Shown here: positions 1 to 47,172 of the stretch, piece after piece
Layout: the number at the start of each line of letters is the position of its first letter
Position numbering within the stretch: position 1 is the first letter of the stretch
NCBI GenBank assembly: GCA_005881885.1
Contig: VBDX01000140.1
Location: forward strand, 1-47,172
DNA from: Chloroflexota bacterium
GTDB taxonomy: Bacteria > Chloroflexota > Limnocylindria > P2-11E
Length of the DNA stretch: 47,172 nucleotides
Reading direction: 5' to 3'
The notes under the pieces: model-generated
Told to the model about the DNA's origin: nothing
Seen by the model: only the letters and a program-made list of their open reading frames with translations
Database searches by the model: none
Translations under genes and position numbers: made by a program

Positions 1-394
1 ACAGCCTCGAGATAGCCGAGGCCATCACGGCGCTGCATGGGGCGGGCCCGCCGGACCTCACCGAGCTCGCCCGCGTGGCCGGAGCCGAGATGCTCGTCCG
101 CGCGCGCCGGGTGCGCGACACGAAGTCCGGGCTTGCGCGGATAGATGCGGCGATCGCGTCGGGAGCAGGGTTCGCGAAGTTTCGCGAGCTCGTCGCGTCG
201 ACCACCGGACCGGCATCGTGCTCCACGCGAAGGTCGGCGACCGCGTGGAGCGTGGACAGCCCTACGCCGACATCCACGTCGCGGGCAAACCTGCGGACGC
301 GGACGCGATCGCCATGGTCCGCGACGCCTTTCGGTGGAGTGCGCGGCGCGTTCCGCGACGGCGCCTCATCCTGGGACGGATCGCGAGCCGGTAG
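1..394 (+). pseudogene. Pyrimidine-nucleoside (thymidine) phosphorylase, 3' end, internally deleted and frameshifted
   Basis: The gene enters from the left edge. From base 3 the frame encodes a typical end of the central domain of pyrimidine-nucleoside phosphorylase (SLEIAEAITALHGAGPPDLT, then GAEMLVRARRV and KFRELVAS near base 200). The PYNP C-terminal domain (GIVLHAKVGDRVERGQPYAD, then IHVAGKPADADAIAMVRDAF) follows from base 212, but in another frame, and ends at the TAG at 392-394. In intact family members about 50-60 residues separate these two motifs; here only a few bases do. Segment and frame are therefore both lost, so this is a decayed gene or an assembly deletion. An intact enzyme would phosphorolyse thymidine or uridine to base and sugar 1-phosphate. 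The stop directly abuts that of the convergent Ku gene. Confidence 0.75.
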
Positions 395-1327
395 CTACCC
401 GGCGCGCTTCGAGCTCGCGGTCTTCTTCGCTCCCTTGCGCTTGGCGGCTTCGACGCTCGCACGGAGGGCGGTCATGAGGTCGCCGATCTCGCCTCCGCCC
501 CCTGCCTCGATCGCTACCGCGGCCGCCGCCGCCGGCTTGCTCCGCAGGAGTTCCAGCAGCTCCTCGCGGTAGGCGTCCGCATGTTTTTCGGGGACCCACT
601 CCGCCGCTAGCGCGTTGATCAACTGCTTCGCGGTCCGCAGCTCGCGCTCGGTGACCGTGAGACTTTCCAACCCCGCGGTGAGCTGAGCCGGGCTTCGCAC
701 CTCATCTCCGAAGAACAGCGTCTCCAGCGCGAGAGCTTCGTTCAGCGGCCGGATGGCGACCAGATGCGGCTTCGTGCGCAAGACGAAGCGCCCGATGCCG
801 ACCATTCCGGCGCCCTTCATGGCCCTCTGAAGCAGCATGTACGGCTTCTCGGCTCCACGACCGCGGACCGGTGCGACGTGATAGCTCTTCTCGTAGAAAA
901 CGGGGTCGATCTCCGCGAGATCCACGAACTCCTCAATCTCGATGGTCCTGCTCCGCTCCGGCGCGATCGAGTAGAGCTCTTCGTCGCTGACCGTCACGAG
1001 GTCGCCGCCCGGCAGCTCCACGCCCCTGACGAGGTCCTCGCGGTCGACGGGCTGAGCCGCAACGGGTGTCTCGAATTGCGCTCGCGGCGTACCGTTCGGC
1101 GCGCCCGGCTCGGTGCGATCATCCCGGGGCCACGAGGGCGACGACGGCTCCGGCTCGAACGTGGCAGGCTCCTCGCCTCGCGTGACACGCTCGTACCGCA
1201 CCCGCTTGCCCGTGCGCCGGTCGTAGAGATGGAAACGAACATCCTTTGGCTCGGTGGCGGGATAGAGCTTTACCGGGATGTTCACGAGCCCGAAGCTGAT
1301 GCTGCCGGTCCACACCGCTTGACTCAT
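395..1327 (-). CDS. ku: Non-homologous end-joining protein Ku
   Basis: This is a prokaryotic Ku homologue of 310 residues, a homodimeric ring that binds DNA double-strand ends and recruits LigD for end joining. The start was placed at the ATG giving MSQAVWTGSISFGLVNIPVK, the canonical Ku N-terminus; a longer frame upstream has no family similarity. Further Ku landmarks are FVDLAEIDPVFYEKSYHV and the helical core ending in LINALAAEW. The tail AKRKGAKKTASSKRAG is lysine-rich, as in many bacterial Ku proteins. Residues about 52-93 form a proline- and acid-rich insertion where most homologues have a short linker. No ligD lies in the window. It is convergent with the damaged phosphorylase and divergent from the M50 protease. 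Confidence 0.93.
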   Translation of the reverse strand: MSQAVWTGSISFGLVNIPVKLYPATEPKDVRFHLYDRRTGKRVRYERVTRGEEPATFEPEPSSPSWPRDDRTEPGAPNGTPRAQFETPVAAQPVDREDLVRGVELPGGDLVTVSDEELYSIAPERSRTIEIEEFVDLAEIDPVFYEKSYHVAPVRGRGAEKPYMLLQRAMKGAGMVGIGRFVLRTKPHLVAIRPLNEALALETLFFGDEVRSPAQLTAGLESLTVTERELRTAKQLINALAAEWVPEKHADAYREELLELLRSKPAAAAAVAIEAGGGGEIGDLMTALRASVEAAKRKGAKKTASSKRAG

Positions 1328-1395
1328 CCGCCGCCCTCGAGAGCATTCGTCGTGAACGCTCCCTCGTGATTCTCTCAGGAATCTGACCGCGCACC

Positions 1396-1401
1396 TAAAC
1401 T
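1396..1401 (+). promoter_or_regulatory. Putative -10 element of the M50 protease gene
   Basis: TAAACT lies nine bases before the GTG start at 1411 and no Shine-Dalgarno sequence intervenes. This fits a transcript with a very short or absent leader, a pattern seen repeatedly in this window. No convincing -35 box was seen. Confidence 0.4.
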
Positions 1402-1410
1402 CGTCAGCGA

Positions 1411-2142
1411 GTGTTCGCACGAGGGGTGCGCGGCCCCGGACCCGGATCCATCAACCCGCTCCTGCTCATCGGTCTCGTGCTACTGGCGTACGCCTGGCTG
1501 AGCGGCGGCCTGGTCGCGCCGATCCAGCGGGCGGCTCAGGATCCGATCGGGTTCGTGGGCTTCGTCGTCGCCATCCTTCTGGGCATCACCGTCCACGAGT
1601 TCATGCACGCGTACGCCGCGAACCGGCTGGGCGACGACACCGCCAGGCTCATGGGCCGGATGAGCCTGAACCCGATGGCGCATCTTGATCCGTTCGGAAC
1701 GCTGCTCATCGTTCTCGCCGGCTTCGGTTATGGGAAGCCCGTCCCGTTCAACGAGTCGCGCCTTCGCTCGGCAATGGGCGTGAGCGCCGTCGCGCTCGCG
1801 GGCCCGTTCGCGAACCTCGTTCTCGCGGCGCTCTGCGCGGTTCCGCTCCGCTTCGGCGGGGCCAACCCCTTGGGCGGCGCGTACGAGGACATCCTCGGCC
1901 AGATCGTGCTCTGGAACTGCGTCCTGGCGGTCTTCAATCTGATCCCCATCCCGCCGCTCGACGGATCGAACGTCGTTTACGGGCTGCTGCCGCCGCAGCA
2001 GCGATTCACATGGCGCAGCTACCAGCAATACGGCCCGATCCTTCTGCTGCTCCTCCTGGTCTTCGGCGCGCGCGTATTGAGCACGGTGGTGTTCGGGCCT
2101 GCCCTGTTCCTCGCCCGGCTCTTCGCCGGCCCCGGGTTCTGA
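1411..2142 (+). CDS. Site-2 protease family (M50) zinc metalloprotease
   Basis: This is an intramembrane zinc metalloprotease of 243 residues in the compact S2P/YwhC-like family with no PDZ domain. The zinc motif HEFMH is at residues 62-66, within a hydrophobic helix, and the second active-site motif NLIPIPPLDGSN is near residues 174-186, where the Asp is the third zinc ligand. About five or six hydrophobic segments are visible (residues about 15-32, 46-66, 95-110, 125-145, 160-178 and 205-225). Such proteases cleave membrane-anchored regulators or signal-peptide remnants; the substrate here is unknown. The start is GTG, close behind a -10-like hexamer. Confidence 0.9.
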   Translation: MFARGVRGPGPGSINPLLLIGLVLLAYAWLSGGLVAPIQRAAQDPIGFVGFVVAILLGITVHEFMHAYAANRLGDDTARLMGRMSLNPMAHLDPFGTLLIVLAGFGYGKPVPFNESRLRSAMGVSAVALAGPFANLVLAALCAVPLRFGGANPLGGAYEDILGQIVLWNCVLAVFNLIPIPPLDGSNVVYGLLPPQQRFTWRSYQQYGPILLLLLLVFGARVLSTVVFGPALFLARLFAGPGF

Positions 2143-2147
2143 GTCCG

Positions 2148-2549
2148 ATGCTCCATCGTGTCCAGCAGACAGTCCGCTATCTCGGGGCCGCCGGCGCGGA
2201 CGACCGTCACGCGACGGAGACTGCGCGCATCCTGCGCGAGCTTGGTGCGGATCACGAACTCATCGTCGCGGGTCTCCTGCACGACCGGGCGAAGCCCTCG
2301 GCCACCAGGCTCTGGCATCGGGTCGGGGGAGTGCTGCTCTCGCGGTTCGCTCCGTTCGTGCGGGTTCGCCTCGCGCGCGGCGACTCGACGTTCGCGCGCT
2401 ATCTCGACCATGCCCGCCGCGGCGCCGAGCTGGCGCAGGGCGACGGCGCCTCGGACCGCGTCGTGCGCCTCATCGCGCGTCACCACGAGCGTCCACTGGC
2501 CGCCGACGAGCGGCTCCTCGCGCGTGCCGACCGCGAGGCGCTTCCGTGA
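2148..2549 (+). CDS. HD-domain protein (putative phosphohydrolase)
   Basis: This is a small protein of 133 residues with features of an HD metal-dependent hydrolase: HATETARILRELG, then AGLLHDRAKP with the HD pair, then a distal YLDHARRGAELAQ and LIARHHERP. Spacing fits the HDIG-type domain of small phosphohydrolases that act on nucleotides or cyclic dinucleotides, but the usual HDIGK is HDRAK here. The ATG is five bases after the M50 stop, and its TGA overlaps the scpA ATG, so it is probably co-transcribed with both. The substrate cannot be told from sequence. Confidence 0.75.
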   Translation: MLHRVQQTVRYLGAAGADDRHATETARILRELGADHELIVAGLLHDRAKPSATRLWHRVGGVLLSRFAPFVRVRLARGDSTFARYLDHARRGAELAQGDGASDRVVRLIARHHERPLAADERLLARADREALP

Positions 2550-3271
2550 TGGACTCTCAGGCGCCGCGCGTGACGGTAGAGGGATTCGACGGGCCGCTCG
2601 ATCTGCTTCTCGAGCTCGTCGAAGAGAAGAAGCTCGACATCCTCACCGTTCGTCTCGGCGATCTCGCGGACGAGTACCTCGCGCGCGTGCGGGCGATGCC
2701 CTCGCTTCCCGCCGACGAGGTCTCCGCGTTCCTCGCGCTGGCCTCACGGCTGGTGCTGCTCAAGGCGCGCAGCCTCCTGCCGAGCCTCGAGCCGCTGGCG
2801 GAAGAGGAGACCGAGAGCGAGGAGGAGCTGCGTCTCCGTCTGCTGGAGTACGCCGTGGTGCGCGAGCGCGCGGGCCAGCTCGGCGCACGCCTGCGCGCTG
2901 GCGAGCGCGCGTTCCATCGCGAAGGCGGGACGATCGAGCTGCCGCCGCGCGGCGGAGAGGTGGATGCGCTCGCGTCGGCATGGTCGCGCGTCCTCGCACT
3001 CGCGGCCCGGCAGCGTGAGGAGGACATCGTCGCTCCGGCGGAGCGGTACTCCGTCGAGCAACGCACCGCCGAGATCGAGGCGCTCGTGGCCGCGCAGGGC
3101 CAGGTGAGCTTCGCTACGCTCCTCGCCGGCGCGCCGACCGTGGAGTTCGCGGTCGTGACATTCATCGCACTTCTCGACCTCTACCGCCGCGGCGTGATCG
3201 ATCTCTCGCAGGACGAGCTCTTCGGCGACATCCGCATAACCGGGAGGGAACTCTCATCCGCTCAGAGCTAG
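2549..3271 (+). CDS. scpA: Segregation and condensation protein A (ScpA)
   Basis: This is the kleisin subunit of the SMC-ScpAB condensin, which compacts and segregates the chromosome. The N-terminus VEGFDGPLDLLLELVEEKKL is the family signature and binds the SMC neck; DEVSAFLALASRLVLLKARS follows, then an acidic linker, and the C-terminal winged helix (FATLLAGAPTVEFAVVTFIA) binds the SMC cap. About 240 residues is normal. The ATG overlaps the HD-protein stop; a GTG one codon upstream is an alternative. scpB follows directly. Confidence 0.95.
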   Translation: MDSQAPRVTVEGFDGPLDLLLELVEEKKLDILTVRLGDLADEYLARVRAMPSLPADEVSAFLALASRLVLLKARSLLPSLEPLAEEETESEEELRLRLLEYAVVRERAGQLGARLRAGERAFHREGGTIELPPRGGEVDALASAWSRVLALAARQREEDIVAPAERYSVEQRTAEIEALVAAQGQVSFATLLAGAPTVEFAVVTFIALLDLYRRGVIDLSQDELFGDIRITGRELSSAQS

Positions 3272-3807
3272 CGAACGCCGTCGAGGCCGTCCTCTTCGTG
3301 GCGGAGAAGCCCGTCGGGCGAAGCGAGCTCGGTCGCATCGTCGGCGGCACCCCCCGGGCGATCGAGAACGCGCTCGCGGAGCTCGGCGCCTCCTATGAGG
3401 GGACCGGACTTCGTCTGCAGCGATCGGGCGATGAGTGGCAAATCGTTACCGCCATAGAGCACGCGCCTCAGGTGGCGGCGTATCTGGGCGCGGACCGTTT
3501 GCGCCTTTCGGCGGCGTCGCTTGAGACCCTCTCGGTAGTCGCCTACCGCCAGCCGGTGACCCGCGCCGAGGTCGAGGCGATCCGCGGCGTGAACTGTGAC
3601 CAAACCATCTACACGCTCGCCTCGCGGCGGCTCATCGAAGAGCGGGGTCGCAAAGAGGCCCCGGGTCGGCCCATCCTGTACGGAACGACATGGGAGTTCC
3701 TCGAGTGCTTCGGCCTGCAAAGCCTCGACGACCTGCCGCGCGCGCTCAGCCCCGAGGGTCAGGTTCTGGAGACAGTCGGGGGACTCCCTCCGCCCCCCGC
3801 GGTTTGA
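3256..3807 (+). CDS. scpB: Segregation and condensation protein B (ScpB)
   Basis: This is the ScpB partner of ScpA, a dimer of two winged-helix domains that binds the kleisin linker. Family similarity covers SELANAVEAVLFVAEKPVG at the start, then LETLSVVAYRQPVTRAEVEA and the central IRGVNCDQTIYTLASRRLIE. The similarity begins upstream of the first in-frame GTG (3298), which would cut off half the first helix. No ATG, GTG or TTG lies between that GTG and the preceding gene. An ATC at 3256, eight bases after GGGAGG (3242-3247), is the best upstream candidate; 3298 is the conventional alternative. The C-terminal tail VGGLPPPPAV is encoded by a G-rich hairpin repeat. Confidence 0.9.
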   Translation: MRSELANAVEAVLFVAEKPVGRSELGRIVGGTPRAIENALAELGASYEGTGLRLQRSGDEWQIVTAIEHAPQVAAYLGADRLRLSAASLETLSVVAYRQPVTRAEVEAIRGVNCDQTIYTLASRRLIEERGRKEAPGRPILYGTTWEFLECFGLQSLDDLPRALSPEGQVLETVGGLPPPPAV

Positions 3808-4508
3808 TCAGGCTCCAGAAGGTGCTCGCCGACCGCGGGGTCGCGTCGCGTCGCGCAGCCGAGGAGCTCATGCGCGAGGGCCGCGTGGTCGTCGATGGCG
3901 AGATCGTCCGGGAGCTCGGTACGCGGGTCGCGCCCGATGCACGGATTCAGGTGGACGGTCAGGCGGTCGCGCCAGCGCCGCGCCACCGCTACGTGCTACT
4001 GAACAAGCCGCCCGGAGTCGTCGCGACGGCGCACGACGAGCGCGGCCGGCGCACCGTCGTCGATCTCCTCGGCGCACGCGAGCGCCTCTACCCCGTGGGG
4101 CGCCTCGACGCGGACTCCGAGGGTCTGCTCGTCCTCACGAACGACGGCGTGTGGGCCGAGCGCGTGCTGCATCCGCGACATGGGCACGAGCGCGAGTACG
4201 AGGTGGTCGTCGCGGGAGTCGCGAACGAGACCGCCCTCGCCGCGCTACGCCGGGGGATCGCCCTCGAGGAAGGTGTAGCGCGGGCGACGCGTGTCGCGCT
4301 CGCCTCGCGTGGCGGTCGCGGCTCGGTGCTGCGCATGGTCCTCCGGACCGGATGGAAGCGCCAGGTGCGACGCATGTGCGCTGCCGTGGGTCTCAAGGTG
4401 ACCAGGCTCCGGCGTATCCGGATGGGCCCGCTGCTGCTCGGCCGTCTGCGTCCGGGGGCGTGGCGGGAGCTCACCTCGGCCGAGATCCGCGCGCTGGGAG
4501 GCGCGTGA
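3804..4508 (+). CDS. Pseudouridine synthase, RsuA/RluB/RluE/RluF family
   Basis: This enzyme isomerises a uridine in rRNA to pseudouridine. An N-terminal S4 RNA-binding domain (RLQKVLADRGVASRRAAEEL) is followed by the catalytic domain with LLNKPPGVV and the active-site loop GRLDADSEGLLVLTNDG, whose Asp is the nucleophile. RQVRRMCAAVGLKVTRLRRI near the C-terminus is the family's third signature. The TTG start overlaps the scpB TGA and gives 234 residues, the usual RluB-type length; the longer frame upstream lies within scpB and has no homology. The specific rRNA target cannot be assigned. It is followed by cmk in an ATGA overlap, a common bacterial order. Confidence 0.92.
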   Translation: MIRLQKVLADRGVASRRAAEELMREGRVVVDGEIVRELGTRVAPDARIQVDGQAVAPAPRHRYVLLNKPPGVVATAHDERGRRTVVDLLGARERLYPVGRLDADSEGLLVLTNDGVWAERVLHPRHGHEREYEVVVAGVANETALAALRRGIALEEGVARATRVALASRGGRGSVLRMVLRTGWKRQVRRMCAAVGLKVTRLRRIRMGPLLLGRLRPGAWRELTSAEIRALGGA

Positions 4509-5200
4509 TGGCGACGCCGCGCACGGTGGCCATCGACGGTCCCGCGGGTGCGGGGAAGAGCACGATCGGCGCGCTCGTCGCCGAGCGGCTCGGGTACCTC
4601 TACCTCGACACCGGCGCGATGTACCGCGCGGTCGCGCTCGCCGGGCTCCGGCGCGGGATCGATCCCGACGATGGACCGCGCCTGACGGATCTCGCTCGAA
4701 AGCTCCGCATCGCCATCGGTCCACCGACCGTCCGCGACGGGCGCCCCTACACCGTTCTCCTCGATGGCGCGGACGTGACCTGGCCGATCCGCAGTCCGGA
4801 GGTCGATCGTATCGTCTCGCAGGTCGCTCGCGTGCCGTACGTGCGCGACGTGATGGTCGAGCAGCAGCGTGCCATTGCCGACCGAGGGCGGATCGTGATG
4901 GTCGGCCGCGACATCGGCACGGTCGTGCTCCCGAACGCCGAGCGCAAGGTCTTCCTCACCGCCTCAGCCGCCGAGCGCGCGCGCCGGCGCGAGGAAGAGC
5001 TCGCCGCACGCGGCGAGAAGCGCTCGCGCCAGGATCTGCTCGCGGAGATCCTTCGCCGCGACGAGCTCGACAGCAAGCGAACCGTGGCGCCGCTACGGGC
5101 GGCCGATGACGCGATCATGGTCGAGACGGACGGCCTCTCGGTGCGCGAGGCGCTCGACCGCGTGCTCATGGTGATCGAGCGCCGACCCATACCGTCATGA
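4508..5200 (+). CDS. cmk: Cytidylate kinase
   Basis: This enzyme transfers phosphate from ATP to CMP or dCMP in pyrimidine nucleotide synthesis. AIDGPAGAGKSTIGALVAER near the N-terminus is the P-loop, followed by LYLDTGAMYRAVAL, the CMP-binding region, and MVGRDIGTVVLPNAERKVFL with the family's RDIGT motif. The lid region is rich in arginine (ERARRREEELAARGEK). Length, 230 residues, is typical. The frame is open far upstream, but the ATG at 4508, overlapping the previous TGA, gives the correct start. The next start codon overlaps its stop. Confidence 0.95.
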   Translation: MATPRTVAIDGPAGAGKSTIGALVAERLGYLYLDTGAMYRAVALAGLRRGIDPDDGPRLTDLARKLRIAIGPPTVRDGRPYTVLLDGADVTWPIRSPEVDRIVSQVARVPYVRDVMVEQQRAIADRGRIVMVGRDIGTVVLPNAERKVFLTASAAERARRREEELAARGEKRSRQDLLAEILRRDELDSKRTVAPLRAADDAIMVETDGLSVREALDRVLMVIERRPIPS

Positions 5201-5856
5201 CGGCGCTCGCCGGGACGCCGACGCTGCCTCAAGAGAGGCTCTGGCTCTGGCGCCTCGGCTTTCCGATCGTCCGCGCTCTCGCCGGATTTCTTTGCCCGTG
5301 GCGGCTCGAAGGCGCAGAAAACGTCCCGCCGAGCGGGCCGTTCATCCTCGTTTCAAATCACATCAACTGGAAGGACCCGCCGTGGATGGAGTTCGCGCTG
5401 GGTCGTGCCATCCGCTACATGGCCAAGCGTGAGCTCTTCCAGGTTCCCGTGATCGGCTACATCCTGCGCGCGATCGGCGCATTTCCGGTCCGGCGTGGCG
5501 AGGCCGACCGCGGCGCGTTGCAGATGGCGCTCGCCGTGCTCGCCGCAGGGCAGCCGCTGGGGTTCTTCCCGGAAGGTCATCGCAGCGAGAGCGGGCAGCT
5601 GCTTCGCGGGCGTCCCGGCGTGGCATTCATCGCGCAGCACTCAGACGCGCCGATCATCCCGTTCGCGGTGAGCGGCACGAAGGACGCGCGGCTAGGGCGC
5701 TTCTGGCGCCGCGACATCCTCTTCCGCGCGGGCGCGCCGTTCCGCGTGGGTGACCTCGGTTTGAGCTCGGACGATCCGCAAGCGATCGCCGACGCGATCA
5801 TGCGCCGCGTGGCAGAACTGCTTCCGACCGAGATGCGCGGCGTTTACATGACCTAG
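5197..5856 (+). CDS. plsC: 1-acyl-sn-glycerol-3-phosphate acyltransferase (PlsC family)
   Basis: This membrane-associated acyltransferase makes phosphatidic acid from lysophosphatidic acid. The catalytic motif NHINWKDP (NHx4D) is near residue 52, and FFPEGHRSESG is the substrate-binding EGxRS motif. PIIPFAVSGTKD is also typical. Length, 219 residues, is normal. It starts in an ATGA overlap with cmk. Together with plsY and gpsA, 2.5-4 kb downstream, it covers glycerol-3-phosphate supply and both acylation steps of phospholipid synthesis. Confidence 0.92.
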   Translation: MTALAGTPTLPQERLWLWRLGFPIVRALAGFLCPWRLEGAENVPPSGPFILVSNHINWKDPPWMEFALGRAIRYMAKRELFQVPVIGYILRAIGAFPVRRGEADRGALQMALAVLAAGQPLGFFPEGHRSESGQLLRGRPGVAFIAQHSDAPIIPFAVSGTKDARLGRFWRRDILFRAGAPFRVGDLGLSSDDPQAIADAIMRRVAELLPTEMRGVYMT

Positions 5857-5875
5857 GTTCCGGGAGGCGCTCGAG

Positions 5876-6154
5876 ATGATTTCGGACGATGAACTAAGAG
5901 CTATCAAGCGGCGCTGCGATGCGGCGACGCCGGGGCCGTGGCGGGCTTCGATGGAAGGGCGTGACCACACCAGCGGTGACAGCTTCATCAGGCGCGGGAA
6001 CGCTGGTAGAGAAAGCGACCTCTACCTGACGTCGACGACCGCAGGTGGGACCGAGATCCCCTCAGCAGCCGATCATGAGTTCATCGCAACTGCTCGCCAG
6101 GACATTCCACGGCTCCTCGATGAGATTGCGAGACTTCGCGGGAGACCGATTTGA
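5876..6154 (+). CDS. Small hypothetical protein with phage-like ATPGPW motif
   Basis: This 92-residue protein begins LRAIKRRCDAATPGPWRA and ends DHEFIATARQDIPRLLDEIA. Proteins pairing a CxAATPGPW motif with ADxxFIAxAR are scattered in actinobacterial and phage genomes, without a known function. The ATG follows GGGAGG (5863-5868) at a workable distance. The gene sits alone between plsC and ispH, with no other phage genes, so it may be a stray acquired gene. No catalytic motif is visible. Confidence 0.7.
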   Translation: MISDDELRAIKRRCDAATPGPWRASMEGRDHTSGDSFIRRGNAGRESDLYLTSTTAGGTEIPSAADHEFIATARQDIPRLLDEIARLRGRPI

Positions 6155-6169
6155 TCGTGGGGACACCCC

Positions 6170-6175
6170 TACACT
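6170..6175 (+). promoter_or_regulatory. Putative -10 element of ispH
   Basis: TACACT ends nine bases before the ispH ATG, leaving no room for a ribosome-binding site. The same hexamer precedes both tRNA-Pro genes in the window, which supports its use as a -10 box. No clear -35 was found. Confidence 0.45.
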
Positions 6176-6184
6176 TGATCCCTG

Positions 6185-7018
6185 ATGGAAGTCCTCCTGG
6201 CCCGCGAGAACGGGTTCTGTTTCGGGGTCAAAAAGGCCGTCGAGCTGACCGAGGCCGCCGCCGAGACCGGGAAGCCCGTGTACAACCTCGGCCAGGTCGT
6301 CCACAACCCCAAGATCAGCGAGCGGCTGGGCGCGCTCGGGGTCAAGGTCATCAAGGATCCCGCCGACGCGAAGGAAGGCATCGTCGTCATACGCGCGCAT
6401 GGCGTCCCGCCGGAGACGCGGGCGAAGATCGAGTCGCAGGGTCTCGAGTGCATCGACGCGACCTGCTCGCTGGTCCTGCGCGCGCAGCGTTTCACCAAAC
6501 AGCTCGCCGACGAGGGCTACACGGTGATCATCCTCGGCACGCTCGAGCACCCCGAGGTCGTGGGTCTCCGCGGCTTCGCGCCCAACGCCGTCGTCGTCGA
6601 GACCAAGGACGAGTGGGAGAAGCTCCCGCGGATGAAGAAAGCCGGCGTGGTCTCGCAGTCCACGCAGCCTCCGTGGGCGTTCAAGGACCTCGTCGCGCAC
6701 GTCGCGGAGATCGCGCAGGAGACGAAGGTCTTCAACACCGTCTGCCCGGTGACTGTGAAGCGCCAGCATGCCGCGAGCGAGCTCGCGGAGCTGGTCAACA
6801 CGATCATCGTCGTGGGCGGGAAGAATTCGGCGAACACGCGCGAGCTCGTCAACCTCGCCAAGATGCAGGGTCGCAACGCGTACCACATCGAGGACGCGAA
6901 CGAGCTCAAGGCGGAGTGGCTGCGGGGCGAGGACCGCGTCGGCCTCATCGGCGGCTGCTCGACCCCGATGGACACGCTTCTCGAAGTAAAGGAGCGCGCT
7001 GAGAAGCTCGCCGCCTAG
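6185..7018 (+). CDS. ispH: 4-hydroxy-3-methylbut-2-enyl diphosphate reductase (IspH)
   Basis: This is the last enzyme of the MEP isoprenoid pathway; it reduces HMBPP to IPP and DMAPP with an iron-sulfur cluster. The three cluster ligands are visible: Cys12 in ENGFCFGVKKA, Cys94 in IDATCSLV and Cys187 in FNTVCPVTVKRQ. RAHGVPPE and GGKNSANTREL are substrate-binding motifs. The C-terminal GGCSTPMD has a cysteine where most homologues read GxASTP. Length, 277 residues, is normal. The start codon is preceded by a -10-like hexamer and no Shine-Dalgarno sequence. Confidence 0.95.
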   Translation: MEVLLARENGFCFGVKKAVELTEAAAETGKPVYNLGQVVHNPKISERLGALGVKVIKDPADAKEGIVVIRAHGVPPETRAKIESQGLECIDATCSLVLRAQRFTKQLADEGYTVIILGTLEHPEVVGLRGFAPNAVVVETKDEWEKLPRMKKAGVVSQSTQPPWAFKDLVAHVAEIAQETKVFNTVCPVTVKRQHAASELAELVNTIIVVGGKNSANTRELVNLAKMQGRNAYHIEDANELKAEWLRGEDRVGLIGGCSTPMDTLLEVKERAEKLAA

Positions 7019-7021
7019 GCT
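7016..7021 (+). promoter_or_regulatory. Putative -10 element of der
   Basis: TAGGCT contains the ispH stop codon and ends seven bases before the der GTG. Spacing matches the other proposed leaderless starts in this window. Read-through from ispH is an equally simple explanation. Confidence 0.3.
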
Positions 7022-7028
7022 TAGCTCC

Positions 7029-8345
7029 GTGACCCGCGGCCTCGTCGCCATCGTCGGGCGTCCGAACGTCGGCAAATCCACACTCTTCAACCGCCTCGTG
7101 GGTGAGCGCGTCGCCATCGTCGAGGACGAGCCCGGAACGACGCGCGACCGCCTGTACGCGACGGCGGAGTGGCGCGGACGAGAGTTCACGCTCGTCGATA
7201 CGGGCGGGCTAGACGACGCCACCGGCGAGATCGAGACCGCCGTGCGCAAGCAGGCCGAGGCGGCGATCGCCGAGGCCGACGTCGTCGTCTTCGTCGTCGA
7301 CGCGCAGAGCGGCATCCTCCCGGTCGAGCACGACGTCGCGGATCTGCTCCGCCGCAGCGGAAAGCCTCTTGTGCTCGCCGCGAATAAGGCCGAGTCATGG
7401 CGCACCGAGGCGCAGGCGGCGGAGTTCTACGAGCTCGGCCTCGGCGATCTCTACGCCGTCTCCGGGCTCCAGGGCACCGCGACCGGGGACCTCCTCGACG
7501 CGATCGTCGCGAAGCTGCCACCGCCGGCCGAAGAGCTCGAGCCGGACTCCGCTGAGGTGCGTATCGCGATCGTCGGGCGCCCGAATGTCGGCAAGTCGAG
7601 CTTCCTGAACCGGCTCGCCGGCGAGGAGCGTGCGGTCGTGAGCGAATCGCCGGGAACGACGCGAGACACCGTCGACACGGTCATCGAGCGCGCCGGCCGG
7701 CCGATTCGGCTCATCGACACGGCCGGCATCCGACGGCGCGGAAGCATCGAGCAGGGTATCGAGAAGTTCGCCCTGTTACGGACCATCCGTGCGCTCGAGC
7801 GCGCCGATGTCGCCGTCCTGATCACCGATGCGACCGAAGGGCTAACTGCTCAGGATCTGCACATTGCGGGCTACGCGCTCGAGGCGTATATCGGCCTGGT
7901 GCTCGCCGTGAACAAATGGGACCTCGTCGAGCGCGGCGCCGATACCACCGCGGCGGTCGAGGATCAGATCGCCCGGGAGTTTCATTTCGCTCCGTGGCTC
8001 CAGCACCGGTTCGTGTCCGCGAAGACGGGCCGCAATGTCGAGGAGACCCTCGCCGATGCCGTCGCGATCGCGGATGAGCGTCGCAAGCGCGTGTCGACCG
8101 CCGACCTCCATCGTTTACTTGTCGAGGCCCTCGGCTCGCACCCACCTCCGTCCGACCGCGGCAAGGAGGTCCGTTTCCGGCACGTGACGCAAGCGAAAGG
8201 ACCGGCGCCAACGTTCGTCTTCTTCGTGGATCGTCCGGCGGCCGTGCACTTCTCGTACACGCGTTACTTAGAAAACCAGATCCGCGAGCGGTTCGGTTTC
8301 CACGGCACGCCGATCCGGATCGAGCTGCGCGGAGCGCACGAGTGA
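7029..8345 (+). CDS. der: Ribosome biogenesis GTPase Der (EngA)
   Basis: This is the tandem-domain GTPase needed for 50S ribosome assembly. The first G domain carries GRPNVGKSTLFNRL near residue 10, DTGG and NKAE; the second carries GRPNVGKSSFLNRL near residue 182, DTAG and NKWD. The C-terminal KH-like domain holds VRFRHVTQAKGPAPTFVFFV and the RNA-facing ENQIRERFGFHGTPIRIELR. Length, 438 residues, is standard. The GTG start lies ten bases after ispH, and the stop overlaps the plsY start. Confidence 0.96.
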   Translation: MTRGLVAIVGRPNVGKSTLFNRLVGERVAIVEDEPGTTRDRLYATAEWRGREFTLVDTGGLDDATGEIETAVRKQAEAAIAEADVVVFVVDAQSGILPVEHDVADLLRRSGKPLVLAANKAESWRTEAQAAEFYELGLGDLYAVSGLQGTATGDLLDAIVAKLPPPAEELEPDSAEVRIAIVGRPNVGKSSFLNRLAGEERAVVSESPGTTRDTVDTVIERAGRPIRLIDTAGIRRRGSIEQGIEKFALLRTIRALERADVAVLITDATEGLTAQDLHIAGYALEAYIGLVLAVNKWDLVERGADTTAAVEDQIAREFHFAPWLQHRFVSAKTGRNVEETLADAVAIADERRKRVSTADLHRLLVEALGSHPPPSDRGKEVRFRHVTQAKGPAPTFVFFVDRPAAVHFSYTRYLENQIRERFGFHGTPIRIELRGAHE

Positions 8346-8986
8346 TCGATTCCTGGGCCTCACTTCTGGGCCTGTTGATCGTCGGTGCAGTCGACTATGG
8401 CGTCGGCTCGATCTCGAGCGGCTACCTGGTGGGCAAGCTCTATCGGAACGTCGACCTGCGCGACGTCGGATCGGGCTCGACCGGCGCGACGAATACGTTC
8501 CGCACTCTCGGTCCGGGCGCGGGCGTCCTGGTTGCGGTGCTTGACATCCTCAAAGGCGCGCTCGCTGTGGGGTTCGCGCAGCTGCTCTTCCCGCCCGGAA
8601 GCCCGAGCCGGCCCGTCGCGGAAGCGGTCGGCGCGGTAGCCGCGGTGACCGGGCACTGCTGGCCGCCGCTGCTTCGCGGACGCGGCGGACGCGGCGTCGC
8701 CACCGGCTTTGGTGCGCTCCTCTTCGTCGCGACGCCGGCGTGGGCCAGCGCGGTCGCTTTCTTCGCCATCGCTCTCGCGCTCACGCGCATGGTGTCTGTG
8801 GGCTCGCTCGCGTCGGTGATCGGCGCCTTGGTCGGGTACCTGGTCTTCTGCGCGACCGGGTGGCTGACGTTCAACTGGGCGACGCTCGCGTTCATCGTCG
8901 TCGCGGGGACCGTCGTCTTCATCCGGCATCGCCCGAACATCGAGCGGATCATGCGTGGCGCCGAGCCGCGCGTCGGTACCTCTTGA
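8342..8986 (+). CDS. plsY: Acyl-phosphate:glycerol-3-phosphate acyltransferase (PlsY)
   Basis: This polytopic membrane enzyme makes lysophosphatidic acid from acyl phosphate and glycerol-3-phosphate. The family motifs are present in order: SISSGYLVGKL (SIPxxYL-like), RDVGSGSTGATNTFRTLG (the GSGNxGATN phosphate loop, with Ser-Thr in place of Asn) and GHCWPPLLRGRGGRGVATGFG. Several transmembrane helices are evident. Length, 214 residues, is normal. The GTG start overlaps the der TGA and gpsA begins in its last codons. GpsA supplies its substrate. Confidence 0.93.
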   Translation: MIDSWASLLGLLIVGAVDYGVGSISSGYLVGKLYRNVDLRDVGSGSTGATNTFRTLGPGAGVLVAVLDILKGALAVGFAQLLFPPGSPSRPVAEAVGAVAAVTGHCWPPLLRGRGGRGVATGFGALLFVATPAWASAVAFFAIALALTRMVSVGSLASVIGALVGYLVFCATGWLTFNWATLAFIVVAGTVVFIRHRPNIERIMRGAEPRVGTS

Positions 8987-10059
8987 CGGTCACCGTCCTT
9001 CAGGCCGGGTCCTGGGGCACAACGCTCGCGACCATCCTCGCGCGTGATGGCGGGAAGGACGTCGTTCTCTGGACGCGCGACGCGGCGCAGGCGAAGGAGA
9101 TCGCCCAGCGGCGCGAGAACCGCAAATACCTGACCGGGATCCGCGTGCCCGATCGCGTCGAGGTCACGGCCGACCTCGAACGCGCACTCGCATCGGACGA
9201 CCTCATCGTCACGGTGCCGAGCCAGGGGGTGCGCGGTCTGCGCGACCGGGTAGCGGCGCTCCTGCGGCCAAGGCACCGGATCCTCTCCGCGACCAAGGGA
9301 CTCGCCGACGATGGCCGTCGGATGAGCCAGCTTTGGGCTGAGGCTCTCGCGCCAGAGCGCGTCGCGGTCCTGAGCGGGCCGAACATCAGCCGTGAGATCG
9401 CCGCGGGGCTTCCCGCGCCCACAGTCATCGCATCCGTCGATCCGGCCACGGCTCGCCATTTCCAGTCGCTCGTCGGCACGCCGATGTTCCGCGTGTACAC
9501 GAACGCAGACGTCGTTGGCGTCGAGCTCTGCGGCGCGCTCAAGAACATCATCGCCCTCGGCGCCGGCGCGATCGATGGCATGGGCTACGGCGAGAACGCG
9601 AAGGCCGGCTTCGTCACGCGCGGGCTCGCGGAGATCGCGCGCTACGGTTTCGCCGAGGGCGCGAATCCGCTGACCGTTGCGGGGCTCGCGGGATTCGGCG
9701 ACCTCATCGCGACCTGTACGAGCAAGTTCTCACGGAACCGCACCGTCGGCGAGATGCTCGCGAAGGGCGTCTCGGTCGCGGAGATCCCAGGGCGGCTTGG
9801 TGGCCAGGTGGCCGAGGGCATGTCCACCGCCGAGGCGACTTACCGCGTGTCGGTAAAGCGCGGCGTCGTCATGCCGATCACCGAGCAGACGCACCTGGTG
9901 CTCTCCGAAGGCAAGCCGATCCGGGAAGCGATGCGCGACCTGATGGACCGCGAGCAGGGCGACGAGATCTCCGGACCACTCGCCGAGATCTCGCGCTTGC
10001 TTGGATCCTTCGCCGCGACGCAGCGCGAGGAGGCGGCGACCGCCCCTAAGCGACCATAG
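8983..10059 (+). CDS. gpsA: Glycerol-3-phosphate dehydrogenase [NAD(P)+]
   Basis: This enzyme reduces dihydroxyacetone phosphate to glycerol-3-phosphate for phospholipids. The start is TTG overlapping the plsY stop, giving 358 residues. The Rossmann loop reads VLQAGSWGTTLA: the first glycine of the usual GAGSWGTALA is Gln. The remaining signatures are intact: ATKGL, VLSGPNISREIA, the catalytic Lys in LCGALKNIIALGAGAIDG and GLAGFGDLIATCTSKFSRNR. It completes the plsC-plsY-gpsA lipid set. The Gln substitution does not look disruptive but is unusual. Confidence 0.94.
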   Translation: MTVTVLQAGSWGTTLATILARDGGKDVVLWTRDAAQAKEIAQRRENRKYLTGIRVPDRVEVTADLERALASDDLIVTVPSQGVRGLRDRVAALLRPRHRILSATKGLADDGRRMSQLWAEALAPERVAVLSGPNISREIAAGLPAPTVIASVDPATARHFQSLVGTPMFRVYTNADVVGVELCGALKNIIALGAGAIDGMGYGENAKAGFVTRGLAEIARYGFAEGANPLTVAGLAGFGDLIATCTSKFSRNRTVGEMLAKGVSVAEIPGRLGGQVAEGMSTAEATYRVSVKRGVVMPITEQTHLVLSEGKPIREAMRDLMDREQGDEISGPLAEISRLLGSFAATQREEAATAPKRP

Positions 10060-10064
10060 GTAGG

Positions 10065-11549
10065 TTGATCCGTCCGCCCCGCGTCGCGCTCACACTACTC
10101 GCCGTCACGCTGGTCGCGTGCCAGCCGACGCCGCCCGTGGCCGCGACGCCGACGCCAACGCCCGTCCGGACGCTCGCTGTCATCGTGAGCGCTCCAGCGG
10201 GGGCGCCGGTGTCCGGGGCCAGCGTGTGTGCGTTCACCGTCGCAGGCGAGCAGGAGCGCTGTGGCGAGACGAGCGCGGCAGGAACGGCGCGGCTCAGCCT
10301 GCACCCCGGCACGTATTCGGTCCACGTCACGCCACGTCAGGGAACGCGCCTTCGCGCCGCACAAGTCTGGGCCGAAGTTGTCGACGCCGACGCGACGACG
10401 GCCGTGCGGCTCGATCCACACTCGACGATCAGCGGGACGATCCGCGACGAGGAAGGCACGACGGTGACCGGAGCGGGTATATGTGCCAATCCTCCGAGCA
10501 CCACCGAGGCGCCGACATGCGCGCGGAGCGGAGCGCAGGGCGTATACGCGATCGATGTCGTCGCCGGTACCTACAAGGTCGACGTGACGGGACCGCCCGG
10601 CGGCAAGCTCATCCCCCAGTGGGGCCGTGGCCGTCTTTCAAGCGAAGAGGCCGACATCATCGACGTCCGGACGACCGACGTTCGCGACTTCGATATGACA
10701 TTGGTGAAGGGCGTGCTTCTCACGGGCGTTGTCCGCGGACCGAGCGGACCGATCCAGGACGCTCAGGTGTGCATGAGGACGTTGGCCGCGCCGTTGCCGT
10801 GGGACTGCGAGAGGACGAACAAGAACGGCTCCTATCTGGCGCTGCGGGAACCGGGCCAGTACTACCTATGGACCGTCCCACCCGACAACGTGCGCCTGGT
10901 CGCGCAGTGGTACGACCACGTGCTGGAAGGCGTCAGCACAACCGCCATCACGCTCGACCGCGATCGTTCCATCGACGTCAGCCTCGACCCGGGGCCGCAG
11001 TTCCGCGGAAAAGTCCGTACGACGGATGGCGAGCCGGTCGCGGCGGCCCTCGTGTGCGTGGACACTCGCTTCCCGACGGGACGCATCTGCCGGCCGACCG
11101 GATCCGATGGCTCATACCAGGTGACGACGCGTTCTGAGGACTACGTCGTGCAGGTCATCCCGCCGGCGAGCGCCGACCTCATCAATGAGTTCTGGTCCCG
11201 AAAACGTTTCTGGATCGACGCGGATGGGGTAAGTCTCGGCAACGCCGACCGCACGCTCGATCTCACGCTGCGCAAGGGTGTGCGCATCACGGGCGTGGTT
11301 CGCGACACGCGTGGCGTTCCCCTCGAGGCCGCCACGCTGAATATCCTCGACGAAGCCGGGCCGCTGATCGGCGCCGCGACCGATGTCAGCGGCACCTATG
11401 CCATCGTGGTCCCGCCGGGGAAATACCAGATCGAGGTCTTTGCCCCCTTCCGCGGCGAGCGCGGCGATCTGCTCTCGCAGGCGCCCCGCGACATCATGGT
11501 GAGCGGGTTCACGCGCTACGACGTCATCCTCGAGGATGTGAACCCCTGA
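10065..11549 (+). CDS. Secreted lipoprotein with repeated carboxypeptidase-regulatory-like domains
   Basis: This 494-residue protein has a lipoprotein signal peptide (MIRPPRVALTLLAVTLVAC, lipobox LVAC), then a Pro-Thr spacer (PTPPVAATPTPTP). The rest is about four or five copies of a beta-sandwich of roughly 85-90 residues, each opening with a TGVVRG-type strand and containing GVCxN/VCV and GxYxIxVxPG motifs, as in Cna-B/carboxypeptidase regulatory domains. Paired cysteines recur in each copy. Such domains serve as cell-surface stalks or bind carbohydrate. The start is TTG, six bases after gpsA. Confidence 0.75.
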   Translation: MIRPPRVALTLLAVTLVACQPTPPVAATPTPTPVRTLAVIVSAPAGAPVSGASVCAFTVAGEQERCGETSAAGTARLSLHPGTYSVHVTPRQGTRLRAAQVWAEVVDADATTAVRLDPHSTISGTIRDEEGTTVTGAGICANPPSTTEAPTCARSGAQGVYAIDVVAGTYKVDVTGPPGGKLIPQWGRGRLSSEEADIIDVRTTDVRDFDMTLVKGVLLTGVVRGPSGPIQDAQVCMRTLAAPLPWDCERTNKNGSYLALREPGQYYLWTVPPDNVRLVAQWYDHVLEGVSTTAITLDRDRSIDVSLDPGPQFRGKVRTTDGEPVAAALVCVDTRFPTGRICRPTGSDGSYQVTTRSEDYVVQVIPPASADLINEFWSRKRFWIDADGVSLGNADRTLDLTLRKGVRITGVVRDTRGVPLEAATLNILDEAGPLIGAATDVSGTYAIVVPPGKYQIEVFAPFRGERGDLLSQAPRDIMVSGFTRYDVILEDVNP

Positions 11550-11556
11550 GTCGTGA

Positions 11557-11562
11557 TACAAC
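11557..11562 (+). promoter_or_regulatory. Putative extended -10 element of sodN
   Basis: TGATACAAC (TG at 11554-11555, hexamer TACAAC) lies about 30 bases before the sodN ATG, with an AAGGGGGAG ribosome-binding site between them. This gene therefore appears to have a conventional leader, unlike many neighbours. Confidence 0.4.
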
Positions 11563-11592
11563 GGACTGGCATCCACACGAAGGGGGAGTCTC

Positions 11593-12030
11593 ATGTTCCT
11601 TACGGACCTGCTGAAGCCGAAGACCATCGCGTACGCCCATTGCGACCTGCCGTGCGGCGTCTACGACCCCGAGCAGGCGCGCATTGAAGCGGAGTCTTGC
11701 TACAAGATCATCGAAAAGTACAACGCCTCGAGCGACGACCAGTTCAAGACCCGGGCGATCGTGATCAAGGAAGAGCGCGCCGAACTGGCCAAGCACCACA
11801 TCGATGTCCTCTGGAGCGATTACTTCAAGCCCGAGCACGTCCAGAAATACCCAGAAATCACCGAGCTCTGCTGGAAGGCCGCGAAACAATGCTCCAAGGT
11901 GAAGGGGTCGCTCGACATCGGGGAGGCCAAGACGCTCCTCGACATGATCGACAAGATCGCCGACGTGTGGACGAAGGCCGGCGGGCCGACCGCCACCCGG
12001 ATGCCAAAGGCGGCCGCAGCCCGGGCCTAA
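11593..12030 (+). CDS. sodN: Nickel superoxide dismutase precursor
   Basis: This enzyme dismutates superoxide to oxygen and peroxide at a nickel site. The nickel hook HCDLPCGVYDP starts at residue 16 and supplies the N-terminal His amine and imidazole plus Cys2 and Cys6 of the mature enzyme. The preceding 15 residues (MFLTDLLKPKTIAYA) are the propeptide that must be removed. The remainder (residues 25-125) forms the four-helix bundle, including HHIDVLWSDYFKPEHVQKYP. Total length 145. The adjacent gene encodes the maturation protease, which strengthens the call. RBS: AAGGGGGAG. Confidence 0.96.
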   Translation: MFLTDLLKPKTIAYAHCDLPCGVYDPEQARIEAESCYKIIEKYNASSDDQFKTRAIVIKEERAELAKHHIDVLWSDYFKPEHVQKYPEITELCWKAAKQCSKVKGSLDIGEAKTLLDMIDKIADVWTKAGGPTATRMPKAAAARA

Positions 12031-12034
12031 GAAG

Positions 12035-12343
12035 TTGTTCCGGAGGGTCGCGGTCGCCGGCCGCAGCATGGAACCCGCTCTCTGCGACGGTGACTGGGTC
12101 ATCGTCGCGCCCCTGGCTCGCCCGCCTCGGGTGGGGGAGATCGTCCTCGCGCGCGACCCGCGCGTTCCGGGGCGGCTCGTCCTGAAACGGGTCGCGCGGG
12201 TCAAAGGCGGGGTCTGCACGTTGCTGGGCGACCGCCCCGAGGAGAGCACCGACAGCCGGACGTTCGGTCCGGTCGCGCTCTCGGCGGTGCTCGGGCGTGC
12301 CGTTTTCCGGTACGCGCCGCTCCTGAGGGCGGGCCTCCTATGA
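12035..12343 (+). CDS. sodX: Nickel-type superoxide dismutase maturation protease (SodX)
   Basis: This short S24/S26-type serine protease of 102 residues resembles signal peptidase. The catalytic serine lies in GRSMEPALCDGDWVIV and the presumed catalytic Lys in RLVLKRVARV. RPPRVGEIVLARDPRVPGRL and LLGDRPEESTDSRTFGPV are also signal-peptidase-like. It starts (TTG) four bases after sodN and is expected to remove the SodN propeptide to expose His1. It has no membrane anchor, consistent with a cytoplasmic processing enzyme. Confidence 0.9.
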   Translation: MFRRVAVAGRSMEPALCDGDWVIVAPLARPPRVGEIVLARDPRVPGRLVLKRVARVKGGVCTLLGDRPEESTDSRTFGPVALSAVLGRAVFRYAPLLRAGLL

Positions 12344-12408
12344 GACCGGAGCTGGCACCCGGCCCCTAGTCGAACGTCCGGTGTGACCTTTCCGCCCAGA
12401 AGCGCCGA

Positions 12409-12414
12409 TAACAT
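12409..12414 (+). promoter_or_regulatory. Putative -10 element of the YggX-like/gas-vesicle transcription unit
   Basis: TAACAT ends six bases before the GTG at 12421. If correct, the transcript begins at or next to the start codon. It would be the first promoter upstream of the gas-vesicle cluster, since genes from here to 16567 are contiguous. Confidence 0.45.
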
Positions 12415-12420
12415 GAGTGG

Positions 12421-12708
12421 GTGGCTCTGGTTCGGTGCGCGCGCTGTGGGAACGAGCGCGAGGGAGCCGGCAAGGTAGGACTTCCTGGCTCGCTCGGTGA
12501 GGACATCGAGGCGCGGATCTGTGCGGACTGTTGGCGCGAATGGCTGAGCACGCAGATCCGGGTCATCAATCACTATGGCCTCCGTCCGGCCCAGCGCGAG
12601 GACCGCGAGAAGCTGTACGAGCTCACGCGAGAATTCCTCCAGCTCGCCGTCCCGGTGGAGACGGTCGGGGGTCGGGGGGCAAAGCCCTCCGACTCATCGG
12701 AGGTCTGA
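12421..12708 (+). CDS. Fe(2+)-trafficking/oxidative-damage-protection protein (YggX-like)
   Basis: This 95-residue protein resembles the YggX family, which protects iron-sulfur proteins from oxidation. The N-terminus adds a CARCGNE cysteine pair and a later CADCW pair, giving a possible zinc ribbon. The core WREWLSTQIRVINHYGLRP then REKLYELTREFLQLAV matches the family pattern of W..W...Q...IN. The last residues (VGGRGAKPSDSSEV) are encoded by a G-rich hairpin repeat. It ends one base before gvpF, placing an oxidative-stress gene at the head of the gas-vesicle cluster. Confidence 0.7.
   Translation: MALVRCARCGNEREGAGKVGLPGSLGEDIEARICADCWREWLSTQIRVINHYGLRPAQREDREKLYELTREFLQLAVPVETVGGRGAKPSDSSEV
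12671..12693 (+). repeat. G-rich 3'-end hairpin, YggX-like copy
   Basis: GTCGGGGGGC, loop AAA, GCCCTCCGAC: a 10-bp stem with one G-U pair and a three-base loop, inside the last codons of the YggX-like gene. It is the cleanest copy of a family seen at several gene ends here. No T-run follows. Confidence 0.7.
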
Positions 12709-13518
12709 ATGGATACGACGGTCACGTCGACGACCGGCGAGGAGGGGACATCGAGCGGCGTCTACGTCTACTCCATCATCGAGTGCGCCGACCCGCGCAC
12801 CTTTGGCAAGATCGGCATCGGCGGACGCGGGGACGACGTGTACACGATCCATTACCGCGACCTCGCCGCCGTCGTGAGCCAGGCGGCGTTGCAGGTCTAC
12901 GACCCCACCCGGGAGAACGCGCTGACCCATGAACGGGTGAACGAGGTCGTCATGGTGGACAACGGCTTCACGCCCGTGCCGATGAGCTTCGGCACGCTGT
13001 TCAAGACCGAAGAAGACACGATCGAGTTCCTCAAGGACACCTACGACGCGCTTCGTGACGTGCTCCAGAAGATGAAGGACAAGCTGGAGTTCGGCCTCAA
13101 GGTGAACTGGGACCGCGATTCGGTCCTCGCGGAGGTCGAGCAGGAGAACGAGGAGCTCCGGAGGCTCAAGGCCGAGATCGAGTCGAATCAGCAGACCTCG
13201 ACGTACTTCGCACGCATGCAGCTCGGTCGGCTCGTGGAGCAGGCGCTCGCGGACAAATCGGACTCCTACGTCCGCGAGATCTACGACGAGCTTCGCGAGA
13301 CGGCCATCGCCTCGCGCCACAACAAGGTGATCGGCGACAAGATGATCATGAACGCGGCGTTCCTCGTCGCTCGAGACAAGTCCGCCCTCTTCGACGAGAA
13401 GGTGCACGAGATCGGGAAGCGCTTCGAAGGGAAGCTCAACTTCAAAGAGACCGGCCCCTGGCCGCCGTACAACTTCGTCACGATCCGGCTTCAGCTCGAG
13501 CGCTCGGCCGGGGTCTAG
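12709..13518 (+). CDS. gvpF: Gas vesicle protein GvpF/GvpL (copy 1)
   Basis: This 269-residue GvpF/L-family protein is a minor component thought to chaperone or nucleate gas-vesicle assembly. VYVYSIIE at the start, the AAVVSQA strand, PVPMSFGTLFKTEE and the C-terminal ETGPWPPYNFVTIRL are family signatures. A charged coiled-coil-like helix spans residues about 140-165. The ATG follows the previous stop directly. It is the first of three GvpF/L paralogues in this cluster; the three differ considerably from one another. Confidence 0.93.
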   Translation: MDTTVTSTTGEEGTSSGVYVYSIIECADPRTFGKIGIGGRGDDVYTIHYRDLAAVVSQAALQVYDPTRENALTHERVNEVVMVDNGFTPVPMSFGTLFKTEEDTIEFLKDTYDALRDVLQKMKDKLEFGLKVNWDRDSVLAEVEQENEELRRLKAEIESNQQTSTYFARMQLGRLVEQALADKSDSYVREIYDELRETAIASRHNKVIGDKMIMNAAFLVARDKSALFDEKVHEIGKRFEGKLNFKETGPWPPYNFVTIRLQLERSAGV

Positions 13519-13524
13519 CGCCCC

Positions 13525-13851
13525 GTGATCCTCTTTAAGCTCCTCGCGCTGCCCATCACGGGACCGGCAGCGGGGATCCGATATTGCCTGGACAAGGTGG
13601 TCGAGTACGCCGAGCAGCAGCTCACCGACGACGAGCCGGTCCGTCAAGAGCTCCTCGAGCTCCACTTGCAGCTCGAGGAGGGCCAGATCGGCGAGCAAGA
13701 GTTCACCGAGCGTGAAGCCGGTCTCTTCGCGCGACTGCGTGAGATAAGGGAGTACCGCAAAGAGCTGGCCCAAGAGGGCATCGAGACATCCGCACCCACT
13801 GAGACCGAGGGGCGCACTTTTGTCATCGAGATACCCGAGGAGCTCGAGTGA
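13525..13851 (+). CDS. gvpG: Gas vesicle protein GvpG
   Basis: GvpG is a small accessory protein of gas-vesicle formation. It opens MILFKLLALPITGPAAGIRY, then has a helical charged segment (QELLELHLQLEEGQIGEQEF followed by EREAGLFARLREIREYRKEL), matching the family. Length is 108 residues. The GTG start is six bases after gvpF and its stop overlaps the next GTG start, so the genes are translationally coupled. Confidence 0.9.
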   Translation: MILFKLLALPITGPAAGIRYCLDKVVEYAEQQLTDDEPVRQELLELHLQLEEGQIGEQEFTEREAGLFARLREIREYRKELAQEGIETSAPTETEGRTFVIEIPEELE

Positions 13852-14645
13852 GCGAGACTCTCCGCTATCTCTACGCGATCGCCGACGCTCGCGCCGCGCC
13901 GCTCGTCGGGGCGAGCGAGCTGCGGGGCATCGAGGGAGCTCCGGTCGAACCGCTGGTGGAAGGGCCACTACTCGCCGCCATAAGCGTCGTTCCAGCGTCG
14001 GATTACGAGGAAGGTCCCTTGAACGAGCATCTTCAAAACATGGACTGGCTTACGCCTCGCGCCGCCGTGCATCAGGACGTGAACTCGAGGCTCCTTGAGA
14101 TGACCGGGGCGGTCCTGCCGCTCGCGTTCGGCGCGATCTATCGCGGATCGGACGGCGTGCGCAGCTTGCTGCGCTCGCGTGCCGAGGAGCTACGGGACCG
14201 CCTGAGATCGGTCGAGGGCCGCGCGGAATGGATCGTGTCGGTCGAACGCGACCACGATGTCGGAGGGCTGAGCGAAGCGCTCCGCGACCTCGATGCCGAG
14301 ATCGCCGCCGCCCCGCCGGGTCGCGCGTTCCTCCTCGGCAAGCGTCGGGACGATGTGCTGCGCGACGAGCGGCGCGCGCGCGATGCGGTGATCGCCGAGG
14401 AGACGACGGCCGCGGTCGAGGCGATCGGAGAACGCGTCTATAGAGAGCCGCTCATCGATGATCCGGCCGTCTCGGCGGTCGCCCGCTTCAGTGTCCTGGC
14501 GGAGCGCGAGCGGGAGGCGGAGCTGGGCGACGCGGTGCGGCGGCTCGGGGCGACCGGCAGCTCGCGCGGGTATCGCGTGCGCCTGTCGGGTCCGTGGCCA
14601 CCATATCGATTCGGAGGACTCCCGCGGGAGCACGCATTGGCGTGA
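13848..14645 (+). CDS. gvpL: Gas vesicle protein GvpL/GvpF (copy 2)
   Basis: This second GvpF/L homologue (265 residues) begins LRYLYAIADARAAPL, carries LLAAISVVPASDY and VLPLAFGAIYRGSDGVRSLL, and ends with the family signature SGPWPPYRFGGLP. It starts with GTG overlapping the gvpG stop, and its own TGA overlaps the next GTG. Its exact division of labour with copies 1 and 3 cannot be inferred from sequence. Confidence 0.92.
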   Translation: MSETLRYLYAIADARAAPLVGASELRGIEGAPVEPLVEGPLLAAISVVPASDYEEGPLNEHLQNMDWLTPRAAVHQDVNSRLLEMTGAVLPLAFGAIYRGSDGVRSLLRSRAEELRDRLRSVEGRAEWIVSVERDHDVGGLSEALRDLDAEIAAAPPGRAFLLGKRRDDVLRDERRARDAVIAEETTAAVEAIGERVYREPLIDDPAVSAVARFSVLAEREREAELGDAVRRLGATGSSRGYRVRLSGPWPPYRFGGLPREHALA

Positions 14646-14875
14646 AGGAGCTGACGCCCGCCGATGCATCGCTGCTGGAGCTCGTCGACCGGCTTCTGCA
14701 TAAGGGTGTGGTGCTCGCCGGCCACGCGACGATCTCCGTGGCCGGCGTCGACCTCATCTACCTGGGCCTGAACGTCGTGCTCGCCGCCGTCGAGACGATC
14801 GAGAGCGGCGCGCAGGGGCCAGGGGGCGTCGCTTCGCGCCCAGGGGCCCGTCCCCCTGCCCCCCGACTGTCATGA
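14642..14875 (+). CDS. GvpA/J/S-family gas vesicle protein (copy 1)
   Basis: The gene encodes 77 residues with the GvpA/J/M/S fold: LLELVDRLLHKGVVLAGHAT and SVAGVDLIYLGLNVVLAAVE. Compared with GvpA, HKGVVLAGH replaces DKGIVIDAW, so it is probably a GvpJ- or GvpS-type minor shell or tip protein. The start is the GTG overlapping the gvpL stop. The last 20 or so residues (GAQGPGGVASRPGARPPAPR) come from a GC-rich dispersed repeat and have no family counterpart. Confidence 0.85.
   Translation: MKELTPADASLLELVDRLLHKGVVLAGHATISVAGVDLIYLGLNVVLAAVETIESGAQGPGGVASRPGARPPAPRLS
14826..14861 (+). repeat. Dispersed 36-bp GC-rich repeat, copy 1
   Basis: This 36-base segment matches 26835-26870 with three mismatches by eye. 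It contains the palindromic core GCGCCCAGGGGCCC and lies in the coding tail of the GvpA/J/S-family gene. The second copy is in an intergenic region 12 kb away. Confidence 0.75.
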
Positions 14876-15645
14876 CGCTGCTCGCCCACGCCATCACCGG
14901 CGAGCCTCCGGCCTCCCTCGACGGCGAGGGACTTCGGGGGCGGCCGCTCCGCTGGTCCGGGACCGGCGACATCGGCCTTTGGAGCACACGCTGGGATCCG
15001 GCGGACAAGCTCGACCGAAACGACGCCCTGGAGCACCACCGTCTCGTCGAGCGGATCTGCGCCGCCCAGCCCTGTCTTCCCGTGCGCTTCGGAACGACGT
15101 TCGCCACCGACGAGGACGCACGGGCCTCGCTTTCCACCCGGGCCGACGACCTGCACTCGGCACTCGATCGGGTGGCCGGCAAAAGCGAGCTCGCGGTCAC
15201 ACTCCTCTGGGCGAAGAACTCGGGGGGCAGGGGCGACACCCCACGGCCCGCGGATCCGGCGATTGGGCCTGGGCGGCGTTTCATGGAAGAGCGGCGCGCT
15301 CGCTACGCAGCCCGCGAGGCCCAAAAGGCGCGCGCCGCCGAGCTCCTGGAATGCCTCGTCGCCGAGCTTTCGGTCGAGCGATCGCTCGTCTGGCATGAGA
15401 TGTGCACGAGCGATCGAGTGGCTGTCTCTTTGGCCGTTTTGATACCGAGCGAGCGAGCCACGGAGCGGAAAGCCGTTCTCGAGCGTCTGGCAAGCCGTTT
15501 CAACGATGTGGTTGGCGTTGTGAGCGGACCGTGGCCGCCCTACAGCTTCGCGAGCATCGAACAGTCGGGGGGCGCTGCCCCCCGGCGCCCAACGGGTCCT
15601 GGCGCCGAGCCCCCGACGGGCTCTGCCCCCCAGTCCCGAAGTTGA
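14872..15645 (+). CDS. Gas vesicle protein GvpF/GvpL (copy 3)
   Basis: This third GvpF/L paralogue has 257 residues. Family marks are ALEHHRLVERICAAQPCLPV, then RFGTTFATDEDARASLSTRA, and GVVSGPWPPYSFASIE. The family normally ends just after GPWPPYSF, but here about 27 further residues rich in Gly, Pro and Ala follow, encoded by repeat hairpins at 15564-15635. The ATG overlaps the previous gene's stop and the TGA overlaps the gvpK TTG. Confidence 0.9.
   Translation: MTLLAHAITGEPPASLDGEGLRGRPLRWSGTGDIGLWSTRWDPADKLDRNDALEHHRLVERICAAQPCLPVRFGTTFATDEDARASLSTRADDLHSALDRVAGKSELAVTLLWAKNSGGRGDTPRPADPAIGPGRRFMEERRARYAAREAQKARAAELLECLVAELSVERSLVWHEMCTSDRVAVSLAVLIPSERATERKAVLERLASRFNDVVGVVSGPWPPYSFASIEQSGGAAPRRPTGPGAEPPTGSAPQSRS
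15564..15586 (+). repeat. G-rich 3'-end hairpin, gvpF copy 3
   Basis: GTCGGGGGGC, loop GCT, GCCCCCCGGC: a 10-bp stem with one G-U pair. It lies just after the conserved GvpF/L end and encodes part of the extra tail. A second, imperfect hairpin with loop TCT (GAC GGGC ... GCCC ... GTC) is at 15615-15635. Confidence 0.7.
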
Positions 15646-15968
15646 ACGAGATCGACGAACTGACCGAATTGCGACGCGAAGTCGAGCGACTTCGTGGCAT
15701 CCTCCCTGAGCGGGTGGATGTGGATCCGGATCAGGTCGAGCAAGGGCTCGCGAAGCTCGTGCTTACGCTCGTCGAGTTTCTGCGTCAGCTGCTGGAGCGC
15801 CAAGCCGTGCGGCGCATGGAAGGAGGCACGTTGAGCGACGAAGAGGTAGAGCGAATGGGGGTTGCGCTCATGAGGCTCGAGCAGAAGGTGCAGGAGATGG
15901 CGCGCGGGTTCGGGATCGATCCGTCGGAGTTGAATCTCGGCCTCGGTCCGCTCGGGAACCTCATATGA
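15642..15968 (+). CDS. gvpK: Gas vesicle protein GvpK
   Basis: GvpK is a small accessory protein of vesicle growth. RVDVDPDQVEQGLAKLVLTL, then VEFLRQLLERQAVRRMEGGT and LSDEEVERMGVALMRLEQKV are the family core; the protein ends FGIDPSELNLGLGPLGNLI as expected. The TTG overlapping the previous TGA gives 108 residues; the longer frame upstream is not GvpK-like. The stop overlaps the next ATG. Confidence 0.93.
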   Translation: MNEIDELTELRREVERLRGILPERVDVDPDQVEQGLAKLVLTLVEFLRQLLERQAVRRMEGGTLSDEEVERMGVALMRLEQKVQEMARGFGIDPSELNLGLGPLGNLI

Positions 15969-16285
15969 GCACGGAGCGGCGCGGGATCACGATGCCCCGC
16001 GAGACGACGACGCTCGCGGATCTCCTCGACCGCGTTCTCGACAAGGGCCTCGTCGTCGCGGGCGACGTCTCGATCTCGCTCGCGAACGTCGAGCTCCTCA
16101 CGATCAGGATCCGCCTCCTGGTCTGCTCCATCGACAAGGCGGAGCAGATCGGTCTGAACTGGTGGAAATATGACCGAAGCCTTACTGGTCGCGATGGCGA
16201 CGACAAAACCGCGATCGGACGTCTCGAAGCCCGGATCGCCCAGCTCGAGCGCGAGCTTGGACGACCACAGAATCGAGGGAGGTAA
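15965..16285 (+). CDS. gvpJ: GvpJ-like gas vesicle protein (GvpA/J family)
   Basis: This protein has 106 residues. The GvpA-type core ([20 protein letters not shown], then ISLANVELLTIRIRLLVCSI) is followed by DKAEQIGLNWWKYDRSL and a charged C-terminal helix (RLEARIAQLERELGRPQ), as in GvpJ-type minor shell proteins, which cap or nucleate vesicles. It starts in an ATGA overlap with gvpK. Its last codons contain the strong RBS of gvpA. Confidence 0.88.
   Translation: MSTERRGITMPRETTTLADLLDRVLDKGLVVAGDVSISLANVELLTIRIRLLVCSIDKAEQIGLNWWKYDRSLTGRDGDDKTAIGRLEARIAQLERELGRPQNRGR
16275..16285 (+). promoter_or_regulatory. Strong ribosome-binding site of gvpA
   Basis: GAGGGAGGTAA, with GGAGG nine bases before the gvpA ATG. 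It is the best Shine-Dalgarno sequence in the cluster, as expected for the major shell protein made in excess over the accessory proteins. Confidence 0.75.
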
Positions 16286-16291
16286 ACCTAA

Positions 16292-16567
16292 ATGCCAGTT
16301 GAACGTGCACCGGGTGGCAGCAGCCTCATCGATGTGCTCGACCGCGTCCTGGACAAAGGCATCATCATCGATGCCTGGGTCCGGGTCTCCCTCGTGGGCA
16401 TCGACCTAATCACCGTCGAGGCACGCGTGGTCGTGGCGTCAATCGACACGTACCTCCGCTATGCGGATGCTCTCGGTCTCATGCCTGCCCAGCGCGGCGC
16501 GCTCGGGGTGGGAAGCGCCACTTCCGAGATGGCCCCGACCCGCGCGCGATCGGCGGAGCGTGCCTAA
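16292..16567 (+). CDS. gvpA: Gas vesicle major structural protein GvpA
   Basis: GvpA forms the ribbed, gas-permeable shell of gas vesicles. The sequence [20 protein letters not shown], then [20 protein letters not shown] and [14 protein letters not shown] is nearly the consensus, including DKGIxIDAWxRVSLVGIxLxxxEARVVxAS. The variable tail (about residues 65-91) is Ala/Arg-rich. Length is 91 residues. It closes an eight-gene cluster and has its own strong RBS. No GvpN AAA+ ATPase and no GvpC are seen in the window. Confidence 0.97.
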
Positions 16568-16585
16568 CGGCTGAGGTGACCGCGC

Positions 16586-18685
16586 GTGGCTGACGTCCTC
16601 GAGCGGCCGGCACGGGCGGCCGCTCGGCGCGACCCGCGAGAGACGCTCGAGCCGCTGCTCGACGATCTCCTTCGCGCGCTCGGTTTCGAGAAGGCGATCG
16701 TGCTTCTCTACGACGACGAACGCTCGGCCCTTGTCGGGAGCTTCGGTATCGGCGTGCCCGACGCGGCGGTGCGGCCGCTGACCCTACCGCTGGAAGAGTC
16801 GGCCAATCCGATCATCGCGGTCCTTCGTGGCGGCGTACCCGAGCGGATCCGCGACGTCTCGCGCGACGAACGGCTCAGCCAGCTGCTTCGCGATGCGCTG
16901 GCCAGCATGGGGATCGGACCGTTGATCGCTGCGCCGCTGCGGAGCGCGAGCGAGCGCACAACGGCGGATCGGGACGGAAAAGGCGTCCCCGCGCTTGGCT
17001 GGGAAGCGCGCGGGGAGTGGGCTGGTGTCGTCTTGCTGTCGCGCGCCTCTGGCGTAACGCAGGCCGACATCGACGCGCTCGTGCCGTTTTCCCGTAAGGC
17101 CGGTGAGGCGCTCAGCTTGCAACGAGACGTCGAGCTCCTTCGGCAAACAGGCGAAGCGCATGCGATCGAGAAGCAATGGCTCTGGTGGATGGTGAACGGC
17201 GTCGGTGACGCCGTGCTCGTCACCGACTCGAACAACGACATCGTCCTGCAGAACCGCCGCGCGGAGCTGCTCTTCCGCGCCAGCGATGAAGACAGCGCGG
17301 GAAAGCGCCGCGCCGTCTGGATGAACAACTTCTTGTTCACCGCGGCGCTTTCGACGTGGAACCTCGAGCGCGTTCAGGCGACGACGAGCCGCGAGGTCAC
17401 GCTCGTCGATCCGTTCGAGGGCGAAGAGCTCATCTACGAGGTGATCACGACGCCGGCGACGAACTACCGCGTGGGCCTGCGCGGGACGGTCTCGGTGCTG
17501 AAGAACGTCACCGACATCCGGCACATCGGCGAAGAGCTTGCCCGCGGCCGGGAGCGTCTTGCCACGGCCGAGGAAGAAGTCAGGATGGAGCGCGACCGTC
17601 TGGACCTCATCCTCCGGAACGTGCCCAATCCCATCATCGTCGTCGACAACGACAACCAGATCATCTCAATGAACCCCGCGGCGCAGCGTCTCTTCAAGGG
17701 GGACACGGCGAGCTCGCGCTCGGCACACACCGCACTGGCGAACGACGCCCGCTTCACGTCGTTCCTCGCGCAGCTACGTCTCGAGCCCACGACCTCCGAG
17801 CGCGGCGAGATCGCGCTCGTCGATCCCGGGAGCGAAGAGCGCCTCGAGATGGAGGTGAGCGCGACCGAGGTCCGCGACGGGCGCGGGGCCGTGATAGCGA
17901 TCGTCTCGGTCATGCAGGACATCGGTCGTCTCCGGGAGCTCGAGCGCCGCCGGCTCGAGCAGGTTCTCTTCGATTCCGAGAAGCTCGCAGCGACGGGTCG
18001 CCTGGCGGCCTCGATCGCGCACGAGATCAACAACCCGCTCGAGGCGGTGCAGAACGCGCTCTACCTCCTTCAGAAGAGCATGACCTCGGCCGCGGCGGAC
18101 AGGCAGTACCTCGAGATCGCTTCGCGGGAGACCCAGCGTATGTCGCGCATCCTCCGTCAGATGCTTGGTTTCTATCGTCAGGCCGAGGCCATGACCTCCA
18201 TAGACGTGAACGCGCTCGTCGAGGAGGCGGAAGGCCTGGTCGTCAAGCGGTTGCGCGAACGCGGCGTCCAGATCGCGAACCAGCTCGATCCGGTAATCCC
18301 ACGCATCCGCGCGTCGGGCGACCAGCTCAAGCAGGTGCTGCTCAACCTATTGCTGAATGCGGCTGACTCGATGCCCGAGGGCGGCGCCATCACGGTGGCG
18401 ACGCAGAGTGGTGCCGGCGCCGAGACGGAGCTCTTCGGGCGCGACGCCGTGCAGATCCAGGTGCGCGACACCGGCCAGGGCATCGCCGACGACGTCCTGG
18501 CGCAGATCTTCGAGCCGTTCTTCTCGACGAAGCCCGGGAAGGGCACGGGCCTTGGGCTCTGGGTCTCGCAGGGTATCGTGCAGAGTCACGGTGGCACGAT
18601 GCGCGTGCGAAGCCGTGTCGGCCGCGGGACCACGTTCACGATCACGCTGCCGGTGGGGGGGCCAGGCGATGCGCCAGCAGCCTAA
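16586..18685 (+). CDS. GAF-PAS-PAS sensor histidine kinase
   Basis: This soluble-looking kinase of 699 residues has no transmembrane segment. An N-terminal GAF domain (about 15-185, starting LEPLLDDLLRALGFEKAIVL) is followed by PAS-like domains at about 200-315 and 335-455 (LILRNVPNPIIVVDNDNQII). HisKA has its phosphoacceptor His479 in LAASIAHEINNPLEAVQNAL, and the HATPase (about 575-690) has NLLLNAADSMPEGG, DTGQGIADD and GKGTGLGL. It starts with GTG 18 bases after gvpA and its end overlaps the next kinase gene, so it may regulate the gas-vesicle genes. The signal is unknown. Confidence 0.92.
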   Translation: MADVLERPARAAARRDPRETLEPLLDDLLRALGFEKAIVLLYDDERSALVGSFGIGVPDAAVRPLTLPLEESANPIIAVLRGGVPERIRDVSRDERLSQLLRDALASMGIGPLIAAPLRSASERTTADRDGKGVPALGWEARGEWAGVVLLSRASGVTQADIDALVPFSRKAGEALSLQRDVELLRQTGEAHAIEKQWLWWMVNGVGDAVLVTDSNNDIVLQNRRAELLFRASDEDSAGKRRAVWMNNFLFTAALSTWNLERVQATTSREVTLVDPFEGEELIYEVITTPATNYRVGLRGTVSVLKNVTDIRHIGEELARGRERLATAEEEVRMERDRLDLILRNVPNPIIVVDNDNQIISMNPAAQRLFKGDTASSRSAHTALANDARFTSFLAQLRLEPTTSERGEIALVDPGSEERLEMEVSATEVRDGRGAVIAIVSVMQDIGRLRELERRRLEQVLFDSEKLAATGRLAASIAHEINNPLEAVQNALYLLQKSMTSAAADRQYLEIASRETQRMSRILRQMLGFYRQAEAMTSIDVNALVEEAEGLVVKRLRERGVQIANQLDPVIPRIRASGDQLKQVLLNLLLNAADSMPEGGAITVATQSGAGAETELFGRDAVQIQVRDTGQGIADDVLAQIFEPFFSTKPGKGTGLGLWVSQGIVQSHGGTMRVRSRVGRGTTFTITLPVGGPGDAPAA

Positions 18686-19925
18686 GGTCCTCGTCGTTGA
18701 CGACGAGGAGAGCGTTGTCGTCACGATCAAGGCGATCCTGCAGCTTGACGGCTACGACGTCGCGACCACGACGAGCGCGGCTGAGGCGCGCAAGATGGTC
18801 CGCGACCAAGAGTTCGACCTCGTGCTCACAGACCTCCGTCTCGAAGACGGCGACGGTCTCGAAGTTCTTCGCGCGGTGCGCGAGCACTTCCCCGAGACGG
18901 TGACGATCATGCTTACCGGCTACGCGAGCCTCGAGTCCGCGATCCAGGCGTTGCGCGTAGGGGCCTACGACTACCTGGTCAAGCCGAGCGAGGTCGAGGA
19001 GCTGCGGAGCACCGTCGCGCGCGGTATCGAGCGGCGCCGGTTGGGCCTCGAACTGAAGGCACGCGTCGTCGAGCTCGAGCGCGCGAACAGGGAGGTGGCC
19101 GACCTCAACTCATCGCTCCAGCTGCGGATTGACGAGGCGACGGCTGAGCTCAAAGAACGCTACGAGCAGCTCAAGGAGCTCGACCGCATGAAATCGCAGT
19201 TCCTGTCGATCGCGTCACACGAGCTCAAGACGCCCATTACCGCGATGTCCGGGTTCCTCCAGGTGGCGCTTCGGCGCGTGCGTCGGATGAGCGATGGAGA
19301 GGGCGGCCAGCACCCGCCTGGCGAAAGCCTTCAGGCAGTCCTCGAGCAGCTCGAGGTCGTCTATCGGCAGACCGGCAAGCTCGCGCGGCTCATCGACGAG
19401 CTGCTCGACGTCTCTCGCATACAGACCGGCCGGATCGAGTTCCGGTATGGCGACGTTGATCTTGGCGAATTAGCCGAAGAAGTCGCGATGCGTATGCAGC
19501 TCACGACGACGACGCATCAGATCACCGTGAAGCGCGAGAACGGCGCCGTGGTGACCGCCGATCGCGATCACATCGAGCAAGTGCTCAACAACCTCGTGAC
19601 GAACGCGATCAAATACTCGCCAGGCGGCGGTCCGATCGTGATCGATGTTGGGCGGGAGGATGGCGGGGTCCGGGTCTCGGTACGAGATCAGGGGATCGGC
19701 ATCCCGGATAAGGAGCTCGAGTCGATCTTCGGGCTCTTCTACCGCTCGCCCGACCGCGCCGCTCGCGATCAGGCGGGGATGGGGCTCGGCCTCTACATCA
19801 GTAAGGAGATCGTGAATCGCCACGGCGGACGCATCTGGGCGGAGAGCAATGGCGCAGGCGGAAGCACCTTCCACGTCGCCTTACCGCGCGTACCGGTCGG
19901 GGGGACGCCGCCTCCGTCGGTGTAA
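18669..19925 (+). CDS. Hybrid response regulator-histidine kinase (REC-HisKA-HATPase)
   Basis: The gene encodes 418 residues in the order receiver, coiled coil, kinase. The receiver has the acidic pair D11-D12, phosphoacceptor D55 (VLTDLRLEDGDG) and K105 (DYLVKPSE). A coiled coil (about 120-170) leads to HisKA with His184 in SIASHELKTPITAMSG, then the HATPase with NNLVTNAIKYSPGG, DQGIGIPD and GMGLGLYISKEI. There is no DNA-binding domain. The ATG lies inside the end of the preceding kinase gene (17-base overlap), implying a phosphorelay pair. The terminal residues VPVGGTPPPSV overlap a G-rich repeat like that at the scpB end. Confidence 0.92.
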   Translation: MRQQPKVLVVDDEESVVVTIKAILQLDGYDVATTTSAAEARKMVRDQEFDLVLTDLRLEDGDGLEVLRAVREHFPETVTIMLTGYASLESAIQALRVGAYDYLVKPSEVEELRSTVARGIERRRLGLELKARVVELERANREVADLNSSLQLRIDEATAELKERYEQLKELDRMKSQFLSIASHELKTPITAMSGFLQVALRRVRRMSDGEGGQHPPGESLQAVLEQLEVVYRQTGKLARLIDELLDVSRIQTGRIEFRYGDVDLGELAEEVAMRMQLTTTTHQITVKRENGAVVTADRDHIEQVLNNLVTNAIKYSPGGGPIVIDVGREDGGVRVSVRDQGIGIPDKELESIFGLFYRSPDRAARDQAGMGLGLYISKEIVNRHGGRIWAESNGAGGSTFHVALPRVPVGGTPPPSV

Positions 19926-19974
19926 CCGAGCGCAACTCTGGTGCGCAACCGTTCCCGGTCTCGAACAACTGTGC

Positions 19975-19980
19975 TATCAT
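19975..19980 (+). promoter_or_regulatory. Putative extended -10 element of the LAGLIDADG gene
   Basis: TGCTATCAT carries an extended -10 (TGnTATCAT) whose hexamer ends seven bases before the GTG at 19988. Transcription should begin at or beside the start codon, giving a leaderless mRNA. Confidence 0.55.
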
Positions 19981-19987
19981 AGCGCGC

Positions 19988-20974
19988 GTGCGACCTGCGG
20001 CTGACCAGGCATGTCGGCTGAGGGATTTTTCTGTTGCTGAGATCGTGTGGGCTGCCGGGTTCTTTGACGGCGAAGGCTCGACCCTGATCCACGTCTCTGA
20101 TCCCGTTCGCGGGTACCTTCGCCTGGATGTAGTTGTCCCGCAGCATGGTGGCGCGCTACTCCCATCTGTCCTGACCCGATTTCAGGCGGCCGTCCTCGGT
20201 ACCGGCCGCATCGTCGGCCCGAACGACGACGGCATATACCGGTGGGAGAGTCGCAGTTTCGGCGAGGGTCAGGCCACCGTCGCGCTTCTGTGGCGATATC
20301 TCGGTCCTGTGAAGCGAGCTCAGGCCACGACCGCGATTCGTGAGTTCCTTGCTCAATACGCACCCGGCAAACGCAAGGCTCGCCCCACGCGACTCCGACT
20401 ACCGCTGCACGGAGTGCATCTCGAGCCCCAGCCCTCGACGTTCTCTGACGACGACACGGAGCGCATTTGGGCCGCCGGTTTTCTCGATGCAGAGGGCTGT
20501 TTCGGCGTCGTCCGCGCACTCCCTCGGAAGCGGGGCCCGACCTGGTACAGGATTCGAGCGTCCGCGAGCCAGCACGGCGAAGTGGGGTTACCGGCGCCGG
20601 TGCTCATGAGACTCAGAGCGGCGTTGGACGGCATGGGTCGCATCGAATGTCACGGCGAACCAGACGACTTCAAGTGGGTCGTCGAGGGCGAAGAGAGGAT
20701 CGAGCGGGTACTGGCTCGAGTCGGGCCGTGGTTAGGAGAGACAAAGCGCCTCCAGGCGAAAGAGGCGCTGGCGAGGTTCCGGGCCCAGACGCGTCTGAAG
20801 GGAGACGCCACACGGTGCGTGCGTGGCCATGTCTATACGGGCGTCGCCATGAAGGGTGGCCGCCTGCGCAGGATCTGCAACCAGTGCGAGCGGATCACTG
20901 ACCGGAGGCGTCGACCTGCTCAAGGGGTCCCGCCCCGGCAGTTCAAGAACGCGGCGCGCAGATACACTTTCTGA
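19988..20974 (+). CDS. LAGLIDADG-type homing endonuclease-like protein with C-terminal zinc finger
   Basis: This 328-residue protein has two LAGLIDADG helices, as in a single-chain endonuclease: EIVWAAGFFDGEGSTLIHV (about 18-36) and ERIWAAGFLDAEGCFGVVR (about 158-176), each with acidic residues at the catalytic position. The two halves are alike in layout. Near the C-terminus, CVRGHVYTG followed by RRICNQCERI resembles a Cys-His-Cys-Cys finger of HNH-type DNA-binding tails. It is free-standing, not inside an intron or intein, and ends 14 bases before tRNA-Pro. Function as a selfish endonuclease or a domesticated DNA-binding protein is inferred. Confidence 0.8.
   Translation: MRPAADQACRLRDFSVAEIVWAAGFFDGEGSTLIHVSDPVRGYLRLDVVVPQHGGALLPSVLTRFQAAVLGTGRIVGPNDDGIYRWESRSFGEGQATVALLWRYLGPVKRAQATTAIREFLAQYAPGKRKARPTRLRLPLHGVHLEPQPSTFSDDDTERIWAAGFLDAEGCFGVVRALPRKRGPTWYRIRASASQHGEVGLPAPVLMRLRAALDGMGRIECHGEPDDFKWVVEGEERIERVLARVGPWLGETKRLQAKEALARFRAQTRLKGDATRCVRGHVYTGVAMKGGRLRRICNQCERITDRRRRPAQGVPPRQFKNAARRYTF
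20963..20968 (+). promoter_or_regulatory. Putative -10 element of tRNA-Pro(GGG)
   Basis: TACACT lies in the last codons of the LAGLIDADG ORF (Tyr-Thr of RYTF) and 20 bases before the mature tRNA start. The same hexamer precedes the second tRNA-Pro at 40741. Confidence 0.4.
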
Positions 20975-20988
20975 CAAGACGCGTCGCT

Positions 20989-21064
<76 letters not shown>

Positions 21065-21110
21065 CCGTCGTATAGGTGTTTACAAGCGTCGCCGCGGTGC
21101 ACGCATTTCA

Positions 21111-21743
21111 TTGATCGATCGCGCCCGCGCGCTCGCGCTTCTTCACGCTCGCATCCGAGCGTGCACGAAATGCGTCGACGCCGGGTACCTCGACCGCGCC
21201 CAGCCGATCGTGGCCGGATCCATCCGCGACCGGATCGCGATCATCGGCCAGGCACCAGGTGAGGTCGAGCTCACGACGGGAAAGCCGTTCAGCGGTCGCG
21301 CCGGCGCGGAGCTGCGGCGCTGGCTGGCGGAAGCGGGAATCGACGAAGACCATCTTCCATATCGCACGGCGATCACCAAATGCTTTCCGGGGAAGTCGCC
21401 AACCGGGAGCGGCGATCGTCGGCCGTCGCCACCAGAGATCGCGCTCTGCGCACCATGGCTCGAGAATGAGCTCGCGCTCCTGAAGCCTCGCGTCATCCTC
21501 CTCGTCGGCGGTCTCGCCATCGAACGGTTCTGGGGAAAGGTGTCACTCGAAAGTGCGGTCGGCACTGCGCGGGTGCAGGACGGAGTGACGTATGTCCCGC
21601 TCCCGCATCCGAGCGGTGCATCACGATGGTTGAACGATCCGGCGCATCGCGTGCTCCTCCATAAAGGACTCGGTCATCTACGCCGCGCGGCCCGCGCTCT
21701 TGACAGTCCTTCACGCGGGCGGACAATGCAGATCCGTAGGTGA
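21111..21743 (+). CDS. Uracil-DNA glycosylase family protein (family 4/5-like)
   Basis: This 210-residue enzyme is predicted to excise uracil from DNA in base-excision repair. The active-site motif is GQAPGEVELTTGKPFSGRAG, followed by RTAITKCFPG, and the DNA-intercalation motif is PLPHPSGASRWLN. Cysteines in ACTKC at the N-terminus, KCFPG and IALCAPWL fit an iron-sulfur cluster as in family 4/5 enzymes. HPSGAS rather than HPAxLL is closer to family 5. The start is TTG at 21111. The 3' end overlaps a strong promoter reading downstream. Confidence 0.85.
   Translation: MIDRARALALLHARIRACTKCVDAGYLDRAQPIVAGSIRDRIAIIGQAPGEVELTTGKPFSGRAGAELRRWLAEAGIDEDHLPYRTAITKCFPGKSPTGSGDRRPSPPEIALCAPWLENELALLKPRVILLVGGLAIERFWGKVSLESAVGTARVQDGVTYVPLPHPSGASRWLNDPAHRVLLHKGLGHLRRAARALDSPSRGRTMQIRR
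21700..21727 (+). promoter_or_regulatory. Sigma-70-type promoter upstream of the lysine-rich peptide
   Basis: A perfect -35 TTGACA (21700-21705), a 16-base spacer and GACAAT (21722-21727). It lies inside the uracil-DNA glycosylase 3' end and would start transcription near 21735, giving a leader of about 137 bases before the small ORF at 21872. Confidence 0.6.
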
Positions 21744-21853
21744 TGCTCACCCGATGATGACGACGCAAGGGCCGCGGCGCACCTTCCCCTCCACGATTTT
21801 CCGACCACGCTGCGACGCGTTGTTGATCCGCGCGTCGACGATCTCTTTTACGG

Positions 21854-21865
21854 AAGGGAGGTGAT
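21854..21865 (+). promoter_or_regulatory. Near-perfect Shine-Dalgarno sequence of the lysine-rich peptide
   Basis: GGAGGTGAT (21857-21865) matches nine bases of the 16S rRNA 3'-end complement. GGAGG ends ten bases before the ATG at 21872. It is the strongest ribosome-binding site in the window. Confidence 0.8.
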
Positions 21866-21871
21866 GACCCA

Positions 21872-21916
21872 ATGCCGATGAAGAAGAAGAAGGCCGCAAA
21901 GAAAAAGAAGAAGTAG
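21872..21916 (+). CDS. Lysine-rich micropeptide (14 residues)
   Basis: The whole peptide is MPMKKKKAAKKKKK: ten lysines in fourteen residues, then TAG. A consensus promoter (21700), an outstanding RBS (21857) and a perfect hairpin after the stop (21935-21956) bracket it, so it looks like a deliberate gene rather than chance. It uses AAG for most lysines, with one AAA. Very short polylysine ORFs of this type occur in other bacterial genomes, but I know of no assigned function. It could bind RNA, DNA, ribosomes or polyphosphate. Alternatively the reading frame may regulate translation as an attenuating poly-Lys stretch. Confidence 0.6.
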   Translation: MPMKKKKAAKKKKK

Positions 21917-21930
21917 TTCGGTCTAACTAG

Positions 21931-21960
21931 TGGAAGCGCCGCGGGCGGGCGGCGCTGCCA
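21931..21960 (+). terminator. Hairpin after the lysine-rich peptide
   Basis: AGCGCCGC, loop GGGCGG, GCGGCGCT forms a perfect 8-bp stem (21935-21956), extended by TGG/CCA across one mismatch. No T-run follows, so it may terminate inefficiently or stabilise the mRNA end. The rest of 21744-22046 shows a leader, this hairpin and the CAP gene promoter; I see no other gene. Confidence 0.5.
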
Positions 21961-22033
21961 CGCGCGGTACTAGTGCGCCGTTACAAAGGTCCCGCTGTTA
22001 CCGCCCTGACATAAGACTTTCGCCGGCGGGCCG

Positions 22034-22039
22034 TTAACT
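22034..22039 (+). promoter_or_regulatory. Putative -10 element of the CAP-domain gene
   Basis: TTAACT ends seven bases before the ATG at 22047, with no Shine-Dalgarno sequence. Two GTTAC words 21 bases apart lie just upstream (about 21979-22004) and could be a regulator site, though this is weak. Confidence 0.35.
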
Positions 22040-22046
22040 CAGACAG

Positions 22047-23702
22047 ATGCGGTGGGATGTATTGCGTAGCGCCATGCTCGGCTCGCTCGTCTGCCTTCCC
22101 ATCAGCTTGGCACTGATCGCGATGCCGCTCGCGGCGCCCGCGAACGCGGACGTTGTCGCGCCTGCGGACATGCTGCAGCTCAACAACCAGCTGCGCTTCG
22201 CGATCGGTTCACCGACGGTGCCCGCCGACCCGCGTCTCACGCAGGCCGCGATCAACCACGCCAACTACAGCAGCGCCAACGGTCAGGGCGGCCACTACGA
22301 GACCGCCGGGCTTCCGTATTACACCGGCTACGCACCGCGTGACCGGCTCATCGCGGCGGGCTGGACGACCTCGTTCGTCAGTGAGGTCGCGACCGGAGGC
22401 GCCGGACTCGCCGGCGTGCGGCAGCTCTGGGACGCGCCGTATCACCGGCTCGGGATGATGCACCCGAACGCGACGAACATCGGGTGGGGCCATTCCAGCC
22501 TAAACGGCCGCGAGTCGACGGTCGGCGACCTCGTCTACGACTTCGGCTTTCGCGCCGTCGATTTCGTCCGCTCCCCCGCAAACATGCAGACGAACATCCC
22601 GGTCTCGTGGAGCGGTCGCGAGTCGCCGAACCCGCTTCCCTCCGGTGTTTCAGGTCCGGTGGGCTATCCGATCATGGTCGTGTACTCCGCGGGACAGAAC
22701 GTGCAGATGCGCGCTGCCGAGGTCGTCGCACCGAACGGGACAAAGCTCCCGATCTACTACGCGGCGCAGCAGTTCGAGTACGACTACCAGGTGATCATCC
22801 CGCAGCAGCCGCTCGCGGTGAACACGACGTACCACGTCCGCTTCGACATCACGGTCGCCGGCACGTACGTGACGAACGAGTGGGACTTCAGCACAGGATC
22901 GACCGTGAGCTCCGGTGGCGGCACGTCGAGTGTTCCGCCGGACAGCGGTCTGCACTCCACGTGGGCATCGCAGACGACACTCCCGGCGATGCAGCCGGCC
23001 GCGCAGGGCACGGTGACACTGCAGTTCCGCAACATCGGGACGAAGACGTGGACCAAGGGTGTCGTCGGAAGCCAGGTCGCGCTCGGTGTGCCCGGTGACA
23101 GCACCGCCTACAGCATGATGGGCATGAACGTCGGATGGCCATTGCCGAACCGCGTCGCCTTGCAGAACGAGTCGACGGTCGCGCCCGGCGCGGTCGCGTC
23201 ATTCACGTTCACGGTGAAGGCGCCGCTGGGCGCGGGCACCGTGGCGATCCCGCTCCGTCCGGTGATCGACGGCGTCGCGTGGCTCGAGGACCAGGGCGTC
23301 TTCGTGCCCGTGACGACCCGCGTCGACTATCACAGCGCGTGGGTCTCCGAGTCGGCGTTCCCGACGCTGAACGTCGGCCAGACCAGCGGACCGCTCTCGA
23401 TCGTTTTCCGGAACGCGGGCAGCCAGTCCTGGAACAAGGGCACGCTTGGGCAGGAAGCCCGCCTCGGCGTGAACCTGGACGACACGATGTGGGCGGGACT
23501 GTCGGTGAACTGGCCGTACACGACCCGGCCGGCCGTGCAGACCGAGGCGACCGTTCTTCCGGGGGCGACAGGCACGTTCACCTTCCAGGTGAAGGCGCCG
23601 GCGACTCCTGGGACGTACGCGATCCACCTGCGGCCGGTCATCGACGGCGTCTGGTGGATGGAAGACGAGGGCGTCTTCCTCTACATCACCGTCGTTCCGT
23701 AG
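22047..23702 (+). CDS. Secreted CAP/SCP-domain protein with two NBR1/FW-like beta-sandwich repeats
   Basis: This 551-residue protein has a Sec signal peptide (about 1-34, ending APANA). Residues about 40-175 form a CAP domain (LNNQLRFAIGSPTVPADPRL, then AAINHANYSSANGQGGHY and APYHRLGMMHPNATNIGWG) with the characteristic histidines and glutamates. A beta-rich linker (about 185-290) follows, then a Ser/Gly hinge. Two tandem repeats of about 110 residues (310-425, 430-551) each contain SxW-FRNxGxxxWxKGxxG, W..RPA/VALQ..ATV and IxLRPVIDGVxWxEDxGVF. Such repeats resemble NBR1-like/FW domains of extracellular proteins. It is likely a cell-surface adhesin or carbohydrate-binding protein. Confidence 0.85.
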   Translation: MRWDVLRSAMLGSLVCLPISLALIAMPLAAPANADVVAPADMLQLNNQLRFAIGSPTVPADPRLTQAAINHANYSSANGQGGHYETAGLPYYTGYAPRDRLIAAGWTTSFVSEVATGGAGLAGVRQLWDAPYHRLGMMHPNATNIGWGHSSLNGRESTVGDLVYDFGFRAVDFVRSPANMQTNIPVSWSGRESPNPLPSGVSGPVGYPIMVVYSAGQNVQMRAAEVVAPNGTKLPIYYAAQQFEYDYQVIIPQQPLAVNTTYHVRFDITVAGTYVTNEWDFSTGSTVSSGGGTSSVPPDSGLHSTWASQTTLPAMQPAAQGTVTLQFRNIGTKTWTKGVVGSQVALGVPGDSTAYSMMGMNVGWPLPNRVALQNESTVAPGAVASFTFTVKAPLGAGTVAIPLRPVIDGVAWLEDQGVFVPVTTRVDYHSAWVSESAFPTLNVGQTSGPLSIVFRNAGSQSWNKGTLGQEARLGVNLDDTMWAGLSVNWPYTTRPAVQTEATVLPGATGTFTFQVKAPATPGTYAIHLRPVIDGVWWMEDEGVFLYITVVP

Positions 23703-23919
23703 CGCGCACGGCATCGGCGGAGAAGATCACTTCGAACTCTTCCTTGCAGCGCGGGCAGCGCACCGTCGCGGCATACGGTGGATTCGGTGGCACGTCGAGG
23801 TGCTCGCGTGTCACAAAGCGCGGACCGACGTTCTCGCCGCAGAACGGGCACACGACGCCGTAGTGGTTGAATGCGCGACGGTCGGCGGTGATTCGTCGTC
23901 GCTGGTCGATCGCCGGCAT
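23686..23919 (-). CDS. Small zinc-ribbon protein
   Basis: This 77-residue protein has two Cys pairs, CPFCGENVG and CPRCKEEFEVIF, that should bind one zinc. Between them is RFVTREHLDVPPNPPYAATV. Function is unknown; such proteins often bind nucleic acids or partner proteins. Its stop end overlaps the CAP-protein gene by 17 bases (convergent), and its ATG is only 18 bases from the divergent peroxiredoxin ATG, so the two share a promoter region. Confidence 0.75.
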   Translation of the reverse strand: MPAIDQRRRITADRRAFNHYGVVCPFCGENVGPRFVTREHLDVPPNPPYAATVRCPRCKEEFEVIFSADAVRATERR

Positions 23920-23924
23920 GCGGC

Positions 23925-23931
23925 TAGTCTA
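23925..23931. promoter_or_regulatory. Symmetric shared -10 element (zinc ribbon / peroxiredoxin)
   Basis: TAGTCTA reads TAGTCT on the plus strand, seven bases before the peroxiredoxin ATG, and TAGACT on the minus strand, six bases before the zinc-ribbon ATG. One palindrome, CTAGNCTAG-like, could thus drive two leaderless transcripts in opposite directions. Confidence 0.55.
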
Positions 23932-23937
23932 GGTGCG

Positions 23938-24447
23938 ATGGCCGCGCCAAAAGGTCGAACGAAGATCGCCACCCAGACCAAGACCCTGAAGGTCGGCGAT
24001 CCCGCTCCCGACTTCGCGCTGCGCTCGCACGATGGGCGCGAGATCACTCTTTCCGCCTTCCGCGGACAGACCGTGGTGCTCGCGTTCTTCGCGTTCGCCT
24101 TCACCAATACCTGAAACAGCGAGGCCCCCGCGCTGAACGCGCTGCAGCAGCGTTTCGCCGGCGGCAAGGCCCAGGTCGTGGGCATTCTGTGCGACTCGGT
24201 CTACACGCTGAAGGCGTGGGCGGATTCGCTCGGCGGCGTGCAGTACCCGCTCTGCTCCGACTACTGGCCGCACGGCAAGGTCTCACAGGCCTACGGCGTC
24301 TTCAACGAGGAGATCGGACGACCCGAGCGGGCGATCATCGTCGTTGACGCTCAGGGGATCTGCCGCTACATCGACGTCCACCAGCTCCGCGAAGTGCCGG
24401 ACGAGGAAGAGATCGCCGACGAGGTCAACAAACTCGGTCCTCGCTAG
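23938..24447 (+). CDS. Peroxiredoxin, probable selenoprotein (in-frame TGA at the peroxidatic position)
   Basis: The frame is open from ATG 23938 to TAG 24445-24447 except for one TGA at 24112-24114, codon 59. Before it stands VGDPAPDFALRSHDGREITL, then SAFRGQTVVLAFFAFAFTNT; after it NSEAPALNALQQRFAGGKAQ and VVGILCDSVYTLKAWAD. Peroxiredoxins of the AhpE/BCP type have the peroxidatic Cys in (P)xAFTxxC; here AFTNT-TGA puts the stop exactly there. Read as selenocysteine, the protein is a normal 169-residue, thioredoxin-fold peroxidase. A hairpin with a G at the loop start follows at the distance expected for a bacterial SECIS. Without SelB decoding only a 58-residue stub would form. A point-mutated pseudogene is the main alternative. 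Confidence 0.8.
24135..24155 (+). promoter_or_regulatory. Candidate bacterial SECIS hairpin
   Basis: GAACGC (24135-24140) pairs with GCGTTT (24150-24155), including one G-U, around a nine-base loop GCTGCAGCA that begins with G. The loop starts 26 bases after the TGA, inside the 16-37 base range reported for bacterial SECIS elements. An alternative fold (CGCTG/CAGCG with a three-base loop) competes. Confidence 0.5.
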
Positions 24448-24890
24448 CGTGTTGGGATCAGATAAGCCTTCCCCTCTTCCGCGATCGTGAAGCCGATCTC
24501 ATCGCCGGGAGTCGCGTCCGGGAGCGTCTCGCCTGCGACGAGCACCTGCGCTCCACAGTCGATCACCACCACGTCGCCGGTGCTGATCACCGCGCCCTGC
24601 ACCTTCGCGCCGGGCGCCACCAGGTTGCCGGAGACGCCGCGGCCGCTCGCCTTGCCTGCGTCGCGAGCGCGGTACTCGATCGCGATCGTCACACGGTCGC
24701 CGAGCGTGAGGCGCGACTTGCGTACCGCACCGGTGTTATCGCGTCCGCGCATGTCCAGCTGATCCGGTCCCTCACCCACGCGCATCGTGACGAGAATGTC
24801 GCCTCGCGTGCCGTCGAGCGCCACGACGATCCCGCGCGATGCGCGCTGGCGCCACTTCTCGATGAACGCGAGCTGTTCGAAGTCGAGCAT
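24444..24890 (-). CDS. Hypothetical protein, beta-rich
   Basis: This 148-residue protein starts MLDFEQLAFIEKWRQRASRG and continues in alternating hydrophobic strands (GIVVALDGTRGDILVTMRVG, DRVTIAIEYR, GAVISTGDVVVIDCGAQVLV, GDEIGFTIAEEGKAYLIPTR). I do not recognise a family; the pattern suggests two similar beta-barrel halves, perhaps TOBE- or OB-like. No membrane segment or catalytic motif. Its stop overlaps the peroxiredoxin stop in a CTAG, and its ATG is 23 bases from the divergent HAD gene start. Confidence 0.65.
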   Translation of the reverse strand: MLDFEQLAFIEKWRQRASRGIVVALDGTRGDILVTMRVGEGPDQLDMRGRDNTGAVRKSRLTLGDRVTIAIEYRARDAGKASGRGVSGNLVAPGAKVQGAVISTGDVVVIDCGAQVLVAGETLPDATPGDEIGFTIAEEGKAYLIPTR

Positions 24891-24901
24891 CAGGGCCCCG
24901 A

Positions 24902-24908
24902 TACGATA
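24902..24908. promoter_or_regulatory. Symmetric shared -10 element (hypothetical / HAD hydrolase)
   Basis: TACGATA reads TACGAT on the plus strand, six bases before the HAD GTG, and TATCGT on the minus strand, twelve bases before the hypothetical gene's ATG. A second near-palindromic divergent -10 pair, within 1 kb of the first. Confidence 0.5.
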
Positions 24909-24913
24909 GCCGC

Positions 24914-25627
24914 GTGCCCGTCCGCGCCGTCTTCTTCGATGTGGGCGACACGCTCGTTCAGCACTGGAAGCAGGAAGAGAACCGGCTCCTCATGCTCGAG
25001 GCTCTCCGCCGCGAGTTCGGCGAGCGCGACTGGTACGAGAGGTTCCTCGATGCGGAGATCGCCCCGCCGCACACGCCTGAGGTCGAGGAGCACTTACGTC
25101 AGGAGACGAACCGCTGGGCGGCGGAGTGGTTCCGAAACAGCCAGATCGGCATCGATGATGTCCACATCGATCGTCTGCGCACCGCGGTCACGGTCCCTCT
25201 CGACCTGGTCGGCTCGCTCGTTCCCGGAACCCGAGAGGCGCTGGCGTGGTGCAAGTCGCACAGCCTTTCGGTTGTCCTGGTCACCAACACGCTCTGGCGC
25301 GGCGATGACGAGGTCCGGCGCGACTGGGAGCGTTTCGGGCTCGCCGATGCGATCGACCACGTCGTGAGCTCGCACAGCATCGGCTGGCAGAAGCCACACG
25401 CCGCGATCTTCCGGCGCGCCCTCGAGCTCTCCGGTAGTGAGCCAAAAGAGGCGGTCATGGTCGGAGATCGGCTCCGTCAAGACGTTTGGGGGGCGAAGCG
25501 TCTGGGACTCAGCGCGGTCTGGCGCCGGCCGCTCGCCGGTGCACCCCAGGAGAAAGTCGACCTCGAGCCGGACGCGACGATCGACGACTTGACCGAGCTT
25601 CCCGCCGTCCTCGAACGCTGGCGGTAG
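24914..25627 (+). CDS. HAD-superfamily hydrolase
   Basis: This 237-residue phosphatase-like protein carries HAD motif I FFDVGDTLV near the N-terminus (the nucleophile is Asp; the usual second D of DxD is replaced by G-D: DVGDT). Motif II is VVLVTNTLW, motif III Lys is in GWQKPHAAIF and motif IV is VMVGDRLRQDVWGAK. A helical cap (about 18-95) indicates subfamily I. The substrate is unknown. The GTG start lies six bases after a -10-like hexamer, so the mRNA is probably leaderless. Confidence 0.87.
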   Translation: MPVRAVFFDVGDTLVQHWKQEENRLLMLEALRREFGERDWYERFLDAEIAPPHTPEVEEHLRQETNRWAAEWFRNSQIGIDDVHIDRLRTAVTVPLDLVGSLVPGTREALAWCKSHSLSVVLVTNTLWRGDDEVRRDWERFGLADAIDHVVSSHSIGWQKPHAAIFRRALELSGSEPKEAVMVGDRLRQDVWGAKRLGLSAVWRRPLAGAPQEKVDLEPDATIDDLTELPAVLERWR

Positions 25628-25640
25628 GGCACTCGCCGGG

Positions 25641-25669
25641 TTGCCCTGTGTCCCAGCAGGTGCTAGAAA
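25641..25669 (+). promoter_or_regulatory. Putative promoter of the rhodanese gene
   Basis: TTGCCC (25641-25646), a 17-base spacer and an extended -10 TGCTAGAAA with hexamer TAGAAA at 25664-25669. The start site would be near 25676, giving a leader of about 160 bases. Confidence 0.45.
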
Positions 25670-25670
25670 C

Positions 25671-25700
25671 GGAATTGTTGACTAGGCAAGTCGGAATTCC
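25671..25700 (+). promoter_or_regulatory. Palindromic hairpin/operator at the rhodanese leader start
   Basis: GGAATT (25671-25676) pairs with AATTCC (25695-25700); inside, GACT pairs with AGTC around loop AGGCA, separated by a GTT/GG internal loop. It begins at the predicted transcription start, so it could be an operator or a 5' mRNA stem. Nothing else recognisable lies in 25701-25820. Confidence 0.5.
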
Positions 25701-25837
25701 TGCTCAAGCCCACAGCGGCTCGTCGCGCCTCACCTGCGTCTGTCCGTAGGCGACTCGGAGCGGCGCTCGGTCCGCCCGCCGCGGTCGCCTGAACCCCCCA
25801 CACGCCGTTTTCCCAACAACTCGCTTGGAGGAAGCAC

Positions 25838-26686
25838 ATGGCTAGCTACGCAAACGATGTTCTCGTCGAGACCGACTGGCTCGCCGAGCACGCGAAGGAT
25901 CCGAAAGTTCGCGTCTTCGAGGTCGACGTCGACACGACCGCCTATGAACAGGGTCACGTCGCCGCCGCGATCGGCCTCAACTGGAAGACCGATCTGCAGC
26001 AGCACCCGGTCCGCGATCTGATCGACAAGAAACAGCTCGAGGCGCTGCTGTCGAAATCCGGCGTGACGCCGGATACGACGATCGTCGCGTACGGCGATAA
26101 CAACAACTGGTTCGCGGCCTGGTTCTTCTGGCTGCTCAAGTACTACGGCCACAAGAACGTGAAGCTGGTGAACGGCGGCCGCGCGAAGTGGATCGCTGAG
26201 AAGCGGGAGATCGTCACCGAAGCTCCGACCTACACCAAGACCGAATATCGCGCGGCCGGACCAGACGCCTCGGTCCGCGCGCTCCGCGAGTACGTGCTCG
26301 AGCGCGTCATCGGGAACGGCGCCAAGATCGTCGACGTCCGCTCGCCTAAGGAGTACGCCGGCGAGCTCCTCGCGCCTGAGAACCTGCCGCAAGAGGGCGC
26401 GCAGCGCGCCGGCCACATCCCCGGCGCGCAGAACGTTCCGTGGGCGACAGCGGTCGCCGAGGATGGCCGGTTCAAGAGCGCTGAAGAGCTACGTCAGATC
26501 TACGGCGGCAAAGGCATCGATGGAAAGGGCGAGACGATCGCGTACTGCCGCATCGGCGAGCGCAGCGCGCACACCTGGTTCGTTCTGAAGTACCTCCTCG
26601 GTCACGAGCGCGTCCGTAATTACGACGGCTCCTGGACCGAATGGGGAAGCCTCATCGGAGTGCCGATCGAAAAGTCTCCGGCCTAG
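25838..26686 (+). CDS. Sulfurtransferase, tandem rhodanese domains
   Basis: This 282-residue thiosulfate/3-mercaptopyruvate-type sulfurtransferase has two rhodanese domains. The first (about 5-130) is inactive-type; the second (about 155-282) has KIVDVRSPKEYAGE and the active-site loop TIAYCRIGERSAHTW with Cys237. CRIGERS is the usual sequence of the thiosulfate class. It transfers sulfane sulfur to cyanide, thiols or acceptor proteins. It has a good GGAGG RBS and its own leader with a conspicuous hairpin. Confidence 0.93.
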   Translation: MASYANDVLVETDWLAEHAKDPKVRVFEVDVDTTAYEQGHVAAAIGLNWKTDLQQHPVRDLIDKKQLEALLSKSGVTPDTTIVAYGDNNNWFAAWFFWLLKYYGHKNVKLVNGGRAKWIAEKREIVTEAPTYTKTEYRAAGPDASVRALREYVLERVIGNGAKIVDVRSPKEYAGELLAPENLPQEGAQRAGHIPGAQNVPWATAVAEDGRFKSAEELRQIYGGKGIDGKGETIAYCRIGERSAHTWFVLKYLLGHERVRNYDGSWTEWGSLIGVPIEKSPA

Positions 26687-26742
26687 ACGAAGAGAGCGGG
26701 CGCGAGCGACATGGCGGCGGCACCGAAACCCTCTCTACTGAT

Positions 26743-26762
26743 GGGGCGGCGGAAGCCGCCCC
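26743..26762 (+). terminator. GC-rich tetraloop hairpin after the rhodanese gene
   Basis: GGGGCGGC, loop GGAA, GCCGCCCC is a perfect 8-bp stem with a GNRA tetraloop, about 55 bases after the rhodanese stop. There is no T-run. The region 26687-26953 also holds the 36-bp dispersed repeat and is otherwise non-coding, though an open frame crosses it. Confidence 0.5.
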
Positions 26763-26834
26763 AGAAAGCCGGAGCGAAGCGGAGGTCACGCGGCGGTATC
26801 CCCACCCTCCGTCGGGCGGGGACCCCTCCGCCGC

Positions 26835-26870
26835 GCGTCGCTACGCGCCCAGGGGCCCCTACCCCTGCCC
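26835..26870 (+). repeat. Dispersed 36-bp GC-rich repeat, copy 2
   Basis: Matches 14826-14861 with three differences. This copy lies between the rhodanese and pcm genes, about 85 bases upstream of the pcm start. Confidence 0.75.
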
Positions 26871-26953
26871 TCGGTGCCGCCGCCGCTGATCTTTCTGCCC
26901 GTCAAGGGTCGTCTCCTCGGTCCCGCTTTCCCGTCAGCGCATCATTCGGCGTC

Positions 26954-27583
26954 GTGGAGTACGAACGCGAGCGTGCCCAGATGGTCCTCGACCTCAGGCG
27001 TATGGGCATCAGAGACGAGCGCGTCGTTGCGGCGATGGCCAGAGTTCCGCGCGAGCGATTCGTGCGCGGCGAGGATCAGGACGTCGCGTACGGTGACCAC
27101 GCCCTCGGCATCGCGGAGGGCCAGACGATCTCGCAGCCCTTCGTCGTGGCCCGCATGACCGAGCTCCTCGAGGTCGGACCCGACCACCATGTGCTCGAGG
27201 TCGGCACCGGCTCCGGTTATCAGGCCGCGGTGCTCGCCGAGCTCGCGCGCGATGTGGTCAGCGTTGAGCGGCACGCCCCGCTGGCGGAGCGCGCGCGTGC
27301 GCTTCTTGCCGAGCTCGGCTACGTGAACGTGCGCGTGATCGCGGCCGACGCCTCGGCCGGGTATCCGCCCGATGCCCCCTATGACCGGATCCTCGTGACG
27401 GCCGCGTCGCCGGGCATTTCCCCAGAGCTCGTGCGGCAGCTGGCTCCCGGTGGGCGCATCGTCGCTCCGGTCGGCGACGAGGAGATGCAGCACCTCGTGG
27501 TGCGCCATCCGGACGGGCGCGAGACCCGCCACGGCGCGGTGAAGTTCGTTCCCCTTCGAGGGCGCGCCGGCTTTCACTATTGA
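26954..27583 (+). CDS. pcm: Protein-L-isoaspartate O-methyltransferase
   Basis: This enzyme repairs isoaspartyl residues in aged proteins by SAM-dependent methylation. It carries MVLDLRRMGIRDERVVAAMA, the substrate motif YGDHALGIAEGQTISQPFVV, the SAM site VLEVGTGSGYQAAVLA and VTAASPGISPELVRQLAPGG. The GTG at 26954 gives 209 residues, the normal length; the frame is open further upstream through a GC-rich repeat but that part has no similarity. Its stop overlaps the amidohydrolase TTG. Confidence 0.93.
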   Translation: MEYERERAQMVLDLRRMGIRDERVVAAMARVPRERFVRGEDQDVAYGDHALGIAEGQTISQPFVVARMTELLEVGPDHHVLEVGTGSGYQAAVLAELARDVVSVERHAPLAERARALLAELGYVNVRVIAADASAGYPPDAPYDRILVTAASPGISPELVRQLAPGGRIVAPVGDEEMQHLVVRHPDGRETRHGAVKFVPLRGRAGFHY

Positions 27584-29205
27584 CCGCGACCCTCTTTCAC
27601 GGCGGGCGCATCCACATCCGCGCGGGCGCCTCTGGGGAGGCCCTACTTCAACGCGATGGCCGCGTGATCGCCGTCGGAAATGCGGCCGACCTCGCCCGCG
27701 ATGCGGGCCGCGCCGAGCGCGTCGACCTCCACGGCGGATTGATGACGCCGGGGTGGTTCGACGCCCACGTGCACTTCATGTGGTGGGGCTTTCAGATGGC
27801 GGAGATCGATCTTCGCCCGTGCCGAACCCTGGAGGAGGCGCTCGCGATCATCGGCCAGCGCGCACGAGAGCTCGAGCCGGGCCGATGGCTGACCGGCGGA
27901 AGGTTCGACAAGAACACCTGGGGCCGGTGGCCGAGCGCAGCGGACCTCGACGGCGTGACCGGCGATCGGCCGGCGGTGTTGCGCAGTCGCGACGGCCACT
28001 CCCGCTGGCTGAACACCGCGGCGCTACGCATGGCAGGAGTCGGACGCGACACCGCCGTTCCCGAAGGGGGCGCGATCTTCCGCGACCCATCCGGAGGCCC
28101 CACCGGCATCTTGCAGGAGCGTGCGAACGAGCTTGCCGACCGCGCGGTTCCGGCTGCGACCGAGGCCGACTGCGACGCGGCGATCTCGCGCGCGCAACAG
28201 GAAGCGTTCGCGCGCGGGGTCACCGGCGTCGAGTCGCTCGAGCAGGCGAGCTCATACGCCGCTTTCAAGCGAGCGCGTGAGCGAGGCGGCCTCGCGACGC
28301 GCGTGGTCATGGGGATCCCGCACCGCTCGCTCGCGTCGTCGATTCCGACGACCGGAACGCCGCCGCAGATCAGGGACCTGGGGAAGTTTGACTTCGACGC
28401 GGCCATCGAAGGCGGGATGCGCACCGGCGATGGCGATGAGTGGCTGCGGATCGGCCACGTGAAATTCTTCAGCGACGGCGCCCTCGGCTCGCAGACCGCG
28501 GCGCTCGAGGAGCCATATGAGGGTACCGAGGATCGCGGAATTCTGACCTTCGATCCGCTTGAGCTCCGTGCCGACGTCGCGCGCGCGGCGGCGGCGGGTC
28601 TGGCGGTCGCGATCCACGCGATCGGCGACCGTGCGGTGCGCGTCGCGCTCGAGGCGATCGCGCCGACCCGCGTGACGTTGCCAAAGCTGCGGCAGAGGCT
28701 CGAGCACGTGCAGCTCGTGCGCGAAGAGGATCTCGGGCGATTCGGCGCGCTCGGGGTGATCGCCTCGATGCAGCCGATCCACTGCACGAGCGATCGCGAT
28801 CTCGCGGACCGCTACTGGGGGTCGCGGCGCACGCCTCGCGCGTACCCATGGCGAACTCTGCTCGAGCGTGGTGCTGTGCTCGCGTTCGGATCCGATGCGC
28901 CGGTCGAACCGATAGACCCGCTGGTGGGCATCCACGCCGCGCTCACGCGGCGACGACCGTCGGACAAAGACGCATGGTTCCCGAACCAGCGCCTCACGCT
29001 CGATGAGGCGCTTCACGGTTACACCGCAGCAGCGGCGTATGCGACAGGCCGTGAACGAGAGTGGGGGACGCTCGAGCCCGGGATGCGGTGCGATGCCACT
29101 GTGGTCGACAGAGATCTCGCGACATTGCATGAAGATGAGCTGCTGGAAGCGCGGGTGCGCGCCACCATCACCGACGGCGTGGTGCGGTACGCGAACGAGT
29201 TGTAG
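27580..29205 (+). CDS. Amidohydrolase family protein (YtcJ/imidazolonepropionase-like)
   Basis: This 541-residue metal-dependent hydrolase is of the YtcJ group (amidohydrolase 3). The metal-binding HxH is in GWFDAHVHFMWWG; RSRDGHSRWLNTAAL, IHAIGDRAVRVAL (His), RLEHVQLV (His) and LAFGSDAPVEPIDPLVGIHA (Asp) are family motifs. It probably hydrolyses amide or imide bonds of small molecules; the substrate is unknown. The TTG start overlaps the pcm stop, and its TAG directly abuts the stop of the convergent LON-domain gene. Confidence 0.9.
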   Translation: MTATLFHGGRIHIRAGASGEALLQRDGRVIAVGNAADLARDAGRAERVDLHGGLMTPGWFDAHVHFMWWGFQMAEIDLRPCRTLEEALAIIGQRARELEPGRWLTGGRFDKNTWGRWPSAADLDGVTGDRPAVLRSRDGHSRWLNTAALRMAGVGRDTAVPEGGAIFRDPSGGPTGILQERANELADRAVPAATEADCDAAISRAQQEAFARGVTGVESLEQASSYAAFKRARERGGLATRVVMGIPHRSLASSIPTTGTPPQIRDLGKFDFDAAIEGGMRTGDGDEWLRIGHVKFFSDGALGSQTAALEEPYEGTEDRGILTFDPLELRADVARAAAAGLAVAIHAIGDRAVRVALEAIAPTRVTLPKLRQRLEHVQLVREEDLGRFGALGVIASMQPIHCTSDRDLADRYWGSRRTPRAYPWRTLLERGAVLAFGSDAPVEPIDPLVGIHAALTRRRPSDKDAWFPNQRLTLDEALHGYTAAAAYATGREREWGTLEPGMRCDATVVDRDLATLHEDELLEARVRATITDGVVRYANEL

Positions 29206-29868
29206 CTAGTTCAGCTCTTGCCGCTCGCCCTGAGCGCGGAGTCGAACGAGCAGGTCGCCGAGTTGATCGGTCTCGCGGCGGAGAATGCGCGTCTCCTCGA
29301 CCAGTCGCTCAGACGCGCTTGGCATCTCAAGTAGCGCCTGCTGCTCAACCGGATCGACGGCGATGCTTCCCGCGATGCGCCAGGCCACCTCGACGGGAGC
29401 GACTCCCTTCAGCTCTTCGGTGAGCGCGCGCTCGCCGCGCGCGTCGTCGGTGACCGCCAGGACGGCGACGAGGTAGCGACCAAGCGCCTCGAGTGCTTCG
29501 TCCAGATGGCTGGACGGGTCGTCACCCTCCGGCTCATCGAGGTAGTGGACCCGGCCGACGAGATACGGCTCCGCATCGGAGACGAGCGCGTCGACGGCAA
29601 AGCGCCGTTCGCCCCGCGTGACGATGTACGAGCGCCCGTCGGCGAGGCGGGAGACCGCGACGATCCGCGCTTCCGTGCCGATCGCGTGAGGTACGGCGGC
29701 TGGTCCGACCTCGGCGCCGGAGCGGATGAGAACGATGCCGAAGGGACGCTCGCGCTCGACTGAGCGACGGATGAGCAGCCGGTACCGCGGCTCGAAGATG
29801 TGCAGTGGCAGGAGCGCCCCGGGAAACAAAACGGAGCCGAGCGGGAACAGCGGCAACAATTCGCTCAC
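29206..29868 (-). CDS. LON substrate-binding-domain protein
   Basis: This is a stand-alone Lon N-terminal (PUA-like) domain protein of 220 residues. ELLPLFPLGSVLFPGALLPL then HIFEPRYRLLIRR is the hallmark start, with FGIVLIRSGAEVG following. Residues about 130-220 are helical. It has no ATPase or protease domain. Such proteins occur widely and may bind unfolded protein or regulate Lon; function is unproven. The GTG at 29868 was chosen because the longer frame upstream overlaps the divergent CoA-transferase gene and has no similarity. Confidence 0.87.
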   Translation of the reverse strand: MSELLPLFPLGSVLFPGALLPLHIFEPRYRLLIRRSVERERPFGIVLIRSGAEVGPAAVPHAIGTEARIVAVSRLADGRSYIVTRGERRFAVDALVSDAEPYLVGRVHYLDEPEGDDPSSHLDEALEALGRYLVAVLAVTDDARGERALTEELKGVAPVEVAWRIAGSIAVDPVEQQALLEMPSASERLVEETRILRRETDQLGDLLVRLRAQGERQELN

Positions 29869-29876
29869 GCTACTGA

Positions 29877-29886
29877 ACGGTACTCT
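29877..29886. promoter_or_regulatory. Overlapping divergent -10 elements (LON-domain / CoA-transferase)
   Basis: TACTCT (29881-29886, plus strand) ends seven bases before an ATG at 29894; TACCGT (minus strand, complement of 29877-29882) ends eight bases before the LON GTG at 29868. The two hexamers share the central TA. Confidence 0.45.
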
Positions 29887-29893
29887 GGCGCGG

Positions 29894-29935
29894 ATGCCAA
29901 GAAATCCACTCGTGCGGGCGCTTCGCCTGCCGTGA
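29894..29935 (+). CDS. Possible 13-residue leader peptide
   Basis: ATG at 29894 opens MPRNPLVRALRLP and stops at TGA 29933-29935, which overlaps the GTG of the fused CoA-transferase (GTGA). The ATG sits seven bases after a -10-like TACTCT, so it would be the first codon of a leaderless mRNA, and translation of the main gene could be coupled to it. There is no independent evidence that the peptide is made. Confidence 0.35.
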   Translation: MPRNPLVRALRLP

Positions 29936-31338
29936 TCAGCGTCGTCCTGCACGGCGAGCTCCAGCAATTCGGCGCAAAGCGGCGCGAGATCGAGGCGGCC
30001 GGGAAGAGCGCGCGGGAGATCGTGAGATCGCTCGGCATACCCGCTGCTGAGACGGCGGCCTTCGTCATCAACGGCGAGCAGGTCGACGACGCGGCCGTCC
30101 TGCGCGACGGCGACACGCTGGAGCTTCTGCCGGCGATGACCGGCGGCGAAAACGGGGGAGCGCTCGCGGGCATTCGGGTGGTCGATCTCACATGGGCGCT
30201 CGCGGGCCCCTACTGCACGCTGATGCTCGCCGACCACGGTGCCGACGTCGTGAAGATCGAAATCCCCGGCGTGGGAGACGAGTCGCGCGAGTGGGCGCCG
30301 CCGCATGTCAAGGGCATCTCCGCCTATTACCTCGCGATCAACCGCAACAAGCGCAGCATCACCTGCGACCTGAAGCATCCCGACGGCAAGCAGATCCTCG
30401 AACGCTTGGTGGAAAAGGCCGACGTCGTGGTCGAGAACTTCAGTCCCGGCGTGCTCGCCCGCCTTGGCTTTCCCGATGACCGGTTGCGCGCGATGAACCG
30501 CCGCGCCGTGATCTGCCACATCTCCGGATTCGGGCAGGATGGACCCGGACGCGCGTGGGCCGCGTACGACCTTGTCGTGCAAGGGATGGGCGGGGTCATG
30601 AGCCTCACGGGCGAGCCCGGGCGCGAACCGGTGATGGTCGGCGTCCCACAAGCTGACATGGTGGGCGGCATGTTCGCGGCGTTCGCGATCGTCGCGGCGC
30701 TCGAAGCGCGGCACCGCACCGGTGAGGGTCAGGTGATCGACGCCACGATGATCGGCGGCCAGATCGCGCTCCTCTCGCGGCAGGCGGCGCGATTCTTTGC
30801 CGATGGGACGGTTCCGCGGCCCGAGGGGAACGTGCACGCGTCCATCGTTCCCTACCAGACCTTTCGTTCGGCGGACGGCTTCGTCAACGTCGGATGCGCC
30901 AATAACGCGCTCTTCGAACGGCTCTGTCGTGCGCTCGATCTCGAGGACCTGCTCGAGGACCCGCGCTTCGCCGACAATCCGAGCCGCGTCAAGCACCGCG
31001 ACGTGCTCGTGCCCCAGATCGAAGCGAAGATCGCGACGCTGCCGAAGGCCGAGGTCGTGCGCAAGCTACGCGAAGCGAACGTGCCCGTCGGACCGATCAA
31101 CGACCTCCGGGAGGCCTTCAGCGATCCCGTCGTGCGTCACCTCGGGCTCATCGCTGAGGTCGACCATCCGGTGGCGGGCCGTGTCAAAGCGCCGGGCATC
31201 CCGGTGCGCCTTTCAGGAACGCCGGGGTCGGTGCGGCGCTACCCGCCACTTCTTGGCGAGCACACCGATGAGGTGCTCGGCGAGATCGGCTACTCGTCCG
31301 AGGAGATCGCCAAGCTCCGCATGGACGGCGCGCTCTGA
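29932..31338 (+). CDS. MoaD/ThiS-like domain fused to a class III (CaiB/BaiF) CoA-transferase
   Basis: Residues 1-72 (VISVVLHGELQQFGAKRREI to DGDTLELLPAMTGG) match the beta-grasp MoaD/ThiS pattern: FVINGEQVDD, LRDGDTLELLP and a Gly-Gly at the domain end, here followed by ENGG. From residue 77 the family III CoA-transferase begins: LAGIRVVDLTWALAGPYCTL, then MLADHGADVVKIE and RNKRSITCDLKHPDGK; the catalytic Asp is in GVPQADMVGG. The transferase moves CoA between carboxylic acids. The start is GTG 29932; an in-frame ATG at 30136, just before TGGENGG, could also yield the transferase alone. The acyl substrate is unknown. Confidence 0.85.
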   Translation: MISVVLHGELQQFGAKRREIEAAGKSAREIVRSLGIPAAETAAFVINGEQVDDAAVLRDGDTLELLPAMTGGENGGALAGIRVVDLTWALAGPYCTLMLADHGADVVKIEIPGVGDESREWAPPHVKGISAYYLAINRNKRSITCDLKHPDGKQILERLVEKADVVVENFSPGVLARLGFPDDRLRAMNRRAVICHISGFGQDGPGRAWAAYDLVVQGMGGVMSLTGEPGREPVMVGVPQADMVGGMFAAFAIVAALEARHRTGEGQVIDATMIGGQIALLSRQAARFFADGTVPRPEGNVHASIVPYQTFRSADGFVNVGCANNALFERLCRALDLEDLLEDPRFADNPSRVKHRDVLVPQIEAKIATLPKAEVVRKLREANVPVGPINDLREAFSDPVVRHLGLIAEVDHPVAGRVKAPGIPVRLSGTPGSVRRYPPLLGEHTDEVLGEIGYSSEEIAKLRMDGAL

Positions 31339-31352
31339 TCGCCGCGCGCGAG

Positions 31353-31874
31353 ATGCCCCCGCGGCGGCGCCCGCTCTGGCTCGTCGCCGCGCTCTGCGTG
31401 CTCTCGACCGGGGTTTACGTGCCGCTCTGGTTCGGATTGTCCTGGGCGGAGCTACGCCGCGAGACGGCGAATGAACGGATGCAGCCCGCCTGGCATGCGC
31501 TCTCGATCTTCGTACCGGGCTACGGCTCGTGGCAGGTCTATCAGCATTTCGCGACAATCGCCGTGGCTCTGGATCGCGTCGGGAGCACGCTCAAGATCGA
31601 CGCGCTCTCCGCAACGATCGGAGCCCTGCTCTGGTATTTGACCTGGTTCCATTACTCGGCGGAGCCGATCTTCGCTCTGCTGAACGCAGGCGAGCTCCTC
31701 GCGGGGACGGCGGTCGTCGTGTACGGACAGCGCGCTCTCAACGAGTACTGGCGAGCGCGGCCCGGGCCAGCGGTCGAGGAGCGCATGCTCGAGACCGATT
31801 GGGTGGCGATCGCCGCTGCCGCGGCGTTCTTCGTCGCAATCCTTTTCTCGTACGCGAGCACGCCCACCAATTAA
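31353..31874 (+). CDS. Hypothetical membrane protein (DUF4234-like)
   Basis: This 173-residue protein has about four hydrophobic segments: LVAALCVLSTGVYVPLWFGL (7-27), a central GYGSWQVYQHFATIAVALD region, ATIGALLWYLTWFHYSAEP (85-105) and VAIAAAAAFFVAILFSY near the end. The order TGVYVPLWF then W..L....PGYG.WQVYQHF resembles DUF4234-type membrane proteins. Function unknown. Its TAA is part of the -10-like hexamer of the next gene. Confidence 0.7.
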   Translation: MPPRRRPLWLVAALCVLSTGVYVPLWFGLSWAELRRETANERMQPAWHALSIFVPGYGSWQVYQHFATIAVALDRVGSTLKIDALSATIGALLWYLTWFHYSAEPIFALLNAGELLAGTAVVVYGQRALNEYWRARPGPAVEERMLETDWVAIAAAAAFFVAILFSYASTPTN

Positions 31875-31877
31875 CAT
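31872..31877 (+). promoter_or_regulatory. Putative -10 element of the PfkB kinase gene
   Basis: TAACAT, containing the preceding stop codon, ends nine bases before the GTG at 31887. Same hexamer as before the YggX-like gene. Confidence 0.35.
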
Positions 31878-31886
31878 CCGACTCCC

Positions 31887-32789
31887 GTGCCGCACATCCT
31901 CGTCGTGGGCTCGCTCGCCTACGACGACGTGCAGACCCCCTACGAGCGCCGTCGCGACGTGCTGGGCGGCGCCGCGTCCTATTTCTCGCTCGCGGCGCGC
32001 CTCTACGCGCCGGTGCGACTCATGGGGGTCGTCGGGGACGACTTCCGCGAAAGCGACCTCGAGCGCCTGAAGAAGCGTGGCGTCGACATCGCCGGCGTCG
32101 AGCGTGTCAAGGGCAGGTCGTTCCGCTGGCTCGGACGCTACGACCACGATCTGGTGACGGCGGAAACGATCAACACGGATCTGGGCGTGTTCGGCGACTG
32201 GGACCCAGAGGTACCGGCGGCCTTCACTGATAGCGAATTCGTCTTCCTCGCGAACATCCTTCCCGAGATCCAGCTTCGGATGCTCGAGCAGGTGCGGGCG
32301 CCGGTCGTCGTCGCGCTCGACACGATGAACTACTGGATCGAGCGCAAGCGCGACGCTCTGACCAAGGTCATGTCGCGCGTCGACATCGTCACGATCAACG
32401 AAGCGGAGGCGCGGCAGTTCTGCGGGACGCATAACGTGATCCGAGCGGCGCGACAGATCCTCGCCCTCGGTCCGCGCGCGGTCGTCATCAAGCGTGCGGA
32501 GTACGGCGCGCTCCTCCTGACGAAGGACCGGATCTTTTGGACACCGGCCTACCCCCTCGAAGAGGTGCGCGATCCGACCGGCGCCGGCGACGCCTTCGCG
32601 GGCGGGCTCCTCGGCTATTTGGCGCATTCGGGTACGGTCGACGACCGGACGTTGTGCCGCGCGGTCCTGCACGGCACCGTCTGCGCCTCCTTCGCGGTCG
32701 AGCAGTTCAGCGTCGACGGCATCGAGCAGGCGGACCAAACTGGCGTCGAGGCACGCGTGCGGGAGCTGCAGACACTCGTGTCCGCCTGA
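31887..32789 (+). CDS. PfkB-family sugar/nucleoside kinase
   Basis: This 300-residue ribokinase-fold enzyme phosphorylates a sugar or nucleoside with ATP. The N-terminal LVVGSLAYDD and the VLGGAASYFSLAARL substrate site are followed by the C-terminal PfkB signature DPTGAGDAFAGGLLGYLAH, whose Asp is the catalytic base and GAGD the anion hole. VDIVTINEAEARQF is also typical. The substrate cannot be assigned. GTG start; its TGA overlaps the upstream-most sigma-factor ATG. Confidence 0.9.
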   Translation: MPHILVVGSLAYDDVQTPYERRRDVLGGAASYFSLAARLYAPVRLMGVVGDDFRESDLERLKKRGVDIAGVERVKGRSFRWLGRYDHDLVTAETINTDLGVFGDWDPEVPAAFTDSEFVFLANILPEIQLRMLEQVRAPVVVALDTMNYWIERKRDALTKVMSRVDIVTINEAEARQFCGTHNVIRAARQILALGPRAVVIKRAEYGALLLTKDRIFWTPAYPLEEVRDPTGAGDAFAGGLLGYLAHSGTVDDRTLCRAVLHGTVCASFAVEQFSVDGIEQADQTGVEARVRELQTLVSA

Positions 32790-33409
32790 TGAGGGAACCG
32801 CTCGGCCGCACGGTTGTACGAGGGATGAGAACCGACTCCCTGGAGGGCCGGCCGGCGGAGGACGCAGTACTCGTGGAACGGGCACAACACGGCGATACCG
32901 ATGCGTACGGCGAGCTGGTGAGGCGCTACCAAGCGCTCGCCACCAGGACCGCCTACGTGATCACCGGCACGTCCGCCGAAGCGGAGGATGCGGCCCAAGA
33001 CGGCTTCACCAAGGCGTATTTCGCGCTTGACCGGTTCCGCTCCGGTGCGCCCTTCCGTCCCTGGCTGTTGCGGATCGTCGCGAACGAGGCCAAGAACCGC
33101 CGCAAGGCGCTGGGCCGCCGTCCGACGGTCGATCTCAGCGTCGCCGAGGATCGCCCCTCGGGTGACACGGCCCTGTCGCCCGAGGCGGCGGCCCTGGCGA
33201 GCGAGCGCCGCGAGCTGGTTCTCGGGGCACTCCGCAAGCTTCGCGAGGAGGATCGTCTGGTCATCGCCTACCGGTACTTCCTGGATCTCTCCGAGGCCGA
33301 GATGGCTGAGGCGCTCGGCGTCGCCCGCGGTACGGTGAAGTCGCGGCTCTCTCGCGCGCTCGTTCGCCTCCGCGAGGTCGCGTCGGGTGAGGTGACGCGC
33401 GATGGGTAA
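32789..33409 (+). CDS. ECF-type RNA polymerase sigma factor
   Basis: This is a sigma-70 family protein of about 206 residues. Region 2 (AYGELVRRYQALATRTAYVI to DAAQDGFTKAYFALDRFR and PFRPWLLRIVANEAKNRRK) and region 4 (LRKLREEDRLVIAYRYFLDL, then SEAEMAEALGVARGTVKSRL) are clear. It should direct transcription of a small regulon. The ATG at 32789 overlaps the kinase stop; a second ATG at 32825, 12 codons in, also gives a complete region 2. It is translationally coupled to the next gene, its likely anti-sigma factor. Confidence 0.93.
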   Translation: MREPLGRTVVRGMRTDSLEGRPAEDAVLVERAQHGDTDAYGELVRRYQALATRTAYVITGTSAEAEDAAQDGFTKAYFALDRFRSGAPFRPWLLRIVANEAKNRRKALGRRPTVDLSVAEDRPSGDTALSPEAAALASERRELVLGALRKLREEDRLVIAYRYFLDLSEAEMAEALGVARGTVKSRLSRALVRLREVASGEVTRDG

Positions 33410-34190
33410 GACCCTGTCCGATCGCGAGCTCGAGCAGGCGCTCGCCGACATCGGCGAGCGGCTCCCGCAGGCCACGCGCGACCTCTGGCCGGCCGTCCGC
33501 GAGCGCATCGACAGGCGCCGCGCGCGTCGCTGGTGGGCGCTCGGGGTCCCGCGGGGCATGCTCGCGCCTATCGCGGCGACGCTCGCGATCCTGCTCGTCC
33601 TGACCCTCGCGCTCACTCCGGATCTCGTGGCGCGCGCCGCGGAGATCCTCGGCCTGCGGGGCGTGCAGATCTTCCGCGTGACCGCCACGCCGTCGCCGAT
33701 GCCCACGACCGGCGCGTCCGTGACGTTCACCGGGCAGCGGGCTGCCTCGGTCGAGGAAGCGAGCCGGATCGCCGGGTTCCCGGTCCGCGAACCGGCGGCC
33801 CTCGGCGCCCCAGACGAGATCTACGTCGACGCCGCACCGGTCCGCGTCACGCTCGTGTACCGCTCGCGTCAGGGACTGCCGGCGACGGCGCTGCCGGGCA
33901 TCAGCGCGCTCGTCGTCGAATTCCGCGGCCGGCTCGATCAGGCGGTCGTCGGCAAGACCGCCGGACCCGAAGCGCATCTCGAATCCGTTCCCCTGAACGG
34001 CGGGGTCGCGACCTGGCTCTCGGGGCAGCCCCACCAGTTCTTCTACTTCGACCCGAATGGCAACTTCCAGTCGGAGACGCTTCGCCTCGCCGGTAACACG
34101 CTGCTCTGGGAAGAGGGCGGCGTCACCTACCGGCTCGAAGCCCAGGTGACCAAGGAGGAGGCGGTCCGGATCGCATCGACCTTCCGCTAG
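33402..34190 (+). CDS. Putative anti-sigma factor, single-pass membrane protein
   Basis: This 262-residue protein has a cytoplasmic helical N-terminus (LSDRELEQALADIGERLPQA, then RDLWPAVRERIDRRRARRWW), one transmembrane helix (about 50-70, MLAPIAATLAILLVLTLAL) and an outer domain with the DUF4367-like pattern (VEEASRIAGFPVREPAALGA, IYVDAAPVRVTLVYRS and TWLSGQPHQFFYFDPNGNF). The ATG overlaps the end of the sigma gene, the usual sigma/anti-sigma arrangement. No zinc-binding HxxxCxxC is seen. It is predicted to hold the sigma factor until an envelope signal releases it. Confidence 0.75.
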   Translation: MGKTLSDRELEQALADIGERLPQATRDLWPAVRERIDRRRARRWWALGVPRGMLAPIAATLAILLVLTLALTPDLVARAAEILGLRGVQIFRVTATPSPMPTTGASVTFTGQRAASVEEASRIAGFPVREPAALGAPDEIYVDAAPVRVTLVYRSRQGLPATALPGISALVVEFRGRLDQAVVGKTAGPEAHLESVPLNGGVATWLSGQPHQFFYFDPNGNFQSETLRLAGNTLLWEEGGVTYRLEAQVTKEEAVRIASTFR

Positions 34191-34215
34191 GGAACCTACC
34201 GAAGCGGTGGGTTGT

Positions 34216-34227
34216 AAGGGGGGTGAT
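34216..34227 (+). promoter_or_regulatory. Shine-Dalgarno sequence choosing the start of the propeller lipoprotein
   Basis: AAGGGGGGTGAT is followed by three in-frame candidate starts (GTG 34223, ATG 34226, ATG 34229). The G-rich core ends at 34223, so spacing favours 34229. Confidence 0.6.
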
Positions 34228-34228
34228 G

Positions 34229-35485
34229 ATGCGTTCGGCGATCGGTCTCGCGGTGGCATCGGCGATCCTGGCTTCCTGCGCGGCAGGGACCGGTGATCAG
34301 CCGGCGAGCGCGACGAATGACGAGCTCGTGCTCAGGACGGCGTCAGCGATCCAGGTACGTGACACCAAGGGCGAGCTGCTGCACTCGTTCGGTCGCGCCG
34401 TCGCCTCGCCTGACGGATCCGTCTACTACGCGCTTGACGGCGCGTCTTCGCCCGCGCTGCAGTGGATCGAGGCGAAGACCGGACGGACCATCACGCGCCT
34501 CACGCTGCCAGGTCAGTTCGCTTTCGCCGACGAAAGTGGTCCCGCGCCCACCGGCCTATCCCCGAACGGGCGGTGGCTGGTGCTGGTCGGACAGTCTGGG
34601 GCGATGAGCTCCTTCGCGGTAATCGACACGGCGCTCCTCAAGCTCGCCGCTACCGCCGAGGTCCCCGGCGCCTTCACTTACGACGCGATCAGCGACGACG
34701 GCTCGTCGCTCTACCTCACGGAGCGGATCGGGGCGGAGACCGCCCGCAACCTCGGCGTCAATGCGGCATACAGCTACCGCGTGCGCGTGTACGACGTGCC
34801 GTCCGCGAAGCTGTCCGAGACGCTGGTCGTCGATGTGAAGCTGGCGTCTCAGACGACCGAAAACAACGCGGCAACGCGTCTCGACGGGATCATGAGCGGG
34901 ATCTACCAGTCGTCCGTGCCGAGCCGCGACGGTCAGTGGAACTTCAGCTTCTACTACAACCCTGCTCGCGGCCCGTTCATCCACGTCCTCCATCTGAATT
35001 CGCGAAACGCGTTCTGCATCCTGGACCTCCCGATCGTGCCAGGTGGCTACGAGAAGCGAATGGCGTGGTCCCTCGCGGTCGCTCCGTCGGGGACGACCCT
35101 GTACGCGGCGAACGGCGCGCTCGGCATGGTCTCCGCCATCGACGCCACGACGCTAAAAGTGCGGCGCACCGCGACGATCGCCGGTCTCCTTTCTGCGACG
35201 ACGCCAGACGCGCCGACACGAAGCGTGGTTTCACCTGACGGACGCAAGCTCTACTTCCCGGCGGGTCACGGTGTGGCGCTCGTCGACACCCTGGACTTCA
35301 CGCTCCGCGGTCACTTCCTCACCGACCGGGTCGTGAGCAGCCTTTCGCTGAGTGCCGACGGCCGCCGGCTCTACGCCATGTCCTCCGATGGAACGGTCTG
35401 GATGCTGAATGCCATGACCGGTCGGCAGCTTGCCGAGATCCCGACAGCGGGCGCGACAGCCCTCCTTCGGGTCCAGCCCCGCTAG
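34229..35485 (+). CDS. Lipoprotein with beta-propeller (YncE/WD40-like) repeats
   Basis: This lipoprotein of about 418 residues has signal peptide MRSAIGLAVASAILASC with lipobox ILASC, then AAGTGDQPASA. The body contains repeated propeller-like blades: VASPDGSVYYALDG, LSPNGRWLVLVGQ, ISDDGSSLYLTER, VAPSGTTLYAANG, VSPDGRKLYFPAG and LSADGRRLYAMSSDGT, at intervals of about 45-60 residues. Such six- or seven-bladed surface proteins often bind ligands; no catalytic residues can be assigned. It follows the sigma/anti-sigma pair and may be part of their regulon. Confidence 0.8.
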   Translation: MRSAIGLAVASAILASCAAGTGDQPASATNDELVLRTASAIQVRDTKGELLHSFGRAVASPDGSVYYALDGASSPALQWIEAKTGRTITRLTLPGQFAFADESGPAPTGLSPNGRWLVLVGQSGAMSSFAVIDTALLKLAATAEVPGAFTYDAISDDGSSLYLTERIGAETARNLGVNAAYSYRVRVYDVPSAKLSETLVVDVKLASQTTENNAATRLDGIMSGIYQSSVPSRDGQWNFSFYYNPARGPFIHVLHLNSRNAFCILDLPIVPGGYEKRMAWSLAVAPSGTTLYAANGALGMVSAIDATTLKVRRTATIAGLLSATTPDAPTRSVVSPDGRKLYFPAGHGVALVDTLDFTLRGHFLTDRVVSSLSLSADGRRLYAMSSDGTVWMLNAMTGRQLAEIPTAGATALLRVQPR

Positions 35486-35569
35486 ACAGATCGACGCTCC
35501 GCGAAGCGGGGACGCGTCCGTCAGACCGCACCGTCCGTACTCCTTATGGCGCCTGACGAAAACCCGCTC

Positions 35570-35598
35570 TTGACAGGGGGAAACGGTGGGCATCGAAT
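35570..35598 (+). promoter_or_regulatory. Sigma-70-type promoter of the TRAP transporter operon
   Basis: Perfect TTGACA (35570-35575), a 17-base spacer and TCGAAT (35593-35598). The start site near 35605 excludes the upstream GTG at 35586 as the dctP start and leaves a 35-base leader with the GGGAGG RBS. Confidence 0.65.
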
Positions 35599-35639
35599 GG
35601 TCACGACCCGCAGTGGGCCGGGAAATGGGAGGTCCAGCA

Positions 35640-36818
35640 GTGGATCTACTGAAGAGCTCTCGTCGCGGATTCCTCAAGTACACCGGGCTTTCGGCACTGG
35701 GCGCGTTCATCACGGCGTGCCTCTCGTCCAACGCCCCGGCAGGCGGCGGGGCCGCATCGCCGGCCACGGGCGGCGCGGGTGGCGGGATCGCCTCCCCGGC
35801 GGCCACGATCAACTGGAAGATCCAGTCGGGCTGGGCCGGCAACGACATCTTCCAGGAAATGTTCACCGACTGGGCGAAGAAGGTCGATGAGATGTCCGGT
35901 GGCCGGCTGAAGATCGACACCTTGCAGGTCAACTCCGTCACCAACACCGCCGCGGCGATCGACGCGGTGAGCAGCGGGACGCTGGACGGCGCTCACCACG
36001 TCGCCGTCTATTACTTCGGCAAGGACCACTCGCTGAGCCTCTTCGGCACCGGGCCGATGATGGGCCTGAATGGTCAGCAGTGGCTCTCGTGGTTCTACTA
36101 CGGCGGCGGTTTCGAGCTCTACCAGGACCTCGTCCAGCGGAAGCTGAAGCTCAATGTCGTCTCGTTCCTCCACATGCCGATGCAGTGTCAGCCTCTGGGC
36201 TGGTTCAAGGACGAGATCAAGTCGCCCGACGACTTCAAGGGCATGAAGTTCCGGACGGTGGGACTCGCAACAGGCGTCTACCAAGGAATGGGCGCAAGCG
36301 TCATCTCGGTGCCAGGAGCGGAGGTAGCCTCGGCCCTCGACCGTGGGACGATCGACGCCGCGGAGTTCAACAACACCACCTCGGACATCGCCTACGGCAT
36401 GCCGGACGTGCGTAAGGTCATGATGGCGCAGTCGTACCACCAGCCTGGCGAGGCGCTCCTGATCGACATCAACAAGGCGAAATGGGACGCGCTCCCCAAG
36501 GACCTGCAGGCCATCGTGAAGTACTCGATCTACGCCGAATCCGCGGACGGCGAGTGGAAGCAGATCTCGAAGAACGCCGACGACTACGCCAAGCTCGTCA
36601 GCCGGGGCATCAAGATCGTCCAGACGCCGAAGGCGGTGCTCGAGGCGCAGCTCAAGGCGTGGGACAGCATTCTCGCGAACGAATCCAAAGACAACCCAGA
36701 ATTCGCGAAGATCATCGACTCGCAGAAGAAGTGGGCGCAGAAGGTCTACCCCTGGACCGAGAAGATCAACATCCCAACGCCTGATCCGGTGTCCTACAAC
36801 TGGTTCCTCAAGAAGTAG
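35640..36818 (+). CDS. dctP: TRAP transporter solute-binding protein (DctP family), Tat-exported lipoprotein
   Basis: The gene encodes 392 residues. The N-terminus LLKSSRRGFLKYTGLSALGA is a twin-arginine signal (SRRGFLK) that ends in a lipobox (FITAC), followed by a low-complexity Gly/Ala/Ser spacer. The binding protein starts at INWKIQSGWAGNDIFQEMFT, with SSGTLDGAH, the conserved FKGMKFRTVGLATGVYQGMG and ALDRGTIDAAEFNNTTSDIA. This resembles DctP proteins for alpha-keto or other organic acids. GTG 35640 lies seven bases after GGGAGG. It delivers substrate to DctQM encoded downstream. Confidence 0.93.
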   Translation: MDLLKSSRRGFLKYTGLSALGAFITACLSSNAPAGGGAASPATGGAGGGIASPAATINWKIQSGWAGNDIFQEMFTDWAKKVDEMSGGRLKIDTLQVNSVTNTAAAIDAVSSGTLDGAHHVAVYYFGKDHSLSLFGTGPMMGLNGQQWLSWFYYGGGFELYQDLVQRKLKLNVVSFLHMPMQCQPLGWFKDEIKSPDDFKGMKFRTVGLATGVYQGMGASVISVPGAEVASALDRGTIDAAEFNNTTSDIAYGMPDVRKVMMAQSYHQPGEALLIDINKAKWDALPKDLQAIVKYSIYAESADGEWKQISKNADDYAKLVSRGIKIVQTPKAVLEAQLKAWDSILANESKDNPEFAKIIDSQKKWAQKVYPWTEKINIPTPDPVSYNWFLKK

Positions 36819-36848
36819 CGGGCGACCGAGCGGGCAGACGCATATCCT

Positions 36849-36880
36849 GACGGGGCCCTGGTCCAATCCAGGGCCCCGTC
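36849..36880 (+). terminator. Perfect 13-bp hairpin between dctP and dctQ
   Basis: GACGGGGCCCTGG (36849-36861) pairs exactly with CCAGGGCCCCGTC (36868-36880) around loop TCCAAT. With no T-run it probably acts as a partial terminator or an mRNA-stabilising stem, allowing more binding protein than permease. Confidence 0.7.
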
Positions 36881-36902
36881 ACATGTGGGGTGAAAGATCA
36901 CG

Positions 36903-37499
36903 ATGGAGCGTTTCCTCTTCCGCATAGACAGGCTGAGCGCCTGGAGCGGAAAGGCGGTCTCTTGGCTTATCGTCGTGAGCACCTTCCTCATCTCGTACGA
37001 CGTTCTCATGCGCTACTTGAGCAAGGCGCCGTTCGCCGACTTCATCCATGAGATCTGGTTCACCTACAACTTCTCCTTCGATATGTCCTACTACCTGTAC
37101 GCGATCCTCTTCATGATCGGTGGCGCCTATACGCTCTCGCGCGCGCAGCATGTCCGCGGAGATGTCTTTTATCGGATGTGGCCGGTGAAAGTGCAGGGGG
37201 CCGTCGACCTCGGCCTGTACCTCTTCGCCTTCTTTCCCGGGGTTTTGGCACTCGTTTCCGTCGGCGCTCAGTGGGCCGCGGCGTCCTGGGCCATCGGCGA
37301 GCGATCGTCGACGTCATTCGCCGCGCCGATCATCTACCCGTTGAAGGCGGTGATCCCTCTCGCCGCGGTTCTCATAGGGATCCAAGGGGTGGCCGAGACG
37401 ATCCGCGCGTTTCAGGCGCTCCGGACCGGCGCGTGGCCGCCGCGGCTCTCCGACGTGGAGGAGACCGAGACCATCCTCGCGCGCCAGAGCGAGGTCTAG
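36903..37499 (+). CDS. dctQ: TRAP transporter small permease (DctQ family)
   Basis: This 198-residue protein has four transmembrane helices (about 15-35, 58-78, 102-122, 138-160) beginning LDR-like RIDRLSAWSGKAVSWLIVVS. The SYDVLMRYLSKAPFADFIHE segment and the middle loop with HVRGDVFY match the DctQ family. It links DctP to the large subunit of this Na+-coupled tripartite carrier. Four bases separate it from dctM. Confidence 0.88.
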   Translation: MERFLFRIDRLSAWSGKAVSWLIVVSTFLISYDVLMRYLSKAPFADFIHEIWFTYNFSFDMSYYLYAILFMIGGAYTLSRAQHVRGDVFYRMWPVKVQGAVDLGLYLFAFFPGVLALVSVGAQWAAASWAIGERSSTSFAAPIIYPLKAVIPLAAVLIGIQGVAETIRAFQALRTGAWPPRLSDVEETETILARQSEV

Positions 37500-37502
37500 C
37501 CC

Positions 37503-38861
37503 ATGAGCCCGGAGGTCCTCGGCCTGGTGATGATCATGCTCATGGTCGTCGCGATACTCATCGGCTTTCCGACGGCATTCACGCTCATGTCGCTCGGCGT
37601 GACGTTCGGCTTCCTCGGGATGGGCTTCAATGTCTTCGATCTCGTCGTCCTGCGGACCTTCTTCGTCATGCAGAACGAAGTCCTTGTCGCGATCCCGCTC
37701 TTCCTCTTCATGGGCTACCTCATCGAGCGCGCCGGGATCCTCGACGAGCTCTTCCACGCGGTCCGGGTCATGTTCGGCTGGCTGCCCGGCTCCCTCGCGG
37801 TCGCGACGCTCGCGACCGGGACCGTGTTCGCGACCGCGACTGGCATCGTCGGCGCATCGGTGACCCTCTTGAGCCTCCTCGCCTTCCCGCAGATGATGAA
37901 GGCGAAATACGAGAAGACCTTCTCGGCCGGCGCGATCGCCGCGTCGGGAACGCTTGGCATCCTCATCCCGCCAAGCGTTCTGCTGATCCTCTACGGGTTC
38001 GTCGCCGGCGTCTCCGTGCCGCGGCTCTACGCCGGCGCTTTCCTGCCCGGCTTCTCCCTCGCCGGGCTCTACCTGGGTTACATCGTCGTTCGCGCGATCG
38101 TTCGGCCCAAGGACGCGCCGAAGGTGCCGAAGGAGATGCGCGAGAAGCTCCCGCCGAGCGCAACGCTGCTGCTCATCGTGAGGGGATTCGTGCCGATCAC
38201 GGCGCTCATTCTTTTCGTGATGGGTGCGATCTTCCTCGGTCTCGCGACGCCATCCGAGGGAGCCGCGATCGGGGCGCTCGGAGGCGTCCTCCTCGCGGCG
38301 GGGCACCGGCGGCTCTCCTTCCCGATGGTGCGAGAGTCCGTGTTCCTGACGGTGCGCGCCGCGGCGATGGTCGGCTGGCTCCTCGTGGGCTCGAGCATCT
38401 TCGCGGCGGTGTTCGCGCGGCTCGGCGGCTCCGCGGTCATCAGCACCTTCGTCACGGGCCTCAACCTGAGCCCCGAAGGGTTCTTCTGGGTAGCGCAGTT
38501 CCTCATCTTTGTTCTGGGCTGGCCCCTCGAGTGGACGGAGATCACGATCATCTTCATGCCACTCTTCCTCCCACTCCTTGCCCAGTACCACCAGAGGTTC
38601 CCCGACAACATCGCCACGGACCCGTTCTTCTTCGGGATCATGGCCGCGCTGAACCAGCAGACGTCTTTCCTGTCGCCGCCGGTGGCGATGTCCGCCTTCT
38701 ATATGAAGGGGGTCGTTGGCAAGGCGATCACGCTCAATCAAATCTTCATGGGCATGTACCCGTTCATGGCGATCCAGCTCCTGGCGATGGGCGTCCTGTG
38801 GCTGGTGCCGTGGCTCGCGTACGGTCCGGCCGATGCGGTCTTCGGGGCGTCGTTCCGTTAG
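37503..38861 (+). CDS. dctM: TRAP transporter large permease (DctM family)
   Basis: This 452-residue channel subunit has about twelve hydrophobic helices. Its family signatures include IPLFLFMGYLIERAGI, ATGTVFATATGIVGASVTLL, GAIAASGTLGILIPPSVLLI (the conserved GTLGILIPPS) and LGLATPSEGAAIGALGGVLL. It carries solute across the membrane with the Na+ gradient. Its stop overlaps that of the convergent membrane-protein gene. Confidence 0.94.
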   Translation: MSPEVLGLVMIMLMVVAILIGFPTAFTLMSLGVTFGFLGMGFNVFDLVVLRTFFVMQNEVLVAIPLFLFMGYLIERAGILDELFHAVRVMFGWLPGSLAVATLATGTVFATATGIVGASVTLLSLLAFPQMMKAKYEKTFSAGAIAASGTLGILIPPSVLLILYGFVAGVSVPRLYAGAFLPGFSLAGLYLGYIVVRAIVRPKDAPKVPKEMREKLPPSATLLLIVRGFVPITALILFVMGAIFLGLATPSEGAAIGALGGVLLAAGHRRLSFPMVRESVFLTVRAAAMVGWLLVGSSIFAAVFARLGGSAVISTFVTGLNLSPEGFFWVAQFLIFVLGWPLEWTEITIIFMPLFLPLLAQYHQRFPDNIATDPFFFGIMAALNQQTSFLSPPVAMSAFYMKGVVGKAITLNQIFMGMYPFMAIQLLAMGVLWLVPWLAYGPADAVFGASFR

Positions 38862-39385
38862 ATCCGCGGCACATCCGTGAAGACACTTTCGAGGAATGCC
38901 CGCAGATCGGCGCGCTGCCGGCGTGCGGCAGCGCTGAAGATCACGGCCAGGATCGCTGCGCCCACGATCGCGACGAGAAGCTCCTCGACCGTGACTACCG
39001 CGTCCGGAGGGCGCAACGCGATACCGATCGCAACGACAGCGTAGAGGCCGAAGAAGACGGCGATGAGGACGCGCGTCCGCATCGGCAGGCCGAAGGTAAC
39101 CTCGATCCGCGTGCCGCCTCGTTGCGCGATCACGCGCCCGAACGCGTGCACCGCGCGTTGCTGGCGCTCCCAGATCTCGAAGCCGCGGTCACCCACGTGC
39201 CCGACGTACTCGTTCTGCGTCTTCAAGATGCCGAGCACGCGCTGCCGTTTGCGATTGATCAGGCCAGATATGCGAGTCAACGCGGCGGCCGGTGCGATGG
39301 CCACTTCGAGCACGAAGTCGGCTTTCACCAGAGCATGAGCGCTACACGTCGCGACATCGTCGACTTCTCGCGACGATACTTCCAT
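38858..39385 (-). CDS. Hypothetical membrane protein
   Basis: The protein has up to 175 residues. The N-terminal half has a charged, helical segment (TRISGLINRKRQRVLGILKT, then WERQQRAVHAFGRVIAQRGG); the C-terminal half has two transmembrane helices (about 104-123 and 134-151) and a cytoplasmic end. I do not recognise a family. The ATG at 39385 is 32 bases from the divergent transporter ATG; a downstream GTG (39331) is an alternative start. It is convergent with dctM. Confidence 0.55.
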   Translation of the reverse strand: MEVSSREVDDVATCSAHALVKADFVLEVAIAPAAALTRISGLINRKRQRVLGILKTQNEYVGHVGDRGFEIWERQQRAVHAFGRVIAQRGGTRIEVTFGLPMRTRVLIAVFFGLYAVVAIGIALRPPDAVVTVEELLVAIVGAAILAVIFSAAARRQRADLRAFLESVFTDVPRI

Positions 39386-39417
39386 CCCATCACCACGCCA
39401 TCCGCTGCCTGCCCGCC

Positions 39418-40698
39418 ATGAACCCAGAGATCGTCGCTGGGGTCGTGTTCCTCGCGATCTATGCGCTGATCGTGACGGAAAAGATCCACCGGACCCTCGC
39501 CGCGCTTCTCGGTGCGGCGTTGATGATCCTCCTGAGGATCGTCGACCAGCACGAGGCCTTCGCAGCCGTCGATTTCAACGTCATCTTCCTCCTCGCCGGC
39601 ATGATGATCATTGCGAACATCACCGCGAAGACCGGTGTCTTCCAGTGGATCGCGGTTGAGGCCGTGCGCCGCGCCGGAGGGCGGCCCTACGCGCTGTTGG
39701 TGCTGACGTCGCTCGTCACCGCAGTCGTGAGCGCGTTCCTCGACAACGTCACGACCGTCGTGCTGCTCACTCCTGTGATCTTCTTTATTGCGAAACGGCT
39801 CGAGATCTCGCCCGTGCCATTCCTCATCTCCCAGGTGATCGCGTCGAACATCGGCGGCACCGCCACCCTTATCGGTGACCCACCGAACATCATCATCGGC
39901 AGCCAGCTTGGGAAGGACTTCAACGACTTCCTCGTCAATCTCACGCCAGCGGCGACGGCGGCGCTCGTGGTCTATCTCACCCTCGCGCGCTGGCTGTTCC
40001 GCTCCGAGCTACGCGCTGCGGCGACGGTGCTCGACGCCGGCGACATCCAGCGGCTCGTCGACGAGGAGCGGCGCATCGCTGACCCGCGCCTCATGCGTAT
40101 CTCGGCCGCCGTGCTCGGGCTGACCATTCTGGGGTTCCTTCTCAGCCGCGTGGCCGGCCTCGAGGGGGCGACGATCGCCCTGACCGGCGCGGTCGTCCTC
40201 ATGATCGTCGCGCGCGAGGATGTGCACGAGATCCTGAAGACGGTCGAGTGGCCGACGCTCTTCTTCTTCGTCGGGCTGTTCATCGTCGTCGGCGGAGTGG
40301 TGAAGACGGGGATCATCAGCGATCTTGCCCACACGGTGCTGTCATTCACCGGCGGCCGAACTGAGACTGCCGCGCTGATCGTGCTCTGGATGAGCGGCAT
40401 CATCTCAGCGATCGTCGACAATATCCCGTACACGATCACGATGGTCCCGCTGGTTCAAGAACTGGGGCGCACGCTGAATGTCGAGCCGCTCATCTGGGCG
40501 TTGGCCCTCGGCGCGAACCTCGGCGGGAACGCGACCGTCGTCGGCGCCTCCGCGAACGTCGTGGTCGCGAGCATGAGCGAAGCGCGTGGCTATCCGATCA
40601 CGTTCGCGTCCTACTTGAGGTACGGGGTGCCGGCGACGCTCGCGACCATGGTCGTGGCGACGGTCGACATCTGGCTGCGATACCTCGCTTTCGGGTGA
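39418..40698 (+). CDS. ArsB/NhaD-type ion transporter
   Basis: This 426-residue polytopic carrier of the ArsB/NhaD/SLC13-like superfamily has about eleven hydrophobic helices. Motifs are FLDNVTTVVLLTPVIFFIAK and SNIGGTATLIGDPPNIIIGS in the first half and IVDNIPYTITMVPLVQELG and GANLGGNATVVGASANVVVA in the second, the paired re-entrant loops of the fold. It may export arsenite or exchange Na+/H+; there are no ars genes nearby to decide. The start is ATG 39418; a longer open frame upstream overlaps the divergent gene. Confidence 0.87.
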   Translation: MNPEIVAGVVFLAIYALIVTEKIHRTLAALLGAALMILLRIVDQHEAFAAVDFNVIFLLAGMMIIANITAKTGVFQWIAVEAVRRAGGRPYALLVLTSLVTAVVSAFLDNVTTVVLLTPVIFFIAKRLEISPVPFLISQVIASNIGGTATLIGDPPNIIIGSQLGKDFNDFLVNLTPAATAALVVYLTLARWLFRSELRAAATVLDAGDIQRLVDEERRIADPRLMRISAAVLGLTILGFLLSRVAGLEGATIALTGAVVLMIVAREDVHEILKTVEWPTLFFFVGLFIVVGGVVKTGIISDLAHTVLSFTGGRTETAALIVLWMSGIISAIVDNIPYTITMVPLVQELGRTLNVEPLIWALALGANLGGNATVVGASANVVVASMSEARGYPITFASYLRYGVPATLATMVVATVDIWLRYLAFG

Positions 40699-40740
40699 TC
40701 GCTGAGCGAAGGCTGCATTTCTAGCAACCGACTCCGACGC

Positions 40741-40746
40741 TACACT
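40741..40746 (+). promoter_or_regulatory. Putative -10 element of tRNA-Pro(CGG)
   Basis: TACACT, 12 bases before the mature tRNA start and identical to the hexamer before tRNA-Pro(GGG) and ispH. Confidence 0.45.
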
Positions 40747-40758
40747 GCGTGATGGTCA

Positions 40759-40832
40759 CGGGGTGTAGCGCAGCTTGGTAGCGCGTTTGGTTCGGGACCA
40801 AAAGGTCGCCGGTTCAAGTCCGGCCACCCCGA
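40759..40832 (+). tRNA. tRNA-Pro(CGG)
   Basis: Acceptor CGGGGTG pairs with CACCCCG; anticodon stem TTTGG/CCAAA with loop TTCGGGA (anticodon CGG); T arm GCCGG-TTCAAGT-CCGGC. Discriminator A; CCA is not encoded. Confidence 0.95.
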
Positions 40833-40851
40833 CAGAGGACACCGAGCCTTT

Positions 40852-40874
40852 CCGCGCGAGACGGTATCGCGCGG
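40852..40874 (+). terminator. Hairpin after tRNA-Pro(CGG)
   Basis: CCGCGCGA, loop GACGGTA, TCGCGCGG: perfect 8-bp stem 20 bases after the tRNA, without a T-run. Between it and tRNA-Arg (40875-40962) two short stems can form (GCGG/CCGC and GTATC/GATAC), but I recognise no known RNA there. Confidence 0.45.
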
Positions 40875-40962
40875 CCCATTGAGGTCCGATGTCTCAGCGG
40901 CAGTATCCGCCTAGCGATACCCCTAGCACGGGCTCCGACTCGCGAGGACAATCAATCCGCCC

Positions 40963-41036
40963 GGGGCTGTAGCTCAGTGGACCAGAGCGCGGCCGTCCTA
41001 AGGCCGGCGTCGCGGGTTCGATTCCCGCCAGCCCCT
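40963..41036 (+). tRNA. tRNA-Arg(CCT)
   Basis: Acceptor GGGGCTG pairs with CAGCCCC; anticodon stem CGGCC/GGCCG with loop GTCCTAA (anticodon CCT, reading AGG); T arm GCGGG-TTCGATT-CCCGC. The discriminator is T and CCA is not encoded. Loop position 32 is G rather than the usual pyrimidine. Confidence 0.88.
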
Positions 41037-41069
41037 CCGCCCCGCCCCGCCGTGGCTCACACTTCTTCT

Positions 41070-41810
41070 ATGGCCGCCTCCGCCGGGCCCCGTCCGCGGC
41101 GCCTTCAGCACTCGCTCGTCCTCCTCGTCCCGGCCGTGCTGTTCGGCCTTCTGGTAACGCTCCAGTGGCGCACTCAGACCGAGCGGAGCGAGCTCACCGT
41201 CCGATACAACACGCCGCTCATCGACGCCGCGAACGCGCTGCAAAACGAGCAGAACGATCTCAAGTCGCAGCTCGCGGTGCTTCGCGCGCGGCTCGACGAG
41301 ATCCAGCGCAACGCCTCGACTCAGAGCGGCGCCGCAAAGGAGCTCCAGACGCGCCTCGACGAGCTCAAGGCCAGCGCCGGCCTTACGCCGCTCTCCGGCG
41401 ACGGTGTGATGGTCCAGTTGGACGACGCGCGCAACGTGAGCGTCACCTCACGCGACATCGACAAGTCGATCTGTCACGCCACCGACCTCACCGACATCAT
41501 CAACACCGCGTGGAAAGGTGGGGCCACGGCCATGGCCGTGAACGACGAACGGGTCGTGAGCTCGTCGAGCGTGTACTGCGTCGGCTCGACGATCATGGTC
41601 AATGGCACGCTGATGTCCCCGCCCTTCAATATCGCGGCGATCGGATCGCAGAACACGCTGCTCGGCGCGTTCGACGATCCGCAGCAACTTCAGGACATCA
41701 AGCAGCGACGCGACGTCCAAGGCCTGGGCTTCCACGTCACGCGCGCCGGTGCGATCCACGTCCCGGCATACAGCGGTTCGCTCAACGTCCGCTACGCCGT
41801 GCCTCGCTAG
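41070..41810 (+). CDS. DUF881 family protein (copy 1)
   Basis: This 246-residue DUF881 protein has a basic N-terminus, a transmembrane helix (about 15-33, SLVLLVPAVLFGLLVTLQW), a coiled coil (about 45-95, LIDAANALQNEQNDLKSQLA), then a folded extracellular domain with LSGDGVMVQLDDAR, DLTDIINTAWKGGATAMAVN and MVNGTLMSPPFNIAAIG. The family is common beside cell-division genes in Gram-positives and Chloroflexota; its role is unknown. ATG 41070 was chosen; the upstream open frame runs into tRNA-Arg. It abuts copy 2 directly. Confidence 0.87.
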   Translation: MAASAGPRPRRLQHSLVLLVPAVLFGLLVTLQWRTQTERSELTVRYNTPLIDAANALQNEQNDLKSQLAVLRARLDEIQRNASTQSGAAKELQTRLDELKASAGLTPLSGDGVMVQLDDARNVSVTSRDIDKSICHATDLTDIINTAWKGGATAMAVNDERVVSSSSVYCVGSTIMVNGTLMSPPFNIAAIGSQNTLLGAFDDPQQLQDIKQRRDVQGLGFHVTRAGAIHVPAYSGSLNVRYAVPR

Positions 41811-42467
41811 ATGCGCACCAACAGCGGCGCGATCTGGGCGGCGATCATCGCGCTCTTCCTCGGGGTCGCAGTCGTGACGCAGTTCCGCTCCCAGGATGTG
41901 TACTCGCGGAGCCTCAACCTCGAAACGCCGTCGTCGCTCACCACGCTCATCGCGAATCTCTCCGAGACGAACAACGAGCTGCGGAACGAGATCTCGGACC
42001 TCCGCCGGGACGTCGCCAGCGCTCAGGACTCGGTCTCGAGCGGCAGAGGGTCGCTCACCGAGGGTGAGCGGCAGATCGCGCAGCTGCGCGTGTTCAGCGC
42101 GCAGAGCGCGGTAGGCGGCCCGGGCGTTGCGATCAAGATCGACGGTGCGTTCGACGAGCGCGCGCTATCGGATCTCGTGAACGAGCTCCGCAACGCCGGG
42201 GCCGAAGCGATAGCGGTGAATGAGGTCCGTGTCGGGCCGCACAGCTACTTCACCGGCGCGGCGGACCGTGCGATCGCGGTCGACGGTCATCAGCTGCGCG
42301 GCCCATGGACGGTCCGCGCCGTCGGCGCGCCGGACGTCGTCTACGTCGCGATGACGCGCACCGGTGGGATCATCGGACAGTTCGAGCTCATCTACCGGAA
42401 CACGCGCTTCGCGGTTTCCAAAGAGACCGCTTTGGACCTCCCCGCGCTCGTGGCCGCGTCCAGATAG
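41811..42467 (+). CDS. DUF881 family protein (copy 2)
   Basis: This second DUF881 protein has 218 residues. The transmembrane helix (about 7-24), coiled coil (about 42-72, [20 protein letters not shown]) and domain [39 protein letters not shown] and [16 protein letters not shown] parallel copy 1, but the two are divergent. It begins at the base after copy 1's stop. The pair probably forms a heteromeric envelope complex. Confidence 0.87.
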
Positions 42468-42481
42468 GGCTCCACCGCCCT

Positions 42482-42487
42482 TAGACT
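42482..42487 (+). promoter_or_regulatory. Putative -10 element of the DUF951 gene
   Basis: TAGACT ends eight bases before the ATG at 42496. The identical hexamer precedes the ABC exporter gene (43943). Confidence 0.4.
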
Positions 42488-42495
42488 TCGCGGCC

Positions 42496-42723
42496 ATGAC
42501 GCAAGCCCGCGCCAAAGGGCCTGTGCCGTTCTTTCTGGACGATGTCGTGGTGCTGCGCAAGCCTCATCCGTGCGGCGGCGACACCTGGCGCGTCGTCCGG
42601 CTCGGCGCCGACATCGGTCTTCGCTGCGCGACCTGCGGGCGCCGCGTGCTCGTCGGCCGGCGCGATCTCGAAAAGGACATGAAGCGGTTCGCCGAGCGCG
42701 GGCCGCTCGCGCCGGCCGACTAG
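42496..42723 (+). CDS. DUF951 family small protein
   Basis: This 75-residue protein carries the DUF951 pattern: [40 protein letters not shown] and [10 protein letters not shown]. The cysteines in PHPCGG and CATCGR can bind zinc. The fold is a small beta-barrel; its function is not known, though the gene often sits near chromosome-partition or translation genes. The ATG lies just behind a -10-like hexamer. Confidence 0.9.
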
Positions 42724-42729
42724 GGCGCG

Positions 42730-43892
42730 TTGACCGGGGCGAGCCTCGCCGCGGCTGAGCGCGGCATCCTGCGCAATCGGGCGTTCCTCGCGATCTGGGC
42801 CGCCCAGATCCTCTCTCAGGTCGCCGCGAACGCGGTGACGAGCGCGCTCATCATCCTCGTGGCTGAGATCACGCATTCGAACACCTCGTCGTCGTTCCTG
42901 ATCCTCCTGGCGATCATCCCCGCGGTCCTCTTTGGGATCGCCGCCGGCATGATCGTCGACCGCACCGATCGGCGGCTCATGCTCATCGTGACGAATGCGC
43001 TGCGCGCGGCTTCGATCATTCCGCTGCTGCTCGTCGGTACGAGCCTGTCGGTCGTCTACGTCGTCAACTTCCTCGTCGCGACGGTCACGATCTTCTTCGT
43101 CCCCGCCGAGGCGGCGATGATCCCGACTCTGGTGCGCAAGCGCGACCTCATGGCAGCGAACTCGCTATTTACGTTCACGTTCAACGGCGCGTTCCTCGTC
43201 GGATTCATCATCCTCGCGCCGATCATCGTCAGTCTCTATGGCTACGACCTGCTCTGGGTCGTGATCGCGTTCATGTTCGCCGCGGCGTCGATCCTCTGTG
43301 CGACTCTGCCGAAGGCGCCGCCGGCAAGCGAGCATCTTTCCCGCCGGGTCGCGGAGATGGCCGTCCAGCAGACCCGCAGCGGCATGGCCGAGGCCTTCCA
43401 CTACCTTCGGGCCGCCCCAATAGTCACGTGGTCGCTCATCTATATCGCGCTGACATACACGCTGGTCGCCGTCGCCGGCGCGCTCGCTCCCGGTTTCGTT
43501 CGCGAGGTCCTTCGTGTTGGCGAGCGGAACGTGGTCATCATCGTCGCGCCCGCCGGGATAGGGGTCATCGCGGGCCTGGGCTTCTTGAACCTCATCGGCG
43601 CGCGGTGGCCGAGGCCGAACGCGATCGGGACGGGACTCATCGTGGCGGGCTCGGCGCTCCTTTTGCTGGCCGGCGCGCGGCCGCTCACCGAGGTCTTCTC
43701 ACGCGTCGGCTCGCCCGGCCTGGGCGCCGCGTTCCCGGTGTTCGCGGCGATCGTGTCGGGCACCGCGTTCGTATTCGGCGTCTCGTACGCCTTCATCACG
43801 GTGCCGGCGATGACCCTGCTTCAGGAGGAGCTGCGCGACGACATCCGCGGCCGCGTCTTCGGCGTTCTGAACATGCTGATCTCGCCGGGAAA
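42730..43892 (+). pseudogene. MFS transporter, 3'-truncated
   Basis: From TTG 42730 the frame encodes a major-facilitator protein: LRNRAFLAIWAAQILSQVAA, the loop GMIVDRTDRRLM, FVPAEAAMIPTLVRKRDLMA, and on to LLQEELRDDIRGRVFGVLNM, with about ten transmembrane helices. At about 43885 similarity stops (ISPGKRHEKDARG): the last two helices are missing. The open frame runs on through a G-rich hairpin repeat and then out of frame through the ABC exporter gene to 44514, which cannot be a real extension. The 3' end was therefore deleted or replaced beside the repeat. Activity of the remainder is doubtful. Confidence 0.7.
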
Positions 43893-43917
43893 ACGACACG
43901 AGAAAGACGCCCGGGGG

Positions 43918-43940
43918 GACGGGGGGCACAGCCCCTCGAC
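43918..43940 (+). repeat. G-rich 3'-end hairpin, MFS copy
   Basis: GACGGGGGGC, loop ACA, GCCCCTCGAC: about nine paired bases with one mismatch and one G-U. It lies at the truncation point of the MFS gene and just before the -10 of the ABC exporter. Confidence 0.65.
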
Positions 43941-43942
43941 GG

Positions 43943-43948
43943 TAGACT
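43943..43948 (+). promoter_or_regulatory. Putative -10 element of the ABC exporter operon
   Basis: TAGACT ends nine bases before the GTG at 43958, directly downstream of the G-rich hairpin. Confidence 0.4.
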
Positions 43949-43957
43949 CGCAAGCGA

Positions 43958-45799
43958 GTGACCTCCGCCCGCGCGACCTTCTTCCATTACCTCGGCCAGC
44001 GGAAGACCCAGTTAGTGATCGGCATCCTGTGCGCCGCGGCGACCGCTCTGGCAGGGGTCGTGCCGCCGCGCTTCATCGGCGCGATCATCGATGCGCTCCA
44101 GCAGGGCACCACGTTCCAGACGGTCGTGTTCCTCGCGCTCGCCTCCGTCGGATTCAGCGCGGCCGACGCCGTATTCCGGGGTATCGCGCGGTACCTGCTC
44201 CTCAACACGGCGCGTCAGGCCGAATACCAGATGCGCAACGACCTTTTCGCGCACCTGCAGAGGCTGCACCTCGCGTACTTCCAACATCAGCGGATCGGCG
44301 ACCTGATGGCGCGGTTGACGAACGATCTGACCGCTGTCCGTCAGATGCTCGGCCCGGCGCTGATGCAGGGCTCGTTCACGATCATGACCTTCGTCTTCGC
44401 GGTGCTCTCGATGCTCGGCGTCTCGGTGAAGCTGACGGTCATCTCCATGATCCTGATGCCGGTCGCGTCGCTCGCGTTCTGGTATGTCGGCCGCAAGGTC
44501 CACGTCCGCTTTGAACGGCTGCAGGCGAAGTTCGGGGATCTCTCGACCAAAGCGCAGGAGAACTTCTCCGGCATCCGCGTCGTGAAGGCCTTCAGCCAGG
44601 AGGGGCCCGAGGCGCAGGACTTCGCGCGGGTCAACCGCGAGTATGTCGGGCGCGCGGTCGAGCTCACCGCGGTGCAGGGCCTCATCTGGCCGACGATGTC
44701 GTTCGTCCTCGGACTCGCGGTCCTGTCGGTCCTCTACATCGGAGGTCAGGACGCGATCCGCGGCGAGCTCACCCTCGGCCAGCTCGTCCAGTTCGTCGCG
44801 TACCTGTACCTCTTGTCGTGGCCGGTTATCGCCATCGGCTGGATCTCGAACATGTTCCAGGCGGGATGGGCGTCGCTCGTGCGACTTCAAGAGATCTTTG
44901 ATGCCGAGCCGGCGATCGCCGATCCGATCGACGCTGTGACCACGCCGATCAGGGGCGAGGTCGAGCTTCGCGGTGTGAGCTTCGCGTATGGCCAGGCCAT
45001 CGTCCTGCACGACGTCTCGTTCAAGGTCCCCGCGGGCGGCTCGCTCGCGATCGTCGGCCCGACGGGCTCGGGCAAGTCCACGCTGGTCAACCTGGTTCCG
45101 CGGCTCTTCGACGTGCAGCAGGGCGAGGTCCTCATCGACGGGATCAACGTCCGCCGGTATCCGCTGCAGCAGCTGCGCCGCGCGGTGGGCTACGTCCCCC
45201 AGGAGACCTTCCTCTTCTCGGTGCCGCTGCGCGAGAACGTCGGCTTCGGCCTTGATCGCGCGCTCACCGAGGCGCAGGTCGACTGGGCGGGTGACGTGTC
45301 TCAGCTCAACAAGGACGTCGAGGACTTCCCGGCGCGGTACGACACGATGATCGGTGAGCGCGGCGTGACCTTGTCCGGTGGACAGAAGCAGCGGACCGCG
45401 ATCGCGCGAGCGGTGGCCAAAGACCCGCGCGTGCTGATCCTCGACGACGCCCTCTCCGCGGTGGACACCTATACCGAGGCGGAGATCCTCCGCCGGCTGC
45501 GCGGCGTGATGCGCGAGCGCACGAGCATTGTCGTCGCTCACCGCATCTCGACGGTCAAGGACGCCGACGAGATCCTCGTGCTCGACGACGGCCGCATCGC
45601 CGAGCGGGGCGCCCACCGCGACCTGCTGGAGCGGAACGGCCTCTACGCCCAGATGTATCGGCGCCAGCTCATCGAGGAAGAGCTCGAAGTCGACGAGGAG
45701 CGCGAGGAGCACGACAAGCGCGTGAAGCAGGCATCCTTCGACGACGACTCGCCACACCGGGTCAGGCGCCTGGGCGATATGGGCCCGGAGGGCGGCTGA
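43958..45799 (+). CDS. ABC exporter half-transporter, degenerate-site subunit
   Basis: The gene encodes 613 residues. Six transmembrane helices (about 18-315) precede the nucleotide-binding domain, with Walker A GPTGSGKST at 367-375, Q-loop YVPQETFLF, signature LSGGQKQRT near 472 and Walker B VLILDDALSAVD ending in D497, then switch His528. The residue after the Walker B Asp is Asp instead of the catalytic Glu, typical of the non-hydrolysing subunit of heterodimeric exporters (TM287/BmrC type). The next gene supplies the partner in an ATGA overlap. Possible substrates are drugs, lipids or peptides. A charged tail follows the domain. Confidence 0.93.
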   Translation: MTSARATFFHYLGQRKTQLVIGILCAAATALAGVVPPRFIGAIIDALQQGTTFQTVVFLALASVGFSAADAVFRGIARYLLLNTARQAEYQMRNDLFAHLQRLHLAYFQHQRIGDLMARLTNDLTAVRQMLGPALMQGSFTIMTFVFAVLSMLGVSVKLTVISMILMPVASLAFWYVGRKVHVRFERLQAKFGDLSTKAQENFSGIRVVKAFSQEGPEAQDFARVNREYVGRAVELTAVQGLIWPTMSFVLGLAVLSVLYIGGQDAIRGELTLGQLVQFVAYLYLLSWPVIAIGWISNMFQAGWASLVRLQEIFDAEPAIADPIDAVTTPIRGEVELRGVSFAYGQAIVLHDVSFKVPAGGSLAIVGPTGSGKSTLVNLVPRLFDVQQGEVLIDGINVRRYPLQQLRRAVGYVPQETFLFSVPLRENVGFGLDRALTEAQVDWAGDVSQLNKDVEDFPARYDTMIGERGVTLSGGQKQRTAIARAVAKDPRVLILDDALSAVDTYTEAEILRRLRGVMRERTSIVVAHRISTVKDADEILVLDDGRIAERGAHRDLLERNGLYAQMYRRQLIEEELEVDEEREEHDKRVKQASFDDDSPHRVRRLGDMGPEGG

Positions 45800-47172
45800 T
45801 GGCTCACCACGGTGGAGGTGGAGGCGGCGGATCTGGAACGGGGTTCTTCCAGGAAGACGAGATCCTCGGGAAGGCCTACGACGCGCGGCTCATGCGGCGG
45901 CTCCTCGGGTACCTCCGCCCGTACCGCGGTCTCGTGATCGTCGCGCTCGTGATCCTCCTGGGGCTCTCCTTCGCCGATGTCGCGCCGCCGATCATCGCGA
46001 AGTTCATCATCGACAACGCCATCGCGCCCGCGGTGAGCGGCCAGATCCCACCGGAAGAGGGCTTCTCCCGCCTCGTGCCGTTCGGCGCACTCTACATTGC
46101 CGTTCTGCTCGCGTCGTCGCTCTTCCGCTACGGGCAGAGCATGCTCGCGTCCTACGTCGGGCAGAACGCCATGTTCGACCTGCGGGTCGGGTTGTTCAAA
46201 CACCTCGAGGGGCTCTCGCTCGGCTTCTTCGACCGAAACCCCGTCGGCCGCTTGATGACGCGGATCACGAACGACATCGATGCGCTTACCGATATGGTCA
46301 CGCAAGGCGTCGTCGCGATCTTCGGCGACGTCTTCGTCATCGCCGTGATCGCCGTCGTGCTGGTCATCCTTGACTGGCGCCTCGCCCTCGTGACCTTCTG
46401 CTCCGTGCCGATCCTGGTCGCGATGACCGCGTACTTCCGTCGGATGATGCGCGAATCGTTCCGCGCGATCCGCATCCGCCTGGCCAGGGTGAACGCATAT
46501 CTCAACGAAAACATCAGCGGCATGGCGATCCTCCAGCTCTTCACCCGCGAGCCGCGGTCGTTCAAGGACTTCGATGCCCTGAACACCGACCTCTTGCAGG
46601 CGAACCAGGGTGGTATCCGCGCGATGGCGCTCTTCATCCCATCGGTGAACTTCACCCGGGCGGGCACCAGTGCCGCGATCTTCATCGCGGCGAGCTACTG
46701 GATCGTCGGCGGCCAGCTCACCATCGGGACGCTGCTCGCGTTCTGGCAGCTCGTGGAGCGGTTCTTTGCGCCGATCCAGGATCTCTCCGAGAAATACAAC
46801 ATCATGCAGGCGGCGATGGCGTCGAGCGAGCGCGTCTTCCGCTTGATGGACACCGAGCCCACGATCGTCGACCCCCCACAGCCTCGAGAGCTCGCGCACG
46901 TGCGCGGCGAGGTCCGCTTCGACAACGTCAGCTTCGCGTACAACGAGGGCGACTGGGTGCTGCGCGACGTGAATTTCACGATCTCGGCTGGTGAGAGCGT
47001 CGCCATCGTCGGCGCGACCGGGGCGGGGAAGACCTCGATCATCAGCCTCATCTCGCGCTTCTACGACGTGCAGAAGGGGCGGATCCTCTTAGATGGCGTG
47101 GATCTGCGCGAGCTCCGGCAGATGGACGTCCGCCGCCATGTCGGCGTGGTCCTTCAGGATCCGTTCATCTTC
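45799..47172 (+). CDS. ABC exporter half-transporter, partner subunit (runs off the right edge)
   Basis: The first 458 residues are present and the frame is still open at the window end. A Gly/His-rich start (MAHHGGGGGGGSGTGFFQED) precedes the six-helix membrane domain (about 45-330), which includes FFDRNPVGRLMTRITNDIDA. The nucleotide-binding domain has FDNVSFAYNEGDWVLRDVNF, Walker A GATGAGKTS near residue 405 and the Q-loop VVLQDPFIF at the edge. Signature and Walker B lie outside. It should hold the catalytic Glu if the pair is heterodimeric as inferred from the first subunit. Confidence 0.92.
   Translation, partial: MAHHGGGGGGGSGTGFFQEDEILGKAYDARLMRRLLGYLRPYRGLVIVALVILLGLSFADVAPPIIAKFIIDNAIAPAVSGQIPPEEGFSRLVPFGALYIAVLLASSLFRYGQSMLASYVGQNAMFDLRVGLFKHLEGLSLGFFDRNPVGRLMTRITNDIDALTDMVTQGVVAIFGDVFVIAVIAVVLVILDWRLALVTFCSVPILVAMTAYFRRMMRESFRAIRIRLARVNAYLNENISGMAILQLFTREPRSFKDFDALNTDLLQANQGGIRAMALFIPSVNFTRAGTSAAIFIAASYWIVGGQLTIGTLLAFWQLVERFFAPIQDLSEKYNIMQAAMASSERVFRLMDTEPTIVDPPQPRELAHVRGEVRFDNVSFAYNEGDWVLRDVNFTISAGESVAIVGATGAGKTSIISLISRFYDVQKGRILLDGVDLRELRQMDVRRHVGVVLQDPFIF

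Follow-up and report, generated by a model that had tools for sequence, protein, structure and literature searches.

We identified in the window, i.e., the whole stretch of 47,172 nucleotides analysed here, a polylysine ORF of 14 codons that is a real, conserved gene, of a kind that annotation pipelines are likely to skip. Related ORFs occur at two unlinked loci, A and B, of the same genomes, within one order of soil Chloroflexota, and comparison of their sequences indicates that the peptides are conserved at the protein level. Their most likely function, as the preliminary description had proposed, would be the binding of a polyanion, which is suggested by amino acid composition. More specifically, we propose with moderate confidence that this is a genuine micro-gene, one of two unlinked paralogues, yielding a constitutive polycation that acts like a free-standing lysine tail of histone H1 or HU.

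The window lies in contig C140 of a 3.36-Mb genome in 234 contigs, and its copy of locus A lies on the forward strand, as do the features that surround it. The promoter (21700-21727) consists of TTGACA at 21700-21705, a 16-nt spacer and GACAAT at 21722-21727. It is followed by a 5' leader (21734-21856), the Shine-Dalgarno sequence (SD) GGAGGTGAT (21857-21865), the ORF ATGCCGATGAAGAAGAAGAAGGCCGCAAAGAAAAAGAAGAAGTAG (21872-21916), which encodes MPMKKKKAAKKKKK, and a 3' hairpin (21929-21963). The nine nucleotides of the SD are complementary to the 3' end of the 16S rRNA. The short transcription unit described earlier is real: its promoter, SD, in-frame ORF and hairpin were all located at 21700-21963. 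Its leader is indeed long, at about 138 nt, and the peptide has nine lysines among its 14 residues rather than the ten first counted. This is the only ORF with at least 10 codons and at least 50% Lys in the 47 kb on both strands, and no such ORF arose in 100 Markov-shuffled windows. The promoter overlaps the 3' end of a gene encoding a protein of the uracil-DNA glycosylase superfamily (PF03167, 21111-21743), which is the upstream neighbour in this genus and lies outside the unit; the neighbour on the other side encodes a CAP-domain protein (PF00188, 22047-23702). Further upstream, an ORF at 19988-20974 scored slightly under the Pfam cut-off for LAGLIDADG_1, has two GFxDxEG-type motifs, and directly precedes a tRNA-Pro at 20989.

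A DNA search of the same genome revealed a second, unlinked copy, encoding MPAKKKKAKSSKKKK. This copy was overlooked by the preliminary description, as were the HTH_17 partner and the conservation of the hairpin, which exceeds that of all other DNA in locus A (see below). A pattern made of the SD, ATGCC and a run of Lys codons matched in 26 of the order's 29 genomes, with exactly two matches in most of them; the reversed control pattern had no match in the same 29 genomes. Locus A was recovered in 26 of these genomes, locus B in 23, and both in 22. Locus A comprises the strong SD GGAGGTGA, an in-frame Lys-rich ORF of 12-20 codons and the GGGCGG-loop hairpin. The motif GGAGGTGA alone is unremarkable (two occurrences in the window against 1.25 expected). 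It was found in all 26 copies of locus A, many of which were retrieved via the hairpin or the HTH gene, i.e., the SD was not used. The open, Lys-rich frame, whose absence from sister genomes, or disruption there beside a persisting hairpin, had been put forward as evidence that would speak against the gene, is also retained in 26 out of 26 copies.

Locus B follows the genes for an ECF sigma factor and a zf-HC2 anti-sigma factor. It has its own promoter-like sequence (TTGACAT...TGTGTCT), a GTGGCCA leader, an SD and a like ORF, and on its 3' side a nearly invariant GGCACCTTTCGCGA element precedes a U-tailed terminator. The transcripts of A and B have the SD and the ORF in common, but not the UTRs. 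The 3' element was seen at L144:1614-1669 and in 22 other genomes as GGCACCTTTCGCGA(A/T)CCC(G/A)CCGATCCG...CGGATCGG with a T-run, and could be an uncatalogued 3' UTR element or a small RNA. The relatives that carry names are Chloroflexi MAGs from soil, groundwater and lake; judging by these names and by GC content, the class is probably Ca. Limnocylindria. Outside the order, only G332 and G498 matched when we searched the class and the phylum with strict patterns, which may have missed the micro-ORF elsewhere. These two genomes, from one genus of another order, encode MAAKKKAAKKKKK with a strong SD (L117:1501 region in G332, L169 in G498), followed in G332 by a U-tailed terminator. They may represent a relative of the family or a convergence.

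The peptides have the form MP(A/K)KKK-(A/S/T,KK)n-K(K/H), with 12-20 residues. They contain 56-58% Lys, 17-21% Ala and no Arg, despite the GC-rich genomes, and their Lys codons are AAG in 437 cases and AAA in six. Changes in length correspond to KKxx units gained and lost in frame. The lengths of the A and B peptides are strongly correlated across the genomes having both (rho 0.957, n=22), and the C-terminal residue, H or K, matches between them in 21 of the 22 genomes (Fisher p 2.8e-5), G015 being discordant. We placed these C-termini on the sigma-factor tree of 22 genomes, leaving out G015. This required four changes for A and four for B, with only two concordant switches on well-supported branches, so that shared ancestry accounts for part, but not all, of the co-variation. 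Within a genome, the Lys/His switch happens jointly in A and B. Two genomes, G024 and G026, each encode one and the same peptide at A and B; where sense codons differ between the copies, in seven cases, the change is always synonymous. The Pro, Ala and Ser codons vary while the protein stays, and a Ser is swapped between TCC and AGC when G019 and G021 are compared. Between species, synonymous and nonsynonymous changes were counted in equal-length close pairs only.

The hairpin of locus A has a variable lower stem, a 7-bp upper stem and an invariant GGGCGG hexaloop. In the window the upper hairpin is GCGCCGC-GGGCGG-GCGGCGC (21936-21955), and the 4-bp lower stem is GTGG/CCAC. The exact 20-mer GCGCCGCGGGCGGGCGGCGC is present once per genome in 22 of the 29 genomes, always 16-23 nt past the stop codon of the Lys-rich micro-ORF. 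Four genomes that lack it but have the HTH_17 gene (G001, G019, G021 and G026) carry compensated stems, GCGCGGC/GCCGCGC(U) or GCGCCGU/ACGGCGC, and keep the loop. The upper stem is 100% paired throughout the 25 distinct sequences, with two pairs altered on both sides (C-G to G-C in three cases, C-G to U-A in one); none of 500 shuffles equalled the observed cells paired and covariation score. The lower stems re-form from unrelated sequences (GUGG/CCAC, GCGAUG/CAUCGC, GGUG/UACC). The stem-loop reported earlier is upheld, with the correction that it has no T-run, and the terminator scan of the window did not call it. Lacking a U-tract, it does not qualify as a standard intrinsic terminator, unlike the U-tailed terminators of locus B. 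Searches of Rfam gave only sub-threshold matches, none at the gathering score. Matches to the hairpin in Actinomadura, in a deltaproteobacterial MAG and in a planctomycete MAG were attributed to chance, as they have no adjoining SD and Lys-rich micro-ORF. We also considered a kissing interaction between the GGGCGG loop and the CCCGCC of the locus B 3' element, which was dropped because the pairing is broken in genus g2 (CCCACC), and a pairing of the locus B 3' CACCTTT with the SD, where both partners are invariant and the prediction was inconsistent.

In most genera the ORF of locus A lies directly behind an HTH_17 gene. Altogether, 16 genomes of the order yielded a homologue of this gene, which stands immediately before locus A wherever we read the region. 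In the genus of the window the HTH gene is retained only in G002, and the sister genomes without it have TTGACA and GACAAT (GAGAAT in one genome) at the position of the promoter. In G015, the region preceding the HTH gene (L026 2059-2983) contains a tRNA and an Fe(2+)-trafficking-like protein (PF04362), as well as, by eye only, a signal-peptidase-like protein and a Ni superoxide dismutase-like reading frame. In several of the HTH_17 genera that were read, a convergent gene comes next after the micro-ORF, which therefore usually ends its operon. The preliminary description also suggested a regulatory, ribosome-slowing ORF and saw room for an RNA element in the leader. Neither is supported. Within the genus, the leaders vary between about 35 and about 190 nt and do not align, their length and sequence being unlike that of the window beyond the nearest sister. 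In several other genera, moreover, the micro-ORF is directly followed by a convergent gene, which differs from the CAP gene found after the block in the window, and nothing constant lies downstream. Since the micro-ORF is usually operon-final and its leader is unconserved, it does not encode a leader peptide, be it for the CAP gene or for another. Leader peptides and attenuators do resemble the locus in having a short ORF followed by a hairpin, but differ in that here the micro-ORF is operon-final, has no constant downstream gene, and encodes a peptide kept in two unrelated transcripts.

How might such a peptide act? A strong promoter and SD would lead to an abundant micropeptide; it is from these start signals that we infer its abundance. 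As a disordered polycation of 12-20 residues, it would neutralise and compact nucleic acid. DNA would be the likeliest target, as for the free lysine-rich tails of histone H1, HU and the chlamydial Hc2, and the hairpin with the GGGCGG loop, located in the 3' UTR, might end, protect or regulate this one mRNA. The H1-like and HU-type tails (PAKKA, Hc2, AlgP) share with the micropeptide the Pro-Ala-Lys-Lys-type repeat, the replacement of Arg by Lys, a length that varies by whole repeats, e.g., by lysine-rich pentamers in Hc2 (PMC2848022), and the lack of a predicted fold. These tails are attached to a folded DNA-binding domain, whereas the micropeptide is the tail alone, of 12-20 aa, encoded separately at two loci. 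We found no match in PDB for one 20-aa homologue, a 14-mer without a fold being beyond homology testing, and none in Pfam or NCBIfam for the homologues of at least 20 aa. We prefer the nucleoid-tail reading because the use of Lys only in GC-rich DNA and the whole-repeat changes in size resemble the tails of H1, HU and Hc2 more than they resemble the Arg-containing ribosomal peptides.

The latter nevertheless provide the main, though less probable, alternative: a ribosome-associated basic peptide, stoichiometric on rRNA, which in this order would be the positional counterpart of the actinobacterial bS22 or of a comparable mini-protein, e.g., bL37 or eL41. In Actinomadura an HTH_17-like gene precedes the bS22 gene by about 370 bp, and over 73 aa its product shares 33% identity with the HTH protein encoded before locus A. 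Since the HTH_17 domain is very widespread, this linkage may be a coincidence. None of the 16 Chloroflexota genomes tested has a bS22 or bL37 above the cut-off. In Borrelia, annotation had missed bS22, a protein in which Lys and Arg make up 61% of the residues and which occupies a pocket of the 30S rRNA (PMC10618245). The bS22 family (AURKAIP1/COX24, NF047430) is thus alike in being encoded by an easily unannotated gene for a tiny basic peptide near an HTH_17 gene, but it has 33 aa, Arg and Lys, a fixed sequence and a single gene, and the homologues of at least 20 aa fail the profiles NF047430 and PF08213. The bL37 (NF047428/NF047429) and eL41-type mini ribosomal proteins are also very basic, with about 24-25 aa; they are Arg-rich with conserved non-basic residues, and no HMM match supported an identity with bL37. 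The micropeptide, in contrast to known ribosomal mini-proteins, has no Arg and no conserved non-Lys positions past the MP(A/K) start, its length varies from 12 to 20, and there are two copies per genome.

It is unlikely that the partner is another polyanion, such as polyphosphate or membrane phospholipid, or that the peptide is secreted, antimicrobial or toxin-like. Polylysine does bind any polyanion, and an action on polyphosphate granules has been reported for AlgP, which is lysine-rich and H1-like (PMC9239181). But we found no signal peptide, hydrophobic face, or immunity or antitoxin partner, the pattern is that of a conserved single-copy housekeeping gene, and locus B adjoins the ECF sigma pair. 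Even less probable is that the RNA is the product, as a small RNA or leader with a strong SD and a 3' hairpin whose ORF is translated incidentally or only to slow the ribosome. No DNA of locus A is better conserved than the hairpin and the SD, and the invariant GGCACCTTTCGCGA element ahead of the locus B terminator could be read in the same way. Yet, the UTRs of A and B differ while the peptides co-vary, synonymous changes prevail, there is no conserved downstream gene to regulate, and Rfam had no match above the gathering score. Finally, an accidental origin, or a plain AAG repeat in which no stop codon happens to occur, would fit the low complexity of the ORF but has a negligible probability, being contradicted by the conservation in 26 of the 29 genomes against none for the reversed control, by the lack of such ORFs in shuffled windows, and by the Pro, Ala and Ser codons that vary while the protein is kept.

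A bolder reading, which we regard as tentative at best, is that this is a previously unseen core component: two co-adapted unlinked micro-genes would produce one polylysine peptide that, in this order, substitutes for lysine tails or for a small ribosomal protein, and the single-copy GGGCGG hairpin would be a dedicated regulatory site rather than a terminator, e.g., for autoregulation by the peptide binding its own mRNA.

The conservation evidence is of a kind that is rare for an ORF of 14 codons: two loci, a reversed control with no match, paralogues with only synonymous differences, and a covarying hairpin. If the genes are what we propose, they would be among the shortest conserved protein genes of bacteria. 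They also offer a clear test between stand-alone, histone-tail-like polycations in bacteria and unlisted ribosomal mini-proteins. Free polylysine peptides, in that case, can be the products of dedicated, duplicated and co-evolving genes.
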